A stretch of DNA of 64,000 nt, taken from NCBI RefSeq assembly GCF_003574965.1, contig NZ_CP032317.1, positions 1,302,001 to 1,366,000 on the forward strand, read 5' to 3'. Below, in pieces: positions 1 to 64,000 of this stretch; position 1 is the first letter of the stretch, and every line of letters starts with the position of its first letter. Below the pieces are notes generated by a model. The model was not told the origin of the DNA and did no database searches. It worked only from the letters and a program-made list of their open reading frames with translations. The position numbers and the translations under genes are program-made. This DNA is from Hymenobacter oligotrophus (GTDB lineage: Bacteria > Bacteroidota > Bacteroidia > Cytophagales > Hymenobacteraceae).

Positions 1-11
1 CCTAGGCAAGC

Positions 12-656
12 TTAGCGCAGATCGACAACCTTTACGCCTTTGTACTTGGCCTTATCGAAGTTGAAGGTCGTAGCGTCTACCGGCGGGTTCGGCTCAAACT
101 TCTTGATAGCGAAGGTGTAGCGGTTGCCGTTCTTCTTGAACATCTTCCAGCTTTTCACTGACTTGTCCTTCTTGCTCACGTTCAGGCGCACTTTGTACAC
201 CTGGTTGTTGTGGTCTTCCGGCGACAGCTCAATTACGTCGCAAGGCACGCCGCCCTCCACGGTTTCGCCGGCGTAGGCGTACTTATAGCCTTTCTTGTAG
301 AGCGTATAAATCTGCGAGGGCGAAATTTCCTGGTCCTCGGGGTCGTAATCCGAGATGTTCACCTCGTTTTCGGCCTTCATGTACGTCCACATGGTTTGGC
401 CATTGTTGATGACCTCCTGGCCGTTGAGCTTCAAACGGAACTTGGGGCCGCTCACGATGATGTCGCCGTTCATGTTCTCCTTCACCTTCGCCGACTGGTT
501 TTCGAGCGTTTGGGTGAACGAGGCCCGGAACGCTTTCATCGCCTGGTATTTGGCGCTCATCTGATCCAGGATTTTAGCGGCTTTGGGGTCTTGCTGCGCC
601 ACAGCCAACTGAACAGACGAAACGGCAATGGCCAACAGGGCAACGAATTTTTTCAT
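12..656 (-). CDS. lolA: LolA-like outer-membrane lipoprotein carrier
   Basis: The 214-residue protein has an N-terminal signal peptide ending near AVAQ and then the LolA half-barrel pattern: an amphipathic start (DQMSAKYQAMKAFRASFTQT), alternating strands such as GPKFRLKLNGQEVINNGQTMW, and a C-terminal strand ending VVDLR. LolA proteins shuttle lipoproteins across the periplasm from LolCDE to the outer membrane. The gene lies 112 bp downstream of ftsK on the same strand, an arrangement common in Bacteroidota, so co-transcription is plausible. I saw no perfect -7 element of its own. The family call is firm; the Lol role is inferred from the family. Confidence 0.85.
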   Translation of the reverse strand: MKKFVALLAIAVSSVQLAVAQQDPKAAKILDQMSAKYQAMKAFRASFTQTLENQSAKVKENMNGDIIVSGPKFRLKLNGQEVINNGQTMWTYMKAENEVNISDYDPEDQEISPSQIYTLYKKGYKYAYAGETVEGGVPCDVIELSPEDHNNQVYKVRLNVSKKDKSVKSWKMFKKNGNRYTFAIKKFEPNPPVDATTFNFDKAKYKGVKVVDLR

Positions 657-768
657 GGGGAAGTGTGGTTTCAGCGCTTAGATACGAAAGCAGAGAACTT
701 AGTTTAAGGCAGGGATGCCATTCGAGCCGAAAAAAGTCTAAGCACTGATTTCGTCTCTCGCGGTTCTC

Positions 769-3744
769 CTACTTAGGAAGGCTATTCAACAACTGTTCCA
801 AAGCGTATTCGTCCGGAACCAGCACCTCGCGGGCCTTGCTTCCTTCAAACGGCCCAACGATGCCGGCGTGTTCCAGTTGGTCGATTAATCGGCCGGCGCG
901 GTTGTAGCCCAGCTTCAGGCGGCGCTGCAGCAGCGAGGTACTGCCCTGCTGGTGCTGCACAATCACGCGGGCCGCTTCTTCGAACATCGAGTCGCGGTCG
1001 GCGGGGTCCATGTCCTCGTTGCCGCCGCCGGCATCGCCGTCGGCACCGGCAACTTCGGGCAGCATATAAGCATCGGAGTAACCTTGTTGTTCACCGATAA
1101 AGTCGCAGACGCGGTCGACCTCAGGCGTGTCGATGAACGCGCACTGCACGCGAATCAAATCGGAACCGGCCGAAAAAAGCATGTCGCCCTGGCCAATCAG
1201 CTGGTCGGCGCCGCCCGTGTCCAGAATGGTGCGCGAGTCGATTTTGGAGGTAACCTTAAAGCTGATGCGGCACGGGAAGTTGGCCTTGATGATGCCGGTG
1301 ATAACGTTTACCGAGGGGCGCTGCGTGGCCACAATCAGGTGAATGCCGATGGCGCGGGCCAGCTGTGCAAGGCGAGCAATGGGTGTTTCCACCTCTTTGC
1401 CGGCCGTCATCATCAAGTCGGCCAACTCGTCGATTACCAGCACGATGAAGGGCATGTAGCGGTGGCCCTTCTTCGGGTTGAGGCGGCGCTCCGTGAACTT
1501 GCGGTTGTACTCGCTCAGGTTGCGGCAGCCGGCATCCTTCAGCAGGTCGTAGCGGCGGTCCATTTCCATGCACAGCGAGTTGAGCGTGTGCACCACCTTT
1601 TTGGTATCGGTGATGATGGCTTCCTCGGTGTCGGGGAGCTTAGCCAAAAAGTGCCGCTCGATTTTGTTAAAGATGCTGAGTTCTACCTTCTTCGGGTCGA
1701 CGAGCACGAACTTTAGCTGGGCGGGGTGGCGCTTGTAAAGCAACGAGGCCAGAATCACGTTCAGGCCCACCGATTTGCCTTGGCCCGTGGCGCCGGCCAT
1801 CAGCAAGTGCGGCATTTTGGCCAAGTCGGCCACAAACACCTCGTTGGTAATGGTGCGGCCGAAAGCAATGGGCAGGCTCATTTCGCTGTTGCGGAATTTC
1901 TCCGTGCTCAGCACCGAGCGAATCGACACCATTTCCTTCTTGGTGTTCGGCACCTCAATACCGATGGTGCCCTTGCCCGGAATGGGCGCGATGATGCGGA
2001 TACCTAGGGCCGCGAGGCTCAGGGCAATGTCGTCTTCGAGGCTTTTGATTTTGCTGATGCGCACCCCGGCATCGGGCACGATTTCGTAGAGCGTAACCGT
2101 GGGGCCGATGGTGGCTTTGATGGAGGCGATGTTGATGCCGTAGTGACCTAGGGTTTCAACGATGCGGTCTTTGTTGGCCTCCAACTCCTCTTTGCTTACC
2201 TGGGCTTTGGCTTGGCCGTAGTCGTTGAGCAGCTCAAGCGCGGGCGGTTGGTAACGGGGCAGGTCGAGGGTGGGGTCGTAGTTCACCATGGGCATGGCGT
2301 CCTCGTCTTCTTCCACCACGGCCGCCACGGCGGCACCGGCGGCCGGGTCCAGCTCATCGGTGTCGGTTTCGATGGCCAGTACCGGAGCGGGCTCGGGTTC
2401 CTGCGGAATCTCAACTTCAAAAGCCGGGCCTTTGGGCGCGCTCGGGGCGGGCAGCGGCGCGTCGTTGTCGGCCAGGTCGGCCAAGGAGAGCGGCGTTGGA
2501 ATGCTGGGCGGCACAAACACCGGGGCTGTTTCGGGCTCGGCGGCTGGTGCTTCAAATGAGAAGCTGGGCCCGCTGCTGGCCGCCAGTGCGGCCGCTGCGG
2601 CGCCGGCGGCCGGTGCAGCTTGCGCCACGCCGCCCAGGGCCATGGTGGCCGCAGCACTGGCTACCGAAGTAGCCGGGCTGAGGTTGATGGCAGCGGGCGT
2701 TTCCTCGTCGTCTTCGTCATCGAGGGCAAGGACAACGGCAGGGCGCGTGGGTTCGGGTTTCGGCTCGGGCTTAGCGGTTTTGGCCGGCGCAGGTTTCTCG
2801 GCCTCGGCCAGCGGGCCTACCCGGCGCAGGGTAAATCCCATTGAATCATCTTCCGCCTCGTCACCATCGAGCGAAGCCCCGGGGTTGGCCGCGTGGTTTA
2901 CGCCCAGGCCGGTTTGGCCATACAAGGCAGGCTCTGGAATACGGGCTGGCTCCTCGGCATCGTCGTCATCGGCGGCCGAGGCACCTAGGCGGCGCGGAAG
3001 GTTGAGGGTGGTAACGTTGAAAAACCCTACCACAAAGGAAATCAGCAGGAAAGCCAGCAACAGCACCGTGCCCCAGCCAATAAGGCTATCGAGCCAAAGC
3101 GCCGCCTCGTAACCGATGCCGCCGCTCAGAAAATCGAGGCTGTGCGCCACGCGCGGGTCGGTGTCGGGGGTTTGAATGCTGAGTACCAAGTAGCCCATCA
3201 GCATGCTCAGCCACAACATGGCAAACATGCACACGGCCGTAACAAAGCTGAGCGACACCTCGGCGCGGCGGAACACCACCTTGTAGCCGGCCGCAAACGC
3301 CACTGGAATAAGCGCAAACGCGGCAATGCCAAAACCTTGCTGAATGAGCAAGTGCGAAACCCAAGCCCCGAGCAGGCCCAGCCAGTTGCCCGACTCCTGC
3401 CCGGCTTCTTTCACCGAGGTCTGGTCGATGCCCTCCACCACACTCTGGTCGGCGTGGCCCGTGAACAGGTACGACAGGAAGGCAATGGTGAGGTACAGCG
3501 AGGTGAGCAGAAAGAAAAAGCCCACGAACAGCTGAAAGCGTCGGTCGCGCAGAAACGCCAACGACAGCCCTAGGTCTGGCAGCTTCAGGGGCTGGCGGGG
3601 CGGCTTTGGAGCAGCCGGAGGCACAGGGCGTTTGGGCTCGCGCGCCGGTTCGGCCGCGGCCGCCTTGGGTTGGTTGCGCGGGCGTGCTTCGTTGGTGGCC
3701 CGGGGAGCCGTGCCATTCGCGGGTTTGTAGGTATTCTTTGCCAT
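769..3744 (-). CDS. ftsK: DNA translocase FtsK
   Basis: The protein has 991 residues from the ATG at 3744. Four membrane segments lie in the first ~270 residues, followed by a long Ala/Pro/Glu-rich linker (about 270-540) and the alpha/beta motor. Walker A GATGQGKS is near residue 650 and Walker B (VLVIDELADL) near 766. The last ~60 residues form the winged-helix gamma domain (LLQRRLKLGYNRAGRLIDQLE). FtsK pumps chromosomal DNA at the division septum and activates XerCD at dif; a xerD gene lies 1.9 kb upstream on the same strand. A TTG at 3756 would extend the frame by four residues, but it sits beside the -7 element at 3762-3769, so the ATG is preferred. Confidence 0.96.
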   Translation of the reverse strand: MAKNTYKPANGTAPRATNEARPRNQPKAAAAEPAREPKRPVPPAAPKPPRQPLKLPDLGLSLAFLRDRRFQLFVGFFFLLTSLYLTIAFLSYLFTGHADQSVVEGIDQTSVKEAGQESGNWLGLLGAWVSHLLIQQGFGIAAFALIPVAFAAGYKVVFRRAEVSLSFVTAVCMFAMLWLSMLMGYLVLSIQTPDTDPRVAHSLDFLSGGIGYEAALWLDSLIGWGTVLLLAFLLISFVVGFFNVTTLNLPRRLGASAADDDDAEEPARIPEPALYGQTGLGVNHAANPGASLDGDEAEDDSMGFTLRRVGPLAEAEKPAPAKTAKPEPKPEPTRPAVVLALDDEDDEETPAAINLSPATSVASAAATMALGGVAQAAPAAGAAAAALAASSGPSFSFEAPAAEPETAPVFVPPSIPTPLSLADLADNDAPLPAPSAPKGPAFEVEIPQEPEPAPVLAIETDTDELDPAAGAAVAAVVEEDEDAMPMVNYDPTLDLPRYQPPALELLNDYGQAKAQVSKEELEANKDRIVETLGHYGINIASIKATIGPTVTLYEIVPDAGVRISKIKSLEDDIALSLAALGIRIIAPIPGKGTIGIEVPNTKKEMVSIRSVLSTEKFRNSEMSLPIAFGRTITNEVFVADLAKMPHLLMAGATGQGKSVGLNVILASLLYKRHPAQLKFVLVDPKKVELSIFNKIERHFLAKLPDTEEAIITDTKKVVHTLNSLCMEMDRRYDLLKDAGCRNLSEYNRKFTERRLNPKKGHRYMPFIVLVIDELADLMMTAGKEVETPIARLAQLARAIGIHLIVATQRPSVNVITGIIKANFPCRISFKVTSKIDSRTILDTGGADQLIGQGDMLFSAGSDLIRVQCAFIDTPEVDRVCDFIGEQQGYSDAYMLPEVAGADGDAGGGNEDMDPADRDSMFEEAARVIVQHQQGSTSLLQRRLKLGYNRAGRLIDQLEHAGIVGPFEGSKAREVLVPDEYALEQLLNSLPK

Positions 3745-3761
3745 TTGACGCGCCAAAGGGC

Positions 3762-3769
3762 CAAAATTA
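3762..3769 (-). promoter_or_regulatory. -7 element for ftsK
   Basis: CAAAATTA on the plus strand reads TAATTTTG on the minus strand, a perfect TAnnTTTG. It lies 17 nt before the ftsK ATG and predicts a leader of about 10 nt. No clear -33 TTTG is visible. Confidence 0.55.
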
Positions 3770-3833
3770 TGGGTTTTTCGCCGGTAGCCGGCGAGAACGA
3801 ACGGTTGAAACGGCCTTGCGAAGCGGCTATTGC

Positions 3834-5567
3834 CTAGGTCCGTATTTCGTAAATATAGAGGGCCCAGTACGCGGTTGGGCTATGCAGCTGCGCAATTAGC
3901 TGCAAACCAGCGCCCGACGGATGCGCCAACTGCACGGCCGACAGCACGTAACGCCCGCCCATTTGCCGGAAGGCCGCGGCATCGAACCGGAAGTCCTGCA
4001 CCACTACGCCATCGGTGCGGCCCACCCGGAAGTTGCGCCCCAACTCCGCCGAGAACAAGTAGCAGCGGTTGCCCCACGCGTCGAAATAACGCCGCAGCTC
4101 GGGGCTTTTGGCTAGCTCGGGAGCCACGATGCGCCGAAACTGGTGCTTGTAGGGCAGCGGGTAGTTGTTTTGGTAACTATCGAGGGTGTAAAAGCCGTTG
4201 AGCTGCGCTGCGGCGGGCGGCATACCCAGGCAGGCCACGCGCCACGCCGAGGCCGGCTGGCCGCTGCGCTGCTCCAAGTATCCTTTGGCCTGGCCAAAAA
4301 GCTCGGGCGCCACAAACTGCCGCCACGTGGGCTCGTGCGGGGCAGGGCGGCCGCCCCACAAGCGCAGGTTGTGCAACCACTCGGCGTTGCTGCCCAGGCC
4401 TATGGCCAGTTGCAACACCACCAAGCCGGTGCGCAAAGCACCGGGCGGCAACTGGCGCAGGGCCAGCACCCACAGCCCAAACCACAACAGCGGCGTCAGA
4501 AAGTGAAAACGCGTGAGGTTGAAGGCGCCCAGCGCCGGAGCTACGCGCTGCAGAGGCCCCATGGCTTGCGGGTAGAACGCACAGAAAACCGATAACGCCA
4601 CCACAATAGCCAGCCCCACTCCTACCCTGTGCCGCCAGGCTTGCTGCCCAATTGGGGCAGCAGAACGCAACTGCCACGCGGCCGCCACCAGCGCCAAGGC
4701 TATGCCGCCCCGGAAAAACCGGCTGCTGTGGTACTGCCCCCAGCCTAGGTACTGCCCGGTGCTGCGCAGGCCGGCAGCCAAGCCTTGCGGCGCCAGCTCG
4801 GCCAGCCTAAACTCCAGGCGGTGCGGCACAAACTGCTGCCGCACCAGCACCGAGCCGATGAGCGGCCATTCGGTTACGCAATAGCTCAGGCCCAACACCA
4901 CCACGCCGCCCCAGGCCGCCAACGACACGCGCCGGTGCAGCAGCCAATCCGCGGCGAGCAGCAAGCCCAACGCAGCCACCACAAAAAAGCCGCCCAGCAC
5001 CAGCATCGACCACAGTGGAAATGCCAGCAGCACCAGCCAAGGCCACCACAAACGGCCGCCACGCCGGCGCAGCTCCAGCACGGCTAGCAGCGGCCAGGGC
5101 GTGCCCAGCGCCGATAAGCCGTACATGGTGTAGGCTGGCAATACGGCCCAGGCCAACGCCACCGCGGCCGCCAACGGCCGGTGCTCCGGCGCGGCCAACC
5201 CGTAGCGGCGCACCAGTGCGTACAGGCCCAGCAAAGCCACCAAGCGCACCAGCAGCTGATTTACCCAGTACGCCGTGAGGGGCTCGAATATCCCAAACAA
5301 GGCCACTGGCACGCTCAGGCCCGGCCGCAGCGTGTTGCGAGGCAAGCCGTTCATCAGGGCCGGCACCTGCGCTTCGGGGCGGTAGTCAAGTGCTACGTCA
5401 AAGCGGTGCAGCAGGTACGGCACGCCAATTTCTGCATCGAGGTTGTCGTCGATTTGCACGTAACTGTCGGGGCCGCGCAGCACGCAGGGCAGCCACAACA
5501 GCAGCAGGGCAAGCAGCGCCAGCAGCCGCGGCGCTTGGGCAGCAAACAGAATTCGGGTTTGGGTCAT
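3834..5567 (-). CDS. Polytopic membrane protein, DUF6044-like
   Basis: The protein has 577 residues with about ten hydrophobic segments. The first is Leu-rich, near residues 13-30, and is followed by an extracytoplasmic loop containing GPDSYVQIDDNLDAEIG. The DDNLD element after the first membrane segment recalls DUF6044 and other GT-C-like or YfhO-like membrane proteins, but I cannot confirm the family without a profile search. The last ~150 residues look soluble (CLGMPPAAAQLNGFYTLDSY) and end in a strand-rich tail. It sits between ftsK and xerD on the same strand with no obvious functional link. The substrate is unknown; an envelope glycan role is possible. Confidence 0.55.
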   Translation of the reverse strand: MTQTRILFAAQAPRLLALLALLLLWLPCVLRGPDSYVQIDDNLDAEIGVPYLLHRFDVALDYRPEAQVPALMNGLPRNTLRPGLSVPVALFGIFEPLTAYWVNQLLVRLVALLGLYALVRRYGLAAPEHRPLAAAVALAWAVLPAYTMYGLSALGTPWPLLAVLELRRRGGRLWWPWLVLLAFPLWSMLVLGGFFVVAALGLLLAADWLLHRRVSLAAWGGVVVLGLSYCVTEWPLIGSVLVRQQFVPHRLEFRLAELAPQGLAAGLRSTGQYLGWGQYHSSRFFRGGIALALVAAAWQLRSAAPIGQQAWRHRVGVGLAIVVALSVFCAFYPQAMGPLQRVAPALGAFNLTRFHFLTPLLWFGLWVLALRQLPPGALRTGLVVLQLAIGLGSNAEWLHNLRLWGGRPAPHEPTWRQFVAPELFGQAKGYLEQRSGQPASAWRVACLGMPPAAAQLNGFYTLDSYQNNYPLPYKHQFRRIVAPELAKSPELRRYFDAWGNRCYLFSAELGRNFRVGRTDGVVVQDFRFDAAAFRQMGGRYVLSAVQLAHPSGAGLQLIAQLHSPTAYWALYIYEIRT

Positions 5568-5680
5568 GTACGCCGCAAAGGTCGGGGGCGGTGGCCTTAT
5601 GCCCTAGGTGCGCACGCCGGGCAGGGCCAAAAACACCGAACGGGCACTGAGGCACCGGCCCCGGCGGGCTACTGACGCTG

Positions 5681-6586
5681 CTAACTGCGCGGGTGAAACG
5701 CAGTGATTACCTGGCGCAGGTAGTCGCGGTCGAGGTGCGTGTAAATCTCGGTGGTGGTGATACTTTCGTGGCCGAGCATTTCCTGCACGGCGCGCAAATC
5801 GGCGCCGCCCTCAATCAGGTGCGTGGCAAACGAGTGCCGGAAAGTGTGCGGGCTGATGGTTTTGCGGATGCCCGCTTTGGCTGCCGTATCCTTAATAATG
5901 TTGAACACCATCACCCGCGACATGCCTCCGCCCCGCCGGTTCAGAAACACAATGTCCTCGGAGCCGTGCTGAATATCGAGGTGGCAGCGCACGCCCTCCA
6001 GGTAAAACCCTAGGTGCTTGAGCGCGTCGCGGCCGATGGGCACCAGGCGCTCCTTGGAGCCCTTGCCCAACACCCGCACAAAGCCCTGGTCGACGTAGAT
6101 GTTTGACAGCCGCAGCCCAATCAGCTCCGACACACGCAACCCCGAGGAATACAGCACCTCCAGCATGGCGCGGTTGCGGGTGCCCTCGTTGGTGCTCAGG
6201 TCAATGGCATCGAGCAATTGCACCACCTCCTCGTACGCCAGCGTATCGGGCAGTTTGCGGCCGAGCTTAGGCGAATCGACGGTATCGGTGGGGTCTTGGG
6301 TGGCGAGGTCTTCGATCAGCAGAAACTTGTAGAAGGCCCGCAGGCCCGATAAGGTGCGCGCTTGTGAGGTGGCCGTCAGGCCCAGTTCGCCCAGCCACGC
6401 CAGAAAGTCGCGGATGATGCGGCTGGTAACTTGGTCGGGCCGCGCGGGCAGCTTGCTGAGGTCGAGATACTGGCGCAGCTTGTCCACGTCGCGCACGTAA
6501 GCCTCTACGGAGTGTCCCGAAAGCGATTTTTCGAGGCGCAGATAGCCCTGAAACTGTTTCAGGCAAAGGGTCCAGTTCAAACTCAT
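5681..6586 (-). CDS. xerD: Tyrosine recombinase XerD
   Basis: The 301-residue protein has an N-terminal SAM-like core-binding domain (FQGYLRLEKSLSGHSVEAY) and a C-terminal catalytic domain with the expected Arg (SSGLRVSELIGL), His-x-x-Arg (HTFRHSFATHL), His (LGHESITTTEIY) and nucleophile Tyr (IYTHLDRDYL). Its length matches XerC/XerD, which resolve chromosome dimers at dif with FtsK, encoded nearby. The frame extends upstream to 6622, but the -7 element at 6593-6600 lies inside that extension, so the ATG at 6586 is preferred. XerD rather than XerC is chosen by overall similarity and is less certain. Confidence 0.88.
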   Translation of the reverse strand: MSLNWTLCLKQFQGYLRLEKSLSGHSVEAYVRDVDKLRQYLDLSKLPARPDQVTSRIIRDFLAWLGELGLTATSQARTLSGLRAFYKFLLIEDLATQDPTDTVDSPKLGRKLPDTLAYEEVVQLLDAIDLSTNEGTRNRAMLEVLYSSGLRVSELIGLRLSNIYVDQGFVRVLGKGSKERLVPIGRDALKHLGFYLEGVRCHLDIQHGSEDIVFLNRRGGGMSRVMVFNIIKDTAAKAGIRKTISPHTFRHSFATHLIEGGADLRAVQEMLGHESITTTEIYTHLDRDYLRQVITAFHPRS

Positions 6587-6592
6587 CGGCCG

Positions 6593-6600
6593 CAAAATTA
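6593..6600 (-). promoter_or_regulatory. -7 element abutting the xerD start
   Basis: CAAAATTA on the plus strand reads TAATTTTG on the minus strand. Only 6 nt separate it from the ATG at 6586, so the transcript would be leaderless or nearly so. Confidence 0.5.
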
Positions 6601-6728
6601 CCGCTTGTGCCGCTGCGGGCACGCAGGCACCTAGGGTTTATGTGGCGGTGGCAGGCCAGAAAAGCAGCCGAGCTTTTGCCGTTGTGCCGCGCAATGGGGT
6701 ACCTTGCCGCCGCACACCCCTTATTGCT

Positions 6729-7175
6729 ATGCAAATTCTTATTCTCAACGGCCCCAACCTCAACCTGTTGGGCCGCCGCGAAGTCAGCATTTACGGTACC
6801 CGCTCGTTCGAAGACTACCTGCCCGAACTCCAAGAAGCCTTCCCCGATTTCACGATTGAACACTTTCAGTCGAACCACGAAGGCGAACTAATTGATAAAC
6901 TCCACGAAGTGGGCTACAGCTACCACGGCGTGGTGCTGAACGCGGGCGGCTACACCCACACCAGCGTGGCCCTGGCCGATGCCATTGCCGCCATCAACAC
7001 GCCCGTAATCGAGGTGCACCTCTCCAACCTGGCCGCCCGCGAAGATTTCCGGCAACGCAGCCTCATCGGGCGCCACTGCGCGGGGTCGATCAGCGGTTTT
7101 AAGCTCGAGAGTTACCGGCTGGCGCTGCAGTACTTCCAAAACCTGCGGCCCAAGCGCGTGGGGTTCAAAGTGTAG
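6729..7175 (+). CDS. aroQ: Type II 3-dehydroquinate dehydratase
   Basis: The protein has 148 residues, the usual size for the dodecameric type II enzyme that converts 3-dehydroquinate to 3-dehydroshikimate in the shikimate pathway. The start NGPNLNLLG, the active-site stretch NAGGYTHTSVALADAI and the substrate-binding EVHLSN are present. The frame is open to 6642, but the family starts exactly at MQILILNGPN, so the ATG at 6729 is chosen. It is divergent from xerD with 142 bp between the start codons. A hairpin with a T-run follows at about 7263-7290. Confidence 0.95.
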   Translation: MQILILNGPNLNLLGRREVSIYGTRSFEDYLPELQEAFPDFTIEHFQSNHEGELIDKLHEVGYSYHGVVLNAGGYTHTSVALADAIAAINTPVIEVHLSNLAAREDFRQRSLIGRHCAGSISGFKLESYRLALQYFQNLRPKRVGFKV

Positions 7176-7262
7176 CGGCCGCGGTGCTGCCGGGCAGAAG
7201 TTAAGCCGTTAAGGCTGACGCGCTTCCGGGAAAGTGGCCCCCGCGGTTCACGAAAACCCGCT

Positions 7263-7290
7263 GCCCTGCCGTTATGGTAGGGCTTTTTGC
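7263..7290 (+). terminator. Intrinsic terminator after aroQ
   Basis: GCCCTGCC pairs with GGTAGGGC (one wobble) around a 4-nt loop, followed by TTTTT. It lies about 90 bp after aroQ and ahead of a CCTAGGG copy. Confidence 0.6.
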
Positions 7291-7347
7291 TGACCTAGGG
7301 CCCCAACGGTCCTGGGCTTTTGTCTTCCTTTCCATGCCTCGGCGGTC

Positions 7348-7355
7348 TACCTTTG
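7348..7355 (+). promoter_or_regulatory. -7 element for the SerC-like gene
   Basis: TACCTTTG is a perfect TAnnTTTG, 29 nt before the ATG at 7385. A TTTG at 7319-7322 lies 25 nt upstream and is a slightly distant -33 candidate. Confidence 0.5.
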
Positions 7356-7384
7356 CGGGCCGCCTCACCTAGCCTTTCTCAACC

Positions 7385-8446
7385 ATGTATACATTCAACC
7401 CGGGTCCGTCGCAAGTGTACCCCGCGGTACGGCAGTACCTGGCGGCCGCTTTCGACGAAGGCTGGCTTTCGGTGCCGCACCGCGGCGAGCGGTTTACGGC
7501 CTTGGTGCGCCAAACCGTTGCCGAGCTTAAAACCAAGCTCAACATCCCGCAGGATTACTTCATTTTTTTCACTTCCTCGGCCACCGAGTGCTGGGAAATC
7601 ATCGCCCAGAGCCTCACCGAACGCGGCAGCTTTCACCTCTACAACGGCTCGTTTGGCGAAAAATGGTGCGATTACGCCCGCGCCCTGCGGCCCGCCAGCC
7701 GGGGTCACCAGTTCGAGCTGGAAGAAGTGCCCGACGCGGCCCTGATTCCGGATGACGCCGAGGTGGTGTGCATTACCCAAAACGAAACCAGCACCGCTAC
7801 GCAGCTGCGCGACGGCGCCGTGCTCAACCTCTATAACCGCTGCCAGCAGCTGGGCGCGCTGCTCGCCGTCGATGTAACGTCCTCCCTAGGTGGTATTCAA
7901 CTGAAGCACATCAAGGCCGATGTGTGGTTTGCCTCGGTGCAAAAGTGCTTTGGCCTGCCGGCCGGCCTGGGCCTGCTGATTTGCTCGCCCCGGGCCGTGG
8001 CGCGGGCCCGGGAGCTGGGCGAAAAGGGTCACTACAACAGCTTGTTGAGCATGTACGAGAAGATGCTCAACTTTCAGACCACGCACACGCCCAACGTCCT
8101 CAATATTTACCTGCTTTGCCGCGTGCTGCTCGACCGCGCGCCCATCAAAGCCATCGACCAGCACTTGCGCGACCGGGCCGCCCGCCTCTACCAGTTCTTC
8201 GAGGACAACCCGCAGTTCAGCCCGCTGGTGCAAAACCCCGACACCCGCTCCACCACCGTGGTGGCCGTGCAGGCTGCCCCCGCCCTCATCGACGAAACCA
8301 AGCGCCGCGCCGCGGCCCTGGGCCTTACCTTGGGCAACGGCTACGGCAAGTGGGCCAAAAGCACCTTCCGAATTGCCAACTTCCCGGCCTTGCCTGACGT
8401 AGCCTTCGAGCAACTTACCCAACTGCTGACCACAGTGCAGGCGTAA
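7385..8446 (+). CDS. Class V aminotransferase, SerC-like
   Basis: The protein has 353 residues and begins with the phosphoserine-aminotransferase signature FNPGPS. It then shows the fold-type I PLP pattern: SSATECWE in the phosphate-binding region, VDVTSSLGG with the cofactor-contacting Asp, and the Schiff-base Lys in SVQKCFGLPAGLG. SerC converts 3-phosphohydroxypyruvate to phosphoserine in serine synthesis; related class V enzymes act as alanine-glyoxylate or serine-pyruvate aminotransferases, so the substrate is not settled. No serA or serB lies in the window. A clean -7 element precedes it, so it is probably transcribed alone or with marC, 87 bp downstream. Confidence 0.8.
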   Translation: MYTFNPGPSQVYPAVRQYLAAAFDEGWLSVPHRGERFTALVRQTVAELKTKLNIPQDYFIFFTSSATECWEIIAQSLTERGSFHLYNGSFGEKWCDYARALRPASRGHQFELEEVPDAALIPDDAEVVCITQNETSTATQLRDGAVLNLYNRCQQLGALLAVDVTSSLGGIQLKHIKADVWFASVQKCFGLPAGLGLLICSPRAVARARELGEKGHYNSLLSMYEKMLNFQTTHTPNVLNIYLLCRVLLDRAPIKAIDQHLRDRAARLYQFFEDNPQFSPLVQNPDTRSTTVVAVQAAPALIDETKRRAAALGLTLGNGYGKWAKSTFRIANFPALPDVAFEQLTQLLTTVQA

Positions 8447-8533
8447 GCCGCCGCGGGCCGTAGTTTTGCGCCGCCGCCCGGCCCTAGGTGGCGCGGGTGG
8501 CGCCCGCCTTCTTACTTGATACCGCTGCTTGCC

Positions 8534-9115
8534 ATGTCCGATTTTGCCTCCATGTTTTCGCTGAAGCAAATCACGTCGGTAACCCTTACGTTGTTTGCCA
8601 TCATCGACATCCTGGGTTCCATCCCGATCATCATCCAGATCCGGCAGCGCGAAGGCAAAATCAACTCCGAGGTGGCCACACTGGTGGCGGGCGTGCTGAT
8701 GATTGCCTTTCTGTTTCTGGGCCAAAGCATTCTGGCCTTGTTCAGCGTCGATATCCCGTCGTTTGCTCTGGCCGGCTCGCTCATCATTTTCCTGCTGGGC
8801 CTGGAAATGATTCTGGGCGTGGAGCTTTTCAAACACAACACCCTGGCAAGCGGCACCGGCTCCATTGTGCCCCTGGCGTTTCCGCTGATTGTGGGCGCCG
8901 GCACCATGACGACGCTGCTCTCGTTGCGGGCCCTGTACTCGTTGCCCAACGTGCTGGTAGGCATTGTGGCCAACCTGGTGTTTGTGTATCTGGTGCTGAA
9001 AAGCAGCGCCTGGATTGAGCGCAAATTGGGCAAGGCGGGCGAAGACATTTTGCGCCGCGTGTTCGGCGTAATTCTGCTGGCCATTGCCATTAAACTCTTC
9101 AAAGCTAACTTTTAA
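8534..9115 (+). CDS. MarC-family integral membrane protein
   Basis: The 193-residue protein has six predicted membrane segments. The MarC/UPF0056 hallmarks are the start LTLFAIIDILGSIPI, the acidic-basic loop after the first helix, and GAGTMTTLLSL in the second half. The function of MarC proteins is unknown; the old link to multiple antibiotic resistance was withdrawn. A TTG at 8516 could extend the protein by six residues, but the ATG at 8534 fits the family. The gap to the next gene holds an imperfect inverted repeat (9114-9147 with 9208-9237). Confidence 0.85.
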   Translation: MSDFASMFSLKQITSVTLTLFAIIDILGSIPIIIQIRQREGKINSEVATLVAGVLMIAFLFLGQSILALFSVDIPSFALAGSLIIFLLGLEMILGVELFKHNTLASGTGSIVPLAFPLIVGAGTMTTLLSLRALYSLPNVLVGIVANLVFVYLVLKSSAWIERKLGKAGEDILRRVFGVILLAIAIKLFKANF

Positions 9116-9237
9116 TAGGGTTTAGGGACCTAGGGCTTAGGTTTTAGCAGTAACGTTTTTGGTAACCGGAAGATGTTTCAGCTTACCAAGGCGCAACGAC
9201 TAGCATTCTAAGACCTAATCCCTAAGTCCCTAATACC
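9114..9237. repeat. C-poor/G-poor imperfect inverted repeat
   Basis: The left arm (9114-9147) is made of TTAGGG-like words and has almost no C. The right arm (9208-9237) is CCTAA/CCCTAA-like and nearly lacks G. About 24 of 30 positions are complementary. The right arm ends 5 bp before the rnhA ATG. Confidence 0.7.
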
Positions 9238-9242
9238 TGCCC

Positions 9243-9719
9243 ATGATTTACCTGTTTACCGACGGCTCCTCGCGCGGCAACCCCGGCCCGGGCGGCTACG
9301 GCACCATTCTGCGCTACGGCCCCCACGAAAAGGAGCTTACGCAGGGCTTTCGCCTTACTACCAACAACCGCATGGAGCTGCTGGCCGTGATTATCGGCTT
9401 GGAGGCCATTACGCGCCCCGAAATCCCCGTGATGGTGGTTTCGGACTCGAAATACGTGGTAGAGGCTGTGGATAAGAAGTGGGTGTTTGGCTGGGAGAAA
9501 AAGCCCGACTTCGGCAAAAAAGCCAACGAAGACCTGTGGCGCCGGTTTTTGAAGGTGTACCGCAAGCGCAACGTGCAGTTTAAGTGGATTAAGGGCCACG
9601 CCGGCCACCGCGAAAACGAGCGGTGCGACCGGTTGGCCGTACGCAGCGCCCTGCAAGGCCCCCTGCTGATCGACGAAGGCTACGAACGTATCGAGGCCGG
9701 GCGCGGCGCGTTGCTTTAA
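9243..9719 (+). CDS. rnhA: Ribonuclease HI
   Basis: The protein has 158 residues and the complete RNase HI active site: Asp7 in FTDGSSRGNPGPGG, Glu45 in NNRMELLAV, Asp68 in VSDSKYV, His119 in KGHAGH and Asp129 in NERCDRLA. It removes the RNA strand of RNA-DNA hybrids such as R-loops and Okazaki primers. It has the bacterial type 1 length with no hybrid-binding domain. The stop is 20 bp before the trmN6 start, which suggests co-transcription. The upstream inverted repeat ends 5 bp before the ATG and could fold in the leader. Confidence 0.96.
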   Translation: MIYLFTDGSSRGNPGPGGYGTILRYGPHEKELTQGFRLTTNNRMELLAVIIGLEAITRPEIPVMVVSDSKYVVEAVDKKWVFGWEKKPDFGKKANEDLWRRFLKVYRKRNVQFKWIKGHAGHRENERCDRLAVRSALQGPLLIDEGYERIEAGRGALL

Positions 9720-9739
9720 CCGCGTGCCCGCGTATCGTT

Positions 9740-10462
9740 GTGGCCAACTCGTATTTCCAGTTCAAGCATTTTCGCATCGAGCAGGCCCACTGCGCCATGA
9801 AGGTGTGCACCGATGCCTGCATCCTGGGCGCCTCGGCCGACCTAGGCGCCGCGCACCGCATCCTCGACGTGGGCACCGGCACCGGCTTGCTGGCCCTGAT
9901 GGCGGCCCAACGCAACCCCACCGCCCGCATCGAAGCCGTTGAGATTGATGCCGCTGCCGCCGCACAAGCTACCCTAAACGCTTTGGCCAGCCCCTGGGCC
10001 GAGCGCATTGGCGTTTGGGCAGGCAGCCTTGCGGGCTTTGCCGCCACACAACCTGCGCCCTACCAGCTCATTGTGTGCAATCCGCCGTTCTTCCGGCACT
10101 CGCTCCGCTCGCCCGACGCGGCCCGCACCACCGCCCGCCACACCGCCGCCGACACCCTCACATTTGCCGAACTGGCCGCTTTTGCCGCGCAGTTTTTAGC
10201 CCCTGATGGCCACTTAACCGTGTTGTTGCCGCCGCCCGAAATGCAAGCGTTTGAGTCAGAAGCCCACCGCGCCGGCCTCTACCCCAGCTCCCGGCTGGTG
10301 GTGCGCCACCGGCCCGGCAGCAAAGCCCTGCGGCACATCACGGCGTTTGGCCTGGTAGCGCAGCCCTGCACCTCCCACGAGCTGGCCATTCACGCGGCCC
10401 AGTCCAATGCGTACTCCGAGGAGTTTGAGCACTTGCTTCGCGACTTTTACTTAGCCTTTTGA
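9740..10462 (+). CDS. trmN6: tRNA1(Val) adenine-37 N6-methyltransferase
   Basis: The GTG start at 9740 gives 240 residues. The protein carries the SAM-binding motif ILDVGTGTGLLALMAAQR and the catalytic NPPFF of N6-adenine methyltransferases. The N-terminal FRIEQAHCAMKVCTDACILGA is typical of the YfiC/TrmN6 family, which methylates A37 of tRNA1(Val). The frame is open back to 9623 inside rnhA, but the family begins near FQFKHFRI, so the GTG 20 bp after rnhA is chosen; an ATG at 9798 would cut conserved sequence. It is convergent with the next gene, with a 12-bp-stem inverted repeat between them. Confidence 0.85.
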   Translation: MANSYFQFKHFRIEQAHCAMKVCTDACILGASADLGAAHRILDVGTGTGLLALMAAQRNPTARIEAVEIDAAAAAQATLNALASPWAERIGVWAGSLAGFAATQPAPYQLIVCNPPFFRHSLRSPDAARTTARHTAADTLTFAELAAFAAQFLAPDGHLTVLLPPPEMQAFESEAHRAGLYPSSRLVVRHRPGSKALRHITAFGLVAQPCTSHELAIHAAQSNAYSEEFEHLLRDFYLAF

Positions 10463-10467
10463 GGCGC

Positions 10468-10517
10468 GCCACGCCCAGCGGCACCAGCCATTACCGGCAG
10501 GCGCTGCTGGGCGTGGC
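10468..10517. terminator. Long-loop inverted repeat between convergent genes
   Basis: GCCACGCCCAGC (10468-10479) is the exact reverse complement of 10506-10517, with a 26-nt loop and no T-run. It may act as a terminator for trmN6 and the converging dehydrogenase gene. Confidence 0.35.
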
Positions 10518-10532
10518 ACAACCCGAACGAGG

Positions 10533-11885
10533 TTAGGCCAAGGCATACTCGGTTTCCACGAAGCGTATGCCGTAATCGGCTTGCAGCTCCTCCAGAATTG
10601 GCTCGTACAAATCGGGGTGCACGGGCACCACCACGCCTTGGTGCGGCACCATACCTAGGGCCAGCCGGCGCACGGCCATGCCCAGCGGCAAGCCCACGGT
10701 TTTGGCCATGGCCGTGTGCACGGCATCGTCGCCGGTTACCACCAACGACGACGTGCGCTGGCGCTGCTCGCCATCGAGTTCGTACGCAAACAAGTGCTGC
10801 ATCACGATCATGTCGTGGTCGGTGGGTTGCAGCTGCCATTTGGCCGTGAGCAGCCGCTCGAGCAGCTGGGCGGGCGTGGCATCGGGCAGGCCTACGGGCT
10901 CCAGCGAAAACAAACCAGCCCAAGCCAGGCGCTGCATCTCGCCGCCATCGGGGGCGAGCCTTAGGTAGCTGGCCGCACGCTCGGGCAAAGGAGCATTGGT
11001 TGGGGCACTGGGCAAAAACGACTCGATCAGCTCGGCCCAGGGTAGCTCGGCGGCGTTGCCCAGGCGGTACGAGTCGTCGGTGAGGCCCAGCGTTACCAGC
11101 GCCTGCCAAGCCGCGCAGTAACCCGGCCGGCGCAGCGTACCGCGCAGCATGGTTGGGATGTTCTCGAGGCCGTAGAGCGGCCGGTAGCTCAGCGAATCGC
11201 GGTTGGCGTAGCCCTCAAACGTACCGTATCCGGGCACCTCCAGCTGCTCTACTCGTCGGAACAGCTGCTGGTACGGGATAAACCTAGGGTGGCCGCCCTC
11301 GATGTAGCAGGCCGTGCCCTGCCCGGCCACCACCACGTTGCGGGGGTTCCAGGTAAACTTGTACCGCCACGGGTTTTCGCCTTCGGAGTCGGGTGCCATT
11401 AGCCCGCCGCAGTACGACTTAAACGACGTTAGCCGCCCGCCCTGCGCGCGTATTTCGTGGATGATGGGCATGGCCGACATATGGTCGAGGCCGGGGTCGA
11501 GGCCGCACTCCATCAGAAACGTGAGGCCCAAACTGCGCGCCTCGGCATCGAAAGCCCGGATTTCTTCGGTGGCGTAGCTGGCCGTAGCCAAGTGGCGGCG
11601 GTGTTGCAAGCACGCCCGCGCCACCAGCGGATGAAACAGCGCCGGCAGCATCGAAACAACAATGTCGTGCTCGGCTACCAGTTGGCTAAGCTTTTCTTGC
11701 TCGCTGATTTCGAACGCCACAGCCTTGCCATGCTCGGCGTAGGGCTGCAACAGCGCCTGCAGCGGCGCGGGGTTTACATCGGCAATGGTAAGAAGCCAGT
11801 TGTGCTGGGTGGCTTGGCGGAGCAGGTACTGAATAAGCGCCGAGGCCGAGCGGCCGGCCCCGAGCAACAGAATTCGCGTCGTCAT
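10533..11885 (-). CDS. Saccharopine dehydrogenase family protein
   Basis: The protein has 450 residues. An N-terminal Rossmann fold (ILLLGAGRSASALIQYL) binds NAD(P). The domain after it carries ECGLDPGLDHM and SYCGGLMAPDSEGENPWRYKFTW, hallmarks of the saccharopine reductase/LYS9 group. These enzymes interconvert saccharopine and aminoadipate semialdehyde plus glutamate; in Bacteroidota they are usually taken to act in lysine degradation. No partner lysine gene lies nearby. ATGs at 11891 and 11885 are both possible; the second places MTTRILLLGAG at the N-terminus. Its upstream region shows no perfect -7 element. Confidence 0.85.
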   Translation of the reverse strand: MTTRILLLGAGRSASALIQYLLRQATQHNWLLTIADVNPAPLQALLQPYAEHGKAVAFEISEQEKLSQLVAEHDIVVSMLPALFHPLVARACLQHRRHLATASYATEEIRAFDAEARSLGLTFLMECGLDPGLDHMSAMPIIHEIRAQGGRLTSFKSYCGGLMAPDSEGENPWRYKFTWNPRNVVVAGQGTACYIEGGHPRFIPYQQLFRRVEQLEVPGYGTFEGYANRDSLSYRPLYGLENIPTMLRGTLRRPGYCAAWQALVTLGLTDDSYRLGNAAELPWAELIESFLPSAPTNAPLPERAASYLRLAPDGGEMQRLAWAGLFSLEPVGLPDATPAQLLERLLTAKWQLQPTDHDMIVMQHLFAYELDGEQRQRTSSLVVTGDDAVHTAMAKTVGLPLGMAVRRLALGMVPHQGVVVPVHPDLYEPILEELQADYGIRFVETEYALA

Positions 11886-12011
11886 GAGCATGCGGGTGGG
11901 TGGATGGGTGGTGAGCAAGCAGCCGCGGCAGCCATGTGGCTATGAATCATCGGGAATTACCAACCCGAGCAACAGCCTATGCGCAACCAGCAACTGATTT
12001 CCGCTGAAATG

Positions 12012-12022
12012 TACTATTTTCG
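12012..12022 (+). promoter_or_regulatory. Possible -7 element for the cdd operon
   Basis: TATTTTCG (12015-12022) differs from TAnnTTTG at one position and lies 71 nt before the cdd ATG. It is a weak candidate. Confidence 0.25.
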
Positions 12023-12093
12023 TCCCCCGTGGCCCAACGGGGCCGCCGTCAGGTGGCCGATTTACACACATTCCCGCCGTTTTTGCGCCTCCC

Positions 12094-12582
12094 ATGGCTC
12101 AAACCCTTAACCTGACCATCTCCGCCCAGGTACTCACCGAGGCCGAACTCTCCCCCGAAGAAGCCACTTGCTGGCAGGCCGCCAAAGCCGCTACCGAGCA
12201 CTCCTACGCCCCCTACTCGCATTTCCACGTAGGCGCGGCGTTGTTGCTCGACGACGACACCATCATCTGGAACACCAACCAGGAAAACGCCGCGTACCCC
12301 TCGGGCCTGTGCGCCGAGCGCACGGTGTTGTTTGGCCTGAACGGCCACTCCAAGCAGCAAATTAAGTGCATGGCCGTGGCCGCCCGCCCGCAGCACGGCG
12401 CCTTCGTGCCCGTTACCTCGTGCGGCGCCTGCCGCCAGGTGATGATCGAGTTCGAAAACCGCCAGCACGAACCCATTGCCCTGCTCTTGCCCGGCCCCAA
12501 CGGCACCATCTGGCGCTTCAATCAGTTGGCCGATCTGCTGCCCTTCCAATTTTCGCCCGACGTACTGCCGCCCCGCGCGTAA
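12094..12582 (+). CDS. cdd: Cytidine deaminase
   Basis: The 162-residue homotetrameric-type deaminase has all zinc ligands and the catalytic Glu: Cys73-Ala-Glu75 in SGLCAERTVLF, and Cys110 and Cys113 in TSCGACRQVMIE. The substrate-binding YAPYSHFHVGAAL precedes them. It converts cytidine and deoxycytidine to uridine forms in pyrimidine salvage. The TAA stop overlaps the ATG of the next gene (TAATG), indicating translational coupling. The gap before it carries only a weak promoter candidate. Confidence 0.95.
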   Translation: MAQTLNLTISAQVLTEAELSPEEATCWQAAKAATEHSYAPYSHFHVGAALLLDDDTIIWNTNQENAAYPSGLCAERTVLFGLNGHSKQQIKCMAVAARPQHGAFVPVTSCGACRQVMIEFENRQHEPIALLLPGPNGTIWRFNQLADLLPFQFSPDVLPPRA

Positions 12583-13268
12583 TGGCTGCCGACCCGTTCC
12601 TCGCGGCGCAGCAACACAGCTTGGTGGTGCCGCGCACGGCCCGCTATTTTCAATTGGGCAACCTGGCCACGGCCAAGCGCTTATGGGTGGTTTGCCACGG
12701 CTACGGGCAGCTAGCCTCGTTTTTCATCCGGCACTTTCGGGTGGTGCTCGAGCAAGCGCCCGATACGGCCGTGGTGGCGCCCGAGGGCCTTTCGCGATTT
12801 TACTTGCAGGGCACCAGCGGCCGCGTGGGAGCTACCTGGATGACGCGCGAAGACCGCCTCAGCGAAATCGAGGATTACGCCGCGTACCTCGATTTGCTGC
12901 TGCAGCAACTGCTCGGCGCCTGCCCGCCCGCGGTGGAGGTAACGCTCCTAGGCTTTTCGCAAGGTGCCTCCACGCTCAGCCGCTGGCTTATGCGCAGCAC
13001 CTTCGAGCCGGCGCGGTTGGTGCTATGGGCCGGCGCCTTCCCCGAAGACGTGGAATCGGCCGCTGCCCAGGCATTGTTCCGGCGCGTGCCCCAGCTCAGC
13101 TACGTGTGCGGCGACGCCGACGAGTACATTACCGAACCCCGGTTGCAGGAGCAGCTGGCGCACCTTGCCCAGCTGGGCGCCAGCCCTAGGTTGCTGCGCT
13201 TCGGGAGCGGGCATCAGCTCGATGCCGAGGTGCTGCGGCAACTCGCGCAGGAGCCCGGCCCTAGGTAG
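12582..13268 (+). CDS. Alpha/beta hydrolase, phospholipase/carboxylesterase type
   Basis: The 228-residue protein has the nucleophile elbow GFSQGAS, an oxyanion-side stretch VVCHGYGQLASFF, an acidic residue in CGDADEYIT and a C-terminal catalytic His in FGSGHQLD. This matches the small carboxylesterase (PF02230) family. It probably cleaves short esters or lysophospholipids; the true substrate is unknown. The start overlaps the cdd stop by one base. The C-terminus, GPR then TAG, is written partly by a CCTAGG copy at 13260. A bidirectional terminator follows immediately. Confidence 0.8.
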   Translation: MAADPFLAAQQHSLVVPRTARYFQLGNLATAKRLWVVCHGYGQLASFFIRHFRVVLEQAPDTAVVAPEGLSRFYLQGTSGRVGATWMTREDRLSEIEDYAAYLDLLLQQLLGACPPAVEVTLLGFSQGASTLSRWLMRSTFEPARLVLWAGAFPEDVESAAAQALFRRVPQLSYVCGDADEYITEPRLQEQLAHLAQLGASPRLLRFGSGHQLDAEVLRQLAQEPGPR

Positions 13269-13269
13269 C

Positions 13270-13300
13270 AAAACAGCCCGCTAGTGAGCGGGCTGTTTGT
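13270..13300. terminator. Bidirectional terminator overlapping an SDR C-terminus
   Basis: AACAGCCCGCT pairs with AGCGGGCTGTT around the loop AGTG. The minus-strand SDR gene's TAG stop lies in the loop region (13281-13283), so its last codons form one arm of the hairpin. Confidence 0.75.
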
Positions 13301-14036
13301 TTATCACCGTAGCGGCTGCCTGCGCACTTGGCAAGATGAGCACCTCGGCAATGTTTACGTGGGGCGGGCGCGTTACCATAAACTGAATGATATCGGCCAC
13401 GTCGTCGGCGCGCAACGGCTCAAAGCCTTGGTACACGCTGGCGGCGCGGGCTTTGTCGCCCTTAAAACGCACTTCCGAAAACTCCGTCTCCACGGCGCCG
13501 GGGTTCACTTCGGCCACCCGAATACCTAGGCCTACCAAATCGATGCGCATGCCTTTGCTAAGCGAGGCCACGGCGGCTTTGGAAGCGCAGTACACGTTGC
13601 CGTTGGCGTAGGCCTCGTGCCCGGCAATGGAGCCGATGTTGATAATGAAGCCGCTGCGGCGCTCCTGCATGGCGGGCAACACGGCGCGCGTCACGTTCAG
13701 CAAGCCGCGCACGTTGGTGTCTAGCATCAGGTCCCAATCGTGCACGTCGCCTTGCTGAATGGGCGCTAGGCCGTGGGCGTTGCCGGCGTTGTTGATGAGC
13801 ACCTCTACCGCCCGAAACGCGGCGGGCAGGCTGGCCACGGCGGCGTCTACCTCGTCGCGGTTGCGCACATCAAACGTGAGGATGTGCACCGGCACGGGCG
13901 CTACTGCTGCGGCCAGCTCCTCGAGCCGTTCGCGCCGGCGGCCGGTTACCACCAGTTGGTAGCCAACTTTTGCCAGAGCCACGGCGGTGGCCCGGCCAAT
14001 CCCCGACGAAGCGCCGGTAACCAAAGCAGTTTTCAT
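13281..14036 (-). CDS. Short-chain dehydrogenase/reductase
   Basis: The 251-residue classical SDR has the cofactor motif TGASSGIGRA, NNAG (INNAGNAHGL), an active-site Ser in INIGSIAG and YxxxK in VYCASKAAV. The basic TGRRRERLEEL after the second strand suggests NADP(H). It resembles the YdfG/serine 3-dehydrogenase group, which oxidises small 3-hydroxy acids, but the substrate is not settled. The ATG at 14036 places MKTALVTGASSG at the N-terminus; the longer frame to 14111 has no family support. The gene ends inside a terminator shared with the converging esterase. Confidence 0.88.
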   Translation of the reverse strand: MKTALVTGASSGIGRATAVALAKVGYQLVVTGRRRERLEELAAAVAPVPVHILTFDVRNRDEVDAAVASLPAAFRAVEVLINNAGNAHGLAPIQQGDVHDWDLMLDTNVRGLLNVTRAVLPAMQERRSGFIINIGSIAGHEAYANGNVYCASKAAVASLSKGMRIDLVGLGIRVAEVNPGAVETEFSEVRFKGDKARAASVYQGFEPLRADDVADIIQFMVTRPPHVNIAEVLILPSAQAAATVINKQPAH

Positions 14037-14134
14037 GGGCGGGTATGAAGCTGAATTGCTGCGCGAGGAGCCGACCCGCCGCTCCGCTGCCGGAGTGCCG
14101 AACCGCCGCATCGCGCAGCAATTTACCTAGGCAA

Positions 14135-14932
14135 TTATTCGAAGTTGAGGTACAGCGTAACGGTGCTGCTGCGCACCCGCTGAAAGCTGTTGGTGTACAC
14201 GTCGTTGCCGGGCTGCAGCACGTTGGGCAAGCCGTGCGAAAAGCGCAGCTCGGGCGCAAACTTGAAGAAGGGGTAAAACAAATCGAGCCCCACGCCATAT
14301 TCAATGGCGAAATCGGAGTTCCCCAGTTTCAGTTGGCTGCTTACCGGGTCGCGGCGGCGGTTGCCCACGTTAAAGCTCGGCCGCACGCCGCCCACCAAGT
14401 ACACGCGGGTGTTGCGTCGGCGCTCCGATTTTAGCTTCAGCAGCAAGGGCAAATCGAGCTGCGTGAAGCTGATTTCCTGATCGACGATGGTATCGGCCAC
14501 GCTGCCGATTTTCTTGAACTCGACTTGCCGCGTCAGAAACGAAACGCCCGGCGTAAAGCGCAAGCTCAGGTAATCCGTCAGGCGCGCATCGCCGATAAAA
14601 CCCACCGCAAAGCCGGGGCTAAACTTGGCGTTGGCCGCAATGCCCTGCCCGTTTTGCAGGTTGTTGACGTACGTCTGGGAATGCTCGAGGCGGTAGCGGC
14701 TGCCGTTCACGGCCACAAAAAAACCCGGATGAAACCAGCGCGAATCGTAGCCGGGCAGGTTGTTTACGGTAACGGTTTTTACCTGCCCGTTTTTGCCGCG
14801 GTTGGCTTTGGTGTAGCTGCTTTTCTGACCTAGGGCGGCCGTGGGCAGGGCCAGCAGCAGCAGCGCGCCCAGGCGCAAGGTTACTTGGTGGCGGTGTAAA
14901 TGGAGCTTATGCCAAACGTGAGCGGTTGCCAT
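14135..14932 (-). CDS. porT: PorT-family outer-membrane beta-barrel protein (type IX secretion)
   Basis: The 265-residue protein has a signal peptide ([16 protein letters not shown]), then an eight-strand-type barrel with alternating aromatic strands and a C-terminal strand ending TLYLNFE. The gene follows ubiE, a conserved Bacteroidota arrangement for porT, a type IX secretion (T9SS) component. Its ATG lies inside the end of ubiE, a 52-nt overlap that implies translational coupling. The general porin-like barrel family is certain; the PorT assignment rests on gene order and barrel type. A PorE-like protein is encoded 0.8 kb upstream. Confidence 0.7.
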
Positions 14933-15606
14933 TGGGGAGAGTTAAAGCCGACTTGCTTCAGGATGGCCTGAAACGCGGGGCCATCCGGAAAAGCCTGCAC
15001 CGATTCGGGGAGGTACGAGTACGCGGCGCGGTCTTTGGAAATCAGTTTGCCGAATACCGGCAAAATATGCCGGAAGTAAAAATTGTACGCCTGCTTAAAC
15101 GGGAAAACGCGGGGTTTCGAAAACTCCAGAATCACCACCTTGCCGCCGGGCTTCAGCACGCGGTGCATTTCGGCCAGGCCCTGCTGTAGATTCTCGAAGT
15201 TGCGCACCCCAAACGAGGCCGTTACGGCATCAAACGTGTTGTCGTCGAAGGGCAGGTTTTCGGAGTCGCCAAGCTGCAGCTCCACGCGGTGGCCCAGGCC
15301 CCGCTCCCGCACTTTGCGGCGCCCCACCTCGAGCATGCCCTCCGAGATGTCGACGCCGGTGACTTTTACTTCTTCACCTAGGCGCAAGGTTTCAAAAGCG
15401 AAGTCGCCGGTGCCGGTGGCAATGTCCAGAATGCGGGCTGGGCGCAGCTGCCGCAGCTCGCCCACGGCTTTGCGGCGCCAGTAAATATCGGTGCCGGCGC
15501 TCAGGAAGTGGTTGAGGAAGTCGTACTTGCCCGCGATGCTGTTGAACATCTGGGCCACTTGCGACTTCTTGCCGGTGGGGTCGTCTTTGTAAGGAAGTAC
15601 GGTCAT
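14881..15606 (-). CDS. ubiE: Demethylmenaquinone methyltransferase
   Basis: The 241-residue class I SAM methyltransferase has [14 protein letters not shown] (motif I), [23 protein letters not shown] and the UbiE signature [18 protein letters not shown]. It carries out the last step of menaquinone synthesis, the respiratory quinone of Bacteroidota. The ATG at 15606 gives the family N-terminus (MTVLPYKDD, then [17 protein letters not shown]); the longer frame to 15669 is not supported. It overlaps porT at its 3' end. A terminator for the gene on its other side lies at 15676-15714. Confidence 0.95.
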
Positions 15607-15675
15607 GGGGTGCGGTACAAACGGCCAAACAGGCCGCAAATTGCCCAATAACAACGGGCCGACGCGCATAATGTT

Positions 15676-15714
15676 AAAAAAAACGGGCCGGGCTGCTGGC
15701 CCGACCCGTTTTTG
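15676..15714 (-). terminator. Terminator after the PorE-like gene
   Basis: CGGGCCGGGC pairs with GCCCGACCCG (one mismatch) and is flanked by A and T runs, so it could also work in the plus direction. Confidence 0.7.
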
Positions 15715-15732
15715 GCGTTAGCACCTAGGGTA

Positions 15733-18039
15733 CTACTCTACTTTGGTTTTCACCTTGGTTTTGTCGCCGGCCTCGTCTTTGGCTTTCGAGTCCAGTTCGC
15801 CTTCCTTGGTTACCGTCTTGGTTTTTTCGCCCGACTCGGTTTCGGTTTTCACCTTCACTTTGTCGCTGTCTTCGTCAACCTTGGTTTTCACCTTGGTGCC
15901 GTCGGCGGTTTTTACTTTGGTTTTGCCGGGCTGCAACGGAGCCGTGGTGCGGGTTGCCGAACCGGTGCCGGTACCCGTAGCCGAGGTGTTGCCGGTGCCC
16001 GTGCCAGCACCCGCGCCGTTGCCGGCGCCGGTAGCAGCACCCGGGTTGGCGCTCTTGTTCAAGTCAGCCATGGTCTGGCCTTCCTTCAGAATCACGCGGA
16101 ATTCCACGCGGCGGTTCAGCTGCATGTTCTCGGGCGAATCGTTCGGGGCCGACGGGCGACGCTCGCCGTAGCTTACCGTTACCATGCGCGTTTCGGCAAC
16201 GCCATTCTTTTTCAGGTAGTTGTACGCCGAGTTCGAGCGATTCTGGCCCAGCACCATGTTGTACTCGTCGGTGTTGCGCGAGTCGCAGTGGCCCTCAATC
16301 GAGATGTTTACGCCGGGGTTGGCTTTCAGAATACCAGCAATGTTGTTCAGCTCACGCACCGACTCGGGGCGCAGGTTGTACTTGTCGGTATCGAAGTAAA
16401 TCTTCTTAAACGCGAACATCGAAGCACTCGTGGTGTCGGTGTACGGCACGTAGAAGTTCTTCACAATCGACGACGTGTCGTTGGTGATTACCGGTACGGC
16501 AAACTCCTCCGTCGTGATGTTCTGGCCATCTTTCGACACGGCCACTTGGTAGGTACGGCCCGAAAGCACGTTTACCGAGTAGTCGCCGGTTTCGGGCTTG
16601 GTTACGTCGCGGAAGCTGATAGCCGTTTTGTCGGCCTGCGTACCGCTGAACACCAGCTCCACACCCGGAATCACCGTAGCGCTGTCGCGGGCCGAGAATA
16701 CCTTGCCGCGAATCGTTACGTTTTTGATGTAGTTGATGGTGTAGATGTCCTTTTCGCCGTAGCCACCAATGCGGTACGACGAGAGGTAGGCATACGAACC
16801 ATCCGGCGACAAGCGGTAGTACGTGTCGTCGTCGGGGGTGTTGATGGGGTAACCCATGTTCTCGGGGCGGCCCCACTTGTTGGCTACCGAGTCGTAGTCC
16901 GACTTAAAAATGTCGTAGCCACCCATGGTGTTGTACCCACGCGACGAGAAGTACAGCGTTTTGCCGTCGCGGCTCAGGTACGGGCTGTCGTCGTCGTACT
17001 TCGAGTTCACACCTACTACGGGCTTGGCATCGCCCCAGTCGCCGCCGGGTTGGCGGGTGGCGTAGTAAATGTCGAGGGTGTTGTCCTCGGAGTACTTGCT
17101 GGTCGAGAAGTAAATCGTTAGGCCATCCGGGGTAATGTAAGCATCCGATTCAAATCCTTTCGAGTTCACGTTGCCGTTCAGCTTCTTCGGAGCCGTCCAG
17201 TCGCCGCCGGTGCGCTCCGTATAGAAGATGTCGCCGTTTTCGTCCTGGCGGTACATCAGCATCTTCGTGTCGTTGTCGAAGATCTGAATCGAGGCATCGT
17301 GGCCTTTGCCGTTGAGCGCGCCCGAGAGCGAACGGGGCTTTTCCCACTCGTCCTCGCCGAGGCGCTTGGCTTCAAAAATGTCCTCGTAGTACTCGCCGTC
17401 GGCGGCAATGTTGCCTTTGCCCTTCTTGGCGTCGTCGCCCGAGGCATTGGCGCCGGTTACATTCTCCGAGCGCGAGGTAAAGAGCAACAGTTTGTCGTCC
17501 GACGAGATAACCGGGCTGTGCTCCGAAAATGCCGTGTTGATCGACGGCCCTAGGTTCTTCACGAAGATATCCTTGGGGCTGTTGAACTGAACCTTTGCGT
17601 TTTTGGAGTGCTGAATCAGCAGGCCCAATTCAGTCTTGCGCGTGTCCTTCTTCTTCAGCGTGGCATTGTATGCCTGGAAGTGGGCAATGGCTTCGTCGAA
17701 GTTGTAGTTCAGGTGGTCGACGCGACCGAGCCAGTATTCTACGTCCTTCGATACGTTCTTCTTAATGCGCTGCGACTTGTAGATGTAGTCGCTGGCTTTC
17801 TCCTTGTCGAACGACATGTAAGAGATACCGGCGCGGAACAGAGCTTGGGCGTTGTTAGGCTCTTTGGCCAGCACCTGCTCGTAAAAAGGAATGGCAGCCC
17901 GGTAGTTCTCCTGATCGAAGAATCGGTTAGCCGTTTTTAAGGTCTTTCGTGTGCTTTGGGCCATCGAAGGCTGAGCCACGGCGGCGGCCAGAGCCATTGC
18001 GCAAGAGGCCTGTAGTAACCTTCTGACGAAGTTGTCCAT
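15733..18039 (-). CDS. PorE-like TPR / PD40 propeller / OmpA protein
   Basis: The 768-residue protein has a signal peptide, TPR-like helices (about 30-150), a PD40/WD40-like propeller (about 160-440, with repeats such as GYDIFKSDYD and DDDSPYLSRDGKTLYFSS), a carboxypeptidase-regulatory-like domain (about 450-540), and an OmpA-like peptidoglycan-binding domain (about 560-680; SIEGHCDSRNTDEYNMVLGQNRS). This is the PorE architecture described for type IX secretion, though many paralogues share it. A tail of some 90 residues follows: first Gly/Thr-rich, then dense in Lys, Thr and Val (KVKVKTETESGEKTKTVTK). The ATG at 18039 starts a good signal peptide. Confidence 0.75.
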   Translation of the reverse strand: MDNFVRRLLQASCAMALAAAVAQPSMAQSTRKTLKTANRFFDQENYRAAIPFYEQVLAKEPNNAQALFRAGISYMSFDKEKASDYIYKSQRIKKNVSKDVEYWLGRVDHLNYNFDEAIAHFQAYNATLKKKDTRKTELGLLIQHSKNAKVQFNSPKDIFVKNLGPSINTAFSEHSPVISSDDKLLLFTSRSENVTGANASGDDAKKGKGNIAADGEYYEDIFEAKRLGEDEWEKPRSLSGALNGKGHDASIQIFDNDTKMLMYRQDENGDIFYTERTGGDWTAPKKLNGNVNSKGFESDAYITPDGLTIYFSTSKYSEDNTLDIYYATRQPGGDWGDAKPVVGVNSKYDDDSPYLSRDGKTLYFSSRGYNTMGGYDIFKSDYDSVANKWGRPENMGYPINTPDDDTYYRLSPDGSYAYLSSYRIGGYGEKDIYTINYIKNVTIRGKVFSARDSATVIPGVELVFSGTQADKTAISFRDVTKPETGDYSVNVLSGRTYQVAVSKDGQNITTEEFAVPVITNDTSSIVKNFYVPYTDTTSASMFAFKKIYFDTDKYNLRPESVRELNNIAGILKANPGVNISIEGHCDSRNTDEYNMVLGQNRSNSAYNYLKKNGVAETRMVTVSYGERRPSAPNDSPENMQLNRRVEFRVILKEGQTMADLNKSANPGAATGAGNGAGAGTGTGNTSATGTGTGSATRTTAPLQPGKTKVKTADGTKVKTKVDEDSDKVKVKTETESGEKTKTVTKEGELDSKAKDEAGDKTKVKTKVE

Positions 18040-18263
18040 TGGAAGGGGAGTTTGGAATAAGGAGTTGCAGAGAAGGGAGGAGCGGTTGCTGAACCGGATG
18101 CCTTTTTTTAGCACCTAGGGTGGCAAAAGCGTCCCTGTATACTTAAAACCCGGTTTAAGGTTAGTCAGCTGCGTGGGAATTTCAGAAAACACACCGCTTC
18201 AAAAACGAAGCCATGTATTGCTAATCTTGCATATAAGCCTATAAAAAGTGAGCAAACTGCGGG

Positions 18264-18271
18264 CAAAGATA
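18264..18271 (-). promoter_or_regulatory. Possible -7 element for the PorE-like gene
   Basis: CAAAGATA on the plus strand reads TATCTTTG on the minus strand. It would give a leader of over 200 nt, so it is uncertain. Confidence 0.3.
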
Positions 18272-18482
18272 GAATTTATATAACACGACCTTGGCCGTAT
18301 CCAATTTGCTTGGCCTGGCTATCCGCAGACTTCAATCATTTTGCCGGATGCAAAAAGCCGAAATTTTCTAGTCTAGCCCGCACAAATATATAGGTAGGTT
18401 AATAACTGCAATGATGAAAGACTAAAAATTTAATTTCAACTCAGAAAAAATAGGACTTTCTGAGCGCTAACTCCGGATGCCT

Positions 18483-18490
18483 TACTTTTG
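18483..18490 (+). promoter_or_regulatory. -7 element for engB
   Basis: TACTTTTG is a perfect match, 36 nt before the engB ATG. It overlaps the only upstream in-frame start (TTG at 18488), so it fixes the start at 18527. Confidence 0.6.
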
Positions 18491-18526
18491 CCGAAGCTTA
18501 ATTTCTCAATTACCCTGCCCCCACAT

Positions 18527-19144
18527 ATGGTTATTCGCGATGCCCGCTTTGTGATGAGCAATACCCGCGTGGACTTATGCCCCAGCGGCACACTGCCCGA
18601 ATACGCATTCATTGGCCGTTCCAACGTGGGCAAATCGTCGTTAATAAATATGCTGACCGGGCGAAATGCGCTGGCGAAAACTTCCTCGCTTCCCGGAAAA
18701 ACCCAGCTAATCAACCATTTCCTAATCAACGACGAATGGTATTTGGTGGATTTGCCGGGCTACGGATACGCCCGCGTAAGCAAAGAATCGCGTGAGAAAT
18801 GGGGAAAAATGATTCGGGCTTACCTGTCGAAGCGCGAAAACCTCAGCTGCTTATTTGTGCTGATTGATTCGCGCCTGCCGCCGCAAGCCGTCGACCTAGA
18901 ATTCATAAACATGGTGGGCGAAATGGGCGTACCGTTTGCGCTGGTTTTCACCAAGGCCGATAAACAGTCGGGTAGCCGCACGCGCCAAAACGTGGAGGTG
19001 TTTTTGGAAAAAATGCGCGAGAGTTGGGAAGAGCTACCCGCGTGGTTTATCAGCTCAGCGGTAGCAAAGGAGGGCCGCGACGCACTGCTTGGTTTTATCG
19101 ACGACGTGAACCGACAGGTACGGGAAGCGGCCGGGAATGCGTAG
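18527..19144 (+). CDS. engB: Ribosome biogenesis GTPase EngB/YihA
   Basis: The 205-residue TrmE-Era-like GTPase has G1 GRSNVGKSS, a switch region with Thr in KTSSLPGKTQ, G3 DLPGYGYA, G4 TKADK and G5 SSAV. EngB acts in large-subunit assembly and is usually essential. The ATG at 18527 (MVIRDARFVMSN) is preferred over an upstream TTG because a -7 element lies there. It is followed after 77 bp by the TonB-like gene on the same strand. Confidence 0.94.
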   Translation: MVIRDARFVMSNTRVDLCPSGTLPEYAFIGRSNVGKSSLINMLTGRNALAKTSSLPGKTQLINHFLINDEWYLVDLPGYGYARVSKESREKWGKMIRAYLSKRENLSCLFVLIDSRLPPQAVDLEFINMVGEMGVPFALVFTKADKQSGSRTRQNVEVFLEKMRESWEELPAWFISSAVAKEGRDALLGFIDDVNRQVREAAGNA

Positions 19145-19221
19145 ATTGGCCCTGTAATTGCCGGGCCTAAGCCGCCATTTTTTCGTCATTCTTCCCTCCT
19201 TTTTTATTTCTTCTTCATCCC

Positions 19222-19674
19222 ATGAAAAAGCACACCTTCACGCTGGCCCTGGCCCTGCTGGCGCTAGCGGCCACGCCAGCCCTGGCGCAGCAGAATGTGA
19301 AAGTGAAACCCGCTACCGAAGCCGGCGCCCAAGCAGCTCCGGCAGCGGCCCACGCTAAATCGGGCGCCATTCCGGTGGCCGATTACTACGAGGGCGGCCA
19401 AGAGGCTATGTACGACTTTATCTACAAGGAGCTTAAGTACCCGCTGATGGCGCGGCGCAACCGCATTCAGGGTACGTGCATCGTGAGTTTCACCCTGAAC
19501 CCCGACGGCAGCATGAGCGGCGTAAAGCTGGTTAAGCAAATCGGCGGCGGCTGCGGCGAAGAGGCCCTGCGCGTAGTAAAGCTGCTTAAGTTTAAGAAGC
19601 CCGAATACCCCATCCTGACGAGTTTGCCCATTGCCTTTAAGCTAGGCGCGGCCGGCAACAACGTAGCCGAGTAG
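19222..19674 (+). CDS. Secreted TonB C-terminal domain protein
   Basis: The 150-residue protein has a signal peptide (LALALLALAATPALAQ), a short Ala/Pro-rich linker and one TonB C-terminal domain: YPLMARRNRIQGTCIVSFTL, then NPDGSMSGVKLVKQIGGGCGEEALRVV. It lacks the N-terminal membrane anchor of true TonB and seems to be exported whole. Such stand-alone domains are common in Bacteroidota and their role is unclear; binding to TonB-box or envelope partners is a guess. Upstream of the ATG lies a pyrimidine-rich tract. It sits between engB and the DUF5606 gene, all in one direction. Confidence 0.75.
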   Translation: MKKHTFTLALALLALAATPALAQQNVKVKPATEAGAQAAPAAAHAKSGAIPVADYYEGGQEAMYDFIYKELKYPLMARRNRIQGTCIVSFTLNPDGSMSGVKLVKQIGGGCGEEALRVVKLLKFKKPEYPILTSLPIAFKLGAAGNNVAE

Positions 19675-19716
19675 TTGCTCCTACCCAAGCACATCTTCTA
19701 ACCTTTTTCCGTTTCT

Positions 19717-20283
19717 ATGCCCTACGACTTGAGGGAAATTGCTGCTATCAGCGGCATGAGCGGCTTGTACCGCCTGGTGCGCCCCGCCAACAACGGCGTG
19801 CTGGTTGAAACCCTGGATGCCCAGGCCCGCCGCTCGGTAGCTTCGGCCCGCAACAAAGTATCGTTGCTGCACGAAATCTCTATCTACACCGAAGACCCGG
19901 ACCGCACGGTGCCGCTGACGGAGGTGTTCGAGCGGATTTACCAGAAGCACGGCCAGGAACTGCCCGTAACAAGCAAATCCGACGAGGCGGCCCTCTCCGG
20001 CTTTATGGCCGAAGTACTGCCCGACTACGACCGGCAGCGCGTATACCTTTCGGATATTCGTAAGCTCATCACCTGGTACGGGGCCGTAAGCAGCCGCCTG
20101 CCCTACCAGTCGGCCGAGGCCGCAGCCGGCGACGAAGCCGCCGCCCGCGCCGAAGAAACGGACGCCACCACCGACACGCTGAGCACAGCCGGCGCCATAC
20201 CGGCCCAGAACGCCGATAGCGCCGACGAGGCCACCGGCTCGCCCGAGGCGGCCGACGACAAAGCCAAGCGCGCGCGCAAATAG
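19717..20283 (+). CDS. DUF5606 domain protein
   Basis: The 188-residue protein has no signal peptide. Residues 1-130 match DUF5606 as I know it from Bacteroidota: LREIAAISGMSGLYRLVRP, then the SH3-like NGVLVETLD and a helical part ending DIRKLITWYGAVS. The last ~50 residues are Ala/Asp/Glu-rich with a basic end (KAKRARK), probably disordered. The function is unknown. It is 42 bp from the TonB-like gene and followed by a strong bidirectional terminator. Confidence 0.75.
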   Translation: MPYDLREIAAISGMSGLYRLVRPANNGVLVETLDAQARRSVASARNKVSLLHEISIYTEDPDRTVPLTEVFERIYQKHGQELPVTSKSDEAALSGFMAEVLPDYDRQRVYLSDIRKLITWYGAVSSRLPYQSAEAAAGDEAAARAEETDATTDTLSTAGAIPAQNADSADEATGSPEAADDKAKRARK

Positions 20284-20302
20284 CCCTTTACGCGTTGCCA
20301 AT

Positions 20303-20339
20303 TAAAAAAGCCCGCGGCATTGCTGCCGCGGGCTTTTTT
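20303..20339. terminator. Bidirectional terminator between DUF5606 and fbp
   Basis: AGCCCGCGGCA pairs perfectly with TGCCGCGGGCT around TTGC, with A6 before and T7 after. Confidence 0.9.
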
Positions 20340-20358
20340 TGCTTTAGTCACCTAGGGC

Positions 20359-21393
20359 TTAGGCCTCCTGAGCTGCCGAAACGGCTTGGCGCTCTTTGGC
20401 CAAAAACTCCTCGGCTTTGTTTACCAACTCGGTCGAGCCGATGTAGAGCGGGCAACGCTCGTGCAGCGAGGTAGGCTCAATTTCCATCAGGCGTTTGGTG
20501 CCGTTGCTGGCCTTGCCGCCTGCTTGCTCCACAATAAAGGCCAGCGCGTTGCCTTCGTACATGAGGCGCAGCTTGCCATTGGGGGCTTTGGCCGTGGCCG
20601 GGTAAATGTAAATACCGCCCTTGAGGAGGTTGCGGTGGAAATCGGCCACCAACGAGCCGATGTAGCGAGCCGAGAAATTCTGGTCTTTGCAGTACTGCAC
20701 AAAATCGCTCACGCCCGGCGAGAATGAATTGGCCGAGCCCTCGTTGATGGAGTACAGGCTGCCGGTTTTAGGCGTGGTGATGTTGGGGTGCGACAGGAAA
20801 AACTCACCTAGGGAAGCCTCGTAGGTGAAGCCGTTGACGCCGGCGCCCGTGGTGTACACGAGCATGGTGCTCGAGCCGTAAATTACGTAGCCCGCTGCCA
20901 CCTGGTGAATGCCTTTCTGCAAGCAATCGGCCAGCGTGCCCTCCTGCCCGATGCCCGACTGGCGACGGTAGATCGAGAAGATGGTACCGATGGACACGTT
21001 AACGTCAATGTTCGAGGAGCCGTCGAGCGGGTCGATGGCCACCACGTACTTGCCCTGATTGTTGCCGGTCTGGATCATGTCCTCATCCTCCTCGGAAATA
21101 ACCGTGCACACCTCGCCGCCGTTGCGCAGTGCCCGGATGAAGCGGATGTTGGCAATCACGTCGAGCTTCTGCTGCTCCTCGCCCTGCACGTTTTGCTGGC
21201 CGTAGGCACCAGCCACATCAATGAGGCCCGAGCGGTTGATTTCGCGGTTTACGATTTTGGCCGCCAGCGCAATGTCGCGCAGCAGCTGCGACAACTCACC
21301 GGTTGCGTACGGGAAGTCCTCCTGCTTGCGCATAATAAAGCGGTCGAGGGTAGTGCCGACGGGTAGCGCAAGACGATCAGGGTTGTGTTCCAT
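20359..21393 (-). CDS. fbp: Class I fructose-1,6-bisphosphatase
   Basis: The 344-residue enzyme has the metal-binding [12 protein letters not shown], a preceding VISEEDED and the substrate-site [16 protein letters not shown]. It hydrolyses fructose 1,6-bisphosphate to fructose 6-phosphate, the committed step of gluconeogenesis. The ATG at 21393 gives [13 protein letters not shown]; an upstream extension to 21438 crosses the -7 element at 21436-21443. It is divergent from the aspartate kinase gene, with 94 bp between start codons and a -7 element for each. Confidence 0.95.
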
Positions 21394-21435
21394 AGAAGCG
21401 AGAAAGAAAACGGGGGCGGGATGTAGTAAGCTAGG

Positions 21436-21443
21436 CAAAACTA
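21436..21443 (-). promoter_or_regulatory. -7 element for fbp
   Basis: CAAAACTA on the plus strand reads TAGTTTTG on the minus strand, 42 nt before the fbp ATG. Confidence 0.55.
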
Positions 21444-21475
21444 AGGGATTTCGGCCTTAGTTAGCGGCTGCTTTC

Positions 21476-21483
21476 TACTTTTG
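21476..21483 (+). promoter_or_regulatory. -7 element abutting the aspartate kinase start
   Basis: TACTTTTG ends 4 nt before the ATG at 21488. The normal distance from this element to the transcription start would make the mRNA leaderless or nearly so. Confidence 0.5.
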
Positions 21484-21487
21484 ACGC

Positions 21488-22792
21488 ATGCATCTGTCGC
21501 ATTCGCTTCGCGTTTACAAGTTCGGTGGAGCCTCCGTGAAGGACGCCACCGCCATTCGCAACCTGCACGCCATTTTGCAGCATCGCCCGGCCGGTCAGCC
21601 GTTGCTGGTGGTGGTATCGGCCATGGGCAAAACCACCAATGCGCTCGAGCACATTTACCACCTGGCCCACACCGGCGCCGATTACACGCTGCCCCTGCAG
21701 GAGCTGCACCAATTTCACCTAGGCGTGGCCGAGGGCCTGCTGCCCGACGCCCCGCGCGACGAGCACGGCCGCTTGGTGTGCGGCGCGGGCGCGGGCTCGT
21801 TGCATTGCCTGCTGCAGGAACTCGGCGACAAGCTGGCTACCCTCAGCAAAGGCGAGTACGACCGGCAGTACGACCAAGTGGTAAGCTACGGCGAGCTGCT
21901 GGCCACCTGCATTGTGGCGGCTGCGGTGGGCGCCAAATGGCTTGATGTGCGCCCCCTTATCCGCACCGACCACTCGTGGCGCGAGGCCCGCGTGGATTGG
22001 CCCACCACCGAGCGCAACGTGCGCGAGCAGGTGCAGCCCTTGCTGCAGCAGGGCGTGGTGCTGACGCAGGGCTTTTTGGGCGGCACGGCCAGCGGCCAAA
22101 CCACCACCTTAGGGCGCGAAGGCTCCGACTACACGGCCGCCATTTTGGCTTATTGCCTAGGTGCCGAATCGGTTACGATTTGGAAAGACGTGGCCGGTTT
22201 GCTCAACGCCGACCCCAAAATCTTTCCGAACACGGTGCGCTACCCCGAAATCAGCTACCAGGAAACCATTGAAATGGCGTACTACGGTGCGTCGGTAATT
22301 CACCCGAAAACGATTAAGCCGCTGGCCGTACGGCGCATTCCGCTGTACGTCAAGTCGTTCGTCGACCCTGAGGCCGAGGGCACCAAAATTTACGACTGCA
22401 AGCACGGCACGCTGGCGCCGGCGCTTATCCTGAAAACCAACCAGTGCCTGATTTCCTTCGAGTCGAAGGACCTCACTTTTATTTCGGAGGAAAACCTGGA
22501 GGTGATTTTTGGGGCACTGGCGCAGGTGCGGCTGAAAATCAACCTGATGCAAAACTCGGCCATTTCGTTTTCGGTGTGCACCGACTGGCACGAGTACCGG
22601 CTGCGCAAACTACTTGAGCACCTGCGCGAGCATTTCAGCATTTACTACAACACCGGGCTGGAGCTTTACACCATCAAAAACTACACGCCCGAAGCCATAA
22701 CCCAACTCACCGACGGGCGCCAACTGCTGCTCGAGCAACGCACCCGCCAAACTTTTCAATTCGTGTCGCGGGCGGCTACGCCGTCGGCCTAG
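21488..22792 (+). CDS. lysC: Monofunctional aspartate kinase
   Basis: The 434-residue protein opens with the kinase signature VYKFGGASVKD. It then shows VVSAMGKTTNALE, the aspartate-binding TTTLGREGSDYTA and the nucleotide-site IWKDVAGLLNADPK, followed by YYGASVIHPKTI. A C-terminal ACT-type regulatory region (about 310-434) suggests feedback control. It phosphorylates aspartate for lysine, threonine and methionine synthesis. The upstream promoter element leaves almost no leader, and no other ATG lies close. The TAG stop is supplied by a CCTAGGT copy at 22788. The enoyl-CoA hydratase gene follows after 36 bp. Confidence 0.92.
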   Translation: MHLSHSLRVYKFGGASVKDATAIRNLHAILQHRPAGQPLLVVVSAMGKTTNALEHIYHLAHTGADYTLPLQELHQFHLGVAEGLLPDAPRDEHGRLVCGAGAGSLHCLLQELGDKLATLSKGEYDRQYDQVVSYGELLATCIVAAAVGAKWLDVRPLIRTDHSWREARVDWPTTERNVREQVQPLLQQGVVLTQGFLGGTASGQTTTLGREGSDYTAAILAYCLGAESVTIWKDVAGLLNADPKIFPNTVRYPEISYQETIEMAYYGASVIHPKTIKPLAVRRIPLYVKSFVDPEAEGTKIYDCKHGTLAPALILKTNQCLISFESKDLTFISEENLEVIFGALAQVRLKINLMQNSAISFSVCTDWHEYRLRKLLEHLREHFSIYYNTGLELYTIKNYTPEAITQLTDGRQLLLEQRTRQTFQFVSRAATPSA

Positions 22793-22828
22793 GTCCAAAC
22801 AACACTGCCTCTACCCCACCAACGCCCC

Positions 22829-23602
22829 ATGGAATTTATCAAAGTAACGCCGCAGGCGCGGCCGCAGGTTGCCCTCATTGAGCTGAATCGCCCCAAAGAG
22901 CTGAACGCCCTTAACCTGCAGCTAATGCAAGAGGTGGCCGCCGCCCTAAAAGCCCTCGACGACAACGACGAGGTGCGCGTGATTGTGCTCACGGGCTCGG
23001 AGCGCGCCTTTGCGGCCGGCGCCGATATCAAGCAAATGGCCAACCGCACCGCCATCGATATGCTGATTGTGGATCAGTTTACGGTGTGGGACCAGATTCG
23101 CAAAACTAAAAAGCCGCTGATTGCGGCCGTATCGGGCTTTGCCCTAGGTGGCGGCTGCGAGCTGGCCATGACGTGCGACATGATTGTGGCCTCGGAAACG
23201 GCGCAATTCGGCCAGCCCGAGATTAAAATTGGCGTGATGCCCGGCGCCGGCGGCACGCAGCGCCTCACCCGCGCCGTGGGCAAAGTACGGGCCATGGAAA
23301 TGGTGCTTACCGGCCAACCCATCCGGGCCGACGAAGCCCTGCGCGCGGGCCTCGTAAACCGCGTGGTGCCGGTGGGCCAATACCTCGAAGAGGCTTTCCG
23401 CCTGGCGGCCAGCATCGCCGAAATGTCGCCGGTAGCGGCGCGCCTGGCCAAGGAATCGGTGAACCGCGCCTTTGAGACGCACCTTGACGAGGGCTTGCAT
23501 TTCGAGCGCAAAAACTTCTACCTCACCTTCGCCTCCGAAGACCAAAAAGAAGGCATGGCAGCCTTCGTGGAAAAGCGCAAACCCGATTTTAAGGGACGCT
23601 AG
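22829..23602 (+). CDS. Enoyl-CoA hydratase/isomerase family protein
   Basis: The 257-residue crotonase has the CoA-binding RAFAAGADIKQM, the oxyanion-hole FALGGGCELAMTCD and the catalytic Glu in FGQPEIKIGVMPGAGGTQRL. The first catalytic position also holds Glu in CELAM, so a true hydratase is likely. It would hydrate trans-2-enoyl-CoA in beta-oxidation or a related route. No other fatty-acid oxidation gene is close. It follows lysC closely, so it may share its transcript. The ~210 bp after it contain only the promoter of the Fur-family gene. Confidence 0.88.
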   Translation: MEFIKVTPQARPQVALIELNRPKELNALNLQLMQEVAAALKALDDNDEVRVIVLTGSERAFAAGADIKQMANRTAIDMLIVDQFTVWDQIRKTKKPLIAAVSGFALGGGCELAMTCDMIVASETAQFGQPEIKIGVMPGAGGTQRLTRAVGKVRAMEMVLTGQPIRADEALRAGLVNRVVPVGQYLEEAFRLAASIAEMSPVAARLAKESVNRAFETHLDEGLHFERKNFYLTFASEDQKEGMAAFVEKRKPDFKGR

Positions 23603-23768
23603 CCGGTAGGTAGCTGCTCGTGGATGCGCTGCTAGCCGCGGCGGTGGGTACCCGAACGGGCCAGCTCCAACGCCGTTGCAACGCGTCATTCGCTACCCGT
23701 AGGCATCTTCCGACACGATTTACCGCAATCAGTTTTAAACCTTTTTGCTTGGCTTACGCTTATAGGGC

Positions 23769-23776
23769 TACTTTTG
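23769..23776 (+). promoter_or_regulatory. Promoter of the Fur-family gene
   Basis: TACTTTTG with an upstream TTTG at 23744-23747, 21 nt between them: a good Bacteroidota -33/-7 pair. Confidence 0.65.
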
Positions 23777-23816
23777 CACCGGAGAATGATTCCTATCTGT
23801 GAGCCCCGCTGACCTG

Positions 23817-24269
23817 ATGCCTGCCCCCGACCGCGACCAACTGCAACAGCGCCTTGCTGCGGCTGGGCTGCGCGCTACGCAGCAGCGCATTGCCATTTTG
23901 GAGGCTCTGGTGGTGCTGCCCGGCCACCCCACGGCCGAGCAGGTTTTCCGGAGCGTGCGCCCGGCCAACCCCACGGTTTCGTTGGGCACGGTTTACAAAG
24001 CCCTCGACTCGTTTGTGGCAGCCGGGCTACTGAAGCGCGTGGCCGATGCCGACGGCACCCGCCGCCGCTACGACACCGACTGCTCGAACCACCATCACTT
24101 GTTTTGCCAGCAAACGCAGGAAATCATCGACTACTGCGACCCTCAGCTGGACCGGTTGCTGCAGGAGTTCTTTGCCGCCCGCGGCTTCGACAACTTCCAG
24201 CCGCAGTCATTTTCGCTGCACATCAGTGGCAGCAAGCTCGACACCCGCAAGGATGTGAAGCCCCGCTGA
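23817..24269 (+). CDS. Fur-family regulator, PerR-like by context
   Basis: The 150-residue protein has the winged helix (LRATQQRIAILEAL, then NPTVSLGTVYKALDSFVAAGLL) and the regulatory metal site beginning NHHHLFC. The CxxC pairs that hold structural zinc in most Fur/PerR proteins are absent: only one Cys follows HHHLF (FCQQTQEIIDYCD). The adjacent peroxiredoxin gene, 74 bp downstream, suggests a peroxide-stress regulator rather than an iron regulator; this is inference. A GTG at 23799 could add six residues. Confidence 0.8.
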   Translation: MPAPDRDQLQQRLAAAGLRATQQRIAILEALVVLPGHPTAEQVFRSVRPANPTVSLGTVYKALDSFVAAGLLKRVADADGTRRRYDTDCSNHHHLFCQQTQEIIDYCDPQLDRLLQEFFAARGFDNFQPQSFSLHISGSKLDTRKDVKPR

Positions 24270-24343
24270 CCTAGGGCCTCCGGGCCTGGGCAGCACTTGT
24301 ACCAAATACATAACAACCCACTTACCCACTAACCCATTTTAAA

Positions 24344-24988
24344 ATGGCAGTTCTCGTAGGCAAACGTGCCCCCTCGTTCAAGGCAATGGCAGTCGTAAAC
24401 GGCGAAGACTTCGAAGAGGACTTCAGCCTGGACCGTTACTTGGGCAAGAAGCACGTTCTTTTTTACTTCTACCCCGCTGACTTCACGTTCGTTTGCCCCA
24501 CCGAAATCATTGCGTTTCAGGAGAAGCTGGCCGAATTTGAGGCCAAAGGCGTAGCCGTGGTGGGTTGCTCCACCGACTCGCACTTCTCGCACTTTGCTTG
24601 GCTGCAAACCCCGCGCGAAAACGGCGGCATTGCCGGCGTAACCTACCCGCTCGTGGCCGACGCCACCAAAACCATTGCGGCCAACTACGACGTGCTGGGC
24701 GGCCACTACGACTACAACGACGCCGGCGAAATGACCTTCGTTGGCTCGCCGGTGGCTTACCGCGGCCTGTTCCTGATCGACCGCGACGGCATCGTGCGCC
24801 ACCAGCTGGTAAACGACGGTCCGCTGGGCCGCTCCATCGACGAAGCCATGCGCTTGGTGGATGCGCTGCAGTACTTCGAGAAAAACGGCGAAGTATGCCC
24901 CGCCAACTGGGAGGAAGGCAAGGAAGCCATGTCGGCTACCCGCGAAGGCGTAGCCAACTACCTGGCCAAGCAAGAGGCTACCCGCTAA
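24344..24988 (+). CDS. Typical 2-Cys peroxiredoxin (AhpC/Prx1)
   Basis: The 214-residue protein has the peroxidatic Cys51 in FYPADFTFVCPTE, a conserved Arg further on, and a resolving Cys near residue 185 in GEVCPANW. The LGGHYDYNDAGEMTF region is typical of the Prx1/AhpC class. It reduces hydrogen peroxide and organic peroxides; the reductant (AhpF or thioredoxin) is not encoded nearby. It lies behind the Fur-family gene and ends at a strong terminator. The 74-bp gap between the two is G-poor near the ATG. Confidence 0.93.
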   Translation: MAVLVGKRAPSFKAMAVVNGEDFEEDFSLDRYLGKKHVLFYFYPADFTFVCPTEIIAFQEKLAEFEAKGVAVVGCSTDSHFSHFAWLQTPRENGGIAGVTYPLVADATKTIAANYDVLGGHYDYNDAGEMTFVGSPVAYRGLFLIDRDGIVRHQLVNDGPLGRSIDEAMRLVDALQYFEKNGEVCPANWEEGKEAMSATREGVANYLAKQEATR

Positions 24989-25014
24989 TTGCCCCTGACT
25001 TGATATGATTGGTC

Positions 25015-25050
25015 AACCGCCCCGGCCCCGTGCCGGGGCGGTTTTCTTTT
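25015..25050 (+). terminator. Terminator after the peroxiredoxin gene
   Basis: ACCGCCCCGGC pairs with GCCGGGGCGGT around a short loop, followed by TTTTCTTTT. A CCTAGGT copy follows at 25053. Confidence 0.88.
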
Positions 25051-25082
25051 GCCCTAGGTGTTCGGCGGCTGGCCTATTTGCG

Positions 25083-25096
25083 TGCACCTAGGTGCA
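25083..25096. repeat. 14-bp palindrome centred on CCTAGG
   Basis: TGCACCTAGGTGCA is a perfect palindrome 8 bp before the waaA -7 element, between it and the TTTG at 25077. It could be an operator or another instance of the genome-wide word. Confidence 0.6.
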
Positions 25097-25103
25097 GCCT
25101 AGC

Positions 25104-25111
25104 TAACTTTG
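25104..25111 (+). promoter_or_regulatory. Promoter of waaA
   Basis: TAACTTTG with TTTG at 25077-25080, 23 nt between. The palindrome at 25083-25096 occupies the spacer. Confidence 0.55.
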
Positions 25112-25187
25112 CAGCCCGCGCCCCGGCAGCCTCTACCTACAAGGCGGGGCTCCGGCCGCTCTCTGTTGCGCTTCTGCCCTATTCGTT

Positions 25188-26438
25188 TTGGTTTTTCTGT
25201 ACTCGCTTGCCATCCGCCTCTACGGCCTGCTGCTGCCCTTAGTAGCGCCATTCGTTCCGAAGGCAAAGCAATGGGTGGCGGGCCGCCACAATTGGCAAGC
25301 CCGGGTAACGGCCGACATGAGCGCCGACAACGCCCCGCGCCTGTGGGTGCATTGCGCTTCCCTAGGTGAGTTCGAGCAAGGCCGGCCGCTGATGGAAGCC
25401 ATGCGCCAGCAGTACCCGCAGCACAAAATTGTGCTCACGTTCTTCTCGCCTTCGGGCTACGAGGTGCGCAAGCAGTGGCCGGGTGCCGATTACATTTACT
25501 ACCTGCCGCTTGATACCTCCACCAATGCCCGTGCTTTTGTAACAGCCGTGCGCCCGCAGCTGGCCGTGTTCGTAAAGTACGAGTTCTGGTACCACCACTT
25601 AGCCGCACTCAAGCGCCAGGGCGTGCCCACGGTGTGCGTGTCGGCTATTTTTCGGTCCGAACAAGTGTTTTTTAAACCCTGGGGCAGCTTTTTCCGAAGC
25701 GTGCTGCGGCAACTGACGCACATTTTCACGCAAGACGAAGCCTCCGCCGAGCTGCTGCGCGGCATCGGCTTCACGCAGGTAAGTGTAGCCGGCGATACGC
25801 GCTTCGATACGGTAGTGGCTACGGCCGCCGCGCCGCCGCGCGAGCTGCCCTTGGTCGCCGCTTTTGCGGCCGATGGCGCCCCCGTGCTGGTTGCCGGCAG
25901 CGTGTGGCCGCCCGATGTACAAGTGCTGGCGCCGGCGCTGTGCCGGTGGTCGGGCACGCTGCGTGCGGTAGTGGCCCCGCACGAAATCAACGAGGCACAT
26001 TTGCAGCAGGTAGAAGCAATTTTACCCGGTCAGGTGGTGCGGTACTCGCAGGCCACGCCCGCTACCGTGGCGCAGGCGCGCGTGCTGCTCATCGACAACA
26101 TTGGGCTGCTGCGCGAGCTGTACCGGACCGGCTCGGTGGCCTACATTGGCGGAGCATTCGGCAAAGGGCTGCACAACACCCTGGAGGCCGCGGCGTTTGG
26201 CTTGCCGTTGCTGTTTGGCCCTAGGTATCAGAAGTTCAAAGAAGCCCGCGACCTGGTAGCCCTAGGTGCCGCCGCTACCCTCACAACGGCGGAGGAAACC
26301 GAACAACAACTCGCGCTGCTGCTCAACAATGCCGCCTACCGCACCGAACTCGGCCAGCGGGCCCGCGCGTATGTACACGAGTCGTCGGGGGCTACGGCCC
26401 GCATTATGCAGGCGGCGGGTCAGTGGATGAGCGAATGA
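25188..26438 (+). CDS. waaA: 3-deoxy-D-manno-octulosonic acid transferase
   Basis: The 416-residue GT-B protein has an N-terminal membrane anchor (YSLAIRLYGLLLPLVAPFV). The Kdo-transferase hallmarks include WVHCASLGEFEQGRP with the catalytic Glu, LTFFSPSGYEVRK, KYEFWYHHL and the C-terminal YIGGAFGKGLHNTLEAAAFG. It adds Kdo from CMP-Kdo to lipid A precursor at the inner membrane. There is no nearby ATG, so a TTG start at 25188 is used. Its last codons form part of the inverted repeat that runs to rsgA. Confidence 0.92.
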   Translation: MVFLYSLAIRLYGLLLPLVAPFVPKAKQWVAGRHNWQARVTADMSADNAPRLWVHCASLGEFEQGRPLMEAMRQQYPQHKIVLTFFSPSGYEVRKQWPGADYIYYLPLDTSTNARAFVTAVRPQLAVFVKYEFWYHHLAALKRQGVPTVCVSAIFRSEQVFFKPWGSFFRSVLRQLTHIFTQDEASAELLRGIGFTQVSVAGDTRFDTVVATAAAPPRELPLVAAFAADGAPVLVAGSVWPPDVQVLAPALCRWSGTLRAVVAPHEINEAHLQQVEAILPGQVVRYSQATPATVAQARVLLIDNIGLLRELYRTGSVAYIGGAFGKGLHNTLEAAAFGLPLLFGPRYQKFKEARDLVALGAAATLTTAEETEQQLALLLNNAAYRTELGQRARAYVHESSGATARIMQAAGQWMSE

Positions 26439-26551
26439 AGGGATGAGTAGGTGAGTACATACAAGTCCGAGCCAATCCACTCATTCGTCCCTCCCCAAAC
26501 CACGCATCCACTCATCCACTCATCTACTTATCTCCCATCCCTCCGCTCATG
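26421..26551. repeat. C-poor/G-poor imperfect inverted repeat
   Basis: The left arm (26421-26456) is GATGAGTAGGTGAGT-like and almost without C. The right arm (about 26506-26551) is CATCCACTCATCTACTT-like and almost without G, and contains the rsgA ATG. The left arm includes the last codons of waaA. Confidence 0.6.
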
Positions 26552-27478
26552 ACCGGAACCGTCGTCAAATCCACTGGCTCGTGGTACGTGGTGCGCGACC
26601 ACGCCACGCTGAACCTGCACCGCTGCCGCCTGCGCGGGCGCTTCAAGCACAAGGGCCTGAAGGTGAGCAACCCCCTGGCCGTGGGCGATGTAGTGGAGTT
26701 TGAGACGGATGAAACCGGCGACGCGGGCACGGGCGTAATCGACCACATCGAGCCGCGCCGCAACTACATCATCCGGCGCTCGGTGCATAAATCGGAGCAC
26801 TCGCACATCGTGGCCGCCAACCTCGATCAGGCCATGCTGGTGGTTACGCTGGCCTCGCCGGCAACTTCCTTCGGGTTTATCGACCGGTTTCTGGTAACGG
26901 CCGAGGCTTACAGTATTCCGGCCACGCTGGTGTTCAACAAGGTGGATATTTACGACGAGGAGCTGCTCGACTACCTAGGGCAAGTGCAGAAGATGTACGA
27001 GCGCACCGGCTACCCCACCCTGCGCAGCTCGGCCCACACGGGCGAGGGCGTAGCGGCTATCGATGCGCTGCTCGAGGGCAAAACCACGCTGCTTTCGGGC
27101 CACTCCGGCGTGGGCAAAAGCACGCTCATCAATGCCTTGGTGCCCGACCTCGACCTGAAAACCGCCGAAATCAGCGAGTACTCCGACAAAGGCAAGCACA
27201 CCACCACTTTTGCCGAAATGCTAGAGGTGCGCCCCGGCACCTACCTCATTGATACGCCCGGCATAAAGGAGCTGGGCCTGGTGGATATGAAGCAGGGAGA
27301 GCTGGCGCACTATTTCCCCGAGATGCGCGAGCGGCTAAACCAGTGCCGCTACCACAATTGTCGGCATTTGGAGGAGCCGGGCTGCGCCGTGCGCGAAGCC
27401 GTGGAGAAGGGCAAAATTGCCTTTCCGCGCTACGACAGCTACCTAAGCATGATGGCCGACGAGGACAACCGCCACTAA
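26549..27478 (+). CDS. rsgA: Small-subunit-dependent GTPase RsgA
   Basis: The 309-residue circularly permuted GTPase has an N-terminal OB fold (residues 1-70), then G4 FNKVD, G5 SAHTGEG, G1 GHSGVGKST and G3 DTPGIKEL in permuted order. A C-terminal zinc site follows (CRYHNCRH with CAV). RsgA acts in late 30S maturation. The inverted repeat upstream ends at its ATG and might affect translation start. The next gene begins 80 bp downstream. Confidence 0.95.
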   Translation: MTGTVVKSTGSWYVVRDHATLNLHRCRLRGRFKHKGLKVSNPLAVGDVVEFETDETGDAGTGVIDHIEPRRNYIIRRSVHKSEHSHIVAANLDQAMLVVTLASPATSFGFIDRFLVTAEAYSIPATLVFNKVDIYDEELLDYLGQVQKMYERTGYPTLRSSAHTGEGVAAIDALLEGKTTLLSGHSGVGKSTLINALVPDLDLKTAEISEYSDKGKHTTTFAEMLEVRPGTYLIDTPGIKELGLVDMKQGELAHYFPEMRERLNQCRYHNCRHLEEPGCAVREAVEKGKIAFPRYDSYLSMMADEDNRH

Positions 27479-27558
27479 ACCACTGGCTGCTCACAACTTA
27501 AGTGGGCTTGGGCGCGAATACGGAAGCGGCACCTCCCACGCCGCCAACCCGCGCCCCC

Positions 27559-28452
27559 ATGAAGGAAAACCTTGCTTTCGTTGGCCTAGGTCATATGGGC
27601 CAAGCCATGGCCACCAACCTGTTGCTGGCCGGCTATCCGCTTACCCTCTACAACCGCACCCCCGGCCGGGCAGCCAACCTCGAAGAGCGCGGCGCCCGCA
27701 TGGCCGACTCGCCGGCCGATGCCGTGCGCAATGCGCAGGTAGTGTTTACCATGCTCACCGACGACGAAGCACTGGAAGAGCTGACCACCGGGCCCGACGG
27801 CATTCTAGAGGGCCTGCAAGCGGGTGCCATTCATGTATCGTGCAGCACAGTGGCGCCTGGTACCAACGCCCGGCTGGCCCAGGCCCATGAGGAAAAAGGC
27901 TCGCAGCTGGTGGCAGCGCCGGTGTTCGGCAAACCCATTGTGGCGGCCACCGGCCAGCTGTGGGTGTGCCTATCGGGCCCGGCCGAGGCCAAAGCGCGCA
28001 TTGCCCCCTTGCTGCTGCCGCTCAGCCAGGGCACCTTCGACCTAGGCGACGAGGTGGGCGCGGCCAACGTGGTGAAGCTATGCGGCAATTTTATGCTGGG
28101 CGCCGCCATCGAGGCCATGGCCGAAGCGTTTACGCTGGCCGAAAAGTGCGGCGTAAGCCGCGAGCAGGTGTACGAAATCATGACTACCTCGCTGTTCGAC
28201 AGCCCGGCCTACCGCAGCTACGGCCGCATGATTGCCGACGAAGACTACAAGCCAGCCGGTGCAGCGCCTTTTTTGCTGCAGAAAGATTTGCGCCTGACCC
28301 TGGCCGAAGCGCGCGAGCACAAAGTGCCCATGCCCGTGGCCAACATCGTGCTCGACCACCTCACGGCCACCGTGGCCCGCCACACCTCCGCCGACGAAGA
28401 CTGGACCTCGTTTGCGCGCCGCGTTTCGGAAAGTGCCGGGCTTATTCGCTAA
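27559..28452 (+). CDS. NAD(P)-dependent beta-hydroxyacid dehydrogenase
   Basis: The 297-residue protein has the Rossmann start FVGLGHMGQAMATNLL, the family signature VSCSTVAPG, AAPVFGKPIVAATGQLWV and the catalytic Lys in NVVKLCGNFMLG. It belongs to the 3-hydroxyisobutyrate dehydrogenase / tartronate semialdehyde reductase / GLYR1 family. The substrate cannot be fixed; many relatives reduce succinic semialdehyde or glyoxylate. The ATG at 27559 is chosen because the nucleotide fold starts there. It ends 1 bp into a hairpin whose arms carry CCTAGG. Confidence 0.88.
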   Translation: MKENLAFVGLGHMGQAMATNLLLAGYPLTLYNRTPGRAANLEERGARMADSPADAVRNAQVVFTMLTDDEALEELTTGPDGILEGLQAGAIHVSCSTVAPGTNARLAQAHEEKGSQLVAAPVFGKPIVAATGQLWVCLSGPAEAKARIAPLLLPLSQGTFDLGDEVGAANVVKLCGNFMLGAAIEAMAEAFTLAEKCGVSREQVYEIMTTSLFDSPAYRSYGRMIADEDYKPAGAAPFLLQKDLRLTLAEAREHKVPMPVANIVLDHLTATVARHTSADEDWTSFARRVSESAGLIR

Positions 28453-28490
28453 GCCCTAGGTGCCCGGCTACGGCCAGGCACCTAGGGCTT
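28451..28490. terminator. Convergent hairpin with CCTAGG arms
   Basis: AAGCCCTAGGTGCC (28451-28464) is the perfect reverse complement of 28477-28490, with a 12-nt loop. It lies between converging genes and probably terminates both. Each arm carries one copy of the iterated word. Confidence 0.65.
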
Positions 28491-28518
28491 GATTTGGACT
28501 AATACGCCTGATGGCAGC

Positions 28519-29139
28519 CTACTCTTGCGGCGGCAGCAACACTTTATCGATCAAGTGGATTACGCCGTTGCTCGACACCACATCGGGCGTGCTTACACTG
28601 GCCCCGTTGACGGTGATTTTGCCGCCTTGCACGCCAATTTTAATTTTCTGACCATTCATGGTGGTGAGTTCCTGCCCGTCGCGCAAGTCCATAGCCAACA
28701 AGCGGCTCTGGATGACGTGGTACTTCACCAGCCCGGTCAGGTTTTCTTTGCTCTCAGGTTTCAGCAACCCGGCCATGGCACCAAAGGGCAACTTGTTGAA
28801 GGCCGCGTTGGTGGGCGCAAACACCGTGTAAGGGCCTTCGCCGCCTAGGTTGCTGGCCAGGTCAGTTTGCTTGGCAGCCTGCAGCAGTTGGCTGAGGTCG
28901 GGCGCGGCGGCCACGTTTTGGGCAATGGTTTTGTCGGGGGTGAGCGAGGCATTGCCCACCATTACTCCGGTGGTTTTGCCCATGCGCGCCGAGTCGGTGC
29001 TGGCGTTCGGGTCGTAGCGCGTGGTGTCGGCGGCCGCGGCTTCTTCGGCGCCGGCCGGGCCAGTGGTTTCGGTGGGGCCCGAGTTGCAGGCGGTAAGCAG
29101 TGCCAGCAGGCCGGCCACGGGTAAAAGGCGTTGGTACAT
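28519..29139 (-). CDS. Fasciclin-domain lipoprotein
   Basis: The 206-residue protein has a lipoprotein signal with lipobox LTAC near residue 18, a linker rich in small and acidic residues, and one FAS1 domain. The domain shows the conserved start and H1 box (EGPYTVFAPTNAAFNKLP), KYHVIQSRL and the ending NGVIHLIDKVLLP. FAS1 domains mediate adhesion or ligand binding at the cell surface; the partner is unknown. The ATG at 29139 opens the lipoprotein signal; the frame to 29202 crosses the -7 element at 29164-29171. Confidence 0.88.
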   Translation of the reverse strand: MYQRLLPVAGLLALLTACNSGPTETTGPAGAEEAAAADTTRYDPNASTDSARMGKTTGVMVGNASLTPDKTIAQNVAAAPDLSQLLQAAKQTDLASNLGGEGPYTVFAPTNAAFNKLPFGAMAGLLKPESKENLTGLVKYHVIQSRLLAMDLRDGQELTTMNGQKIKIGVQGGKITVNGASVSTPDVVSSNGVIHLIDKVLLPPQE

Positions 29140-29163
29140 GCGGTGAGGTAGCGTTGAGTTTGG

Positions 29164-29171
29164 CAAAAGTA
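29164..29171 (-). promoter_or_regulatory. -7 element for the fasciclin gene
   Basis: CAAAAGTA on the plus strand reads TACTTTTG on the minus strand, 24 nt before the ATG at 29139. Confidence 0.55.
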
Positions 29172-29265
29172 CGTGCCGCCCGCGGGTACGGGTTGCCGGC
29201 ATCTAGGCCGAATCATTAGCCGCGGGCCGTTGTTTGAAGCCGGCACAAGGTTTTCTGCGAAAAGT

Positions 29266-29273
29266 TACCTTTG
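29266..29273 (+). promoter_or_regulatory. -7 element for the cyclophilin gene
   Basis: TACCTTTG lies 47 nt before the ATG at 29321, divergent from the fasciclin promoter. Confidence 0.5.
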
Positions 29274-29320
29274 CGGCCTTACCATTGGCCTTCGGGCCCG
29301 GTTTATCGTAAACGCACCCC

Positions 29321-29779
29321 ATGAAAACAGCCGAAATCCACACCAACAAGGGCGTGATGAAGGTCGAGTTCTTCGAGCAAGACGCCCCCAACACGGTTAA
29401 AAACTTCACCGACTTGGCTAAGCAAGGCTACTACGACGGCCTGAAATTTCACCGCGTAATTCCCAACTTCGTAATCCAGGGCGGCTGCCCCAACACCCGC
29501 GAGGGCGCCAAGGGCGTACCCGGCACCGGCGGCCCCGGCTACAAAATTGCCTGCGAAACCTCGGGCGGCAACCAGCGCCACGACCGCGGTATTCTGAGCA
29601 TGGCCCACGCCGGCCGCAACACCGGCGGCTCGCAGTTCTTCATCTGCCACTCGCGCGACAACACCGCCCACCTCGACCGCCAGCACACCGTGTTCGGCAA
29701 AGTGGTGGAAGGCCTGGAGGTTATCGACCAGATTAAGGCCAACGACTCGATCGACAAAATCGTGGTGAACGAAGAATAA
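29321..29779 (+). CDS. Cyclophilin-type peptidyl-prolyl isomerase
   Basis: The 152-residue protein is a single cytoplasmic-type cyclophilin domain with no signal peptide. Catalytic-site elements are [13 protein letters not shown] (Arg, Phe and Gln of the active site), [10 protein letters not shown] and [15 protein letters not shown]. It catalyses cis-trans isomerisation of Xaa-Pro bonds during folding. It has its own -7 element and ends at a G+C-rich hairpin. Confidence 0.94.
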
Positions 29780-29811
29780 GCTTCGGAGCACTTAACTGCC
29801 CAAAAACGACC

Positions 29812-29839
29812 GGGGCCGGCTGCACATGCAGCCGGCCCC
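29812..29839 (+). terminator. Hairpin after the cyclophilin gene
   Basis: GGGGCCGGCTGCA pairs perfectly with TGCAGCCGGCCCC around a 2-nt loop. It lacks a clear T-run. Confidence 0.55.
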
Positions 29840-29873
29840 GTGTTGCAATAGGGTGTTCGGAGACGAGAAGAAG

Positions 29874-30062
29874 CTATTTTTTGCTGAACCAGCTGCTTTT
29901 GTTAGCGCGGTACGCTTTGTAGTAAGGCCGGTGCGTGTACCGCTGGCCTTTCGCTTTGGCCCGCGTGAAGGGCGTATCGGCTGTGGCGGCTGGGGCGCTG
30001 CCCAGCAGCGTAACTACCACCAACATAAACGAGGCAAAACGAGCGGCAACAGCAGTGTTCAT
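29874..30062 (-). CDS. Small secreted basic, Tyr-rich protein
   Basis: The 62-residue protein has a signal peptide (FMLVVVTLLGSAPAATA) and a mature part of about 34 residues rich in Lys, Arg and Tyr (KAKGQRYTHRPYYKAYRANK), ending WFSKK. The longer frame to 30365 is open by chance; the ATG at 30062 begins a credible signal. I do not recognise the family. The stop is 34 bp after the cyclophilin hairpin on the opposite strand. A surface or nucleic-acid-binding role is only a guess from charge. Confidence 0.5.
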   Translation of the reverse strand: MNTAVAARFASFMLVVVTLLGSAPAATADTPFTRAKAKGQRYTHRPYYKAYRANKSSWFSKK

Positions 30063-30247
30063 CAGAAGTGGTGTTTGGGTAGGTGTGCGCAGAAGTGCTT
30101 GTTCCGCAGCGGCTTTGCGAGGCGGCAACAGCACAAAGTAACGGCGCCCCCGGGCCGCCCGGCCAGGCATTTGGGCCAACTCGGCGTTTGGCTGTGCCAA
30201 CATGTGGTTTTGCTTTGTTGGCGAGGTCTTTCCACCCAACACCGCAC

Positions 30248-30276
30248 AAAAAGGCCCGAGGCTGGATGCCTCGGGC
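30248..30276 (-). terminator. Terminator after the MoxR-like gene
   Basis: On the minus strand, GCCCGAGGC pairs with GCCTCGGGC around a 5-nt loop, followed by TTTTT. It lies 25 bp past the stop at 30301. Confidence 0.8.
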
Positions 30277-30300
30277 TTGTTCATTTCTGCTAGATAGGGC

Positions 30301-31833
30301 CTAGCGCCGGCGGCGCTTGCGCGAGCCAAAGTCCTCTTCGTCCTCGTCATCGTCATCGGAGCCAAAGCTCGGCATCGTGAACATGGAGGAAAACAGATCT
30401 TTAAACTGAGTGCCGGCCGTGAGGCGGTTGCGCGAAATCAGGCTCATCTCGGCCATGCCGTGCAAGGCAAACTCCATCCAGAAATACGGATCGGCCTCAA
30501 ACAGCTCGGCCGGTACGCTTTGCTTGGCCAGGTCGTGCAGGCCGGGCACGGCCTCGAGAGCAGTGCGGTAATCGGCTTCGGAGGCGTCGTGCAGCACATC
30601 CACGGTGTGGGCACCAAACCAATCCTGCACGGGCTTGTACGCGTTGGGCTTGTCTTTCTGCTTTTTCACCTTCTCGGGGTCGGGGAAGTACTGCAGAAAC
30701 TGCGTGCGCAGGGCTTTGCCCATCAGCTTTTCGGCCACAATGCCGGCTCCCTCCTGCTCGCCTTCGTACACCAGCTCCACCTTGCCGGTAATGGCCGGCA
30801 CGGCCGCCAGAAAATCGGCTACCCGAATCCGCGTCGTGTCTTCGTTGTTGATGAGGGCGCGGCGCTCGGCAGCCGCTACCACTTGCTCGTAGGCCGAAAT
30901 GGTGAGGCGCGCCGACACGCCCGATTTGGCATCGACGTACTCCGAGCCGCGGGCCTCGATGGCCACCTGCTCTACCAAATCCAGCACCACCTCGTTGCCG
31001 ACCACGCGCTCCTGCTGCTCGGGCCGCAGGCGGGCTTCCTGACGGGTAATGCGCTTGCCGATTTCGATGGTTTTGGGGTAGTGCGTGATAATCTGGGCGT
31101 CGATGCGGTCCTTGAGCGGCGTTACGATGGAGCCGCGGTTGGTGTAGTCTTCGGGGTTGGCCGTGAAAACGAACTGAATATCGAGCGGCAACCGCACTTT
31201 GAAGCCCCGAATCTGGATGTCGCCTTCCTGCAAAATGTTGAACAGCGCCACCTGAATGCGGGCCTGCAAATCGGGCAGCTCGTTGATAACAAATATGCCG
31301 CGGTGGGCCCTGGGTATCAGACCGAAGTGAATCACGCGCTCATCCGAATAGGGCAGCTTGAGGGTAGCGGCTTTAATCGGGTCGGCGTCGCCGATGAGGT
31401 CGGCTACCGACACGTCGGGCGTAGCTAGCTTTTCGGTGTAACGCTCGGCGCGGTGCACCCAGGCAATGGGCGTGTCGTCGCCGCACTCGGCTACCAGGTC
31501 GCGGGCGTGGCGCGAAAGCGGCTGCAGCGGGTCGTCGTTCAGCTCCGAGCCTTCTACCACCGGCATGTACTCGTCGAGCAGCTCTACCAGTTGGCGGGCA
31601 ATGCGGGTTTTTGCCTGGCCGCGCAGGCCCAACAGGTTGATGTGGTGCAGGCTCAGGATGGCGCGCTGCAAGTCGGGAATAACCGTTTCCTCGTAGCCGT
31701 GGATGCCGGGGAAAGCGTTTTCGCGCCGGCGGAGTTTCTGGATGAGATTATCGCGCAATTCCTCGCGCACGGAGCGCGACCGATACCCCGCGGCTTTAAG
31801 CTGACCGAGGGTGCTGATTTGTTCGTGGTTCAT
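30301..31833 (-). CDS. MoxR / magnesium-chelatase-like AAA+ ATPase
   Basis: The 510-residue protein has Walker A GLRGQAKT at 69-76 and a Walker B in which the usual Asp-Glu is Asn-Glu (GIFVINELPDL). The sensor region FVFTANPEDYTNRGS and LTPLKDR-type element (VTPLKDRIDAQ) identify the MoxR/BchI clade. A long C-terminal region ends in an acidic run and a basic tail (KRRRR). Such ATPases act with VWA proteins to remodel or load cofactors into partners; the matching VWA gene is at 35512-36615. The ATG at 31833 (MNHEQISTLGQL) is preferred over one at 31860. Confidence 0.8.
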   Translation of the reverse strand: MNHEQISTLGQLKAAGYRSRSVREELRDNLIQKLRRRENAFPGIHGYEETVIPDLQRAILSLHHINLLGLRGQAKTRIARQLVELLDEYMPVVEGSELNDDPLQPLSRHARDLVAECGDDTPIAWVHRAERYTEKLATPDVSVADLIGDADPIKAATLKLPYSDERVIHFGLIPRAHRGIFVINELPDLQARIQVALFNILQEGDIQIRGFKVRLPLDIQFVFTANPEDYTNRGSIVTPLKDRIDAQIITHYPKTIEIGKRITRQEARLRPEQQERVVGNEVVLDLVEQVAIEARGSEYVDAKSGVSARLTISAYEQVVAAAERRALINNEDTTRIRVADFLAAVPAITGKVELVYEGEQEGAGIVAEKLMGKALRTQFLQYFPDPEKVKKQKDKPNAYKPVQDWFGAHTVDVLHDASEADYRTALEAVPGLHDLAKQSVPAELFEADPYFWMEFALHGMAEMSLISRNRLTAGTQFKDLFSSMFTMPSFGSDDDDEDEEDFGSRKRRRR

Positions 31834-31884
31834 CAGGTAGTGCGGAATGGGTGGGCACATGCCCCCGGGCTCTTAACCGCGAGG

Positions 31885-31914
31885 TGCGCACCTAGGTTCG
31901 AACCTAGGTGCGCA
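31885..31914. repeat. 30-bp perfect palindrome with two CCTAGG
   Basis: TGCGCACCTAGGTTC is followed directly by its exact reverse complement, so there is no loop. Copies of CCTAGG start at 31891 and 31903. Confidence 0.85.
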
Positions 31915-31969
31915 GTTTACGCAAACGACAGATGGGCGGGCAAAGGGGCGCGGTGCCGCCAGCCCTTTG

Positions 31970-32018
31970 GCGGCTTGTTACCTAGGGCCGAGCAAGGGCC
32001 GCCCTAGGTAAGCCGCCA
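31970..32018. repeat. Inverted repeat with paired CCTAGG
   Basis: TTACCTAGGGC (31978-31988) is the exact reverse complement of 32001-32011. With two extra bases on one side, the arms extend through GGCGGCTT and AAGCCGCC. Confidence 0.75.
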
Positions 32019-32142
32019 TTCAGAGCGAAGCGGCCTATATCAGAACGCCCTACGCTGCTTAATGTAAGCTCAACGCATTTACATTCAGATACTTGCTCAA
32101 ACATCACATGATTATGCTAGTGCATTGAGTGCAAGACAAAAT

Positions 32143-32150
32143 TACTTTTG
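32143..32150 (+). promoter_or_regulatory. -7 element for the cytochrome c gene
   Basis: TACTTTTG lies 27 nt before the ATG at 32178. It overlaps an in-frame TTG at 32148, which argues against that start. Confidence 0.55.
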
Positions 32151-32177
32151 TCACACTCTCTCAACAGCACTGCAATC

Positions 32178-33152
32178 ATGAAAAAAGTCCTCAAATTCAT
32201 CGGCCTAGGCCTGGCAGCGGTATTCTTCGTGGCCATATGTGCCGCTGCCTACGTGCAGGTGCGCGGTATTCCGAGCTACGATAAGCCCCAAGTGGCCGCC
32301 CAACACATTGCCGTTACGCCGGTGCGCCTGGCGCAGGGCCAGAAAATCGTAAGCGCCATGTGCGCCGACTGCCACCTCGACCGCAGCACCGGTGCGTTGT
32401 CGGGCAAGCTGATGAACGACTTGCCGCCCGAATTCGGCCGCTTGTACTCGGCCAACATCACCCAAGACAAAGCCAACGGCATCGGCACCTGGACCGACGA
32501 AGAAATTGTGGGCCTGCTGCGCACCGGTATTGGCCGCGACGGGCGCTTCCGCATCGTAATGCCCAATTTCGTGCACATGTCCGACGAGGACGTGGCCAGC
32601 GTGGTGGCTTTTTTGCGCTCAAATGACCGCTTGGTAGCCGCCAACGCCACGCCCACCCACGCGCAGGAGCCGTCCTTCCTGGCCAAGACACTGGTACACA
32701 CCGTGATGAAACCCACGCCCATGCCCACCAGTGCGGTGGTGGCCCCACCCGCTACCGATGCCGTGGCCTACGGCCGTTACCTCGTACTGGGGCGCTACAA
32801 GTGCTACGACTGCCACAGCAAGGACTTCAAGACCAACAACGCCCTCGAGCCCGAAAAGTCGGAAGGCTACCTAGGCGGCGGCACGCACATGCTGACGCCC
32901 GAGGGCACCGACATCGTGACGCGCAACATCACCGCCGACCCCGAAACCGGCATCGGCGACTGGACGGAGGCGCAGTTTGTGGAAGCCGTGCGCTTTGGCC
33001 AATCGCCCAACGGGCCCCTCAAGCTGCCCATGCCCAAATTTACGCTCATGGATGAGACGGAGGCCAAGGCCATTTATGCCTACCTCCGCACCCTTCCTGT
33101 AATCAAAAACGCCACGCCCGAAGACGGCGGCGGTGCCGTGGCTGCGCGTTAG
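32178..33152 (+). CDS. Membrane-anchored di-heme cytochrome c
   Basis: The 324-residue protein has an N-terminal membrane segment (IGLGLAAVFFVAICAAAYV) and two cytochrome c domains. Heme motifs are Cys62-x-x-Cys65-His66 (CADCH) and Cys209-x-x-Cys212-His213 (CYDCH). Likely axial Met ligands lie in MPNFVHM and LPMPKFTLM. It is exported and probably passes electrons in the periplasm. The domain pair resembles the cytochrome subunits of alcohol/gluconate dehydrogenases, but no dehydrogenase is nearby. It ends at a strong terminator. It and the two TlpA genes stand between the MoxR-like gene and its VWA partner. Confidence 0.88.
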   Translation: MKKVLKFIGLGLAAVFFVAICAAAYVQVRGIPSYDKPQVAAQHIAVTPVRLAQGQKIVSAMCADCHLDRSTGALSGKLMNDLPPEFGRLYSANITQDKANGIGTWTDEEIVGLLRTGIGRDGRFRIVMPNFVHMSDEDVASVVAFLRSNDRLVAANATPTHAQEPSFLAKTLVHTVMKPTPMPTSAVVAPPATDAVAYGRYLVLGRYKCYDCHSKDFKTNNALEPEKSEGYLGGGTHMLTPEGTDIVTRNITADPETGIGDWTEAQFVEAVRFGQSPNGPLKLPMPKFTLMDETEAKAIYAYLRTLPVIKNATPEDGGGAVAAR

Positions 33153-33170
33153 GGAAAACCCATGCCCGGC

Positions 33171-33205
33171 AAAAAAACGGCCGCCCTGTTGGGCGGCCGT
33201 TTTGC
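33171..33205. terminator. Terminator after the cytochrome c gene
   Basis: AACGGCCGCCC pairs perfectly with GGGCGGCCGTT around TGTT, with an A-run before and TTT after. Confidence 0.85.
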
Positions 33206-33243
33206 GTTGGTGGCCCTAGGTACACCAAGCACATTGAGTTCAA

Positions 33244-34740
33244 CTATTTAACAGGCAGGCTGTTGGTCAAAGCCTGCTCCAATGCCTCGATAATATTCTC
33301 CCCGGACGATGGGCGCGGGGCAACGCTTTTCCAAATGTGCCCGTCGCGGCCAATAATCCAGTAGCTTGGGTAGCTGCTAACTCCGTAGCGGGCAGCCACG
33401 CCGGAACCGCTTGGGTCGAGTAGGTGCACGCTGGTTGGTCCCATAAGCGCGTGACGCGTCAACGCCTTTCGCCAATCCTCGGGGCGCTTATCGACGGAGA
33501 CGTATAGGAAAATCACGTCTCGGCCGGCAAAATGCCGTTTGAGCTGCGCCGACGCAGGCGCCTCAGCCACGCATGGCGCGCAACTGCTGTACCAAAAATC
33601 AAGGTACACCACTTTGCCGCGGAAGTCGTGCAGGGCGACTGGCTTACCGGCGGCATCGAGCAAGCTGAACAACGGGGCCGGGCTGCCCCGTTGCAGGGGT
33701 GCCATTGTGAGCCAAGCCCGGCGCACTTGCCGTGCGGCCGCGGAGTCTTGGTTGTGTGCCCAAAAGGCTGGCAGTACTGCCCGCACTGCCGCCCGGCTGG
33801 TTTCGGGGAAACGGTACAGTTGGCTACTTAACATGACGCCCATGATTTGGTCGCGCGCCGGAGTATTGCCAAAGTCAGCAGTCGCCTGGGCTTGCAATTG
33901 CTCGCCTAGGCCCGCCGCGTTGGCCAACACGCCACCGGGAGGCAGCAACCGCGCACTCGGATACACTTCAAACAGGTCGGCCGTAGCTTGCAGCAGTGCC
34001 AGGTTTCCGTGCCGGAGGTTTAGCTCGGCCAACGGCAGCGAAGCCAGGACATCCCAAAAGTTGCGGGGCAGTACCGGTTCTTGGTTGGTGGTTTGCTTTA
34101 ACCGACTGACGTACCGCAACAGAGAAACGGCGCGCTGAAAGTCGAGCACCAACCGCCGCGACTGCACAAAAGCCGTAGGTAAGCTCGGATAGGCAGCTAG
34201 CAAAGCTAATTGTTGCCGGTGCCGGGCCTCAACAAGCATCTGAAACTCGGTTGGGCGTGAGCTACCGTACAGCTTCTCGGGCAAGGAGTCCCAATTGGTA
34301 TCGAAGCGCCGATGTGCCTGCACCAAGTAGTTGTTGGCCGCGCTACCGCGCCCCGAAAAATGCAAGGTTTGCCAAAAGTGCGGTTTGTTTGCTGTTAGAA
34401 AAACCGAGTCGCCGGGGCTGAGAAAGACCGTGATAAAGCCCGCCGGGCCGGCGTACTGCCCGTCGGTGGCTGCCGTAAGCCCATCGAGCACAAGCCTGAA
34501 CCGGCCGGCCGAGTCTACACGAGTACGAGCTATAGCGCGCCGGCTCAAGGCTTCCGTGCGGTGGTAGATTACCCGGACGGAATCGCCAGCGCGTACGTTG
34601 AGCAAGCGCCCGGCCAAGATAGCGCGCGTGGGCGGCGGAACTGAGGCCATAACCGCCGTACCCACTGGCTTGCTGGCAGTACAACCCGCAAGCCATGCGA
34701 GCCCAAGGCCTACTACGCAGCGTATCATCATCCGAAGCAT
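33244..34740 (-). CDS. TlpA-like thioredoxin lipoprotein with long N-terminal region
   Basis: The 498-residue protein has a lipoprotein signal (lipobox LAGC), a beta-rich N-terminal domain (about 40-140, DUF4369-like in appearance), a helical middle (about 140-350), and a C-terminal thioredoxin domain with Cys-Ala-Pro-Cys near residue 388 and cis-Pro in SSYPSYWI. TlpA/ResA proteins reduce periplasmic disulfides, often for cytochrome c maturation, which fits the cytochrome c gene converging on it. Its thioredoxin domain is clearly paralogous to that of the next gene (shared GKVVYLDFW, HLLDP and IIGRDG). Confidence 0.82.
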   Translation of the reverse strand: MLRMMIRCVVGLGLAWLAGCTASKPVGTAVMASVPPPTRAILAGRLLNVRAGDSVRVIYHRTEALSRRAIARTRVDSAGRFRLVLDGLTAATDGQYAGPAGFITVFLSPGDSVFLTANKPHFWQTLHFSGRGSAANNYLVQAHRRFDTNWDSLPEKLYGSSRPTEFQMLVEARHRQQLALLAAYPSLPTAFVQSRRLVLDFQRAVSLLRYVSRLKQTTNQEPVLPRNFWDVLASLPLAELNLRHGNLALLQATADLFEVYPSARLLPPGGVLANAAGLGEQLQAQATADFGNTPARDQIMGVMLSSQLYRFPETSRAAVRAVLPAFWAHNQDSAAARQVRRAWLTMAPLQRGSPAPLFSLLDAAGKPVALHDFRGKVVYLDFWYSSCAPCVAEAPASAQLKRHFAGRDVIFLYVSVDKRPEDWRKALTRHALMGPTSVHLLDPSGSGVAARYGVSSYPSYWIIGRDGHIWKSVAPRPSSGENIIEALEQALTNSLPVK

Positions 34741-34828
34741 AATGTTTTAGGACTTACATAATTCGGCGAAGCAACGAACCTAGGAAGCTAGAATTGCGCA
34801 AATCCTTTCTGTACAGGTTCGCCCAGAA

Positions 34829-35416
34829 CTAACGCTTAGCTGCCAAAGACTGCTTGAGCAAGCTTATGGTTTGGGCTCCGTCGGAGGGCCGCGGTGCATC
34901 AAGGTGCCGAATGCGCCCGTCGCGCCCGATTATCAAGTACGTCGGAAAACCCTGCACACCGTAGCGGCGGGCTGCTCGTATTCCCTGCGGATCGAGCAAA
35001 TGGATGGTAGAAGGGCCATCCAGCGCGTGTTGCCGCACGGCGCGGACCCAATCATCCACTACAATGTCGGTGGAGATGTACACGAACACCACATCTTGGC
35101 CTGCAAACTTGCGCCGGAGCTCTGCGGCGGGGGCAGCCTCGGCTACGCACGGCTTGCAACCCGCAAACCAGAAGTCGAGGTACACCACCTTGCCCCGCAA
35201 CTCTTGCATGGCAACGGCTTTACCCATCAAGTCCTGCAAACGAAAGTCGGGCGCCAAGCTGCCTACCCGCAACGCCGTAGCCGTTTGCCAATTGGTCTCC
35301 ACGCTCCCACCCGCCGCAAGCACGCTGGCCTCGGTGGCCAGCACATAGGCAGGCTGGCCATTGGGCGTAGCAATACTCCAACCTAGGGCACCGAGCAGGA
35401 GCAAGACAGTTTTCAT
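34829..35416 (-). CDS. Exported TlpA-like thioredoxin
   Basis: The 195-residue protein has a signal peptide (MKTVLLLLGALGWSIA) and one thioredoxin domain with Cys-Lys-Pro-Cys (FAGCKPCVAEA) and cis-Pro in GFPTYLI. It is the short paralogue of the neighbouring 498-residue protein. The start at 35416 is chosen for the signal peptide; a longer frame to 35488 would have to be translated across the terminator at 35432-35466. No -7 element is visible between the terminator and the ATG, so expression may need readthrough from the VWA gene. Confidence 0.82.
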   Translation of the reverse strand: MKTVLLLLGALGWSIATPNGQPAYVLATEASVLAAGGSVETNWQTATALRVGSLAPDFRLQDLMGKAVAMQELRGKVVYLDFWFAGCKPCVAEAAPAAELRRKFAGQDVVFVYISTDIVVDDWVRAVRQHALDGPSTIHLLDPQGIRAARRYGVQGFPTYLIIGRDGRIRHLDAPRPSDGAQTISLLKQSLAAKR

Positions 35417-35431
35417 TTGCCAAATAAGCAA

Positions 35432-35466
35432 AAAAGCCGCTGCGAAACATCGTCGCAGCGGCTTTT
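35432..35466 (-). terminator. Terminator after the VWA gene, in front of tlpA
   Basis: AAAAGCCGCTGCGA pairs perfectly with TCGCAGCGGCTTTT around a 7-nt loop. Minus-strand output ends in TTTTTT. It ends about 15 bp before the TlpA-like ATG. Confidence 0.88.
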
Positions 35467-35511
35467 GGGGCTTCAAGCCGTGGCCCATGCACGCACTACC
35501 GTCGCACCAAC

Positions 35512-36615
35512 CTAAAGGCTCTTGCGACGGTTGCGCTTGTAATCTTCGAAAATGAGCCCGCCCAGGCCTTTCAGCGAGCTGTAATACGCTTTGCCTTGGT
35601 TAGTCTCGGTGAACTCGCGCACAAACTGCTGCAGGTACGGATCGGAGGCAATCATGAAGGTGGTGATGGGGATTTTGAGGCGGCGGGCGGCGGCGGCCAG
35701 GTTCAGGGTTTTGTTAACCACCTTGCGGTCGAGGCCGAAGGAGTTTTTGTAGTAGCCGCCGGGCTCTTTCAGGCAAGTAGGCTTGCCGTCGGTAATCATA
35801 AAGATTTGCTTATTAGCCGTTTTGCGCTTGCGCAGCAAATCCATAGCCAGCTCCAGCCCTGCCACGGTGTTGGTGTGGTAGGGCCCCACTTGCAGGTAGG
35901 GCAAATCCTTCACCTCAATCTGCCAGGCATCGTTGCCGAACACGATGATGTCGAGAAAGTCCTTGGGGTATTTTTGCTTCACGAGCTCGGCCAGGGCCAT
36001 GGCCACTTTTTTGGCCGGCGTGATGCGGTCTTCGCCGTACAAAATCATCGAGTGCGAAATGTCGATCATCAGCACCGTGCTCGTTTGCGTTTTGTGCTCG
36101 GTGTCGCGTACTTCCAGGTCGCCCTCGGTCAGCAAAAAGTTACCCTCGAGGCCGTGGTTGAGCTGGGCGTTGCGGAGGCTCTCGGTCATCTCGATTTGCT
36201 CGATGGTGTCGCCGAACTGGTAGTCGCGCAGGTCGGTAGTTAGCTCGTCGCCCTGGCCGGCGTGCGGGGTGCGGTGGTTGCCCTGGTTGCCGCGCTTCAG
36301 CTTGCCGAAAATTTCTTCGAGGGCAGATTTACGAATGAGCTGCTCCGATTTGGCCGTGATTTTAAGCTCGCCGAGTTGCTGCTCGTTTTCGTCGATGTAG
36401 CCTTTTTTCTTCAGGTCCTCAATGAAGTCGCCCATGCCGTACTCGTCGTCGGTAAGGCCGTACTGCTTATCGAGCTCGTTGAGCCAGGAAAGCGCCTCCG
36501 CCACGTCGCCCGACGTGATGGTAACCAACTGCATAAACAACTTGAATAACGTGTCGAAGCCTTTTTCAGAGGATTCTTCGGGCACAAAATCGCGGAAGCG
36601 GAAGCCAACTGCCAT
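35512..36615 (-). CDS. VWA-domain protein, partner of the MoxR-like ATPase
   Basis: The 367-residue protein has a helical N-terminal part with a Gly/His-rich linker (about 105-125) and a C-terminal von Willebrand A domain. The metal-site residues are complete: Asp185-x-Ser187-x-Ser189 (DISHS), a Thr in YHTNTVAG and Asp in MITDGKPT. VWA/MoxR pairs act together as metal chelatase-like or chaperone machines. Here the ATPase is 3.7 kb away on the same strand with three unrelated genes between. No signal peptide, so it is probably cytoplasmic. Its terminator lies at 35432-35466. Confidence 0.85.
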   Translation of the reverse strand: MAVGFRFRDFVPEESSEKGFDTLFKLFMQLVTITSGDVAEALSWLNELDKQYGLTDDEYGMGDFIEDLKKKGYIDENEQQLGELKITAKSEQLIRKSALEEIFGKLKRGNQGNHRTPHAGQGDELTTDLRDYQFGDTIEQIEMTESLRNAQLNHGLEGNFLLTEGDLEVRDTEHKTQTSTVLMIDISHSMILYGEDRITPAKKVAMALAELVKQKYPKDFLDIIVFGNDAWQIEVKDLPYLQVGPYHTNTVAGLELAMDLLRKRKTANKQIFMITDGKPTCLKEPGGYYKNSFGLDRKVVNKTLNLAAAARRLKIPITTFMIASDPYLQQFVREFTETNQGKAYYSSLKGLGGLIFEDYKRNRRKSL

Positions 36616-36654
36616 AATTCAGAGGAATGTACCGGGAAACAACGGGTAGCCGGA

Positions 36655-36806
36655 GTTAGTTTTTGGTTGGTGGTTTTTGGTGATTGGTTTAGGCAGATTG
36701 GCCGCAGGCGCAACCTTACCCGTTGACACCTGGGTTGTGTTTCCACCAACGTTAGCCAACCATCAACTACGCAAAACCAAAAGCCATTAACCAAAAACCA
36801 TATATC
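36655..36806. repeat. C-poor/G-poor imperfect inverted repeat
   Basis: The left arm (36655-36692) is TTTTTGGTTGG-like and without C. The right arm (about 36756-36806) is CCAACCA/AACCAAAAACC-like and nearly without G. The right arm ends just before the ATG at 36809, as in the rnhA and rsgA gaps. Confidence 0.6.
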
Positions 36807-36808
36807 AA

Positions 36809-37090
36809 ATGAAAGCAATCTGGAACAACACGGTATTGGCCGAAAGCGATGATACCGTGGTAGTTGAAAACAACCACTACTTTCCGGCCGAGTCGCTGAA
36901 CCGAGAATATTTCGAAGACAGCATCGCCCAAACCACCTGCCCCTGGAAGGGCCGGGCTAGCTACTACTCGGTGCGCGCCAACGGCGAGCTGAACAAGGAC
37001 GCTGCCTGGTATTACCCCGATCCGAAACCCGCCGCCGAAAATATCCGTAATCGCGTGGCATTCTGGAAGGGCGTGCAAGTGGTTCGGTAG
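36809..37090 (+). CDS. DUF427 domain protein
   Basis: The 93-residue protein is a single DUF427 domain: an N-terminal MKAIWNNTVLAESDDTVVVE, the conserved YFPAESLNREYF, TTCPWKGRASYYSV and the end VAFWKGV. DUF427 proteins form small beta-folds of unknown role; they are cytoplasmic and often stand alone. It is preceded by a G-poor/C-poor inverted repeat. The following lipoprotein gene starts 94 bp downstream. Confidence 0.9.
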   Translation: MKAIWNNTVLAESDDTVVVENNHYFPAESLNREYFEDSIAQTTCPWKGRASYYSVRANGELNKDAAWYYPDPKPAAENIRNRVAFWKGVQVVR

Positions 37091-37184
37091 CGGTTTTTGT
37101 AACCCGCTGGCGGCACTCGCGTTTGCATATATGGATTTCCATATTTGCTTTGCTTCTTCTTCTCCACTCCTTTTTCAGCGACCC

Positions 37185-37835
37185 ATGAAATTTACCCCTA
37201 CGGCTTGGTGGCTTGGTGCTGCCGCTCTGCTCCTGACGGCCAGCTGCGACTCTGCGCGCAACGCGACCGACGATGCAACGAGCGACGCCGCCGTTTCAAC
37301 CTCCGTTGAATCCACCACCCCTGCCGACGTGACGTTTAACCGCGACCTGACGCAGGGCGAATACCGCTTTCAAATCCAGTCAGCTTCTCTCGACAACGGC
37401 CAGCAGCTCACCATCCGCACCCGCCGGGGCGATGCGCTGGTTACCGACCCCATTCGGATGAACGTGCAGGGCAGCGTTACGGATGCCATTATGGGCGACC
37501 TGAACGGCAACGGCAACCCCGAGCTTTACGTGATTACCAGCGGCTCGGGCACGGGCTCGTTTGGCGGTGTAGAGGCCTACGAGTTTGTGGAGCGCGCCTT
37601 CCGGCCGGTGCAGGCGCCGCCCAAGCTGAGCGCCGATTTGGCCGCCGGCTACAGCGGACAGGACAAGTACGAAATCCGGGGCAACCGCCTGGTGCGCACT
37701 TTCCCGGTAACCAGCAGCGGCACCACCACCGCGGGCGGCGATGCCAGCAGCACCCGCACCGTGGAGTACACCCTCAACAAAGAGGGCATGCTGATGCCCG
37801 TAACCACGCCCGCCGGCACCGACAACAAGCGCTAG
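37185..37835 (+). CDS. PliI-like lysozyme-inhibitor family lipoprotein, copy 1
   Basis: The 216-residue protein has a lipoprotein signal (lipobox LTASC) and a Thr/Ser/Ala-rich linker. Its domain contains DLNGNGNPELYVITSGSGT and GSFGGVEAYEF, then NRLVRTFPV. The NGNPEL and GS-F/Y-G elements resemble PliI, the periplasmic inhibitor of invertebrate-type lysozyme, whose SGxY motif contacts the enzyme; here Tyr is Phe. I infer an envelope protein that may block lysozyme-like hydrolases, and this is tentative. A terminator separates it from its paralogue. Confidence 0.6.
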   Translation: MKFTPTAWWLGAAALLLTASCDSARNATDDATSDAAVSTSVESTTPADVTFNRDLTQGEYRFQIQSASLDNGQQLTIRTRRGDALVTDPIRMNVQGSVTDAIMGDLNGNGNPELYVITSGSGTGSFGGVEAYEFVERAFRPVQAPPKLSADLAAGYSGQDKYEIRGNRLVRTFPVTSSGTTTAGGDASSTRTVEYTLNKEGMLMPVTTPAGTDNKR

Positions 37836-37856
37836 CACGCTGCCCCGAGCATATGC

Positions 37857-37888
37857 AAAAGGCCCGCCTCCCAGGCGGGCCTTTTTTT
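37857..37888 (+). terminator. Terminator between the PliI-like genes
   Basis: AAAGGCCCGCCT pairs with AGGCGGGCCTTT around CCC, with A4 before and T7 after. Confidence 0.9.
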
Positions 37889-37995
37889 GCGGCAGCGCCA
37901 AGCAAACGGGGCAAGCGCGCAACCCGGCAAGCGGCCAGGCGTTTGTTAAAAGCAATTGTACAGCTACGGCATTCGCCCAACCTTTTGCCTGCCTT

Positions 37996-38625
37996 ATGAT
38001 TGCACGTATTCCTTGCTTGCGCCCAGCGGCCCTAGGTTGCTTGGCGGCGTTGCTCGGCAGCTGCGACTCGCAGCGCACCGCCACCGAAACCGCCGACCCC
38101 AACCCCACGGCTAGCACCGCCGTGCCCGCCCCCAACGAAAGCTTCCGGAAAGAGCTAAGCCGCGGCGACTACGACTTTGCCGTGCACACCGTAGGCAGCG
38201 GCTCGCAGCGCCAACTCACGCTGGAGGCCAAGCGCCTGGGCCGCGAGCTGATGGCCACTACCACCCCCATCGAGGGCGTGGTGGCCGATGCCGTGGTAAC
38301 CAACCTCAACAACGACGATTACCCCGAGCTGCTGGTGTTCATGAACGCGGCCGGCAGCGGCGCCTACGGCAAACTCGTGGGCTACGAATTCTTGAGCCGC
38401 GGCCGCCGCAACCTGTCGTTGCCGGCCCTGGAGGGACCGGCCGCCGTTGGCTACCTAGGGCACGATTCGTTTCGGGTGGAGGAGCGCAAAATTATCCGCA
38501 CGTTTCCGGTGTACTTGCCCACCGACCCCAACAGCTCGCCCTCGGGCGGCACGCGCGTGGTGGAGTACGAACTGCCCAAAAAGGAAGGCCTGATTACCAT
38601 GTTGGGCCACCGCACCTTGCCCTAG
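37996..38625 (+). CDS. PliI-like lysozyme-inhibitor family lipoprotein, copy 2
   Basis: The 209-residue lipoprotein (lipobox LGSC) is built like its upstream neighbour: Ser/Thr/Ala linker, NLNNDDYPELLVFM, AGSGAYGKLVGYEF and KIIRTFPVYL. It keeps the SGxYG form of the PliI motif. The two proteins share order and spacing of motifs but differ widely elsewhere, indicating an old tandem duplication. Its TAG stop lies in the CCTAGG copy at 38621. A strong shared terminator follows. Confidence 0.6.
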   Translation: MIARIPCLRPAALGCLAALLGSCDSQRTATETADPNPTASTAVPAPNESFRKELSRGDYDFAVHTVGSGSQRQLTLEAKRLGRELMATTTPIEGVVADAVVTNLNNDDYPELLVFMNAAGSGAYGKLVGYEFLSRGRRNLSLPALEGPAAVGYLGHDSFRVEERKIIRTFPVYLPTDPNSSPSGGTRVVEYELPKKEGLITMLGHRTLP

Positions 38626-38640
38626 GTGCCAATGCCACAA

Positions 38641-38682
38641 AACACCGCGCCCCGGCCTGTAGCAGGTCGGGGCGCGGTGTTT
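38641..38682. terminator. Bidirectional terminator
   Basis: AACACCGCGCCCC pairs perfectly with GGGGCGCGGTGTT around a 15-nt loop, between the second PliI-like gene and the converging desaturase gene. Confidence 0.8.
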
Positions 38683-38701
38683 ATGGCAAGTGGCCCGGAG
38701 G

Positions 38702-39679
38702 TTACTCAATCCACTTGAATTTGTACTCGAGCTTGGGCACCGGCATACGTTCGGATACGCGGCGCAAGCGAGCCGGCAGGGCCATAATGTAGTCGCGGGC
38801 TTTTTCGGCCTGGCCGTTGAGGCCAGTAATCTGGTCGATTTTCCAAGTGTTGATCAGCCCTTCCAGGATGTCGGTATAGTCCTGGCTGGTGTACACGCCC
38901 AGGCGCTGAGCAGCGTCGGTGAAGTGGCCAAAGGTTTTGCCCATTTCCACACCCAGTTCGCGCATGTAGTGCGCGGGCATCACAATCTTCTTGCGCATCA
39001 TGTCCTCGAAGGCCAGCATCATTTCCGATGGGTCTACTTCGAAGATTTTCTCCACGAACGTTTGGTACACGCGGGCGTGGCGCACTTCGTCGCCGGCAAT
39101 CATGCCGCACAGCTTCGAGAGGGCCGAGTCGCCGGCCTTGCGGGCCAGTGTGCCCACGCGGCGGTGCGAGAGGTTGGTAGCGGCCTCCTGGTACGAGGTG
39201 TACACGAAAGCGCGGTACGGGTCGTGGGCGGTGCCGAGGTCGAAGCCGTCGGCAATCAGGTACTGGGTGCTGATTTCGAACTCGCGCATGTTCACGCGGC
39301 CGCTCAGGTACAGGTAGCGGTTGAGCAGGTCGCCGTGGCGGTTTTCTTCGGCCGTCCAGCCCCGGATCCACTGCGCCCAGCCGTTGTTGGGGTCGCGGTT
39401 GAGGTTATCGAGTGAATGAAACCACGCCTCGTAGTTGGGCAACGCTTCTTCGGTGATGGTGTCGCCGACAAGTACGGCCAACAGGTCGTAGCTCAGCTCC
39501 TTGGCCCGCTCGCGCAGGGCCTTTACTTCGTCGAAAAAGTTGTCGAGGCGCGAATCGGGCAGGAAGTCAGAGGGCTGCCAGCTGTCTTCAACTTTCTTGA
39601 GGAAAGTACCAATGTTCTCACGCAGAAATACCTCGAGGTGCTGAAGTACTTCGCCGCGCGATGTCATGGAGGCAATCAT
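38702..39679 (-). CDS. Acyl-ACP desaturase (soluble diiron)
   Basis: The 325-residue protein carries the diiron ligands of plant-type stearoyl-ACP desaturases: Glu-Glu-x-x-His (EENRHG, 111-115), Glu in YQEAATNLSHRR and Glu198-x-x-His201 (DEVRHA). It probably introduces a cis double bond into acyl-ACP chains for membrane unsaturation, using reduced ferredoxin. The frame runs upstream to 40075, but homology begins after 39679. ATGs at 39679 and 39667 are both possible. A very good promoter precedes it. Confidence 0.9.
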   Translation of the reverse strand: MIASMTSRGEVLQHLEVFLRENIGTFLKKVEDSWQPSDFLPDSRLDNFFDEVKALRERAKELSYDLLAVLVGDTITEEALPNYEAWFHSLDNLNRDPNNGWAQWIRGWTAEENRHGDLLNRYLYLSGRVNMREFEISTQYLIADGFDLGTAHDPYRAFVYTSYQEAATNLSHRRVGTLARKAGDSALSKLCGMIAGDEVRHARVYQTFVEKIFEVDPSEMMLAFEDMMRKKIVMPAHYMRELGVEMGKTFGHFTDAAQRLGVYTSQDYTDILEGLINTWKIDQITGLNGQAEKARDYIMALPARLRRVSERMPVPKLEYKFKWIE

Positions 39680-39732
39680 GTACGATGGGGAAAAGAGGTG
39701 ATGAGGGTAGAAAGGAGCAGTCGGGGAAAGCT

Positions 39733-39740
39733 CAAAAGTA
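39733..39740 (-). promoter_or_regulatory. Promoter of the desaturase gene
   Basis: TACTTTTG on the minus strand, with a minus-strand TTTG at 39763-39766 and 22 nt between: the best -33/-7 pair in the window. Confidence 0.7.
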
Positions 39741-39803
39741 GGCAATCGGCCGCAGTTGTAGCCAAAGCAAGCAACGCGCTTTCTACATACGGAGAAAACG
39801 CTG

Positions 39804-41423
39804 CTACGGGTGAATGGGCGATAAGGATACAACGCGACCGGAGGGCCAACTAACCCCCACCCAATGCTGCAAGTAATAGCGCCCGAACGCCTTGGCCTCG
39901 CCAGATGGTGGCAGGTACAGCAACGCCTCGGGCCGCTGCGCCAACCGGCGCAGCGCCTCGGGCTGGCTACGCGTGCCGGTAAGCTGCTGGCGCAAGCGCG
40001 GCTGCGAGGGGTCGAGGGTGTTCCAGCCCACCAGCAAGAGCCACGGCGCGCCGCCCTCGGCCACGTACTGTCCAAACGGCGACAGCGACTTAAACTGCTC
40101 TTCGAGCCCCACGGCTACCAACGGCCGGCCGCGCAACTGTTGCTGAAGCAGGGTGAGCTGCTGGGTGTGGCGCGCCTGCTCGGCGGCCAGCACACGGCTG
40201 CGGTGCAGCACCTTGTAGCCGTACAAACCGGCGACCAGCAACGCTATGCCCAAACCCAGACGGCGCCCTAGGTGCCGGCGCGGCGGCCAAGGTAAGGGAG
40301 CTTGCAGCACCACGGCCGCATGGCCCACCGCCAGCAGCGTGAGCAGCGGCCCGGCCAGCCGAGGCGGCAGTTTCAGCACCACGCCCAACCCGATAAGCAG
40401 CAGTCCAGCTCCTAGCACATACACCCACCACCCCCGGCGTTTTTGCAGCGGCCAAGCAGCTAGGGCGACCCAGGCCAGCCAAGCATGAAGCAGGAGCAGC
40501 GGGAAATAGTTGCGCAGCAGCTGGGTGGCTGCGGCTTGCAGCTTGGCCGGGGCGGTGCGGCGCAGGAAGTTTGGGTCGAGTTGAAACGCGCGGGCAAACA
40601 GCGCCTCGTTTACCAGGGTGGAGTCGCCGAGCACCCACTGCTCCACGGCCCGCACGCCCAGGCTGTCGGGGGCGGTGCGTGGCCGGGGGGCGTACAGCTG
40701 GTAATCGTTTACGTTCGATTTCAGCACATCGAGCTGGCGGTAGCGCGCGGCCTCCGGGCTGCGCCCTAGGTGCAGCACCCCGCCCCCTGCCAAGGCCACG
40801 CCGGCCGCCAGCGCTACCGCCAGCCAGCCGCGCCGCCACCCGGCCAGCCCTGCTGCCGCGGGCGCCACCACCACCAGCCCGAGCACGGCCGCGCTCGGCC
40901 GGATGGCCCAAGCCAAAGCAAACAGCGCTGCGCCCAGCAACAAAACGCCGCCTGACCGGCGGCTGCCACCTACGCGCTGCGCGGCAAACAACACCGCGCC
41001 ACCGGCCAGCAACAGCGGCACCCGCACGTAGTTAAACCACATGGCATGCTCGAGCCCGGCCAGCAGCAGAAACCCCGCCAGGGTGGCCGTGCGGGCGCGG
41101 CCACCCAAGTGCGGGCGCAGCAGGGCCTCGAGCACGGCCGTGAGCAGCACCAGGCTCAGGTACAACAGAGCGTAGAGCAGCAGGCCGTACCACGGCACCG
41201 CGGGCCAGTGCTGGTACAGAGCGGCTAGCAGCCAGGCCCAGCCATGAAAGTACAGGTGCAGGTTGGCAACGGGCGCAGCCGCCGTGCGCCCGCGCAGCAG
41301 CAGCGTAATTACGAAGTCGTCGTTGGTTTCGTAGTAGCACCCCGGGCCCAGCGCCACAAGCAGCAGCAAGCCCAGGGGCAAGCCCCAAATGCGCAGCCAG
41401 CTTGCTCGGGCCTCGTGGTTCAT
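39804..41423 (-). CDS. Polytopic membrane protein, possible GT-C glycosyltransferase
   Basis: The 539-residue protein has roughly ten membrane segments followed by a soluble C-terminal part of about 130 residues. The first extracytoplasmic loop has ETNDDFVITLLLRG; an acidic pair at this place is typical of GT-C enzymes, which use lipid-phosphate sugars. I cannot assign a family. It is divergent from a GT39-like gene with 74 bp between the start codons and opens the polysaccharide block. The frame extends to 41507, but MNHEARASW at 41423 is the credible start. Confidence 0.5.
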   Translation of the reverse strand: MNHEARASWLRIWGLPLGLLLLVALGPGCYYETNDDFVITLLLRGRTAAAPVANLHLYFHGWAWLLAALYQHWPAVPWYGLLLYALLYLSLVLLTAVLEALLRPHLGGRARTATLAGFLLLAGLEHAMWFNYVRVPLLLAGGAVLFAAQRVGGSRRSGGVLLLGAALFALAWAIRPSAAVLGLVVVAPAAAGLAGWRRGWLAVALAAGVALAGGGVLHLGRSPEAARYRQLDVLKSNVNDYQLYAPRPRTAPDSLGVRAVEQWVLGDSTLVNEALFARAFQLDPNFLRRTAPAKLQAAATQLLRNYFPLLLLHAWLAWVALAAWPLQKRRGWWVYVLGAGLLLIGLGVVLKLPPRLAGPLLTLLAVGHAAVVLQAPLPWPPRRHLGRRLGLGIALLVAGLYGYKVLHRSRVLAAEQARHTQQLTLLQQQLRGRPLVAVGLEEQFKSLSPFGQYVAEGGAPWLLLVGWNTLDPSQPRLRQQLTGTRSQPEALRRLAQRPEALLYLPPSGEAKAFGRYYLQHWVGVSWPSGRVVSLSPIHP

Positions 41424-41497
41424 GGGGGTGCAAGGTACACGCTGCAGCTCATCCGTGAGGGCCGGGCGGGCTGCCGATTTCTGCGCAACTTGCCTGC

Positions 41498-43156
41498 GTG
41501 AATGCAATTGCCCGCCTGCGCGCTTGGCTGCCCACCCTTACACTGGGGTTTGTGGTGCTGTTTACGGTCGCGTACTTCATCCTCAGCCACGAAGGCCTGT
41601 ACGCCCTCGACGACTACTTCTACTCCCGCTACGCCCACCAGTTGCTGCACGGCCGCTTCCAACTAGGGCCCGACCCGCAAGGCCTGCTGCACGACCCGCT
41701 GCACGAGCGTTGGCTGATTTTCGGGCCGGTGGCGCTGTGCTATGCTTTGTTTGGCGTGAACATCTGGAGCACCACGCTGTGGCCGCTGCTGGCTACTCTG
41801 CTGTGCTCGGTGCTGATATGGGCCCGCTACCGCCGCCTGCAACCCGTGGTGGCCTGCGGGGCCATGCTGCTGCTGGGCCTGCACTACTTCGCGCTCAACC
41901 TCAGCAACTACCTCTACCCCGACAACATCAACATGCTGGCCTGCTTTGCCGCGGCGCTGGCGTTGCTGGTGGGCCGGCAGCGCGGGCAGCGCGCGGTGCG
42001 GTGGGGCGCGGGCTTTGCCCTGCTCAACTTCGCGGCGCTGCTCTGCAAAGAAACCATCGTGTACTACGCGCCTTTTTACCTCGGCCTGTTGGGGCTCGAT
42101 GCGCTGCGGCGGCAGCACGGGCGGTTTTGGCTGGCGGCGTTTGCCACGGGCGCGGCAGTGTTGGTTGGCTACTTGGCCTTTTACCAGCTGCAAACCAACG
42201 ACGCCTTGTACCGGGTGCACCTCATCGAAAACACCAACGAGTTTCTGAAGGAAGGCAACTACCTGCTGGGCAACCGCGCCGCGCTCTGGGCCCGGCTTAC
42301 CCTAGGTCCGGTGCAGTTTTTGGTGGGCACGGGGCTGGGGCTGGCGGTGCTGCTGGCCGCGGGCGCTGCCTTCCGGCCCGCCGAGGCCGGGCCTGCCTCC
42401 GCTCCCGACGACCGGCGTTTTTGGCTGGGGCTGGCCTTCAGCACTTTGGCGTTTTATTGGTTTGGCAGCACCTCCGTAACGCAGTACAACCCCATTACGC
42501 TGCTGCCGCGCATGGCTACGCCGCTGCTGCCGCCGCTGTGCCTGGCCGCTGGCTACGGCCTGGCCGATGTGCTGCGTACCGGCCGCCGCACGCTGCTCTA
42601 CGCCGCGTTGCTGCTGGCCTGTGCCGCCTACGACCGCGGCAGCGCCGCCATTCTGTACGCGGGATGGGCCGTGCTGATGGGCGCCTTATGGCTGGCGCCG
42701 CGCCTGCGCCGCCTGAAGCCCAACAGCCCTGCCTACGTGGCCCTAGGTCTGCTGGGCCTGGCCCTGGTGCTGGCCCTGCGCCCGGCGCACTTCATGCGCA
42801 AGCCCAGCGTGTCGGGGCACTTTCCGCAGCACCGCATCATCCGCCAACACCTCGGCGGGCCGCAGCCGGGCGTGGTGTTCGTGGATGATTACCTCACCGG
42901 CAACTACGATTTTTATTACGGCTACGAGGTGCCGGCCGGGCTGCAGTTTCGCCGCTACTGGGCCCGCGACTCGGTGCAGCTACGGCCGCCGCAACAAGCC
43001 TGGCTGCTGCTCAACCGGGCTACGCTCAGCAACCCCGAGCTCACGCGCAAGCTGCTCCGGTACTCGCCCGACAGCGTACTAAGCTGGTACCCCCACCGGC
43101 AACTGGTAGCGCAGGATGGCCCGGTGGAGCTGTACCAAATTCGGCAGCTTCGGTAG
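41498..43156 (+). CDS. GT39-like membrane glycosyltransferase
   Basis: The 552-residue protein has about eleven membrane segments and a first loop with ALDDYFYSRYAHQLLHGRF, the Asp-Asp and downstream Gly-Arg pattern of ArnT/PMT-like GT-C enzymes. A later LCKETIVYYAP (Lys-Glu-Thr) is also typical. It probably transfers a sugar from a polyprenyl phosphate to an envelope acceptor. The GTG at 41498 is the start; an ATG at 41502 is out of frame. It converges with the GT2 gene. Confidence 0.7.
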   Translation: MNAIARLRAWLPTLTLGFVVLFTVAYFILSHEGLYALDDYFYSRYAHQLLHGRFQLGPDPQGLLHDPLHERWLIFGPVALCYALFGVNIWSTTLWPLLATLLCSVLIWARYRRLQPVVACGAMLLLGLHYFALNLSNYLYPDNINMLACFAAALALLVGRQRGQRAVRWGAGFALLNFAALLCKETIVYYAPFYLGLLGLDALRRQHGRFWLAAFATGAAVLVGYLAFYQLQTNDALYRVHLIENTNEFLKEGNYLLGNRAALWARLTLGPVQFLVGTGLGLAVLLAAGAAFRPAEAGPASAPDDRRFWLGLAFSTLAFYWFGSTSVTQYNPITLLPRMATPLLPPLCLAAGYGLADVLRTGRRTLLYAALLLACAAYDRGSAAILYAGWAVLMGALWLAPRLRRLKPNSPAYVALGLLGLALVLALRPAHFMRKPSVSGHFPQHRIIRQHLGGPQPGVVFVDDYLTGNYDFYYGYEVPAGLQFRRYWARDSVQLRPPQQAWLLLNRATLSNPELTRKLLRYSPDSVLSWYPHRQLVAQDGPVELYQIRQLR

Positions 43157-43228
43157 GCTAAACCGATTAGTCGTTTGCTCACATAATACAGTCACCTTCA
43201 AGGCACATGTACCTACATAAAGCAACTT

Positions 43229-44182
43229 TTACTTCAACACCAAGCCCAACGCTCCGGCAACGTAATCGAGTGGCTTAGTCTGCCGGGTTTGGCGCAGCAA
43301 GCCGAACAACCGGCGGGCCGCGGCGCCGTTGCCGAAGCGCACGGCCTGGCGCAACTCCCAGCGCAAGCGCGTGGCCAGCGCGGCCAGCTCGTGGGGGGTG
43401 CGGCACATGGCCAACGCCTTCTCGCACACCCGAATGGTGGAGGCCACGTACGGGTCGGCGGGGCGGTAGGCCTTGCGCGACATCGACTGCGGGTGCAGGC
43501 GTTTTTGGGTCAGCACTTCGTCCTGAAACCCGAACTGCCAGTTGCGCGAGGCCCGCACCCACAGGTCGAAATCCTCGTAGGCCAGGGCTTCGTCGTAGCC
43601 GCCTAGGTCGGCCAGCATTGGGCGGCTGAACATCATGGTGGGCGTGCTGATAAAGTAGCGGCGCAGCACCTCGGCAAACACGTCGCCGGCGGCGGGCACG
43701 GGGTGCACGGGGCGGCCCTGGGCATCGCGCCGAAAGTGGTAGCGCACGTGCTGACCCTGCTCGTCGATCAGCTCACAATCGTGGTAGGCCACGCCGCACC
43801 TAGGGCCTTGCGCCTGCATAAACGTCACCTGCCGGGCCACGCGCTCGGGCAGCAGCACGTCGTCGGTGGCAAAATCAATCACGAAAGCGCCCCGGCTTTG
43901 GCGCAGCGCCTGGTTAAAAGCCTGGCAATTGCCCACGTTGTGCGGCAGGAGCAGCAGGTGCCACTCCGGATGTTGGGCGGCGTAGCGGCGCAGCACCTCG
44001 GGGCTGCCGTCGGTGCTGGCGTCGTCAACCAGCCATATCTCCAGGTGCGGGTAGGTTTGGGCGGCTATCGAGTTGAGGGCAGCGGCCAGAAAGCGCACGT
44101 GGTTGTGGCACAAGGCCACGATGGTAACCAAGGGCGGCTCGGCCGCGGCGGCGTTGCTAAGTAAGGCGGACGGAGCAAGCAT
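43229..44182 (-). CDS. Family 2 glycosyltransferase
   Basis: The 317-residue GT-A protein has VTIVALCHNHVRFL, the nucleotide-binding WLVDDASTDGS, ATDD as the metal-binding DxD equivalent, and YEDFDLWVRAS with the catalytic acidic residue. The last ~90 residues are helical with no membrane segment. It should use a nucleotide sugar to extend a surface glycan. Its ATG follows the flippase TGA with no base between (TGAATG), so the two are translationally coupled. Confidence 0.88.
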   Translation of the reverse strand: MLAPSALLSNAAAAEPPLVTIVALCHNHVRFLAAALNSIAAQTYPHLEIWLVDDASTDGSPEVLRRYAAQHPEWHLLLLPHNVGNCQAFNQALRQSRGAFVIDFATDDVLLPERVARQVTFMQAQGPRCGVAYHDCELIDEQGQHVRYHFRRDAQGRPVHPVPAAGDVFAEVLRRYFISTPTMMFSRPMLADLGGYDEALAYEDFDLWVRASRNWQFGFQDEVLTQKRLHPQSMSRKAYRPADPYVASTIRVCEKALAMCRTPHELAALATRLRWELRQAVRFGNGAAARRLFGLLRQTRQTKPLDYVAGALGLVLK

Positions 44183-45490
44183 TCAGGGGCGAAAATACCT
44201 TCGAAAATATAGCAGGCAGAACAGCAGCACCCCGGCAAAGCGGAGGGCATGGGCCAGGGGCGCACCGTACAGGCCCCAGGTGGGCAGCAGCAGCACCAGC
44301 AAACCCGCATACAGCGCCGCCGAGGCGCACTGCACTAGCACATAGCGCAGGGCCTGCGCCTGGGCCAGCAAGAGGTACAAGAGCGTCCAGGCCAGTAGCT
44401 TGGCCCAGTCGCCGAGCAGTTGCGGGGCCAGCAGCTCGCGGGCGGCGGCAAAGCGGGCATCGAAAAGCAGCGGCAGCAGCCAATCGCGCAGCAGCCACAG
44501 CACGCCAAAACCCACGGCCAGCACCAGGGCCAGCAACCCGAACACTGCCCGCACAAAGGCGCGCTGCTCGGCGGGCCGACCGGCCAGCGCGGCTACGCGG
44601 GGGTAAAACACGGCGCCCATCACGGCCGAAAACACCATGGTGTAGTTATCAGAAAGCTTGGCCACGGCCTGCCACAAGCCGGTTTGGCCCAGGCTGAAGC
44701 GGCCGATAAGCACCTCGCGCACGGCAAAATCGAGGGCTTTGCTGCACAGCAACACGCTTAGGGCCATTACCAAATATTGCCCAAGCCCTGCCACCGCGGC
44801 CCGGCTGATGCGCAACCTAGGGCGGCGGGGCAGCAAACCGTAGCGCCCGCACAGCCACGCCGTGGGCACGGCCGTGAGCCCCTGGGCCAGCAGGTAAGCC
44901 AGCAACACCCAGCGCACCGGCCACCCCGCCCACAGCGCGGCCCCAACGGCCAGCGGGCCAAGCAAGCTGAGCGCTACCGTAAGCCCGATGTAGGCACGCA
45001 GGCGTTGGGCGGCCAGCAGCACTGCGGCTAGGTAGGCATGCGTGGTAAGCAAGCTGATGCCCGCCACCAGCCCCAGCACCCACCAGCCGCTCGGCCGAAA
45101 CGCATCGAGCAGGGCGCCGCGCAGCACCGGCAACGTCCCGAAAGCGAGCAGCAGCATCAGCAGGTTGAGGCCCACCCCGGCGCCAAACCACGCCCGCCAA
45201 GCCCGGGAGCCCGGCCGGCGGGGCGCCAGGTATTTCACAATGCCTACGTGCACGCCGTCGTTGGGCAGCGTGGTAAGCAGGGCCATGAGGTTTTGGAAGT
45301 GCGCCAGCAGCGTGAGGCCGCCCGGGCCGCCGTACACGGCCAGCAACTTGTTGAGCACCAACGCGCCGCTGGCCCGCGCCACCACCGAAATGCCCGAGCC
45401 CAAGGTGCCGCGCACAAAGCGCGCCAGGCCGGTGGGCGGCGCGGGCAGGCTGGCAGTAGGGGTTTCGTCTTCGGCGGCGGGCAGGCTCAT
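44183..45490 (-). CDS. Wzx-like O-antigen/polysaccharide flippase
   Basis: The 435-residue protein has about 12 membrane segments of the MATE/MOP superfamily. The early GALVLNKLLAVYGGPGGLTLLAHFQNL is a good match to the O-antigen translocase (WzxE-like) signature. It would flip lipid-linked oligosaccharides across the inner membrane. It lies between the FemAB-like gene and the GT2 gene in one direction, consistent with a surface-glycan operon. I see no Wzy polymerase here, so the rest of the pathway is elsewhere or the GT-C proteins fill in. Confidence 0.82.
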   Translation of the reverse strand: MSLPAAEDETPTASLPAPPTGLARFVRGTLGSGISVVARASGALVLNKLLAVYGGPGGLTLLAHFQNLMALLTTLPNDGVHVGIVKYLAPRRPGSRAWRAWFGAGVGLNLLMLLLAFGTLPVLRGALLDAFRPSGWWVLGLVAGISLLTTHAYLAAVLLAAQRLRAYIGLTVALSLLGPLAVGAALWAGWPVRWVLLAYLLAQGLTAVPTAWLCGRYGLLPRRPRLRISRAAVAGLGQYLVMALSVLLCSKALDFAVREVLIGRFSLGQTGLWQAVAKLSDNYTMVFSAVMGAVFYPRVAALAGRPAEQRAFVRAVFGLLALVLAVGFGVLWLLRDWLLPLLFDARFAAARELLAPQLLGDWAKLLAWTLLYLLLAQAQALRYVLVQCASAALYAGLLVLLLPTWGLYGAPLAHALRFAGVLLFCLLYFRRYFRP

Positions 45491-45694
45491 GCGGGGGCAT
45501 TACGGATGCGCAAAGTACTACCGCCGCTCCTACCAGCCGCACGTGGCCCTAGGTGCAGCCGGTTGGGTTAAATGCCGGCAGGTACTGTTGCCCGTTTCTG
45601 GCTTCTGCCCAAGAGCCGCCGCGCATCATGACGCAGGCGCAATCTGCGCTTTTCTAGTGGCCTCACTAATCCTTCCTCCTTCTTCCTTGGATCA
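45491..45694. other. 204-bp gap with a lone purine-rich arm
   Basis: Just after the FemAB-like stop (minus strand) lies a C-poor GGAAGAAGG-like tract at about 45660-45694, similar to the left arms at 9114, 26421 and 36655. No matching second arm is evident. A CCTAGGT copy is at 45548. Confidence 0.4.
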
Positions 45695-46624
45695 TTAGAG
45701 CGCCCGCTCCAGTGTGAGCTTCAGACTGGGCACGCCGCCCAGGTGGCGCTTAAACCGCAGCAACGATTCGTTCAGGCCTGTGGGCAGCGTGGATGTTCCT
45801 AGGTCGAGCAGGCGCAGGCCGCTGGCTTGAGCAAAGGCGTGCAAACCGGCGTTCAGCAACACCACGGGGCTGAAGGCGTTGTACTGCAGCGGACTAGCCG
45901 GGTAAAAGTTGTAGAGCACACCCCGGCCCGCCAACACGGCCACCGTGAGGGCAACCCACTCGCCGGCGGCATCGCGCACCGAAAACAACAGGTACTCGCG
46001 CGGAAAGCGCCGGAACAAGTCTTGAAGTTGCTCTTGCGTAAGCGAAAGCGCCTGGCCCTTTTCTTCGCGGCAGCGCCGCAGAAACTCGTAAGCCAGCGGC
46101 AGCAGCAACGGCGGCTCCTGTTCTACCCGAAACCCGTGGCGCAGGCACTTGTGCAAGCGGCGGCGCTCCGAGGGGTACAGCCGCGCCTCGTAGGGCTGCT
46201 CCAGCGGCAGGTAGCTGTCGATTTCGGCGAGGCTTACGCGGTGGCCGGTGCGCTGCAGCGCGGCCACCAGCGCGCCTGTGGTGCGGGGCTCGTAGGCAAA
46301 CGGGGCCAGGCGCTGCACTAGCTGCCGCGCGCCGCGGGCCGCCAGCCCTAGGTGGCCGAGCGTCAGCCACTCGTCGAGCACCGCAGCGGGTACATCGGGG
46401 CGGAGCAGCTGCGGGCCGCCCAAGGGCGCCTGCCAGGGGCTGTGAGCCACGGCATCGGGGCCCACCAACACCGGCCACCAGCCCACGGTTTGGCCGAGGT
46501 GGTGGTCTTCGAGCAGCAACAACAGGCGCTGCCCGGTAGCGTGCGCCAGCTGGGCGGGCTGCACGTACAGATACAGCTCGTCGGCCAGGGGCAGCGCGGG
46601 CGCAAGCTCGGTTTGCCAGCGCAT
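45695..46624 (-). CDS. FemAB/GNAT-type acyltransferase
   Basis: The 309-residue protein has the double-GNAT look of FemAB-like enzymes: an N-terminal half with ELYLYVQPAQLAHATGQ, a central YPSERRRLHKCLRHGF, and a second half with CREEKGQALSLTQEQL and a closing WVALTVAVLAGRGVLYNFYPAS. Such proteins in polysaccharide loci acylate sugars or peptides. The frame is open to 46753 from a TTG, but the ATG at 46624 matches where the domain begins. It is upstream of the flippase and GT2 genes in one direction. Confidence 0.65.
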   Translation of the reverse strand: MRWQTELAPALPLADELYLYVQPAQLAHATGQRLLLLLEDHHLGQTVGWWPVLVGPDAVAHSPWQAPLGGPQLLRPDVPAAVLDEWLTLGHLGLAARGARQLVQRLAPFAYEPRTTGALVAALQRTGHRVSLAEIDSYLPLEQPYEARLYPSERRRLHKCLRHGFRVEQEPPLLLPLAYEFLRRCREEKGQALSLTQEQLQDLFRRFPREYLLFSVRDAAGEWVALTVAVLAGRGVLYNFYPASPLQYNAFSPVVLLNAGLHAFAQASGLRLLDLGTSTLPTGLNESLLRFKRHLGGVPSLKLTLERAL

Positions 46625-46895
46625 TTGGTAACGCCCGCTGCCGCTTCGCAACGCGCACGCCTCGCCCGAAACGGCAGCAGCAGATACGTCGTTGGAGGCA
46701 AAGGGCTTTTCAGTCACGCGGGCAAAGCAGGTAAGGCCACGAAGGTAACGCAAAAAAAGGCCTCAGGTGGCTGCGCTGGCCCTGCGGCCCTAGGTGGTAA
46801 GTAGGCCCGGCAACGCAAAGAGCCGCACATTTGTGGGCGCGTATGCGTAGCATTACGCCAAAGCCCGCTTGCGCGCCTCTAGCATTTCGCCTTGT

Positions 46896-48140
<1,245 letters not shown>

Positions 48141-48151
48141 CGGGTTGTTTT

Positions 48152-49186
48152 TTATAACTCTATTTGATTGTAGCAACCTAGCACCTCGGCAACCTGTTGC
48201 AGGCGGGCCTCTACGCTGCCCGTAAGCACCGTGTAGCTTATGCCCAGCAAGCCCAGCTGCAGCAGCACCGCCGCCTGCTGGGCGGCCTGCGCCGCGGCCG
48301 GGGCGCGGGTGCCATCCTGCTCGAAGGGGAAATCGGGCGCGCATACGAAGGAGTGTTGGTAGCGCGTGCTACACTCGTGGGCCAGGGCGTGGAGCTCGGG
48401 TTCGGCGCGGCCGTAGTAGGCGTACGAGTAAAACAGCGTGGTCAGGGCGTTGGTATCCACAAACAGCCAATGCCGGGCCTGCGGCGTAGCCTCGTCTTCC
48501 AGCGCGCGGTGGCGGCGCGCAATGCGCAGCAGGTCGTCGTAGGCAAGGTGGCCGTGCTGCGCCTCCCACAGCGTGCGGCCGTACTCGGCCACGTGGCAGC
48601 TGCCAAAGCGCCGAGCCAAGGCTGCGGCCAACGTCGATTTGCCGGTGCTTTCGGCCCCGAGCAGCACCACGCGCTGCACGTACGCGGGCGAGGCAAAATG
48701 GGCTTGCACCACGGGGTGCAGCCAGTTGGCCTGGCCATAGACATCGGTGCGCACCTGCGTACCCGATACGGGCACGCGGGCCCGGCTGGCATCTACCAAC
48801 ACGTGCGCGGCTCCTAGGTGCGCGGCAAAGCCCGGCCCGTAGGCCTCGCTGCTGAACACCACATCGATGCGCACACCTAGGGCGGCCAGTTGCCGCCGCA
48901 CAAACTCGCGGTGCACGTAATCGGGTGCGGCGTTAGAGGGCAGCTCGTCGGCTTCGGGCAGCAGGTACCGCACCCGCAGCGGCGTAGTGCCGATGGCGGG
49001 CCCATACGTCTGGGCGTAAATGGTGGTAATCCAGCCGGCACGCACCGGCGCGGGCATGCGCGCGGGCTCTGGGTTCGAATACACCCACACGTGCAGCTCG
49101 TCGCAGTGCGCGGCGGCGGTTTCCAGCAGGTACTGGTGCCCTAGGTGCAGGGGGGCAAACTTGCCAACAACCAGTCCTCGACGCAT
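48152..49186 (-). CDS. nadR: NadR-like NMN adenylyltransferase / ribosylnicotinamide kinase
   Basis: The 344-residue bifunctional protein has an N-terminal nucleotidyltransferase domain (GKFAPLHLGHQ at 8-18, SGTQVR near 141) and a C-terminal kinase domain with Walker A GAESTGKS at 177-184. It lacks the N-terminal helix-turn-helix of enterobacterial NadR, so it should be purely enzymatic, phosphorylating nicotinamide riboside and making NAD. Its start is 15 bp after the stop of the 911-residue protein gene, so they form an operon. Confidence 0.9.
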   Translation of the reverse strand: MRRGLVVGKFAPLHLGHQYLLETAAAHCDELHVWVYSNPEPARMPAPVRAGWITTIYAQTYGPAIGTTPLRVRYLLPEADELPSNAAPDYVHREFVRRQLAALGVRIDVVFSSEAYGPGFAAHLGAAHVLVDASRARVPVSGTQVRTDVYGQANWLHPVVQAHFASPAYVQRVVLLGAESTGKSTLAAALARRFGSCHVAEYGRTLWEAQHGHLAYDDLLRIARRHRALEDEATPQARHWLFVDTNALTTLFYSYAYYGRAEPELHALAHECSTRYQHSFVCAPDFPFEQDGTRAPAAAQAAQQAAVLLQLGLLGISYTVLTGSVEARLQQVAEVLGCYNQIEL

Positions 49187-49201
49187 CTGCCTGGGGCCGG
49201 G

Positions 49202-51937
49202 TTAGTTCATGCGCAAAGCGGTGCGGCGCAACTCGGTGCCCACAATGCGGTACAGCTGATACAGACCCGCATCGGCATCGTAGGTAAGGCCCACGTTGGC
49301 GGCGTTGCTGTCGAAGGGCTGCCCGCCCACCAGTTGGTAGCGCGAATCGTAAATGTACGCTTTGCCAGGACCCGTTTCGCTCAGCACAAGCACCTGCCGC
49401 CCCGCCGCAAAGCTGAACACCTGGCACGACTTGGGCGCGGAAGTGACAAAGCGCTGCTCGAGCAAACGGCGCCCGGCCGCATCGAACACCGCCACGCGGC
49501 CCTGCCCATCGTCGCGCAGCACCACAAATCGGGCTTTGTTCTGATCGGGCACTACCTGAAACGTGCTGGTGCGGCTCCAGGTGGTGAGGCGGCGGCGCTG
49601 CGTAATCTCACCGCTCAGGCTAAAGCTGATCAGCTCGCCGTGCTGGTTTACCACCGTTACGCGGGTGCGCCGCAGCGTGGGGCCGGTTTCTACGAAGCCG
49701 CCCGTGTGCAGGCGGGCCCCCAGGCTGATGGGAAAACCGGGCAGGGTGTTGCCCTGCAGGTCGTAGGCAAAGATGTAGCCGTTTTCGAGCGGGGCCAGCA
49801 CCACAGTGCGCCCGCCTACCCGCAGCAATTGCGGCGCGGCAGCCAGGGCAAAATCGAGGCGCTTGGGTTGCCAGGCAGCCGGGGCGTTGCCGCTGGCGTT
49901 AAATAAAAAAAGGCTCGAGTACCGGTCGGCGGCCAACAGGTAAGCGGGTTGCCCCTCGGCAGCCGGCAAACTGCTGAGCGAACCCAGCTGCACGGTATCG
50001 GGCAAGTTAAGCGGGAAATAAGGCGCTTTTTGCCCGCGTTCGTCGAGCAGGTGCAGGCGGTTTGGAGTGGCAAACAGCAGGCCCGGGCGCTGGCCAAAAG
50101 CTCCGGCCAGCAAGCCCGGCGGCGTTACGAGCGGCGCGCCCAACGAGTCGGACCAGGCCACCGTGTTGTCGGGCGTTACGTAGTGCAGGGCACCGTTGCG
50201 GTCTTGCACCACCGTGGCGGGCGAGCGGCTGCCTACCGCGGGCATTAGCACCGGACCTAGGCCCGTAAGGCCAGCGGCAAAGCTCAGGCTGCTGCTGCTG
50301 CCATCGCGCGACTGCGGCGTGGCAACGGCGGGGCCCACGGGCGGGTGGCGCAGCACCAACTGGGTGTAATACTGGCCGTTATCGGCGGGCGCAAACTGCA
50401 GAGCCACTTGCGGAAAGCGCTTGAACAACGTTTCGTTGCGCAGCAGCCCGGCGCGGCGCTCCTCCACCAATGCCCGAAGTAGCAGGTTCCAGGTGTTGCG
50501 CGTGTCGAGGAGCAGGCTTAGGCGCGCCAAAGGCGTATTCTCTTGCAAAAAAGCCACTTGCGAGGGCGAGCGGCTCCACACTTGCTCGGCGGCCACATCG
50601 GCCAGATAGGCGCGCAACGCGGCGGCATCTTCCGAAAGCACCAGGTAGTCGCCCACCAGGGCGGTAGCCGGGGTACTGCCTGCCGTGGCGCCGGTGGCAA
50701 ACAGCTGACCTAGGAGGCGTTGGGCCAATTGCGGCACGGGGGCTTGGTGCAGCTGATACGGCCCCACCCGCTCGAAGCCGGGGCTGGTGTTGGTGCGGCG
50801 GCGCAACAGCCCCAGCCACTGCGTGGTGCGGGCTACGTCGCGGCTCCGCACTAGTACCAGTCGGCCGGGCAGCACCCGCGCCGAGGGGATGGCCAGGTAG
50901 CACAAAGCCGCTTCCACATCGAGGGTGGCGGCCGTGCTATCGATAAGCGCGCTTGCTAGTGTATCAGCTGGGGTGCGCGGGCGGGCGGCGCGCAGGGCCT
51001 GCGGGGCTGCGGCCACGTGCAGCAGCACGGCCGTGCGGCTGCTCAGCACATCGGCCATGCGCAGGCGCCCGGCCGGCTGGGTGCGCAACTGCTGGTGCAG
51101 CGAACTGGCGGCGCGCTCGGGGTTCGAAAAACCGTTGAACAGCACCCGGTTGCTGGTCAGCTTCATCTGCAACATGCCTTTGTCGCAGAGGCTGGCTACG
51201 GCCTCAAACTCGGAGCGGAGCTCGGGCCGAAAAAACACCTCTAAAAACGGGGGCAGCTGCCGGTAGTTCACCAGCACGGTCGCGTCAACCCCTTTTATTT
51301 TCAGGAAATCGGTATCAACGAAATCGGCGGCAACGGTTGGTTGGTCGGCGTGCTCGGTGCGGCGCACCACGCTCTCCACCAATTCGGCGTTGGCGCTTAT
51401 CACTAGCGTGTTGCGGTAGTTAAAGTACGTAATACCCTCGCCCGTGCTGCGCTGCCGAACGCGCGTCAGCTGCACGCCCTCGTAGGTGCGTTGGCTTACC
51501 TCGAAACGGGCGTCGCGGCCTAGGCCCTCTACCAACGTGCGTACCTGCCGATGCTCGCGCACGCTGTTTACCGGCACCACAAACAACAAATCGAAACTGC
51601 GCTGTCCGGTTACGTGCACCGAGCTGAGAACCGTTTTGGACCCCAAAAAGCCTAGCACCGAGTTGCGCTTGCCGCCCAAGCTATCGAGCAGGGCCACGTG
51701 CTCTTCTATCTGCTGAAAGTAGCTGAGTGTGGCCAGGTTATCCCACAACTGCGTTTCCTTGAGGTGGCGCACCAAGGTGCGGTGGTCGCGCGTGGCGCTT
51801 ACCAGCACGGCGTCGTCGGGCACCAGCGCCCACACATCCACGGGCGTACTGGCCACGGCACGGCGGTAGTACACGTACGACGCCAACGCCGAAACCAGCA
51901 ACAATCCCGAAAGCAAAACCAGTAGGCGTTGCGACAT
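49202..51937 (-). CDS. Large periplasmic protein with C-terminal propeller-like repeats
   Basis: The 911-residue protein has one N-terminal membrane anchor (LLVLLSGLLLVSALASYVYY). A long alpha/beta region (about 35-560) recalls DUF3352-type proteins (PDDAVLVSATRD, FDLLFVVPV, NTLVISANAELVESVVRR). The C-terminal ~330 residues have repeats such as NGYIFAYDLQGNTLPGFPI, VAVFDAAGRRLL and AYIDSRYQLVGG-like units, consistent with a PQQ/YncE-type beta-propeller. The function is unknown. It is the first gene of a two-gene operon with nadR. Confidence 0.6.
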   Translation of the reverse strand: MSQRLLVLLSGLLLVSALASYVYYRRAVASTPVDVWALVPDDAVLVSATRDHRTLVRHLKETQLWDNLATLSYFQQIEEHVALLDSLGGKRNSVLGFLGSKTVLSSVHVTGQRSFDLLFVVPVNSVREHRQVRTLVEGLGRDARFEVSQRTYEGVQLTRVRQRSTGEGITYFNYRNTLVISANAELVESVVRRTEHADQPTVAADFVDTDFLKIKGVDATVLVNYRQLPPFLEVFFRPELRSEFEAVASLCDKGMLQMKLTSNRVLFNGFSNPERAASSLHQQLRTQPAGRLRMADVLSSRTAVLLHVAAAPQALRAARPRTPADTLASALIDSTAATLDVEAALCYLAIPSARVLPGRLVLVRSRDVARTTQWLGLLRRRTNTSPGFERVGPYQLHQAPVPQLAQRLLGQLFATGATAGSTPATALVGDYLVLSEDAAALRAYLADVAAEQVWSRSPSQVAFLQENTPLARLSLLLDTRNTWNLLLRALVEERRAGLLRNETLFKRFPQVALQFAPADNGQYYTQLVLRHPPVGPAVATPQSRDGSSSSLSFAAGLTGLGPVLMPAVGSRSPATVVQDRNGALHYVTPDNTVAWSDSLGAPLVTPPGLLAGAFGQRPGLLFATPNRLHLLDERGQKAPYFPLNLPDTVQLGSLSSLPAAEGQPAYLLAADRYSSLFLFNASGNAPAAWQPKRLDFALAAAPQLLRVGGRTVVLAPLENGYIFAYDLQGNTLPGFPISLGARLHTGGFVETGPTLRRTRVTVVNQHGELISFSLSGEITQRRRLTTWSRTSTFQVVPDQNKARFVVLRDDGQGRVAVFDAAGRRLLEQRFVTSAPKSCQVFSFAAGRQVLVLSETGPGKAYIYDSRYQLVGGQPFDSNAANVGLTYDADAGLYQLYRIVGTELRRTALRMN

Positions 51938-51963
51938 GCAGTAACGAACAGGAACAACGGCGG

Positions 51964-51971
51964 CAAAGGTA
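51964..51971 (-). promoter_or_regulatory. -7 element for the 911-residue protein/nadR operon
   Basis: CAAAGGTA on the plus strand reads TACCTTTG on the minus strand, 26 nt before the ATG at 51937. Confidence 0.55.
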
Positions 51972-52150
51972 GGTATTCGGGGCGCGGCTGCCGAACGTTG
52001 GGTGGGAGCGCGCCAAGTGCCCTAGGTTGCCAATGCCGGTGCTGGCTCACAAAGGCCTGCCGGCCGAAAATGTGCGCCCTAGCCTCAGCAACGAAGGCTA
52101 CTGTTAGCTCAAACCTCTATATTCCTGCCCTATTTCACTTCACCACTTGC

Positions 52151-53674
52151 ATGAGCGAACAACAAGGCCACTTTCAACGGGCCATCGGGCTGTTTGATGC
52201 CATCATGATTGTAACCGGCAGCATGATCGGCTCCGGTATTTTTATTGTTTCGGCCGACATTGGCCGGCAGGTGGGCTCGAGTGGCTGGCTGCTGGTGGTG
52301 TGGCTGCTTACGGGCGTCATTACGCTGGCTGGCGCCGTGAGCTACGGCGAGCTGGCCTCCATGTTTCCCAAAGTAGGCGGCCAGTACGTGTACCTCAAGG
52401 AGGCGTACAGCAAGCTTATTGCTTTTTTGTATGGCTGGTCGCTGTTTCTGGTGATTCAGACCGGGGTAATTGCCGCCGTGGCCGTGGCGTTTGCCAAGTT
52501 CACGGGGGTGTTGGTGCCGTGGTTTAGCGTGAAGAACGTGTTGTTCAGTGCCGGGCCTGTATCGTTGCCGCTTATCGGCGACTACACCTTCGAGTTCAGC
52601 AGCGTGCAGTTGCTGGCCATCTTGCTGATTGTAGGCATCACGGCCATCAACGCCCGCGGGGTGCGCGCCGGCAAGCTCATTCAAAATGTACTGGGCAGCA
52701 CCAAGCTGGTGGCGCTGGCGCTGCTGATTTTGGGGGGCCTTACGCTGGGCCTGAACGCGGAGGCTGTGCAGGCCAACTTCTCGAACATGTGGCAGCAGAT
52801 GAGCTTTGCCCCTCCCGGCGAAAGCTGGCTCCCTAGGTCGCTGAGCACGGGCGGGCTGGTGGTAGCCATCGGCATGGCCATGACGGGTTCCCTGTTCTCG
52901 TCGGACTCCTGGAACAACATTGGTTTTGCGGGCGAGGAAATCAAAAACCCCGAGCGCACGCTGGTGCGCAGCATGGCCATCGGCACGGCCATCGTAACGG
53001 CGCTGTACATTCTCTCGAACGTGGTGTACCTGCTGGTGCTGCCTCTGGGCGGCTCGCCCGATGCCACCACCATTGCCGGCCGCGGCATTATGTACGCCAC
53101 CGACGACCGCGTGGCCACCGCCGTGGCCGAGCACGTACTGGGCCCTTCGGGCGCGGTGGTGCTAGCGGTCCTTATCATGCTTAGCACGTTCGGCGCCAAC
53201 AACGGCATCATTTTGTCGGGGGCCCGCGCCTACTACGCCATGGCCAAAGACGGCTTGTTTTTCCCGGGCCTGGCGCGCCTGAACGCGGCCGGCGTACCGG
53301 CCCGCGCCCTGTGGGCTCAGTGCTTGTGGGCTTGCTTGCTTTGCCTAAGCGGCTCGTACGGCCAGCTGCTGAACTACGTCATGTTCTCGGTAATCCTGTT
53401 CTACGTCATCACCATTGTGGGCATTTTTGTGCTGCGCCGCACGCGCCCCGAAGCCCCACGCCCCTACCGGGCCTGGGGTTACCCCGTGCTGCCGGCCATT
53501 TATGTACTGCTAGCCAGCATGTTCTGCCTGATTCTGCTATTTGCCGAACCTACTGCGGAGTTCTCGCGCCGCGGACTAATGCTGGTGGCCCTCGGCGTGC
53601 CGGTGTATTACTTTTTCGGGCACCGTTTTGCGGGTACCGTTGCCGAAAAGGCCAAGGAGAAAACAACCACCTAG
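52151..53674 (+). CDS. APC-family amino acid permease
   Basis: The 507-residue protein has about twelve membrane segments. The APC signature is GSMIGSGIFIVSADI in the first helix, followed by GELASMFPKVGGQYVYLKEAY, the consensus of LAT-like (SLC7) transporters, and SSDSWNNIGFAGEEIKNPER. It probably exchanges or imports amino acids; the substrate is unknown. The frame is open to 51929, but homology starts at MSEQQGHFQRAIG. Its TAG stop is inside a CCTAGGT copy (53670), directly before a 31-bp-stem hairpin. Confidence 0.9.
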   Translation: MSEQQGHFQRAIGLFDAIMIVTGSMIGSGIFIVSADIGRQVGSSGWLLVVWLLTGVITLAGAVSYGELASMFPKVGGQYVYLKEAYSKLIAFLYGWSLFLVIQTGVIAAVAVAFAKFTGVLVPWFSVKNVLFSAGPVSLPLIGDYTFEFSSVQLLAILLIVGITAINARGVRAGKLIQNVLGSTKLVALALLILGGLTLGLNAEAVQANFSNMWQQMSFAPPGESWLPRSLSTGGLVVAIGMAMTGSLFSSDSWNNIGFAGEEIKNPERTLVRSMAIGTAIVTALYILSNVVYLLVLPLGGSPDATTIAGRGIMYATDDRVATAVAEHVLGPSGAVVLAVLIMLSTFGANNGIILSGARAYYAMAKDGLFFPGLARLNAAGVPARALWAQCLWACLLCLSGSYGQLLNYVMFSVILFYVITIVGIFVLRRTRPEAPRPYRAWGYPVLPAIYVLLASMFCLILLFAEPTAEFSRRGLMLVALGVPVYYFFGHRFAGTVAEKAKEKTTT

Positions 53675-53681
53675 GTCCGCT

Positions 53682-53746
53682 TCCGGTCGCTAAACGCAAC
53701 GGCCGCTTGCCCACTGGGCAAGCGGCCGTTGCGTTTAGCGACCGGA
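53682..53746. terminator. 31-bp perfect hairpin without T-run
   Basis: 53682-53712 is the exact reverse complement of 53716-53746, with a 3-nt loop. It starts 8 bp after the permease stop. No T-run follows on either strand, and the stem is far longer than needed for an intrinsic terminator. Confidence 0.7.
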
Positions 53747-53894
53747 GCTTTAGGACAACAAAATGAACATGCCTAGGTGACAGAATGCAACCAAGGCCCC
53801 GGCAATCGAACTACTCCCCAGTAAATCGCCCCCACCCGGCTTCCGAAGGAGCCAAGCGGGGGCGATTGGTATACCCACCAGCTGGGGCTACAGC

Positions 53895-54593
53895 CTAGCG
53901 CCGGCGGCGGCCCGCTTTTTCGCTGGGCAGCAGGGTAACGTTCATGGCCTGCTCGGAGCGGCTGCGCATTTCCTGGTCTTCGTAGCCGCCGTACCCGTAC
54001 ACCAGCGTGTTGTCGCCGGCGGGTACCTCCACGGAGTACTTACCGTTTTGGTCGGTGCTCACCACTTTGCGCGTGCTTTTCACAAACACCGTGGCGCCGG
54101 CCAGGGGGCGGCCGTTCTCATCGAGCACGCGGCCCGCTAAGGTTACCGTGCGGGGCGCTTCCTCGGCTGCGGCGGGGGCAGCGGGCTCGGGCGCGGGTGC
54201 CGGCGCAGGCTCAACTGCGGGTGCGGCCGCGTCGGTGGCTGCGGGGCTAGCTGCCGCAGCTATGGCCGCGGCTTTGGTTTTGGCTGTTGGTTTAAGCAAA
54301 GCTTTGGCAGCCACTGGCTTTTCTGCTTCGGGCTCAGCTTCTTTCGGTGCCTCGGCAGGTTTTTCGCTTTCGCGGGTGCCTACCACGCTTGCGCCCATCA
54401 ACTCAAAGGAGGGCATTTGGCCGTTGGCGATACGCTCGCGGTTTTCGGCCGGCACAAAGGCAATGGCAGCGCCAATCAGCAGCACCACGGCACCGGCTAT
54501 CATCCCGAGTTTGCGGTTGCCCGAATCTAACGAGGCTTCCTCGTCGACATCGATTTGCTCCTCGGTATTAGTTGGTTCGTAATCAACTTTCAT
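53895..54593 (-). CDS. Membrane-anchored carboxypeptidase-regulatory-like domain protein
   Basis: The 232-residue protein has an acidic N-terminus, a single membrane helix (LGMIAGAVVLLIGAAIAFV), a long Ala/Pro/Glu/Lys-rich spacer (about 90-165) and one C-terminal CarboxypepD-regulatory-like (PF13715-type) beta-sandwich (LAGRVLDENGRPLAGATVFV, then VSTDQNGKYSVEVPAG). It ends in RRRR. With a cytoplasmic N-terminus, the sandwich would sit in the periplasm. The architecture suggests an envelope-spanning role, but no function is known. The ATG at 54593 is chosen over a longer frame to 54710. Confidence 0.65.
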   Translation of the reverse strand: MKVDYEPTNTEEQIDVDEEASLDSGNRKLGMIAGAVVLLIGAAIAFVPAENRERIANGQMPSFELMGASVVGTRESEKPAEAPKEAEPEAEKPVAAKALLKPTAKTKAAAIAAAASPAATDAAAPAVEPAPAPAPEPAAPAAAEEAPRTVTLAGRVLDENGRPLAGATVFVKSTRKVVSTDQNGKYSVEVPAGDNTLVYGYGGYEDQEMRSRSEQAMNVTLLPSEKAGRRRR

Positions 54594-54737
54594 AGGCAAT
54601 TGAGCTGTAGGTGGTAAGATTAGTGTGAAAAGCAGGACAAAGCCGGCGCGGCTGGGCAAACCCTGCACGCCTCGTGCTAAATTTATCAAGCAAATAATAT
54701 TAAACCGCAAAACTCCTACAACTATTTACACGCCAAG

Positions 54738-54768
54738 AAGCCCCGCCGCCACAAGGGCAACGGGGCTT
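54738..54768 (-). terminator. Possible terminator after the 139-residue hypothetical gene
   Basis: AAGCCCCG pairs with CGGGGCTT around a 15-nt loop, 25 bp past the stop at 54793. Confidence 0.45.
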
Positions 54769-54792
54769 GCTAATCAGTAGGTTGAGGCGCGG

Positions 54793-55212
54793 TTAGTCTT
54801 GGGCCGGGTTGCTGGGGCCGCTGGGAGCCTTATCGCCGAATTGTTGCTCGCGGGTGCGCAAGTTGGCTTCGTAGTCGAGCTCGTAGCTGCCTTCTACCTC
54901 GTGGCCGGGCCCCTGCTGCTTGCCGGGGTCGGTGTCGTGGTCGTTGCCGCCGTGGGGCCGGGTGTCGCTGCCATTGATGTGCAGGTTCTCGAGCTGATCC
55001 ATTTGGCCAGTGCGCTGCTTGTAGCCGTTGGCGCCGGCGTTGCGGTACGCGGTAGGGTCCTTGTCAACATCGGTGTTGTTGTTGACGACCTGCTCGAAAT
55101 TGCGTTCGGCCTCCTGTTGCTCGTCGCGTTTGCCAACGTGCTTCTGGCGCTTAATCAGTTCGTTTTCGTCGCCTTCGGTGCCCTCGACGTTAAAATTCAA
55201 TGGATTAGGCAT
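54793..55212 (-). CDS. Hydrophilic hypothetical protein
   Basis: The 139-residue protein has no signal peptide or membrane segment. It is rich in Asn, Asp, Glu, Gln and Gly, with stretches such as NNNTDVDKDPTAYRNAGANG and HGGNDHDTDPGKQQGPGHE, and few hydrophobic residues. It is probably intrinsically disordered. Composition like this is seen in stress or desiccation proteins, but I recognise no family. It starts with MPNPLNFNVEG; the ATG at 55212 is the only good start. Confidence 0.6.
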   Translation of the reverse strand: MPNPLNFNVEGTEGDENELIKRQKHVGKRDEQQEAERNFEQVVNNNTDVDKDPTAYRNAGANGYKQRTGQMDQLENLHINGSDTRPHGGNDHDTDPGKQQGPGHEVEGSYELDYEANLRTREQQFGDKAPSGPSNPAQD

Positions 55213-55523
55213 ATAATTCAGCGGTTAGGTTCTGGTAGCTTGTACGCGCCAACCGCATTAGCGTTGGCCTTTCGCAAGCAGCATATAAACCAGCCTAGGT
55301 AGTAGCCGCACCCAACAAGCCAAGGGGCTGGCACTTTGGCCGGCCGCGTGCAACCATTGCCCGCACCCGGCTGTTGGGGAGGCGCCGGCGCCTGCTAACC
55401 CCGTGCTAGCTACTTTTGAAGCCCGCGCCAGGGCTTTCGGCCTGTTCGGCCGGCGTCACCTCAATTGTTTTGGCTAGCTCGCCCACTAAGCCTTGCGGGT
55501 GCAGCCGCCACTAAATCAGCTTC
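55213..55523. other. 311-bp intergenic region
   Basis: It contains a CCTAGGT copy (55294) and a plus-strand TACTTTTG at 55411-55418 that may serve the small membrane protein gene. I see no ORF or RNA gene. Confidence 0.5.
55411..55418 (+). promoter_or_regulatory. -7 element for the small membrane protein gene
   Basis: Perfect TACTTTTG, 105 nt before the ATG at 55524, with no clear -33 partner. Confidence 0.4.
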
Positions 55524-55757
55524 ATGAGCGACAAACCCGACTTTCGCAAGCTCTACCACCCCGGCGCGTTCAACGCGTGGCAATACATTGCCTTTACGGG
55601 CGTCATCATGAGCCTCGGGGCGCAACTGGTGTTGTTTTTCCTGCGGCAACCACGGCCGGAGGGCTTCCATTGGCTGTATGTATGCTGGGCAGTGCTGTTC
55701 GTGCTCGGCTCGCTCAGCAACCTCTACGGCAAACCCGACGATCATCACCACCACTAA
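55524..55757 (+). CDS. Small two-helix membrane protein
   Basis: The 77-residue protein has a charged N-terminus (MSDKPDFRKLYHPG), two membrane helices (YIAFTGVIMSLGAQLVLFFL and LYVCWAVLFVLGSLSNLY) and a C-terminal run of four His. The His tail might bind metal but may be chance. I do not recognise the family. Codon use is like the neighbours, and the start codon is clear. It stands alone between two minus-strand genes. Confidence 0.6.
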   Translation: MSDKPDFRKLYHPGAFNAWQYIAFTGVIMSLGAQLVLFFLRQPRPEGFHWLYVCWAVLFVLGSLSNLYGKPDDHHHH

Positions 55758-55899
55758 CCCGCGGCCGCATTTGGTCGCGTCGCGGCAGGCTTGTCTCATT
55801 GCGCGTGCACCAGCCCTATCCGATAGGCGTTTGTTACATCAAGCGCGCAGCGCCTGACTGTGCCCTGCCGGTGCTGTTTTTTGCAGCCGGCACCTAGGG

Positions 55900-56457
55900 C
55901 TATTCGCCCGCCGCGGCGCGTTGTTTTAGCAGCAGCTCAATCGTACGGGTGTCTTCGTCGCTCCACACCACGCTGCGCACATCGTCCACCTGCAACACGG
56001 AGTGGCCGTCGGGGTCGCCGTATTGGGTGTAGGCTTCTAGCAGCAGTTCGTCGTCGGCGAGGCGCACGATGTAGCCGTAGGGGTCGTTGTCGGATGCGGT
56101 GATGAGCTGCACCAGCTGCCGCGCCTCGAGGGCGCGCTGTAGCAAGGCGGGCACGGTTAGGTAGGCGTGCTCCAGCCCGTCGGGGGCGGTGGCCAGGCCA
56201 AACACGGCATCGGGGTTGTGCTCTTTAAACTCAATCAGGCGTACGTACCGGTCGTCGAAGTGCACCTGCGACACCTCCCCTAGGTTGATGGTGCGCACGC
56301 TCGTGAGCATGCCCTGGCGCGTAACGGTGCGCATGATCAGCAGCTCGGGGCTGAAGCTCAGCACGTACCCCAAAAAGGTACCCCCGCCCGTTTGCACCGA
56401 CACCATGCGCCGGCTGCGCTGGGCCCGCTGCAACAAATCAATCAGTAAAGCTCCCAT
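55900..56457 (-). CDS. Hypothetical protein with duplicated small beta domain
   Basis: The 185-residue protein seems to contain two copies of one unit. The first reads VSVQTGGGTFLGYVLSFSPE, later GEVSQVHFDDRYVRLIE. The second reads LVQLITASDNDPYGYIVRLAD, later DDVRSVVWSDEDTRTIE. Each looks like a five-strand SH3/Sm-like barrel: a strand, G-Y-V/I, a hydrophobic strand, D-V, and a closing R-x-I-E. No function is known. The ATG at 56457 (MGALLIDLLQRAQ) is chosen. The TAG stop is 2 bp from a CCTAGGG copy. Confidence 0.6.
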   Translation of the reverse strand: MGALLIDLLQRAQRSRRMVSVQTGGGTFLGYVLSFSPELLIMRTVTRQGMLTSVRTINLGEVSQVHFDDRYVRLIEFKEHNPDAVFGLATAPDGLEHAYLTVPALLQRALEARQLVQLITASDNDPYGYIVRLADDELLLEAYTQYGDPDGHSVLQVDDVRSVVWSDEDTRTIELLLKQRAAAGE

Positions 56458-56526
56458 ACGTAATAGTCGGCCGAGGGCCCGCCCAGCGGGTTCTGCGGGC
56501 AAAATTGCCGAATAAACCGCGACTTC

Positions 56527-57270
56527 CTAACCCGGTTGCTGGGATGTTGCGCCCAGGCGTTGCGCCTCGCCTAGGTGCCGGCGTAGCATCAGCCCGATGT
56601 CATCGAGGCGGCGAACCACGGTTTGCTGCACGTCTTCGTTGAAGAAAGCGGCCCCGTTGGTGCGGGCGGCCAAGTAGCGGGCCAGCGTGGAGGCATCGAG
56701 CAAGTGGGTTTGCAGCTGCACTTGCGCCTCGCGCCACTTTTCGGGTTGCCCCTGCGCCAGCAACACGCTGCGCACTTCAATGGTGAGGCTTACCAGGTCG
56801 GCCAGGTGCAGCAGCAGCGCCTCCTCGCCCGGGGTAACTTCCCGGGCTTCGCGCCCAATTACGCACAGCGTGCCGATGTTGTGGCCGTTGGGCATGCGCA
56901 AGGGCGCACCGGCGTACGAGCGCAGCCCCGCCGATTCGGCTACGGCAGGGTTTACGAGGTTACAGCGCTCCTGCGTGAGGTCGGGGAAAACCATAGTGGC
57001 CTCCTCCAGTACGGCGGCAGAGCACAGGCTATCGGCGCGCGGCAAGGTGGCGGGCAGGCAGTCCATGCCGCTGTTTGCTTTAAAATACACCTCTTCCGCA
57101 TCGACCAACGACAACAGCGAAATCGGCAGGTTGAATAGCTGCGCCGCCAGGGCTACGTAGTCGTCGAAAATTCGCTCGGGCGTGGTGTTCAGTATTTGGT
57201 ACTGATACAAAGTCCGTAGCCGATCGAGTTCGTTGTCGGGGATAAGCGAAGCGGGTTGTACGTAGGCCAT
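56527..57270 (-). CDS. GAF-domain protein
   Basis: The 247-residue protein has one GAF domain (about 15-165): the LDRLRTLYQYQILNTTPE lead-in, YVALAAQLFNLPISLLSLVD, FKANSGMDCLPATLPRADSLC, then GAPLRMPNGHNIGTLCVIG. The last ~80 residues are helical. GAF domains of this type sit in front of histidine kinases or diguanylate cyclases; here no output domain is attached, so it may act through a partner. The ligand is unknown. Confidence 0.85.
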   Translation of the reverse strand: MAYVQPASLIPDNELDRLRTLYQYQILNTTPERIFDDYVALAAQLFNLPISLLSLVDAEEVYFKANSGMDCLPATLPRADSLCSAAVLEEATMVFPDLTQERCNLVNPAVAESAGLRSYAGAPLRMPNGHNIGTLCVIGREAREVTPGEEALLLHLADLVSLTIEVRSVLLAQGQPEKWREAQVQLQTHLLDASTLARYLAARTNGAAFFNEDVQQTVVRRLDDIGLMLRRHLGEAQRLGATSQQPG

Positions 57271-57341
57271 TGATAAAAATCGAAATTGCTATAACACAAA
57301 GCCTACGCCGGATAATTCAATAGCCAGCAATGCTTGGTTGA

Positions 57342-57803
57342 TTACCCGGCGGGTTGTAGCTCTTGCAGCACGCGTTTGGCCTCGGCTACGTGGTCGGTAG
57401 CGCGGCTCATTGAGTTGAAGATGTAACGAATACGGCCCGTCGCGTCGATGACAAACGTAACGCGCCCCGGCAGCAGGCCCAGCAGCGCCCGGGGCACTTC
57501 GTAGAGCTTGCGCACGCGGCCGCCCGCGTCGGCGAGCAGCGGAAACGGCAGCCGGTGCTTTTGCGTGAATTTTTGGTGCGAGGTTTCGGAATCGGAGCTG
57601 ATGCCAACCACCTCGGCGCCTAGGTCCTGAAAATCCTGGTATTGGTCGCGAAACGAGCAGGCCTGGGCCGTGCAGCCGGGGGTGTCGTCTTTGGGGTAGA
57701 AATACAGCACCAAAGCGCGGCCGCGCTGGGCACTCAGGGTGAAGTCGGCGCCGTCGGTGGTCTTCAGCGTAAAATCGGGAGCGGTATCGCCTATCTGCAA
57801 CAT
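57342..57803 (-). CDS. bcp: Atypical 2-Cys peroxiredoxin (Bcp/PrxQ)
   Basis: The 153-residue thiol peroxidase has the peroxidatic Cys44 and resolving Cys49 four residues apart (DDTPGCTAQACSFRD), the PrxQ alpha-type pattern. GISSDSETSHQKF and the closing FVIDATGRIRYIF fit. It reduces peroxides with thioredoxin. The start at 57803 is strongly favoured because a -7 element (57807-57814) lies just 3 nt upstream and the longer frame would start inside or beyond it. Confidence 0.93.
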   Translation of the reverse strand: MLQIGDTAPDFTLKTTDGADFTLSAQRGRALVLYFYPKDDTPGCTAQACSFRDQYQDFQDLGAEVVGISSDSETSHQKFTQKHRLPFPLLADAGGRVRKLYEVPRALLGLLPGRVTFVIDATGRIRYIFNSMSRATDHVAEAKRVLQELQPAG

Positions 57804-57806
57804 GTC

Positions 57807-57814
57807 CAAAATTA
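57807..57814 (-). promoter_or_regulatory. -7 element abutting the bcp start
   Basis: CAAAATTA on the plus strand reads TAATTTTG on the minus strand, 3 nt before the ATG. Either the mRNA is leaderless or the element is fortuitous. Confidence 0.45.
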
Positions 57815-57977
57815 CTACATTAGAATTATATGCCGCCACACGGGGCTGCGCCTGGGCGGGCACAACCGGCGGGGGCATTACTTGCGTACGTGCAAGGGCG
57901 TGTTCAAAACGGGTAGCAGCCTGATTGGTTTTGCCGAAAGCCCGCTTGGCGTGTTGTTTTCAACCAAAGCTGTGCCT

Positions 57978-58409
57978 ATGGCCCTACCTGTACTGCGCCC
58001 TTACCTATCGTTGATGCTGGCCGTGCTCGAGGCGGGCGCCCTGGGCTATGTGCTGCGGGCCCTCTCGCGCTTTGTGGGGCTGAACACGCTACTGCCCGCT
58101 TGGATGGGCGAGGCCATTCACCAAACGGTGCTGCTAGCCGCTTTCCTGTTTGCCCTGCTGTTCGAGCACCCGCGGCCCACGCGGCGCCTAGCACTGCTGG
58201 CCGCCGCGGTGCCCGCCATGGTAACCGCCTACGATGTGTATATGGCTTTTACGGCGGGCTGGGGCTGGCTGCTGAGCGCCGCAACGGCGGCCGTATTCGG
58301 CGCCTGCCTGTACCTAGTAATTGACGAAGAAGCTGCCATGCACGCCAGCAACCGAGCTGGCCGCTGGCACCGCCGGGTGCTGCGGCGGCGCAGCTCGCGC
58401 AGCACCTAG
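57978..58409 (+). CDS. Small integral membrane protein
   Basis: The 143-residue protein has about four membrane segments (LSLMLAVLEAGALGYVLRAL, TVLLAAFLFALLF, LALLAAAVPAMVTAYDVYM, WLLSAATAAVFGACLYLV) and a very basic C-terminus (HRRVLRRRSSRST). No family recognised. The ATG at 57978 is the first credible start after the divergent bcp gene. Its TAG stop (58407-58409) overlaps the stop of the converging glycosyltransferase gene inside one CCTAGG. Confidence 0.55.
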   Translation: MALPVLRPYLSLMLAVLEAGALGYVLRALSRFVGLNTLLPAWMGEAIHQTVLLAAFLFALLFEHPRPTRRLALLAAAVPAMVTAYDVYMAFTAGWGWLLSAATAAVFGACLYLVIDEEAAMHASNRAGRWHRRVLRRRSSRST

Positions 58410-59008
58410 GGCTGCCGTTGCCAAGCGTGCCAATCGGCGGCGGTGTCTACGTCGGGCAGCGCGGGCAGCTGGGCTACTTGCAGGTGCAGCCGATGGGCAA
58501 TGCACAAGGTTTCGCCCAGCACGGCATCGGTGCTCCAGGCAATGTTGCCGAACAGCTCGGGGTGCAACTGCCGCATTCCCAGCAGGTAGTAGCCGCCATC
58601 GTGCGCGGGGCCCAATACCACGTCGTGGGTATGCAGGCGCGCAAATGCCTCTTGCAAGTGGCTGGTTTGCAGGCCAGGGCAATCGGTACCAATGATGACC
58701 ACCCGCGCGGCACCGCCCGCAAATGCCTCGGCAAACGCGTGCTGCATGCGCTGCCCTAGGTCGGGGGCGGTGGGCTGGAGGCGCTGGGGCCACTCGGGCC
58801 ACAACGGGGCCGCGCCCGCGGGCGGCTCGGCGGCCAGCCACAACGTGCGCGCACCGGGCAACGCTTGTGCAACGGCGCGGGTATGGGCCAGCAGTTGGTG
58901 GTAAGCGTCAAGCGCAACGGCCGGGCCCAGGTCGGCGGCCAGGCGGGTTTTTACTTTGCCCAGCTCGGGGTAGCGGGCAAATACGAGCAGGTGTTCAGGG
59001 CTGCCCAT
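58406..59008 (-). CDS. TIGR04282-type glycosyltransferase of arsenosugar synthesis
   Basis: The 200-residue GT-A fold protein begins LLVFARYPELGKVKTRLAADLGP and has IIGTDCPGLQTSHLQEAF with an Asp metal-site candidate, then VVLGPAHDGGYYLLG. This is the DUF2064/TIGR04282 pattern, a family often encoded with arsS and thought to act in arsenosugar synthesis. The ATG overlaps the arsS TAA by one base (TAATG), showing tight coupling. It shares its stop region with the converging membrane protein gene. Confidence 0.85.
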   Translation of the reverse strand: MGSPEHLLVFARYPELGKVKTRLAADLGPAVALDAYHQLLAHTRAVAQALPGARTLWLAAEPPAGAAPLWPEWPQRLQPTAPDLGQRMQHAFAEAFAGGAARVVIIGTDCPGLQTSHLQEAFARLHTHDVVLGPAHDGGYYLLGMRQLHPELFGNIAWSTDAVLGETLCIAHRLHLQVAQLPALPDVDTAADWHAWQRQP

Positions 59009-60060
59009 TACACGGTGGCGCCGCCGCAGCTCGAGCCCGCCCCGGCCGTGCAGCCGTAGCAGTGCTGGTTGAGCACGATGCTGCGGGCGCTTAGTTGCCC
59101 TAGGTCGAAGTCGCGGATGTGCTGCGGGGCAGCGGCATCCACGCGCAACTCCAGCATCTGGTTGAAGTCGCAGTCGTAGAGGTAGCCGTTCCACCCCACC
59201 GAGAGGGTGCTGCGGCACATCACGTTGGCGGCGGCGGCGGGGTTGTAGCTCTGTACCAGCTTATCCATGTAGGCGGCGTAGTTGCCGCTTTCCATCAGGT
59301 AATCCAAAAAGCGGCTTACGGGCAGGTTGGTAATGGTGAGCAGGTTGTTGAACTCGATGCCGTGCTCCCGCCGCAAGCGCTGCTTAAAGTCGCGCTCCAG
59401 GGCTTGCTGATTGCCAGGCAAAAACGCACCCGACGGATTGTACACCAAATCGAGCACCAGGCCGCTTCCCTCCTGCCCGTAGCCCTCGGCGTTAAGCATT
59501 TGTAACGCCCGGATGCTGCGCTCGAACACGCCCTCGCCGCGTTGGGCATCGGTGCGGGCGGCCGAAAAGTGCGGCAACGACGACACCACCCGCACGCCGT
59601 GCTGCCGGTAGAAAGCGGGCAAATCGTGGTACTTGCGGTTGGCCACAATAATGGTGAGGTTGCAACGCACAATCAGCTGCCGGCCCAACGCCGACACCTG
59701 CTCCACCAGCCACCGGAAATCGGGGTTCATTTCGGGCGCACCGCCGGTAACATCTACCACCTGCATGCCGGGCGCCTGGCGCAGCGCCTGCAGGCACAGC
59801 TCCATGGTTTCGCGCGTCATGATTTCGGTACGGTCGGGGCCGGCGTCTACGTGGCAGTGCTTGCAGGTTTGGTTGCACATCTTGCCCACGTTTAGCTGCA
59901 GCGTGCCCACACCTAGAGGCCGCAGCGGCAGCAGGCCGGTTTCGCGCAGCTTGCCGGCAAACGCGGGCCACGCCTGCCCCACCTGTTGCTCCGGGTTGAG
60001 CACGGTGAGCTGGTAACTCGTATCGGCGAGCGGGTGGTGCTGGGCGTGTAGGCTTTTCAT
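59008..60060 (-). CDS. arsS: Arsenosugar synthesis radical SAM protein ArsS
   Basis: The 350-residue radical SAM enzyme has the cluster motif Cys62-x3-Cys66-x2-Cys69 in MCNQTCKHCH, a VDVTGGAPEMNP strand that binds SAM, and a C-terminal Cys-rich tail (CYGCTAGAGSSCGG) typical of ArsS. ArsS links the 5'-deoxyadenosyl group of SAM to methylated arsenic. The methyltransferase ArsM, which should supply the substrate, is not in the window. The ATG at 60060 fits the family; the upstream frame to 60132 does not. Confidence 0.9.
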   Translation of the reverse strand: MKSLHAQHHPLADTSYQLTVLNPEQQVGQAWPAFAGKLRETGLLPLRPLGVGTLQLNVGKMCNQTCKHCHVDAGPDRTEIMTRETMELCLQALRQAPGMQVVDVTGGAPEMNPDFRWLVEQVSALGRQLIVRCNLTIIVANRKYHDLPAFYRQHGVRVVSSLPHFSAARTDAQRGEGVFERSIRALQMLNAEGYGQEGSGLVLDLVYNPSGAFLPGNQQALERDFKQRLRREHGIEFNNLLTITNLPVSRFLDYLMESGNYAAYMDKLVQSYNPAAAANVMCRSTLSVGWNGYLYDCDFNQMLELRVDAAAPQHIRDFDLGQLSARSIVLNQHCYGCTAGAGSSCGGATV

Positions 60061-60162
60061 GGCGGCTGATTGGGTACAAAGCGACGTGCGCGGGCAATGG
60101 CTGTTGCGGCAAACGCGCCTGCTAGTCCGCAAGCGCAGGCAAGTGGCCGCATCCTGGCCCCG

Positions 60163-60498
60163 CTACATCGTCAGTTCCTTGGCTTTGTTCATCATTTGCA
60201 CGCCGTGCACCAGCGCCGCGCCGCCCTTAATAGCCGCTGCTACGTGCACTGCTTCCATCATTTGGGCTTCGTCGGCACCTTTCTGCAGCGAGTCGGTGGT
60301 GTAGGCATCGATGCAGTACGGGCACTGCACGGCGTGGGCTACGGCCAAGGCTATCAGCGACTTTTCGCGCTCGGTTAGGGCGCCGTCCTTAAATACTTCG
60401 CCGTAATAGTCGAAGAACTTGCGGCCCATTTCGGATTGCCACTCGGTGATGTTGCCAAATTTGGCCAGGTCGGCGGGGTTGTAGTAGGTCTTTTCCAT
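60163..60498 (-). CDS. Carboxymuconolactone decarboxylase-like (AhpD fold) protein of the arsenosugar cluster
   Basis: The 111-residue all-helical protein has Cys59-Pro-Tyr-Cys62 (AHAVQCPYCIDAYT), the redox pair of the AhpD/CMD family. The usual His after CxxC is Tyr66. Peroxidase-like proteins of this size accompany arsS and the TIGR04282 glycosyltransferase in many genomes, so a role in arsenosugar synthesis is likely though its chemistry is unproven. A -7 element lies 11 nt before the ATG. It is 102 bp upstream of arsS on the same strand. Confidence 0.85.
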   Translation of the reverse strand: MEKTYYNPADLAKFGNITEWQSEMGRKFFDYYGEVFKDGALTEREKSLIALAVAHAVQCPYCIDAYTTDSLQKGADEAQMMEAVHVAAAIKGGAALVHGVQMMNKAKELTM

Positions 60499-60509
60499 AT
60501 CTGCGAAAA

Positions 60510-60517
60510 CAAACGTA
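60510..60517 (-). promoter_or_regulatory. -7 element for the arsenosugar genes
   Basis: CAAACGTA on the plus strand reads TACGTTTG on the minus strand, a perfect TAnnTTTG. It lies 11 nt before the ATG at 60498. Confidence 0.55.
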
Positions 60518-60572
60518 GCGGCCGCTGGTTCGGATTGGCCGCCGGCGCAGGCAAGATAACCGCCAAGCCGAC

Positions 60573-61115
60573 TTAGCCGCGCCGCCGCACCCGAATGTGC
60601 ACGTGCTGGCCGTCGTTGCGGGTGGTTGGCTCGATGTCGATGCACTCTTGCTCGTCGAAATACGCAGCCAGGCCCCGCACAATGCCCACGGCCAAAGCCC
60701 CCATGCGCCGCTCCGACACGTACTCGACCACCACCTCGTCGTTGGCTACGCGGCGCACGCTTAGCACGGGCGGGGCGTTGAGTTGGTGCTCTTCGCGCAC
60801 GCGTTTGTGCATCACGCCCTCGGTGTGCAGCAGCATTTCGAGGGTGCGCCACTCGGGCTGCACCAGCTTGCCGTACATGTACATGAGGTCGGGCACGAGG
60901 TATTCGCCGAGTTTTTCCTGCAATACCGGGGCCGGAATGCCGGTCATTTCGGCAGCCTGGCCCACCAGCGCATACATGTGCTGATCGGGGTATACCTCTT
61001 TGTGGTCGAACTCAGCACCCGACAACCCCGAGGCCTCTAGCAGCCGCACCCACGTGCTGTGGTCGTACTGGGTTTGAACGTAGCGCTTGAGAAGGGCAAA
61101 AATAGAACCGTGCAT
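60573..61115 (-). CDS. Stand-alone H-NOX (heme NO-binding) sensor
   Basis: The 180-residue protein is one HNOB domain. The expected proximal heme ligand is His103 (in GVMHKRV), and the heme-propionate motif Tyr-x-Ser-x-Arg is complete at Tyr132, Ser134 and Arg136 (EYVSERR). H-NOX proteins bind NO, or O2 in some cases, and usually control a histidine kinase or cyclic-di-GMP enzyme encoded next to them; none is adjacent here. Neighbours are the arsenosugar genes and a sigma/anti-sigma pair. An intrinsic-terminator-like hairpin ends 5 nt before the ATG. Confidence 0.9.
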   Translation of the reverse strand: MHGSIFALLKRYVQTQYDHSTWVRLLEASGLSGAEFDHKEVYPDQHMYALVGQAAEMTGIPAPVLQEKLGEYLVPDLMYMYGKLVQPEWRTLEMLLHTEGVMHKRVREEHQLNAPPVLSVRRVANDEVVVEYVSERRMGALAVGIVRGLAAYFDEQECIDIEPTTRNDGQHVHIRVRRRG

Positions 61116-61120
61116 AGGTA

Positions 61121-61153
61121 AAAAGCCCCCGGCAGAAACGGCCGGGGGCTTAC
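61121..61153 (-). terminator. Terminator after the anti-sigma gene, in front of the H-NOX gene
   Basis: AGCCCCCGGC pairs perfectly with GCCGGGGGCT around a 7-nt loop. On the minus strand it is followed by TTTTT, which ends 5 nt before the H-NOX ATG. Confidence 0.88.
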
Positions 61154-61178
61154 AAGGTACGCAACCTCAACGGTTTGA

Positions 61179-62078
61179 TTATTGCATTTGGCCCATCACG
61201 GTAAGGGCGGCCAAGGTGGGCTCGGGGCGGCCACCGGCAGGCTCCAGCGTTACAGCAAAAGCCTGGGCATTCACGATGTCCTTCATGCGCTGCAGGCTGT
61301 CGCCGGCGGCGGTGTGCAGGGCCAGCATGCCGGCATCCACGGGCTTGCCTTTGTCGAGGGCCCAGAGTTGGTACTGCTTGCCTTCGGGGGCGGGCGGCAG
61401 GTTGTTTACATCCACGTACACGGCCTTGGTGGCGGGGTTGAAGTGCACGCGGGCCCGAGCGCCGGGCGCAATCTGCGTGCCCGTCATTACCACGGTGCGG
61501 TACGTTTCGTCGCGCAGCATGGCCAGCTCGTTGGTGCGGGTGGCCAAGCGTTTTTCAACGGCCTGCGTGGCTGCGGCGTAGCGGGCCTGCTCGCTTTGGG
61601 CAATTACCAACTGCGACTGGGCTTCTTGCCAACGGTTGTAAAACAGCCAGTTGGTGCCCGCGCTCAGCAAGAGCAGCACGGCGGCGGCGGCAGCCAGCCA
61701 CCGGTAACCACGGCCGCTTTCGGGGGCGGGCATGGTGCGCATGACGGGCTCGTTGGTAGCGGATGCGGGGCGGTATGCAGGCTCTTGCGGAGCCGACGAA
61801 ACCGTCATGGTGGGTTGGGCGGCGGGCGGCGCCACGGTTGGCTCTTGCCTAATGGCTTGTTGCCAACCACCTAGCACCCGCTCGCGCATGCCGGCGGGTG
61901 GCGCCACGGCATGCGCCTCGGCGTAGGCGCCAAGCGCAAGCTCTATGTGGCTTAGCTCGGCACGAATAGCGGGGTGCTGCGCAGCTAGCTGCTCTACCTC
62001 GGCGGCCTCGGCCGGGGCAAGCTGATGCAGCACATACAGCTCCAGCTGTCCTGATTCGATGTACTCCTCGATGTTCAC
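61179..62078 (-). CDS. RskA-family anti-sigma factor
   Basis: The 299-residue protein has a cytoplasmic sigma-binding N-terminal part (MNIEEYIESGQLELYVLHQL; about 1-120 with a Pro/Ala-rich linker), one membrane helix (WLAAAAAVLLLLSAGTNWLFY, about 130-150), a coiled coil (about 150-200) and the periplasmic RskA domain (VYVDVNNLPPAPEGKQYQLWALDKGKPVDAG). It holds the cognate ECF sigma factor at the membrane until a signal triggers proteolysis. It is 9 bp downstream of the sigma gene. Confidence 0.88.
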   Translation of the reverse strand: MNIEEYIESGQLELYVLHQLAPAEAAEVEQLAAQHPAIRAELSHIELALGAYAEAHAVAPPAGMRERVLGGWQQAIRQEPTVAPPAAQPTMTVSSAPQEPAYRPASATNEPVMRTMPAPESGRGYRWLAAAAAVLLLLSAGTNWLFYNRWQEAQSQLVIAQSEQARYAAATQAVEKRLATRTNELAMLRDETYRTVVMTGTQIAPGARARVHFNPATKAVYVDVNNLPPAPEGKQYQLWALDKGKPVDAGMLALHTAAGDSLQRMKDIVNAQAFAVTLEPAGGRPEPTLAALTVMGQMQ

Positions 62079-62087
62079 TGCTTTGGC

Positions 62088-62642
62088 TTACCGAATCAGT
62101 TTGGAAAGGACTTTAAGGGCGGCGCGGGCGCGGGTTTTCACGGTTCCTAGCGGCAAATTCAACTCTTCGGCTACCTCGCTTTGGGTGTAGCCTTCGAAAT
62201 ACAGCTTATCGACGACTTGGCGCTGATCGGGCGTGAGCTGGTGCGTAAGCTCTTGCAGCCCGATATGCTCGGGGCGGAAAGTGGCTACGGCCGGCTGACG
62301 TTCGGCGGGGCTATCGTCGAGAGGCTGTGTGCGAGTACCTACGCGGTACTGTCGCGAGCGGATTTTGTCGATGGCTAAATTTCGGCACACGTTCATCACC
62401 CACGTAAAAAGCCGCCCCTTGGAGGCGTCGTAGCTCTGAAACGAATGCCAAATCTTAACCATTCCCTCCTGCAACACATCTTCGGCTTCTTCCTCGCGCC
62501 GTACAATGCGCAGGATTACGCCGTAGAGCGCCGCCGAGTACTTGTCGTAAAACTCCGCCATGGCCGACTCATCGTGGGCTTTTAGCCGGGCGATAAGCTG
62601 TTCTTCGGCGACGGAAGGCGGCTCGGGTAGCAAATTGGTCAC
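62088..62642 (-). CDS. ECF-type RNA polymerase sigma factor
   Basis: The 184-residue sigma-70 family protein has region 2 (FYDKYSAALYGVILRIV, EDVLQEGMVKIW, RLFTWVMNVCRNLAIDKIR) and region 4 (LTPDQRQVVDKLYFEGYTQSEVAEELNLPLGTVKTRARAAL). It pairs with the RskA-type anti-sigma factor encoded next. This resembles the SigK/RskA arrangement. The target genes are unknown; auto-regulation is common, but its own promoter here (62697-62704) is of the housekeeping type. Confidence 0.93.
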   Translation of the reverse strand: MTNLLPEPPSVAEEQLIARLKAHDESAMAEFYDKYSAALYGVILRIVRREEEAEDVLQEGMVKIWHSFQSYDASKGRLFTWVMNVCRNLAIDKIRSRQYRVGTRTQPLDDSPAERQPAVATFRPEHIGLQELTHQLTPDQRQVVDKLYFEGYTQSEVAEELNLPLGTVKTRARAALKVLSKLIR

Positions 62643-62696
62643 GGTGTGGTGCGAAATGCCCTGGGCCGCGCAGGTTCAGGCGCGCGGCATGGCGGT

Positions 62697-62704
62697 CAAA
62701 AGTA
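62697..62704 (-). promoter_or_regulatory. -7 element for the sigma/anti-sigma operon
   Basis: CAAAAGTA on the plus strand reads TACTTTTG on the minus strand, 54 nt before the ATG at 62642. Confidence 0.55.
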
Positions 62705-62827
62705 ATGACAAAACGGACACAGCAACATGCCCGCCGCCAACCCTAGCTAGCCGGCAGCAGTTATACGGAACTTGGCTTGCCAGGCGCCGTGCTTACTTTG
62801 CTCCGCCTCGGCTTAACCCTCCGTGTC

Positions 62828-64000
62828 ATGCCCATCGAATCGTACAACCCCTATACCGATAAAGTGTTGCGGCGCTTTACGCCGCACAGCGCCGCGCAGG
62901 TGGAGCGCATGCTGGCGCAAGCCGACAAAACCTTTCAGCAATGGCGCCGCACCACTTTTGCGGAGCGGGCCCAAGTGCTGCACCGCGCCGCCGCATTGCT
63001 GCGCGAACGGCAAGACGAGCTGGCCCGCCTCATGGCGCTGGAAATGGGCAAGCCCGTAACCGATGGCCGCGCCGAAGCACAGAAGTGCGCCCTTACCTGC
63101 GACTTTTACGCCGAGCACGCCGAGCACATGCTGCGCGACGAGCCGGTGCAAACCGAAGCCCGCCGCAGCTACATTGCGCACCAGCCCCTAGGTGCCGTGC
63201 TGGCCGTAATGCCCTGGAACTTCCCGCTGTGGCAGGTGGTACGCTTTGCCGCCCCGGCCCTGATGGCCGGCAACGTAGGCCTGCTGAAGCACGCCTCCAA
63301 CGTGCCGCAGTGCGCCTTGGCGCTGGAAAAAATCTTTCGCGACGCCGGCCTGCCGCAGGGCGGTTTCCGCACGCTGCTGCTCGAGTCGAAGGCGGTGGAG
63401 CCGCTGATTGCCGACGACCGCGTGCGGGCCGTTACGCTTACGGGCAGCGAAGGCGCCGGCAGCCAGGTGGCCGCCGCGGCTGGGCGCTACATCAAGAAAA
63501 CAGTGCTGGAGCTGGGCGGTTCCGATGCCTTTGTGGTGCTGGCCGACGCCGACCTAGGGCTGGCCGCCAAAACCGCCGCGCAGGCACGCATGATTAACGC
63601 GGGCCAAAGTTGCATTGCCGCCAAGCGCTTTGTGGTCGAGAAATCCGTGTCGGCCGAGTTCATGGACCGCATGCGTGAGCACCTGCAGGCCTACCGGGCC
63701 GGCGACCCGCTCGAGGAGCTGACTCAGTACGGCCCCCTCGCCCGCCCCGACCTCGCCGACGATCTAGCCCAGCAAGTGCAGAAATCGGTAGCCGCGGGAG
63801 CCAAAGTAGTGCTGCAAGGCGGGCAACCCAAAGCCGGTTCGGCTAGGTTTGCGCCCGTTATGCTCGCCAACGTAAAGCCCGGCATGCCCGCCTACGACGA
63901 AGAAACCTTCGGGCCCGTGGCCAGCATCCTGGTAGCCCGCGACGAGCAGCAGGCCATTCGGCTGGCCAACGACTCGCGCTTTGGCCTCGGTGCCGCCGTG
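62828..64000 (+). CDS. Aldehyde dehydrogenase, succinate-semialdehyde type (3' end outside window)
   Basis: The open frame from the ATG at 62828 is 391 codons long and reaches the window edge without a stop. It shows the NAD-binding [26 protein letters not shown], the catalytic Glu228 in LELGGSDAF and the nucleophile Cys262 in [10 protein letters not shown], then [10 protein letters not shown]. The short N-terminus ([14 protein letters not shown]) is that of the Sad/GabD1 group, which oxidises succinate semialdehyde or similar aldehydes. About 65 residues are probably missing. It is divergent from the sigma gene. Two CCTAGG copies in it read as Leu-Gly. Confidence 0.9.

Follow-up and report, generated by a model that had tools for sequence, protein, structure and literature searches.

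A genome-wide CTAG-core motif probably underlies the palindromes between a MoxR-like gene and a cytochrome c gene of Hymenobacter oligotrophus

Two divergent genes of Hymenobacter oligotrophus, one MoxR-like and one for a cytochrome c, are separated by a gap with two inverted repeats and four copies of the word CCTAGG. The question raised by this locus is whether the gap is a regulatory site in its own right, as the original prediction of a target for a dimeric DNA-binding protein implied, or one spot in a wider pattern. The window, that is, the whole stretch of DNA analysed, comprises 64,000 nucleotides and contains the following features.

28451-28490: further CCTAGG hairpin between two convergent genes, an inverted pair AAGCCCTAGGTGCC / GGCACCTAGGGCTT with a 14-bp stem
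30301-31833, minus strand: MoxR-like / ChlI-like AAA ATPase gene (Pfam PF01078, PF00158, PF07728)
31885-31914, no strand: perfect loopless 30-bp palindrome TGCGCA-CCTAGG-TTCGAA-CCTAGG-TGCGCA, read from the sequence
31891-31896 and 31903-31908: the CCTAGG sites of the palindrome, both of the rare ACCTAGGT octamer class
31968-32018: second inverted repeat from DNA folding, with a stem of 31968-31976 plus 31980-31988 against 32001-32018 and a 3-nt bulge at 31977-31979
31981-31986 and 32003-32008: the CCTAGG copies of the second repeat, an inverted ACCTAGGG / CCCTAGGT pair
32178-33152, plus strand: cytochrome c gene on the opposite side of the gap (Pfam PF13442, PF00034)

For the MoxR-like gene, the open reading frame as listed starts at 31860; comparison with relatives suggests 31833 (MNHEQIS...) as the preferred start. 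The palindrome is composed of five hexamers, every one of them self-reverse-complementary, and is present in the sequence as originally predicted; the predicted second repeat (31978-31988 with 32001-32011) is likewise exact. The four CCTAGG copies, said to lie close together, span 118 bp (31891-32008), and a cluster count agreed that this gap is the densest CCTAGG cluster of the window. It is also the sole cluster of four copies inside 120 bp in the 444 kb of sampled chromosome, where 0.42 such clusters are expected if sites are spread randomly in each stretch, and it stays the sole one when the limit is widened to 200 bp. In single-strand folding, both repeats surpassed 200 of 200 shuffles (z of -7.9 and -6.4), and three Markov simulations of the 444 kb yielded no palindrome longer than 20 bp. 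The real 444 kb contains ten more perfect loopless palindromes of 24-48 bp, all without CCTAGG, indicating that such palindromes are not unique in this genome. Those of 38-48 bp occur at L021:15390, L010:14637, L005:4778, L020:2436 and L006:1705, some of them flanked by A/T runs in the manner of bidirectional terminators. Among other words in the 444-kb sample, TGCGCA reaches 2.9 times its base-composition expectation and GACGTC is rare (7 copies).

Several familiar element types were considered for the gap. The palindrome had been regarded as suiting a terminator less well than a dimeric protein or a cruciform, and the terminator part was borne out: between 31700 and 32300 there are 0 sites that resemble an intrinsic terminator (a G+C-rich stem followed by a T run), and a terminator was ruled out. 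A known RNA element was discarded as well, as the same region has no Rfam match at the gathering threshold. A transposable repeat or REP element was rejected since no second full copy of the 301-bp gap exists anywhere in the genome; besides itself and the reverse match of the palindrome, the gap gave one 42-bp match at 81% identity.

CCTAGG occurs in 5,678 copies in the 4.19-Mb genome, corresponding to one per 738 bp or about 1,355 per Mb and to 4.3 times the base-composition expectation. The reversed control GGATCC has 67 copies, but it is rare because GATC is avoided in this genome (observed/expected 0.27), so that comparisons with shuffles and base composition matter too. In the window, 89 copies were observed versus 13 expected by shuffles. 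All of the sampled 20-kb chromosomal stretches (19/19) carry CCTAGG, at 22-38 copies per stretch. The two small contigs, which may be mobile, hold 2 copies in 60 kb (C2, 1 in 20 kb and 1 in a further 20 kb; C3, 0 in 20 kb). The sampled density of 1,417 per Mb compares with 25 per Mb (3 in 120 kb) in six low genomes, and CCCAGG, one transition from CCTAGG, is depleted to 345 per Mb versus 717 in low genomes. Given that the sites in the palindrome arms belong to a set of 5,678 copies, of which about two-thirds lie in genes in the 444-kb sample, the word is a genome-wide one rather than a regulatory element specific to the gap. The 30-bp palindrome is a local pile-up of a chromosome-wide short word.

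The distribution along the chromosome was analysed on 629 sites in the 444-kb sample, with genes called by a simple script: called genes contain 424 of them, 30 fall on a gene edge, and the remaining 175 are intergenic. The density of CCTAGG is 2.8-fold higher outside than inside genes, a ratio that, in a seven-word control set, amounts to 0.53-1.13 for five palindromes, with GCTAGC, a word of identical core, at 2.42. Between genes, convergent gaps are the densest at 5.05 per kb, ahead of tandem (2.43) and divergent ones (2.26). No strand bias was found for the octamers described below (261 versus 272 per strand, p 0.66, 20 stretches), which ruled out a polar motif of the Chi/KOPS type. Neighbouring octamers up to 40 bp apart are inverted in 16 cases and direct in 3, and those 41-100 bp apart in 12 and 19 cases, respectively. 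The spacing is slightly evener than random, with a coefficient of variation of 0.882 against a null of 0.987 (SD 0.038) and 4 of 2,000 simulations as low; six of seven control words lie at 0.95-1.09, and CCAAGG at 0.887 (155 gaps).

The flanks of the word follow a rule, which was derived from 464 kb of sampled genome. The 629 sites fall into 341 ACCTAGGG, 192 ACCTAGGC, 38 ACCTAGGA and 14 ACCTAGGT, with 44 that lack a flanking A. The A thus occurs on exactly one side in 571 sites and on both in 14, while independence at the observed flank frequency of 0.476 would give about 314 and about 143, respectively. As the A is one-sided in 571 of 629 sites, the unit in this genome is the octamer ACCTAGGS, asymmetric although its core is a palindrome.

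Inside genes, the motif is accommodated by codon choice. The frame is xxC CTA GGx (x-Leu-Gly) at 392 genic sites and CCT AGG at the other 32. The leucine codon before glycine is CTA in 61% of 639 cases after C versus 7% of 560 otherwise; the corresponding values in two low relatives are 2% of 85 and 2% of 207 (G010) and 0% of 125 and 2% of 174 (G035). CTG, CTC, CTT and TTG are all reduced as CTA gains. The glycine codon follows the octamer rule: after xAC it is GGG or GGC in 148 of 159 cases, and xSC is followed by GGT in 181 of 207; H. polaris (G058) has GGG or GGC after xSC in 43 of 44 cases. This pattern is DNA-level writing and not translational, because the density of CCTAGG is 2.8 times higher outside genes.

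Among 200 Hymenobacteraceae genomes, nine exceed 5,000 copies of CCTAGG: this genome (G000), G004, G025, G058, G079, G137, G178, G180 and G184. Four of the others hold 1,209-2,331 copies and 187 hold at most 888, among them sister species whose 5-6 Mb contain 123-249 copies. By sequence identity, G058 is Hymenobacter polaris RP-2-7 and G178 is H. crusticola MIMBbqt21. Outside the family, the maximum among 391 sampled Bacteroidota genomes is 734. In a tree of the MoxR-like gene (18 of the genomes plus nine named loci; a single gene, without stated support values), the nine high genomes fall into three clades with low species between them. A second word with the same core, GCTAGC, reaches 7,271, 6,779 and 6,150 copies in G031, G036 and G049, where CCTAGG is at 270, 381 and 264, respectively; G178 and G180 carry both words, with GCTAGC at 6,583 and 6,725. 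The flanks also form dialects: ACCTAGGS is the form in G000, G004 and G025, CCCTAGGS accounts for 75 of 86 sites in G058, and ACCTAGGT is commonest in G079 (41 of 76). GATC is near-absent from several relatives, with 0 in 60 kb of G031 (L244, L271, L272), 0 in 80 kb of G049 (L251-L254), 1 in 60 kb of G058 (L045, L224, L225), 0 in 20 kb of G111 (L060) and 0 in 60 kb of G137 (L047, L228, L229), where base composition predicts 68-268 in these samples; whole-genome counts of GGATCC and CGATCG are near zero in several relatives, too.

Taken together, the density, the octamer rule, the distribution, the dialects, the lack of a fitting methyltransferase from five Pfam families in this genome and the absence of the perfect palindrome from 17 relatives make it probable that the locus displays a highly iterated CTAG-core motif and is not a dedicated operator. 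The four sites of the gap would belong to this chromosome-wide motif, ACCTAGGS in the present genome, which appears to be written into the DNA wherever the sequence tolerates it, through synonymous codons in genes and more densely between them. Such a motif may accumulate by molecular drive, with a DNA-recognising system favouring fragments that carry it. By analogy, an uptake-like drive resembling that of DNA uptake sequences (DUS), in which self DNA is taken up and recombined with a bias, is the best match for this accumulation, although we put it forward tentatively and at somewhat less than an even chance.

The pattern as a whole appears closest to DNA uptake sequences with dialects. Similar to the DUS of Neisseriaceae and the USS of Pasteurellaceae, the motif occurs about once per kb, within genes and more densely between them, and it favours neither strand, forms inverted pairs near the ends of genes, is sparse on small contigs and combines a fixed core with species dialects; the uptake-type features found here are thousands of copies at about one per kb, dialects, and intergenic enrichment with some inverted pairs. 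In contrast to those sequences, the core is a palindromic CTAG, the phylum is another one, and the motif occupies more than half of the Leu-Gly codons that permit it. According to PMC3630211, CTG is the core common to DUS dialects, and PMC1939737, which also gives GCCTAGGC as an under-represented example, describes DUS as not palindromic. ComEC (PF03772) was found in 20 of 20 genomes, whether their motif level is high, middle or low; competence genes therefore do not track the motif, and they neither refute nor single out uptake. Within the phylum, a self-DNA preference is described for Riemerella, a flavobacterium, with A/T-rich words as the most frequent ones, in PMC7965970. That a CTAG-core uptake or self-recognition sequence with dialects (CCTAGG, GCTAGC or mixed) evolved at least three times in the Hymenobacteraceae, as the first in Bacteroidota, is a conceivable extension, which we rate as less likely than not. 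If so, the CTAG-core system of this family would be strong enough to rewrite more than half of the permissive Leu-Gly codons in this genome.

An alternative is a process like that proposed for HIP1 in cyanobacteria in Elhai's model, in which the sites are generated and retained by a CCTAGG- or CTAG-specific methyltransferase coupled to a ratchet such as mismatch repair. The palindromic core, the patchy and polyphyletic occurrence and the density of about 1,355 per Mb, which lies inside the 1,000-2,000 per million given for HIPs in section 15 of PMC4390886, speak for this process. Alternate words in related genomes are a further trait shared with HIP1 (PMC4390886). HIP1 differs from the present motif in that the latter has a one-sided A flank and hence an asymmetric unit, a CTAG instead of a GATC core, a home in Hymenobacteraceae and no matching enzyme in the five families searched. 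HIP alternates are described as at least 75% G+C in section 15 of PMC4390886; CCTAGG has 4 of 6 and ACCTAGGG 5 of 8. In the METHYLTRANSFERASE test of the nine high genomes, PF00145 was found in 2, PF01555 in 4, PF02086 in 0 and PF02384 in 8, and PF07669 was above the cut-off in 7, G000 and G025 being the exceptions; no fitting family is common to all nine, and across the five Pfam families neither G000 nor G025 has a candidate for a CCTAGG-fitting methyltransferase. The single match above cut-off in G000 is a type I HsdM (PF02384 plus HsdM_N), with HsdS-like and HsdR-like neighbours recognised by eye, and the single match in G025 sits on a 12.5-kb contig, with 2 CCTAGG in 12 kb. The cyanobacterial HIP model is therefore not matched as far as these five families extend. 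For cyanobacteria, PMC4390886 describes a putative matching enzyme in every genome where words are highly over-represented, but also mentions HIP1-rich genomes without the CGATCG enzyme. We consider a HIP1-like process unlikely here. As a separate observation, the type I restriction-modification set of this genome (HsdM, HsdS-like and HsdR-like, L267:4650-11268) lies in a 12-kb region with 2 CCTAGG and 10 GCTAGC.

Selection for CCTAGG as the target of an abundant protein that organises or repairs the chromosome is similarly improbable. The even spacing of the word, its lack of strand bias and its presence in every sampled stretch would suit such a protein; however, sister species with 123-249 copies live without the motif, its specificity differs between close genera, and its conservation is moderate. 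In G004, 56 of 80 aligned window sites are kept (rank 149 of 1,555) and in G025 47 of 76 (rank 125 of 1,555), compared with median hexamer conservation of 0.52 and 0.41, respectively; the low relatives G010 and G035 keep 1 of 50 and 0 of 44. Site conservation is moderately above that of the median hexamer and not extreme, and conservation as proof of selection was dropped for this reason.

A simple bias of mutation or codon use toward CCTAGG that operates without any recognition system is very unlikely. The depletion of CCCAGG would be expected from it, as would the finding that CCTGGG or CCCAGG stands at 11 of the 24 positions where G004 lacks the site, but such a bias does not account for the intergenic excess, which the control words other than GCTAGC do not share, nor for the fact that CTG, CTC, CTT and TTG all give way to CTA, nor for an octamer rule that couples both flanks. 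A dedicated operator or cruciform controlling the MoxR-like and cytochrome c genes, to which the divergent position, the perfect dyad and the folding scores would lend themselves, is the least probable explanation and highly doubtful, as CCTAGG is everywhere in the genome and none of 17 relatives has the palindrome in the roughly 450 bp that precede the MoxR-like gene; the comparison with relatives suggested along with the operator thus spoke against it.

A highly iterated CTAG-core motif, the reading we prefer, would bear on wider questions. Word-filled chromosomes are known in few bacterial groups, with Chi, uptake sequences and HIP1 as the classes named in section 3 of PMC4390886. Our search of the open literature, under the terms tried, retrieved no paper that connects Hymenobacter with CCTAGG or uptake sequences, or Bacteroidota with highly iterated palindromes. 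The Hymenobacteraceae would be a second and unrelated group of this kind and would constitute a natural experiment: the motif has dialects, it rose three or more times in the one-gene tree, sister species are almost devoid of it, and no obvious methyltransferase accompanies it. A gene that sets motif-rich sisters apart from motif-poor ones should lead to its cause. Codon choice, too, reflects a process acting on DNA in these genomes, and, if uptake is the true cause, the motif would reveal the means by which these bacteria give preference to self DNA.

The origin of the 30-bp palindrome itself can be approached through the nearest relatives, G004 and G025, which keep one of its two CCTAGG sites; the second inverted repeat has no aligned counterpart in either. 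The conserved copy is 31891-31896, in the arm nearer the MoxR-like gene, and TTCGAACCTAGGTGC (reverse reading) is common to all three genomes. On the MoxR strand, G004 and G025 read TGCGCATCGCC-TTCGAACCTAGGTGCCTACCTCG, with the conserved copy gene-proximal, and the alignment on this strand identifies the copy at 31903-31908 as a lineage-specific gain. In full, TGCGCATCGCC-TTCGAA-CCTAGG-TGCCTA in G004 and G025 corresponds to TGCGCACCTAGG-TTCGAA-CCTAGG-TGCGCA in this genome, so that two clustered changes, one per arm, raise the ungapped arm complementarity from 4/15 to 15/15. Farther congeners read GCC or similar before CGAACC, and the G004/G025 form is probably the older one, as it fits these sequences; since the MoxR tree pairs G004 with G025, the polarity rests on the farther relatives.

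The second CCTAGG and the second TGCGCA would then have arisen in this lineage as mirror images of existing ones, for which template switching during replication may be the simplest route, judging from the three genomes. The perfecting of palindromes by template switching is a known process, as set out in PMC7202029, but the weak complementarity of the older arms (4/15 ungapped) makes it less certain here. As in quasipalindrome template-switch mutation, clustered multi-base changes would have perfected an imperfect inverted repeat; unlike the typical case, both arms changed, the older repeat was weak, and the process is reconstructed from three genomes. Alternatively, the genome-wide process may first have supplied the second CCTAGG, with the other arm changing afterwards. 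A conserved stretch, CGAACC followed by a GTTA-like sequence, lies at the same place in five low relatives of the genus, G010, G015, G020, G030 and G035, corresponding to about 31850-31905 of the window. This stretch upstream of the MoxR-like gene may belong to a leader or a promoter, in which case the palindrome would overlap such an element.
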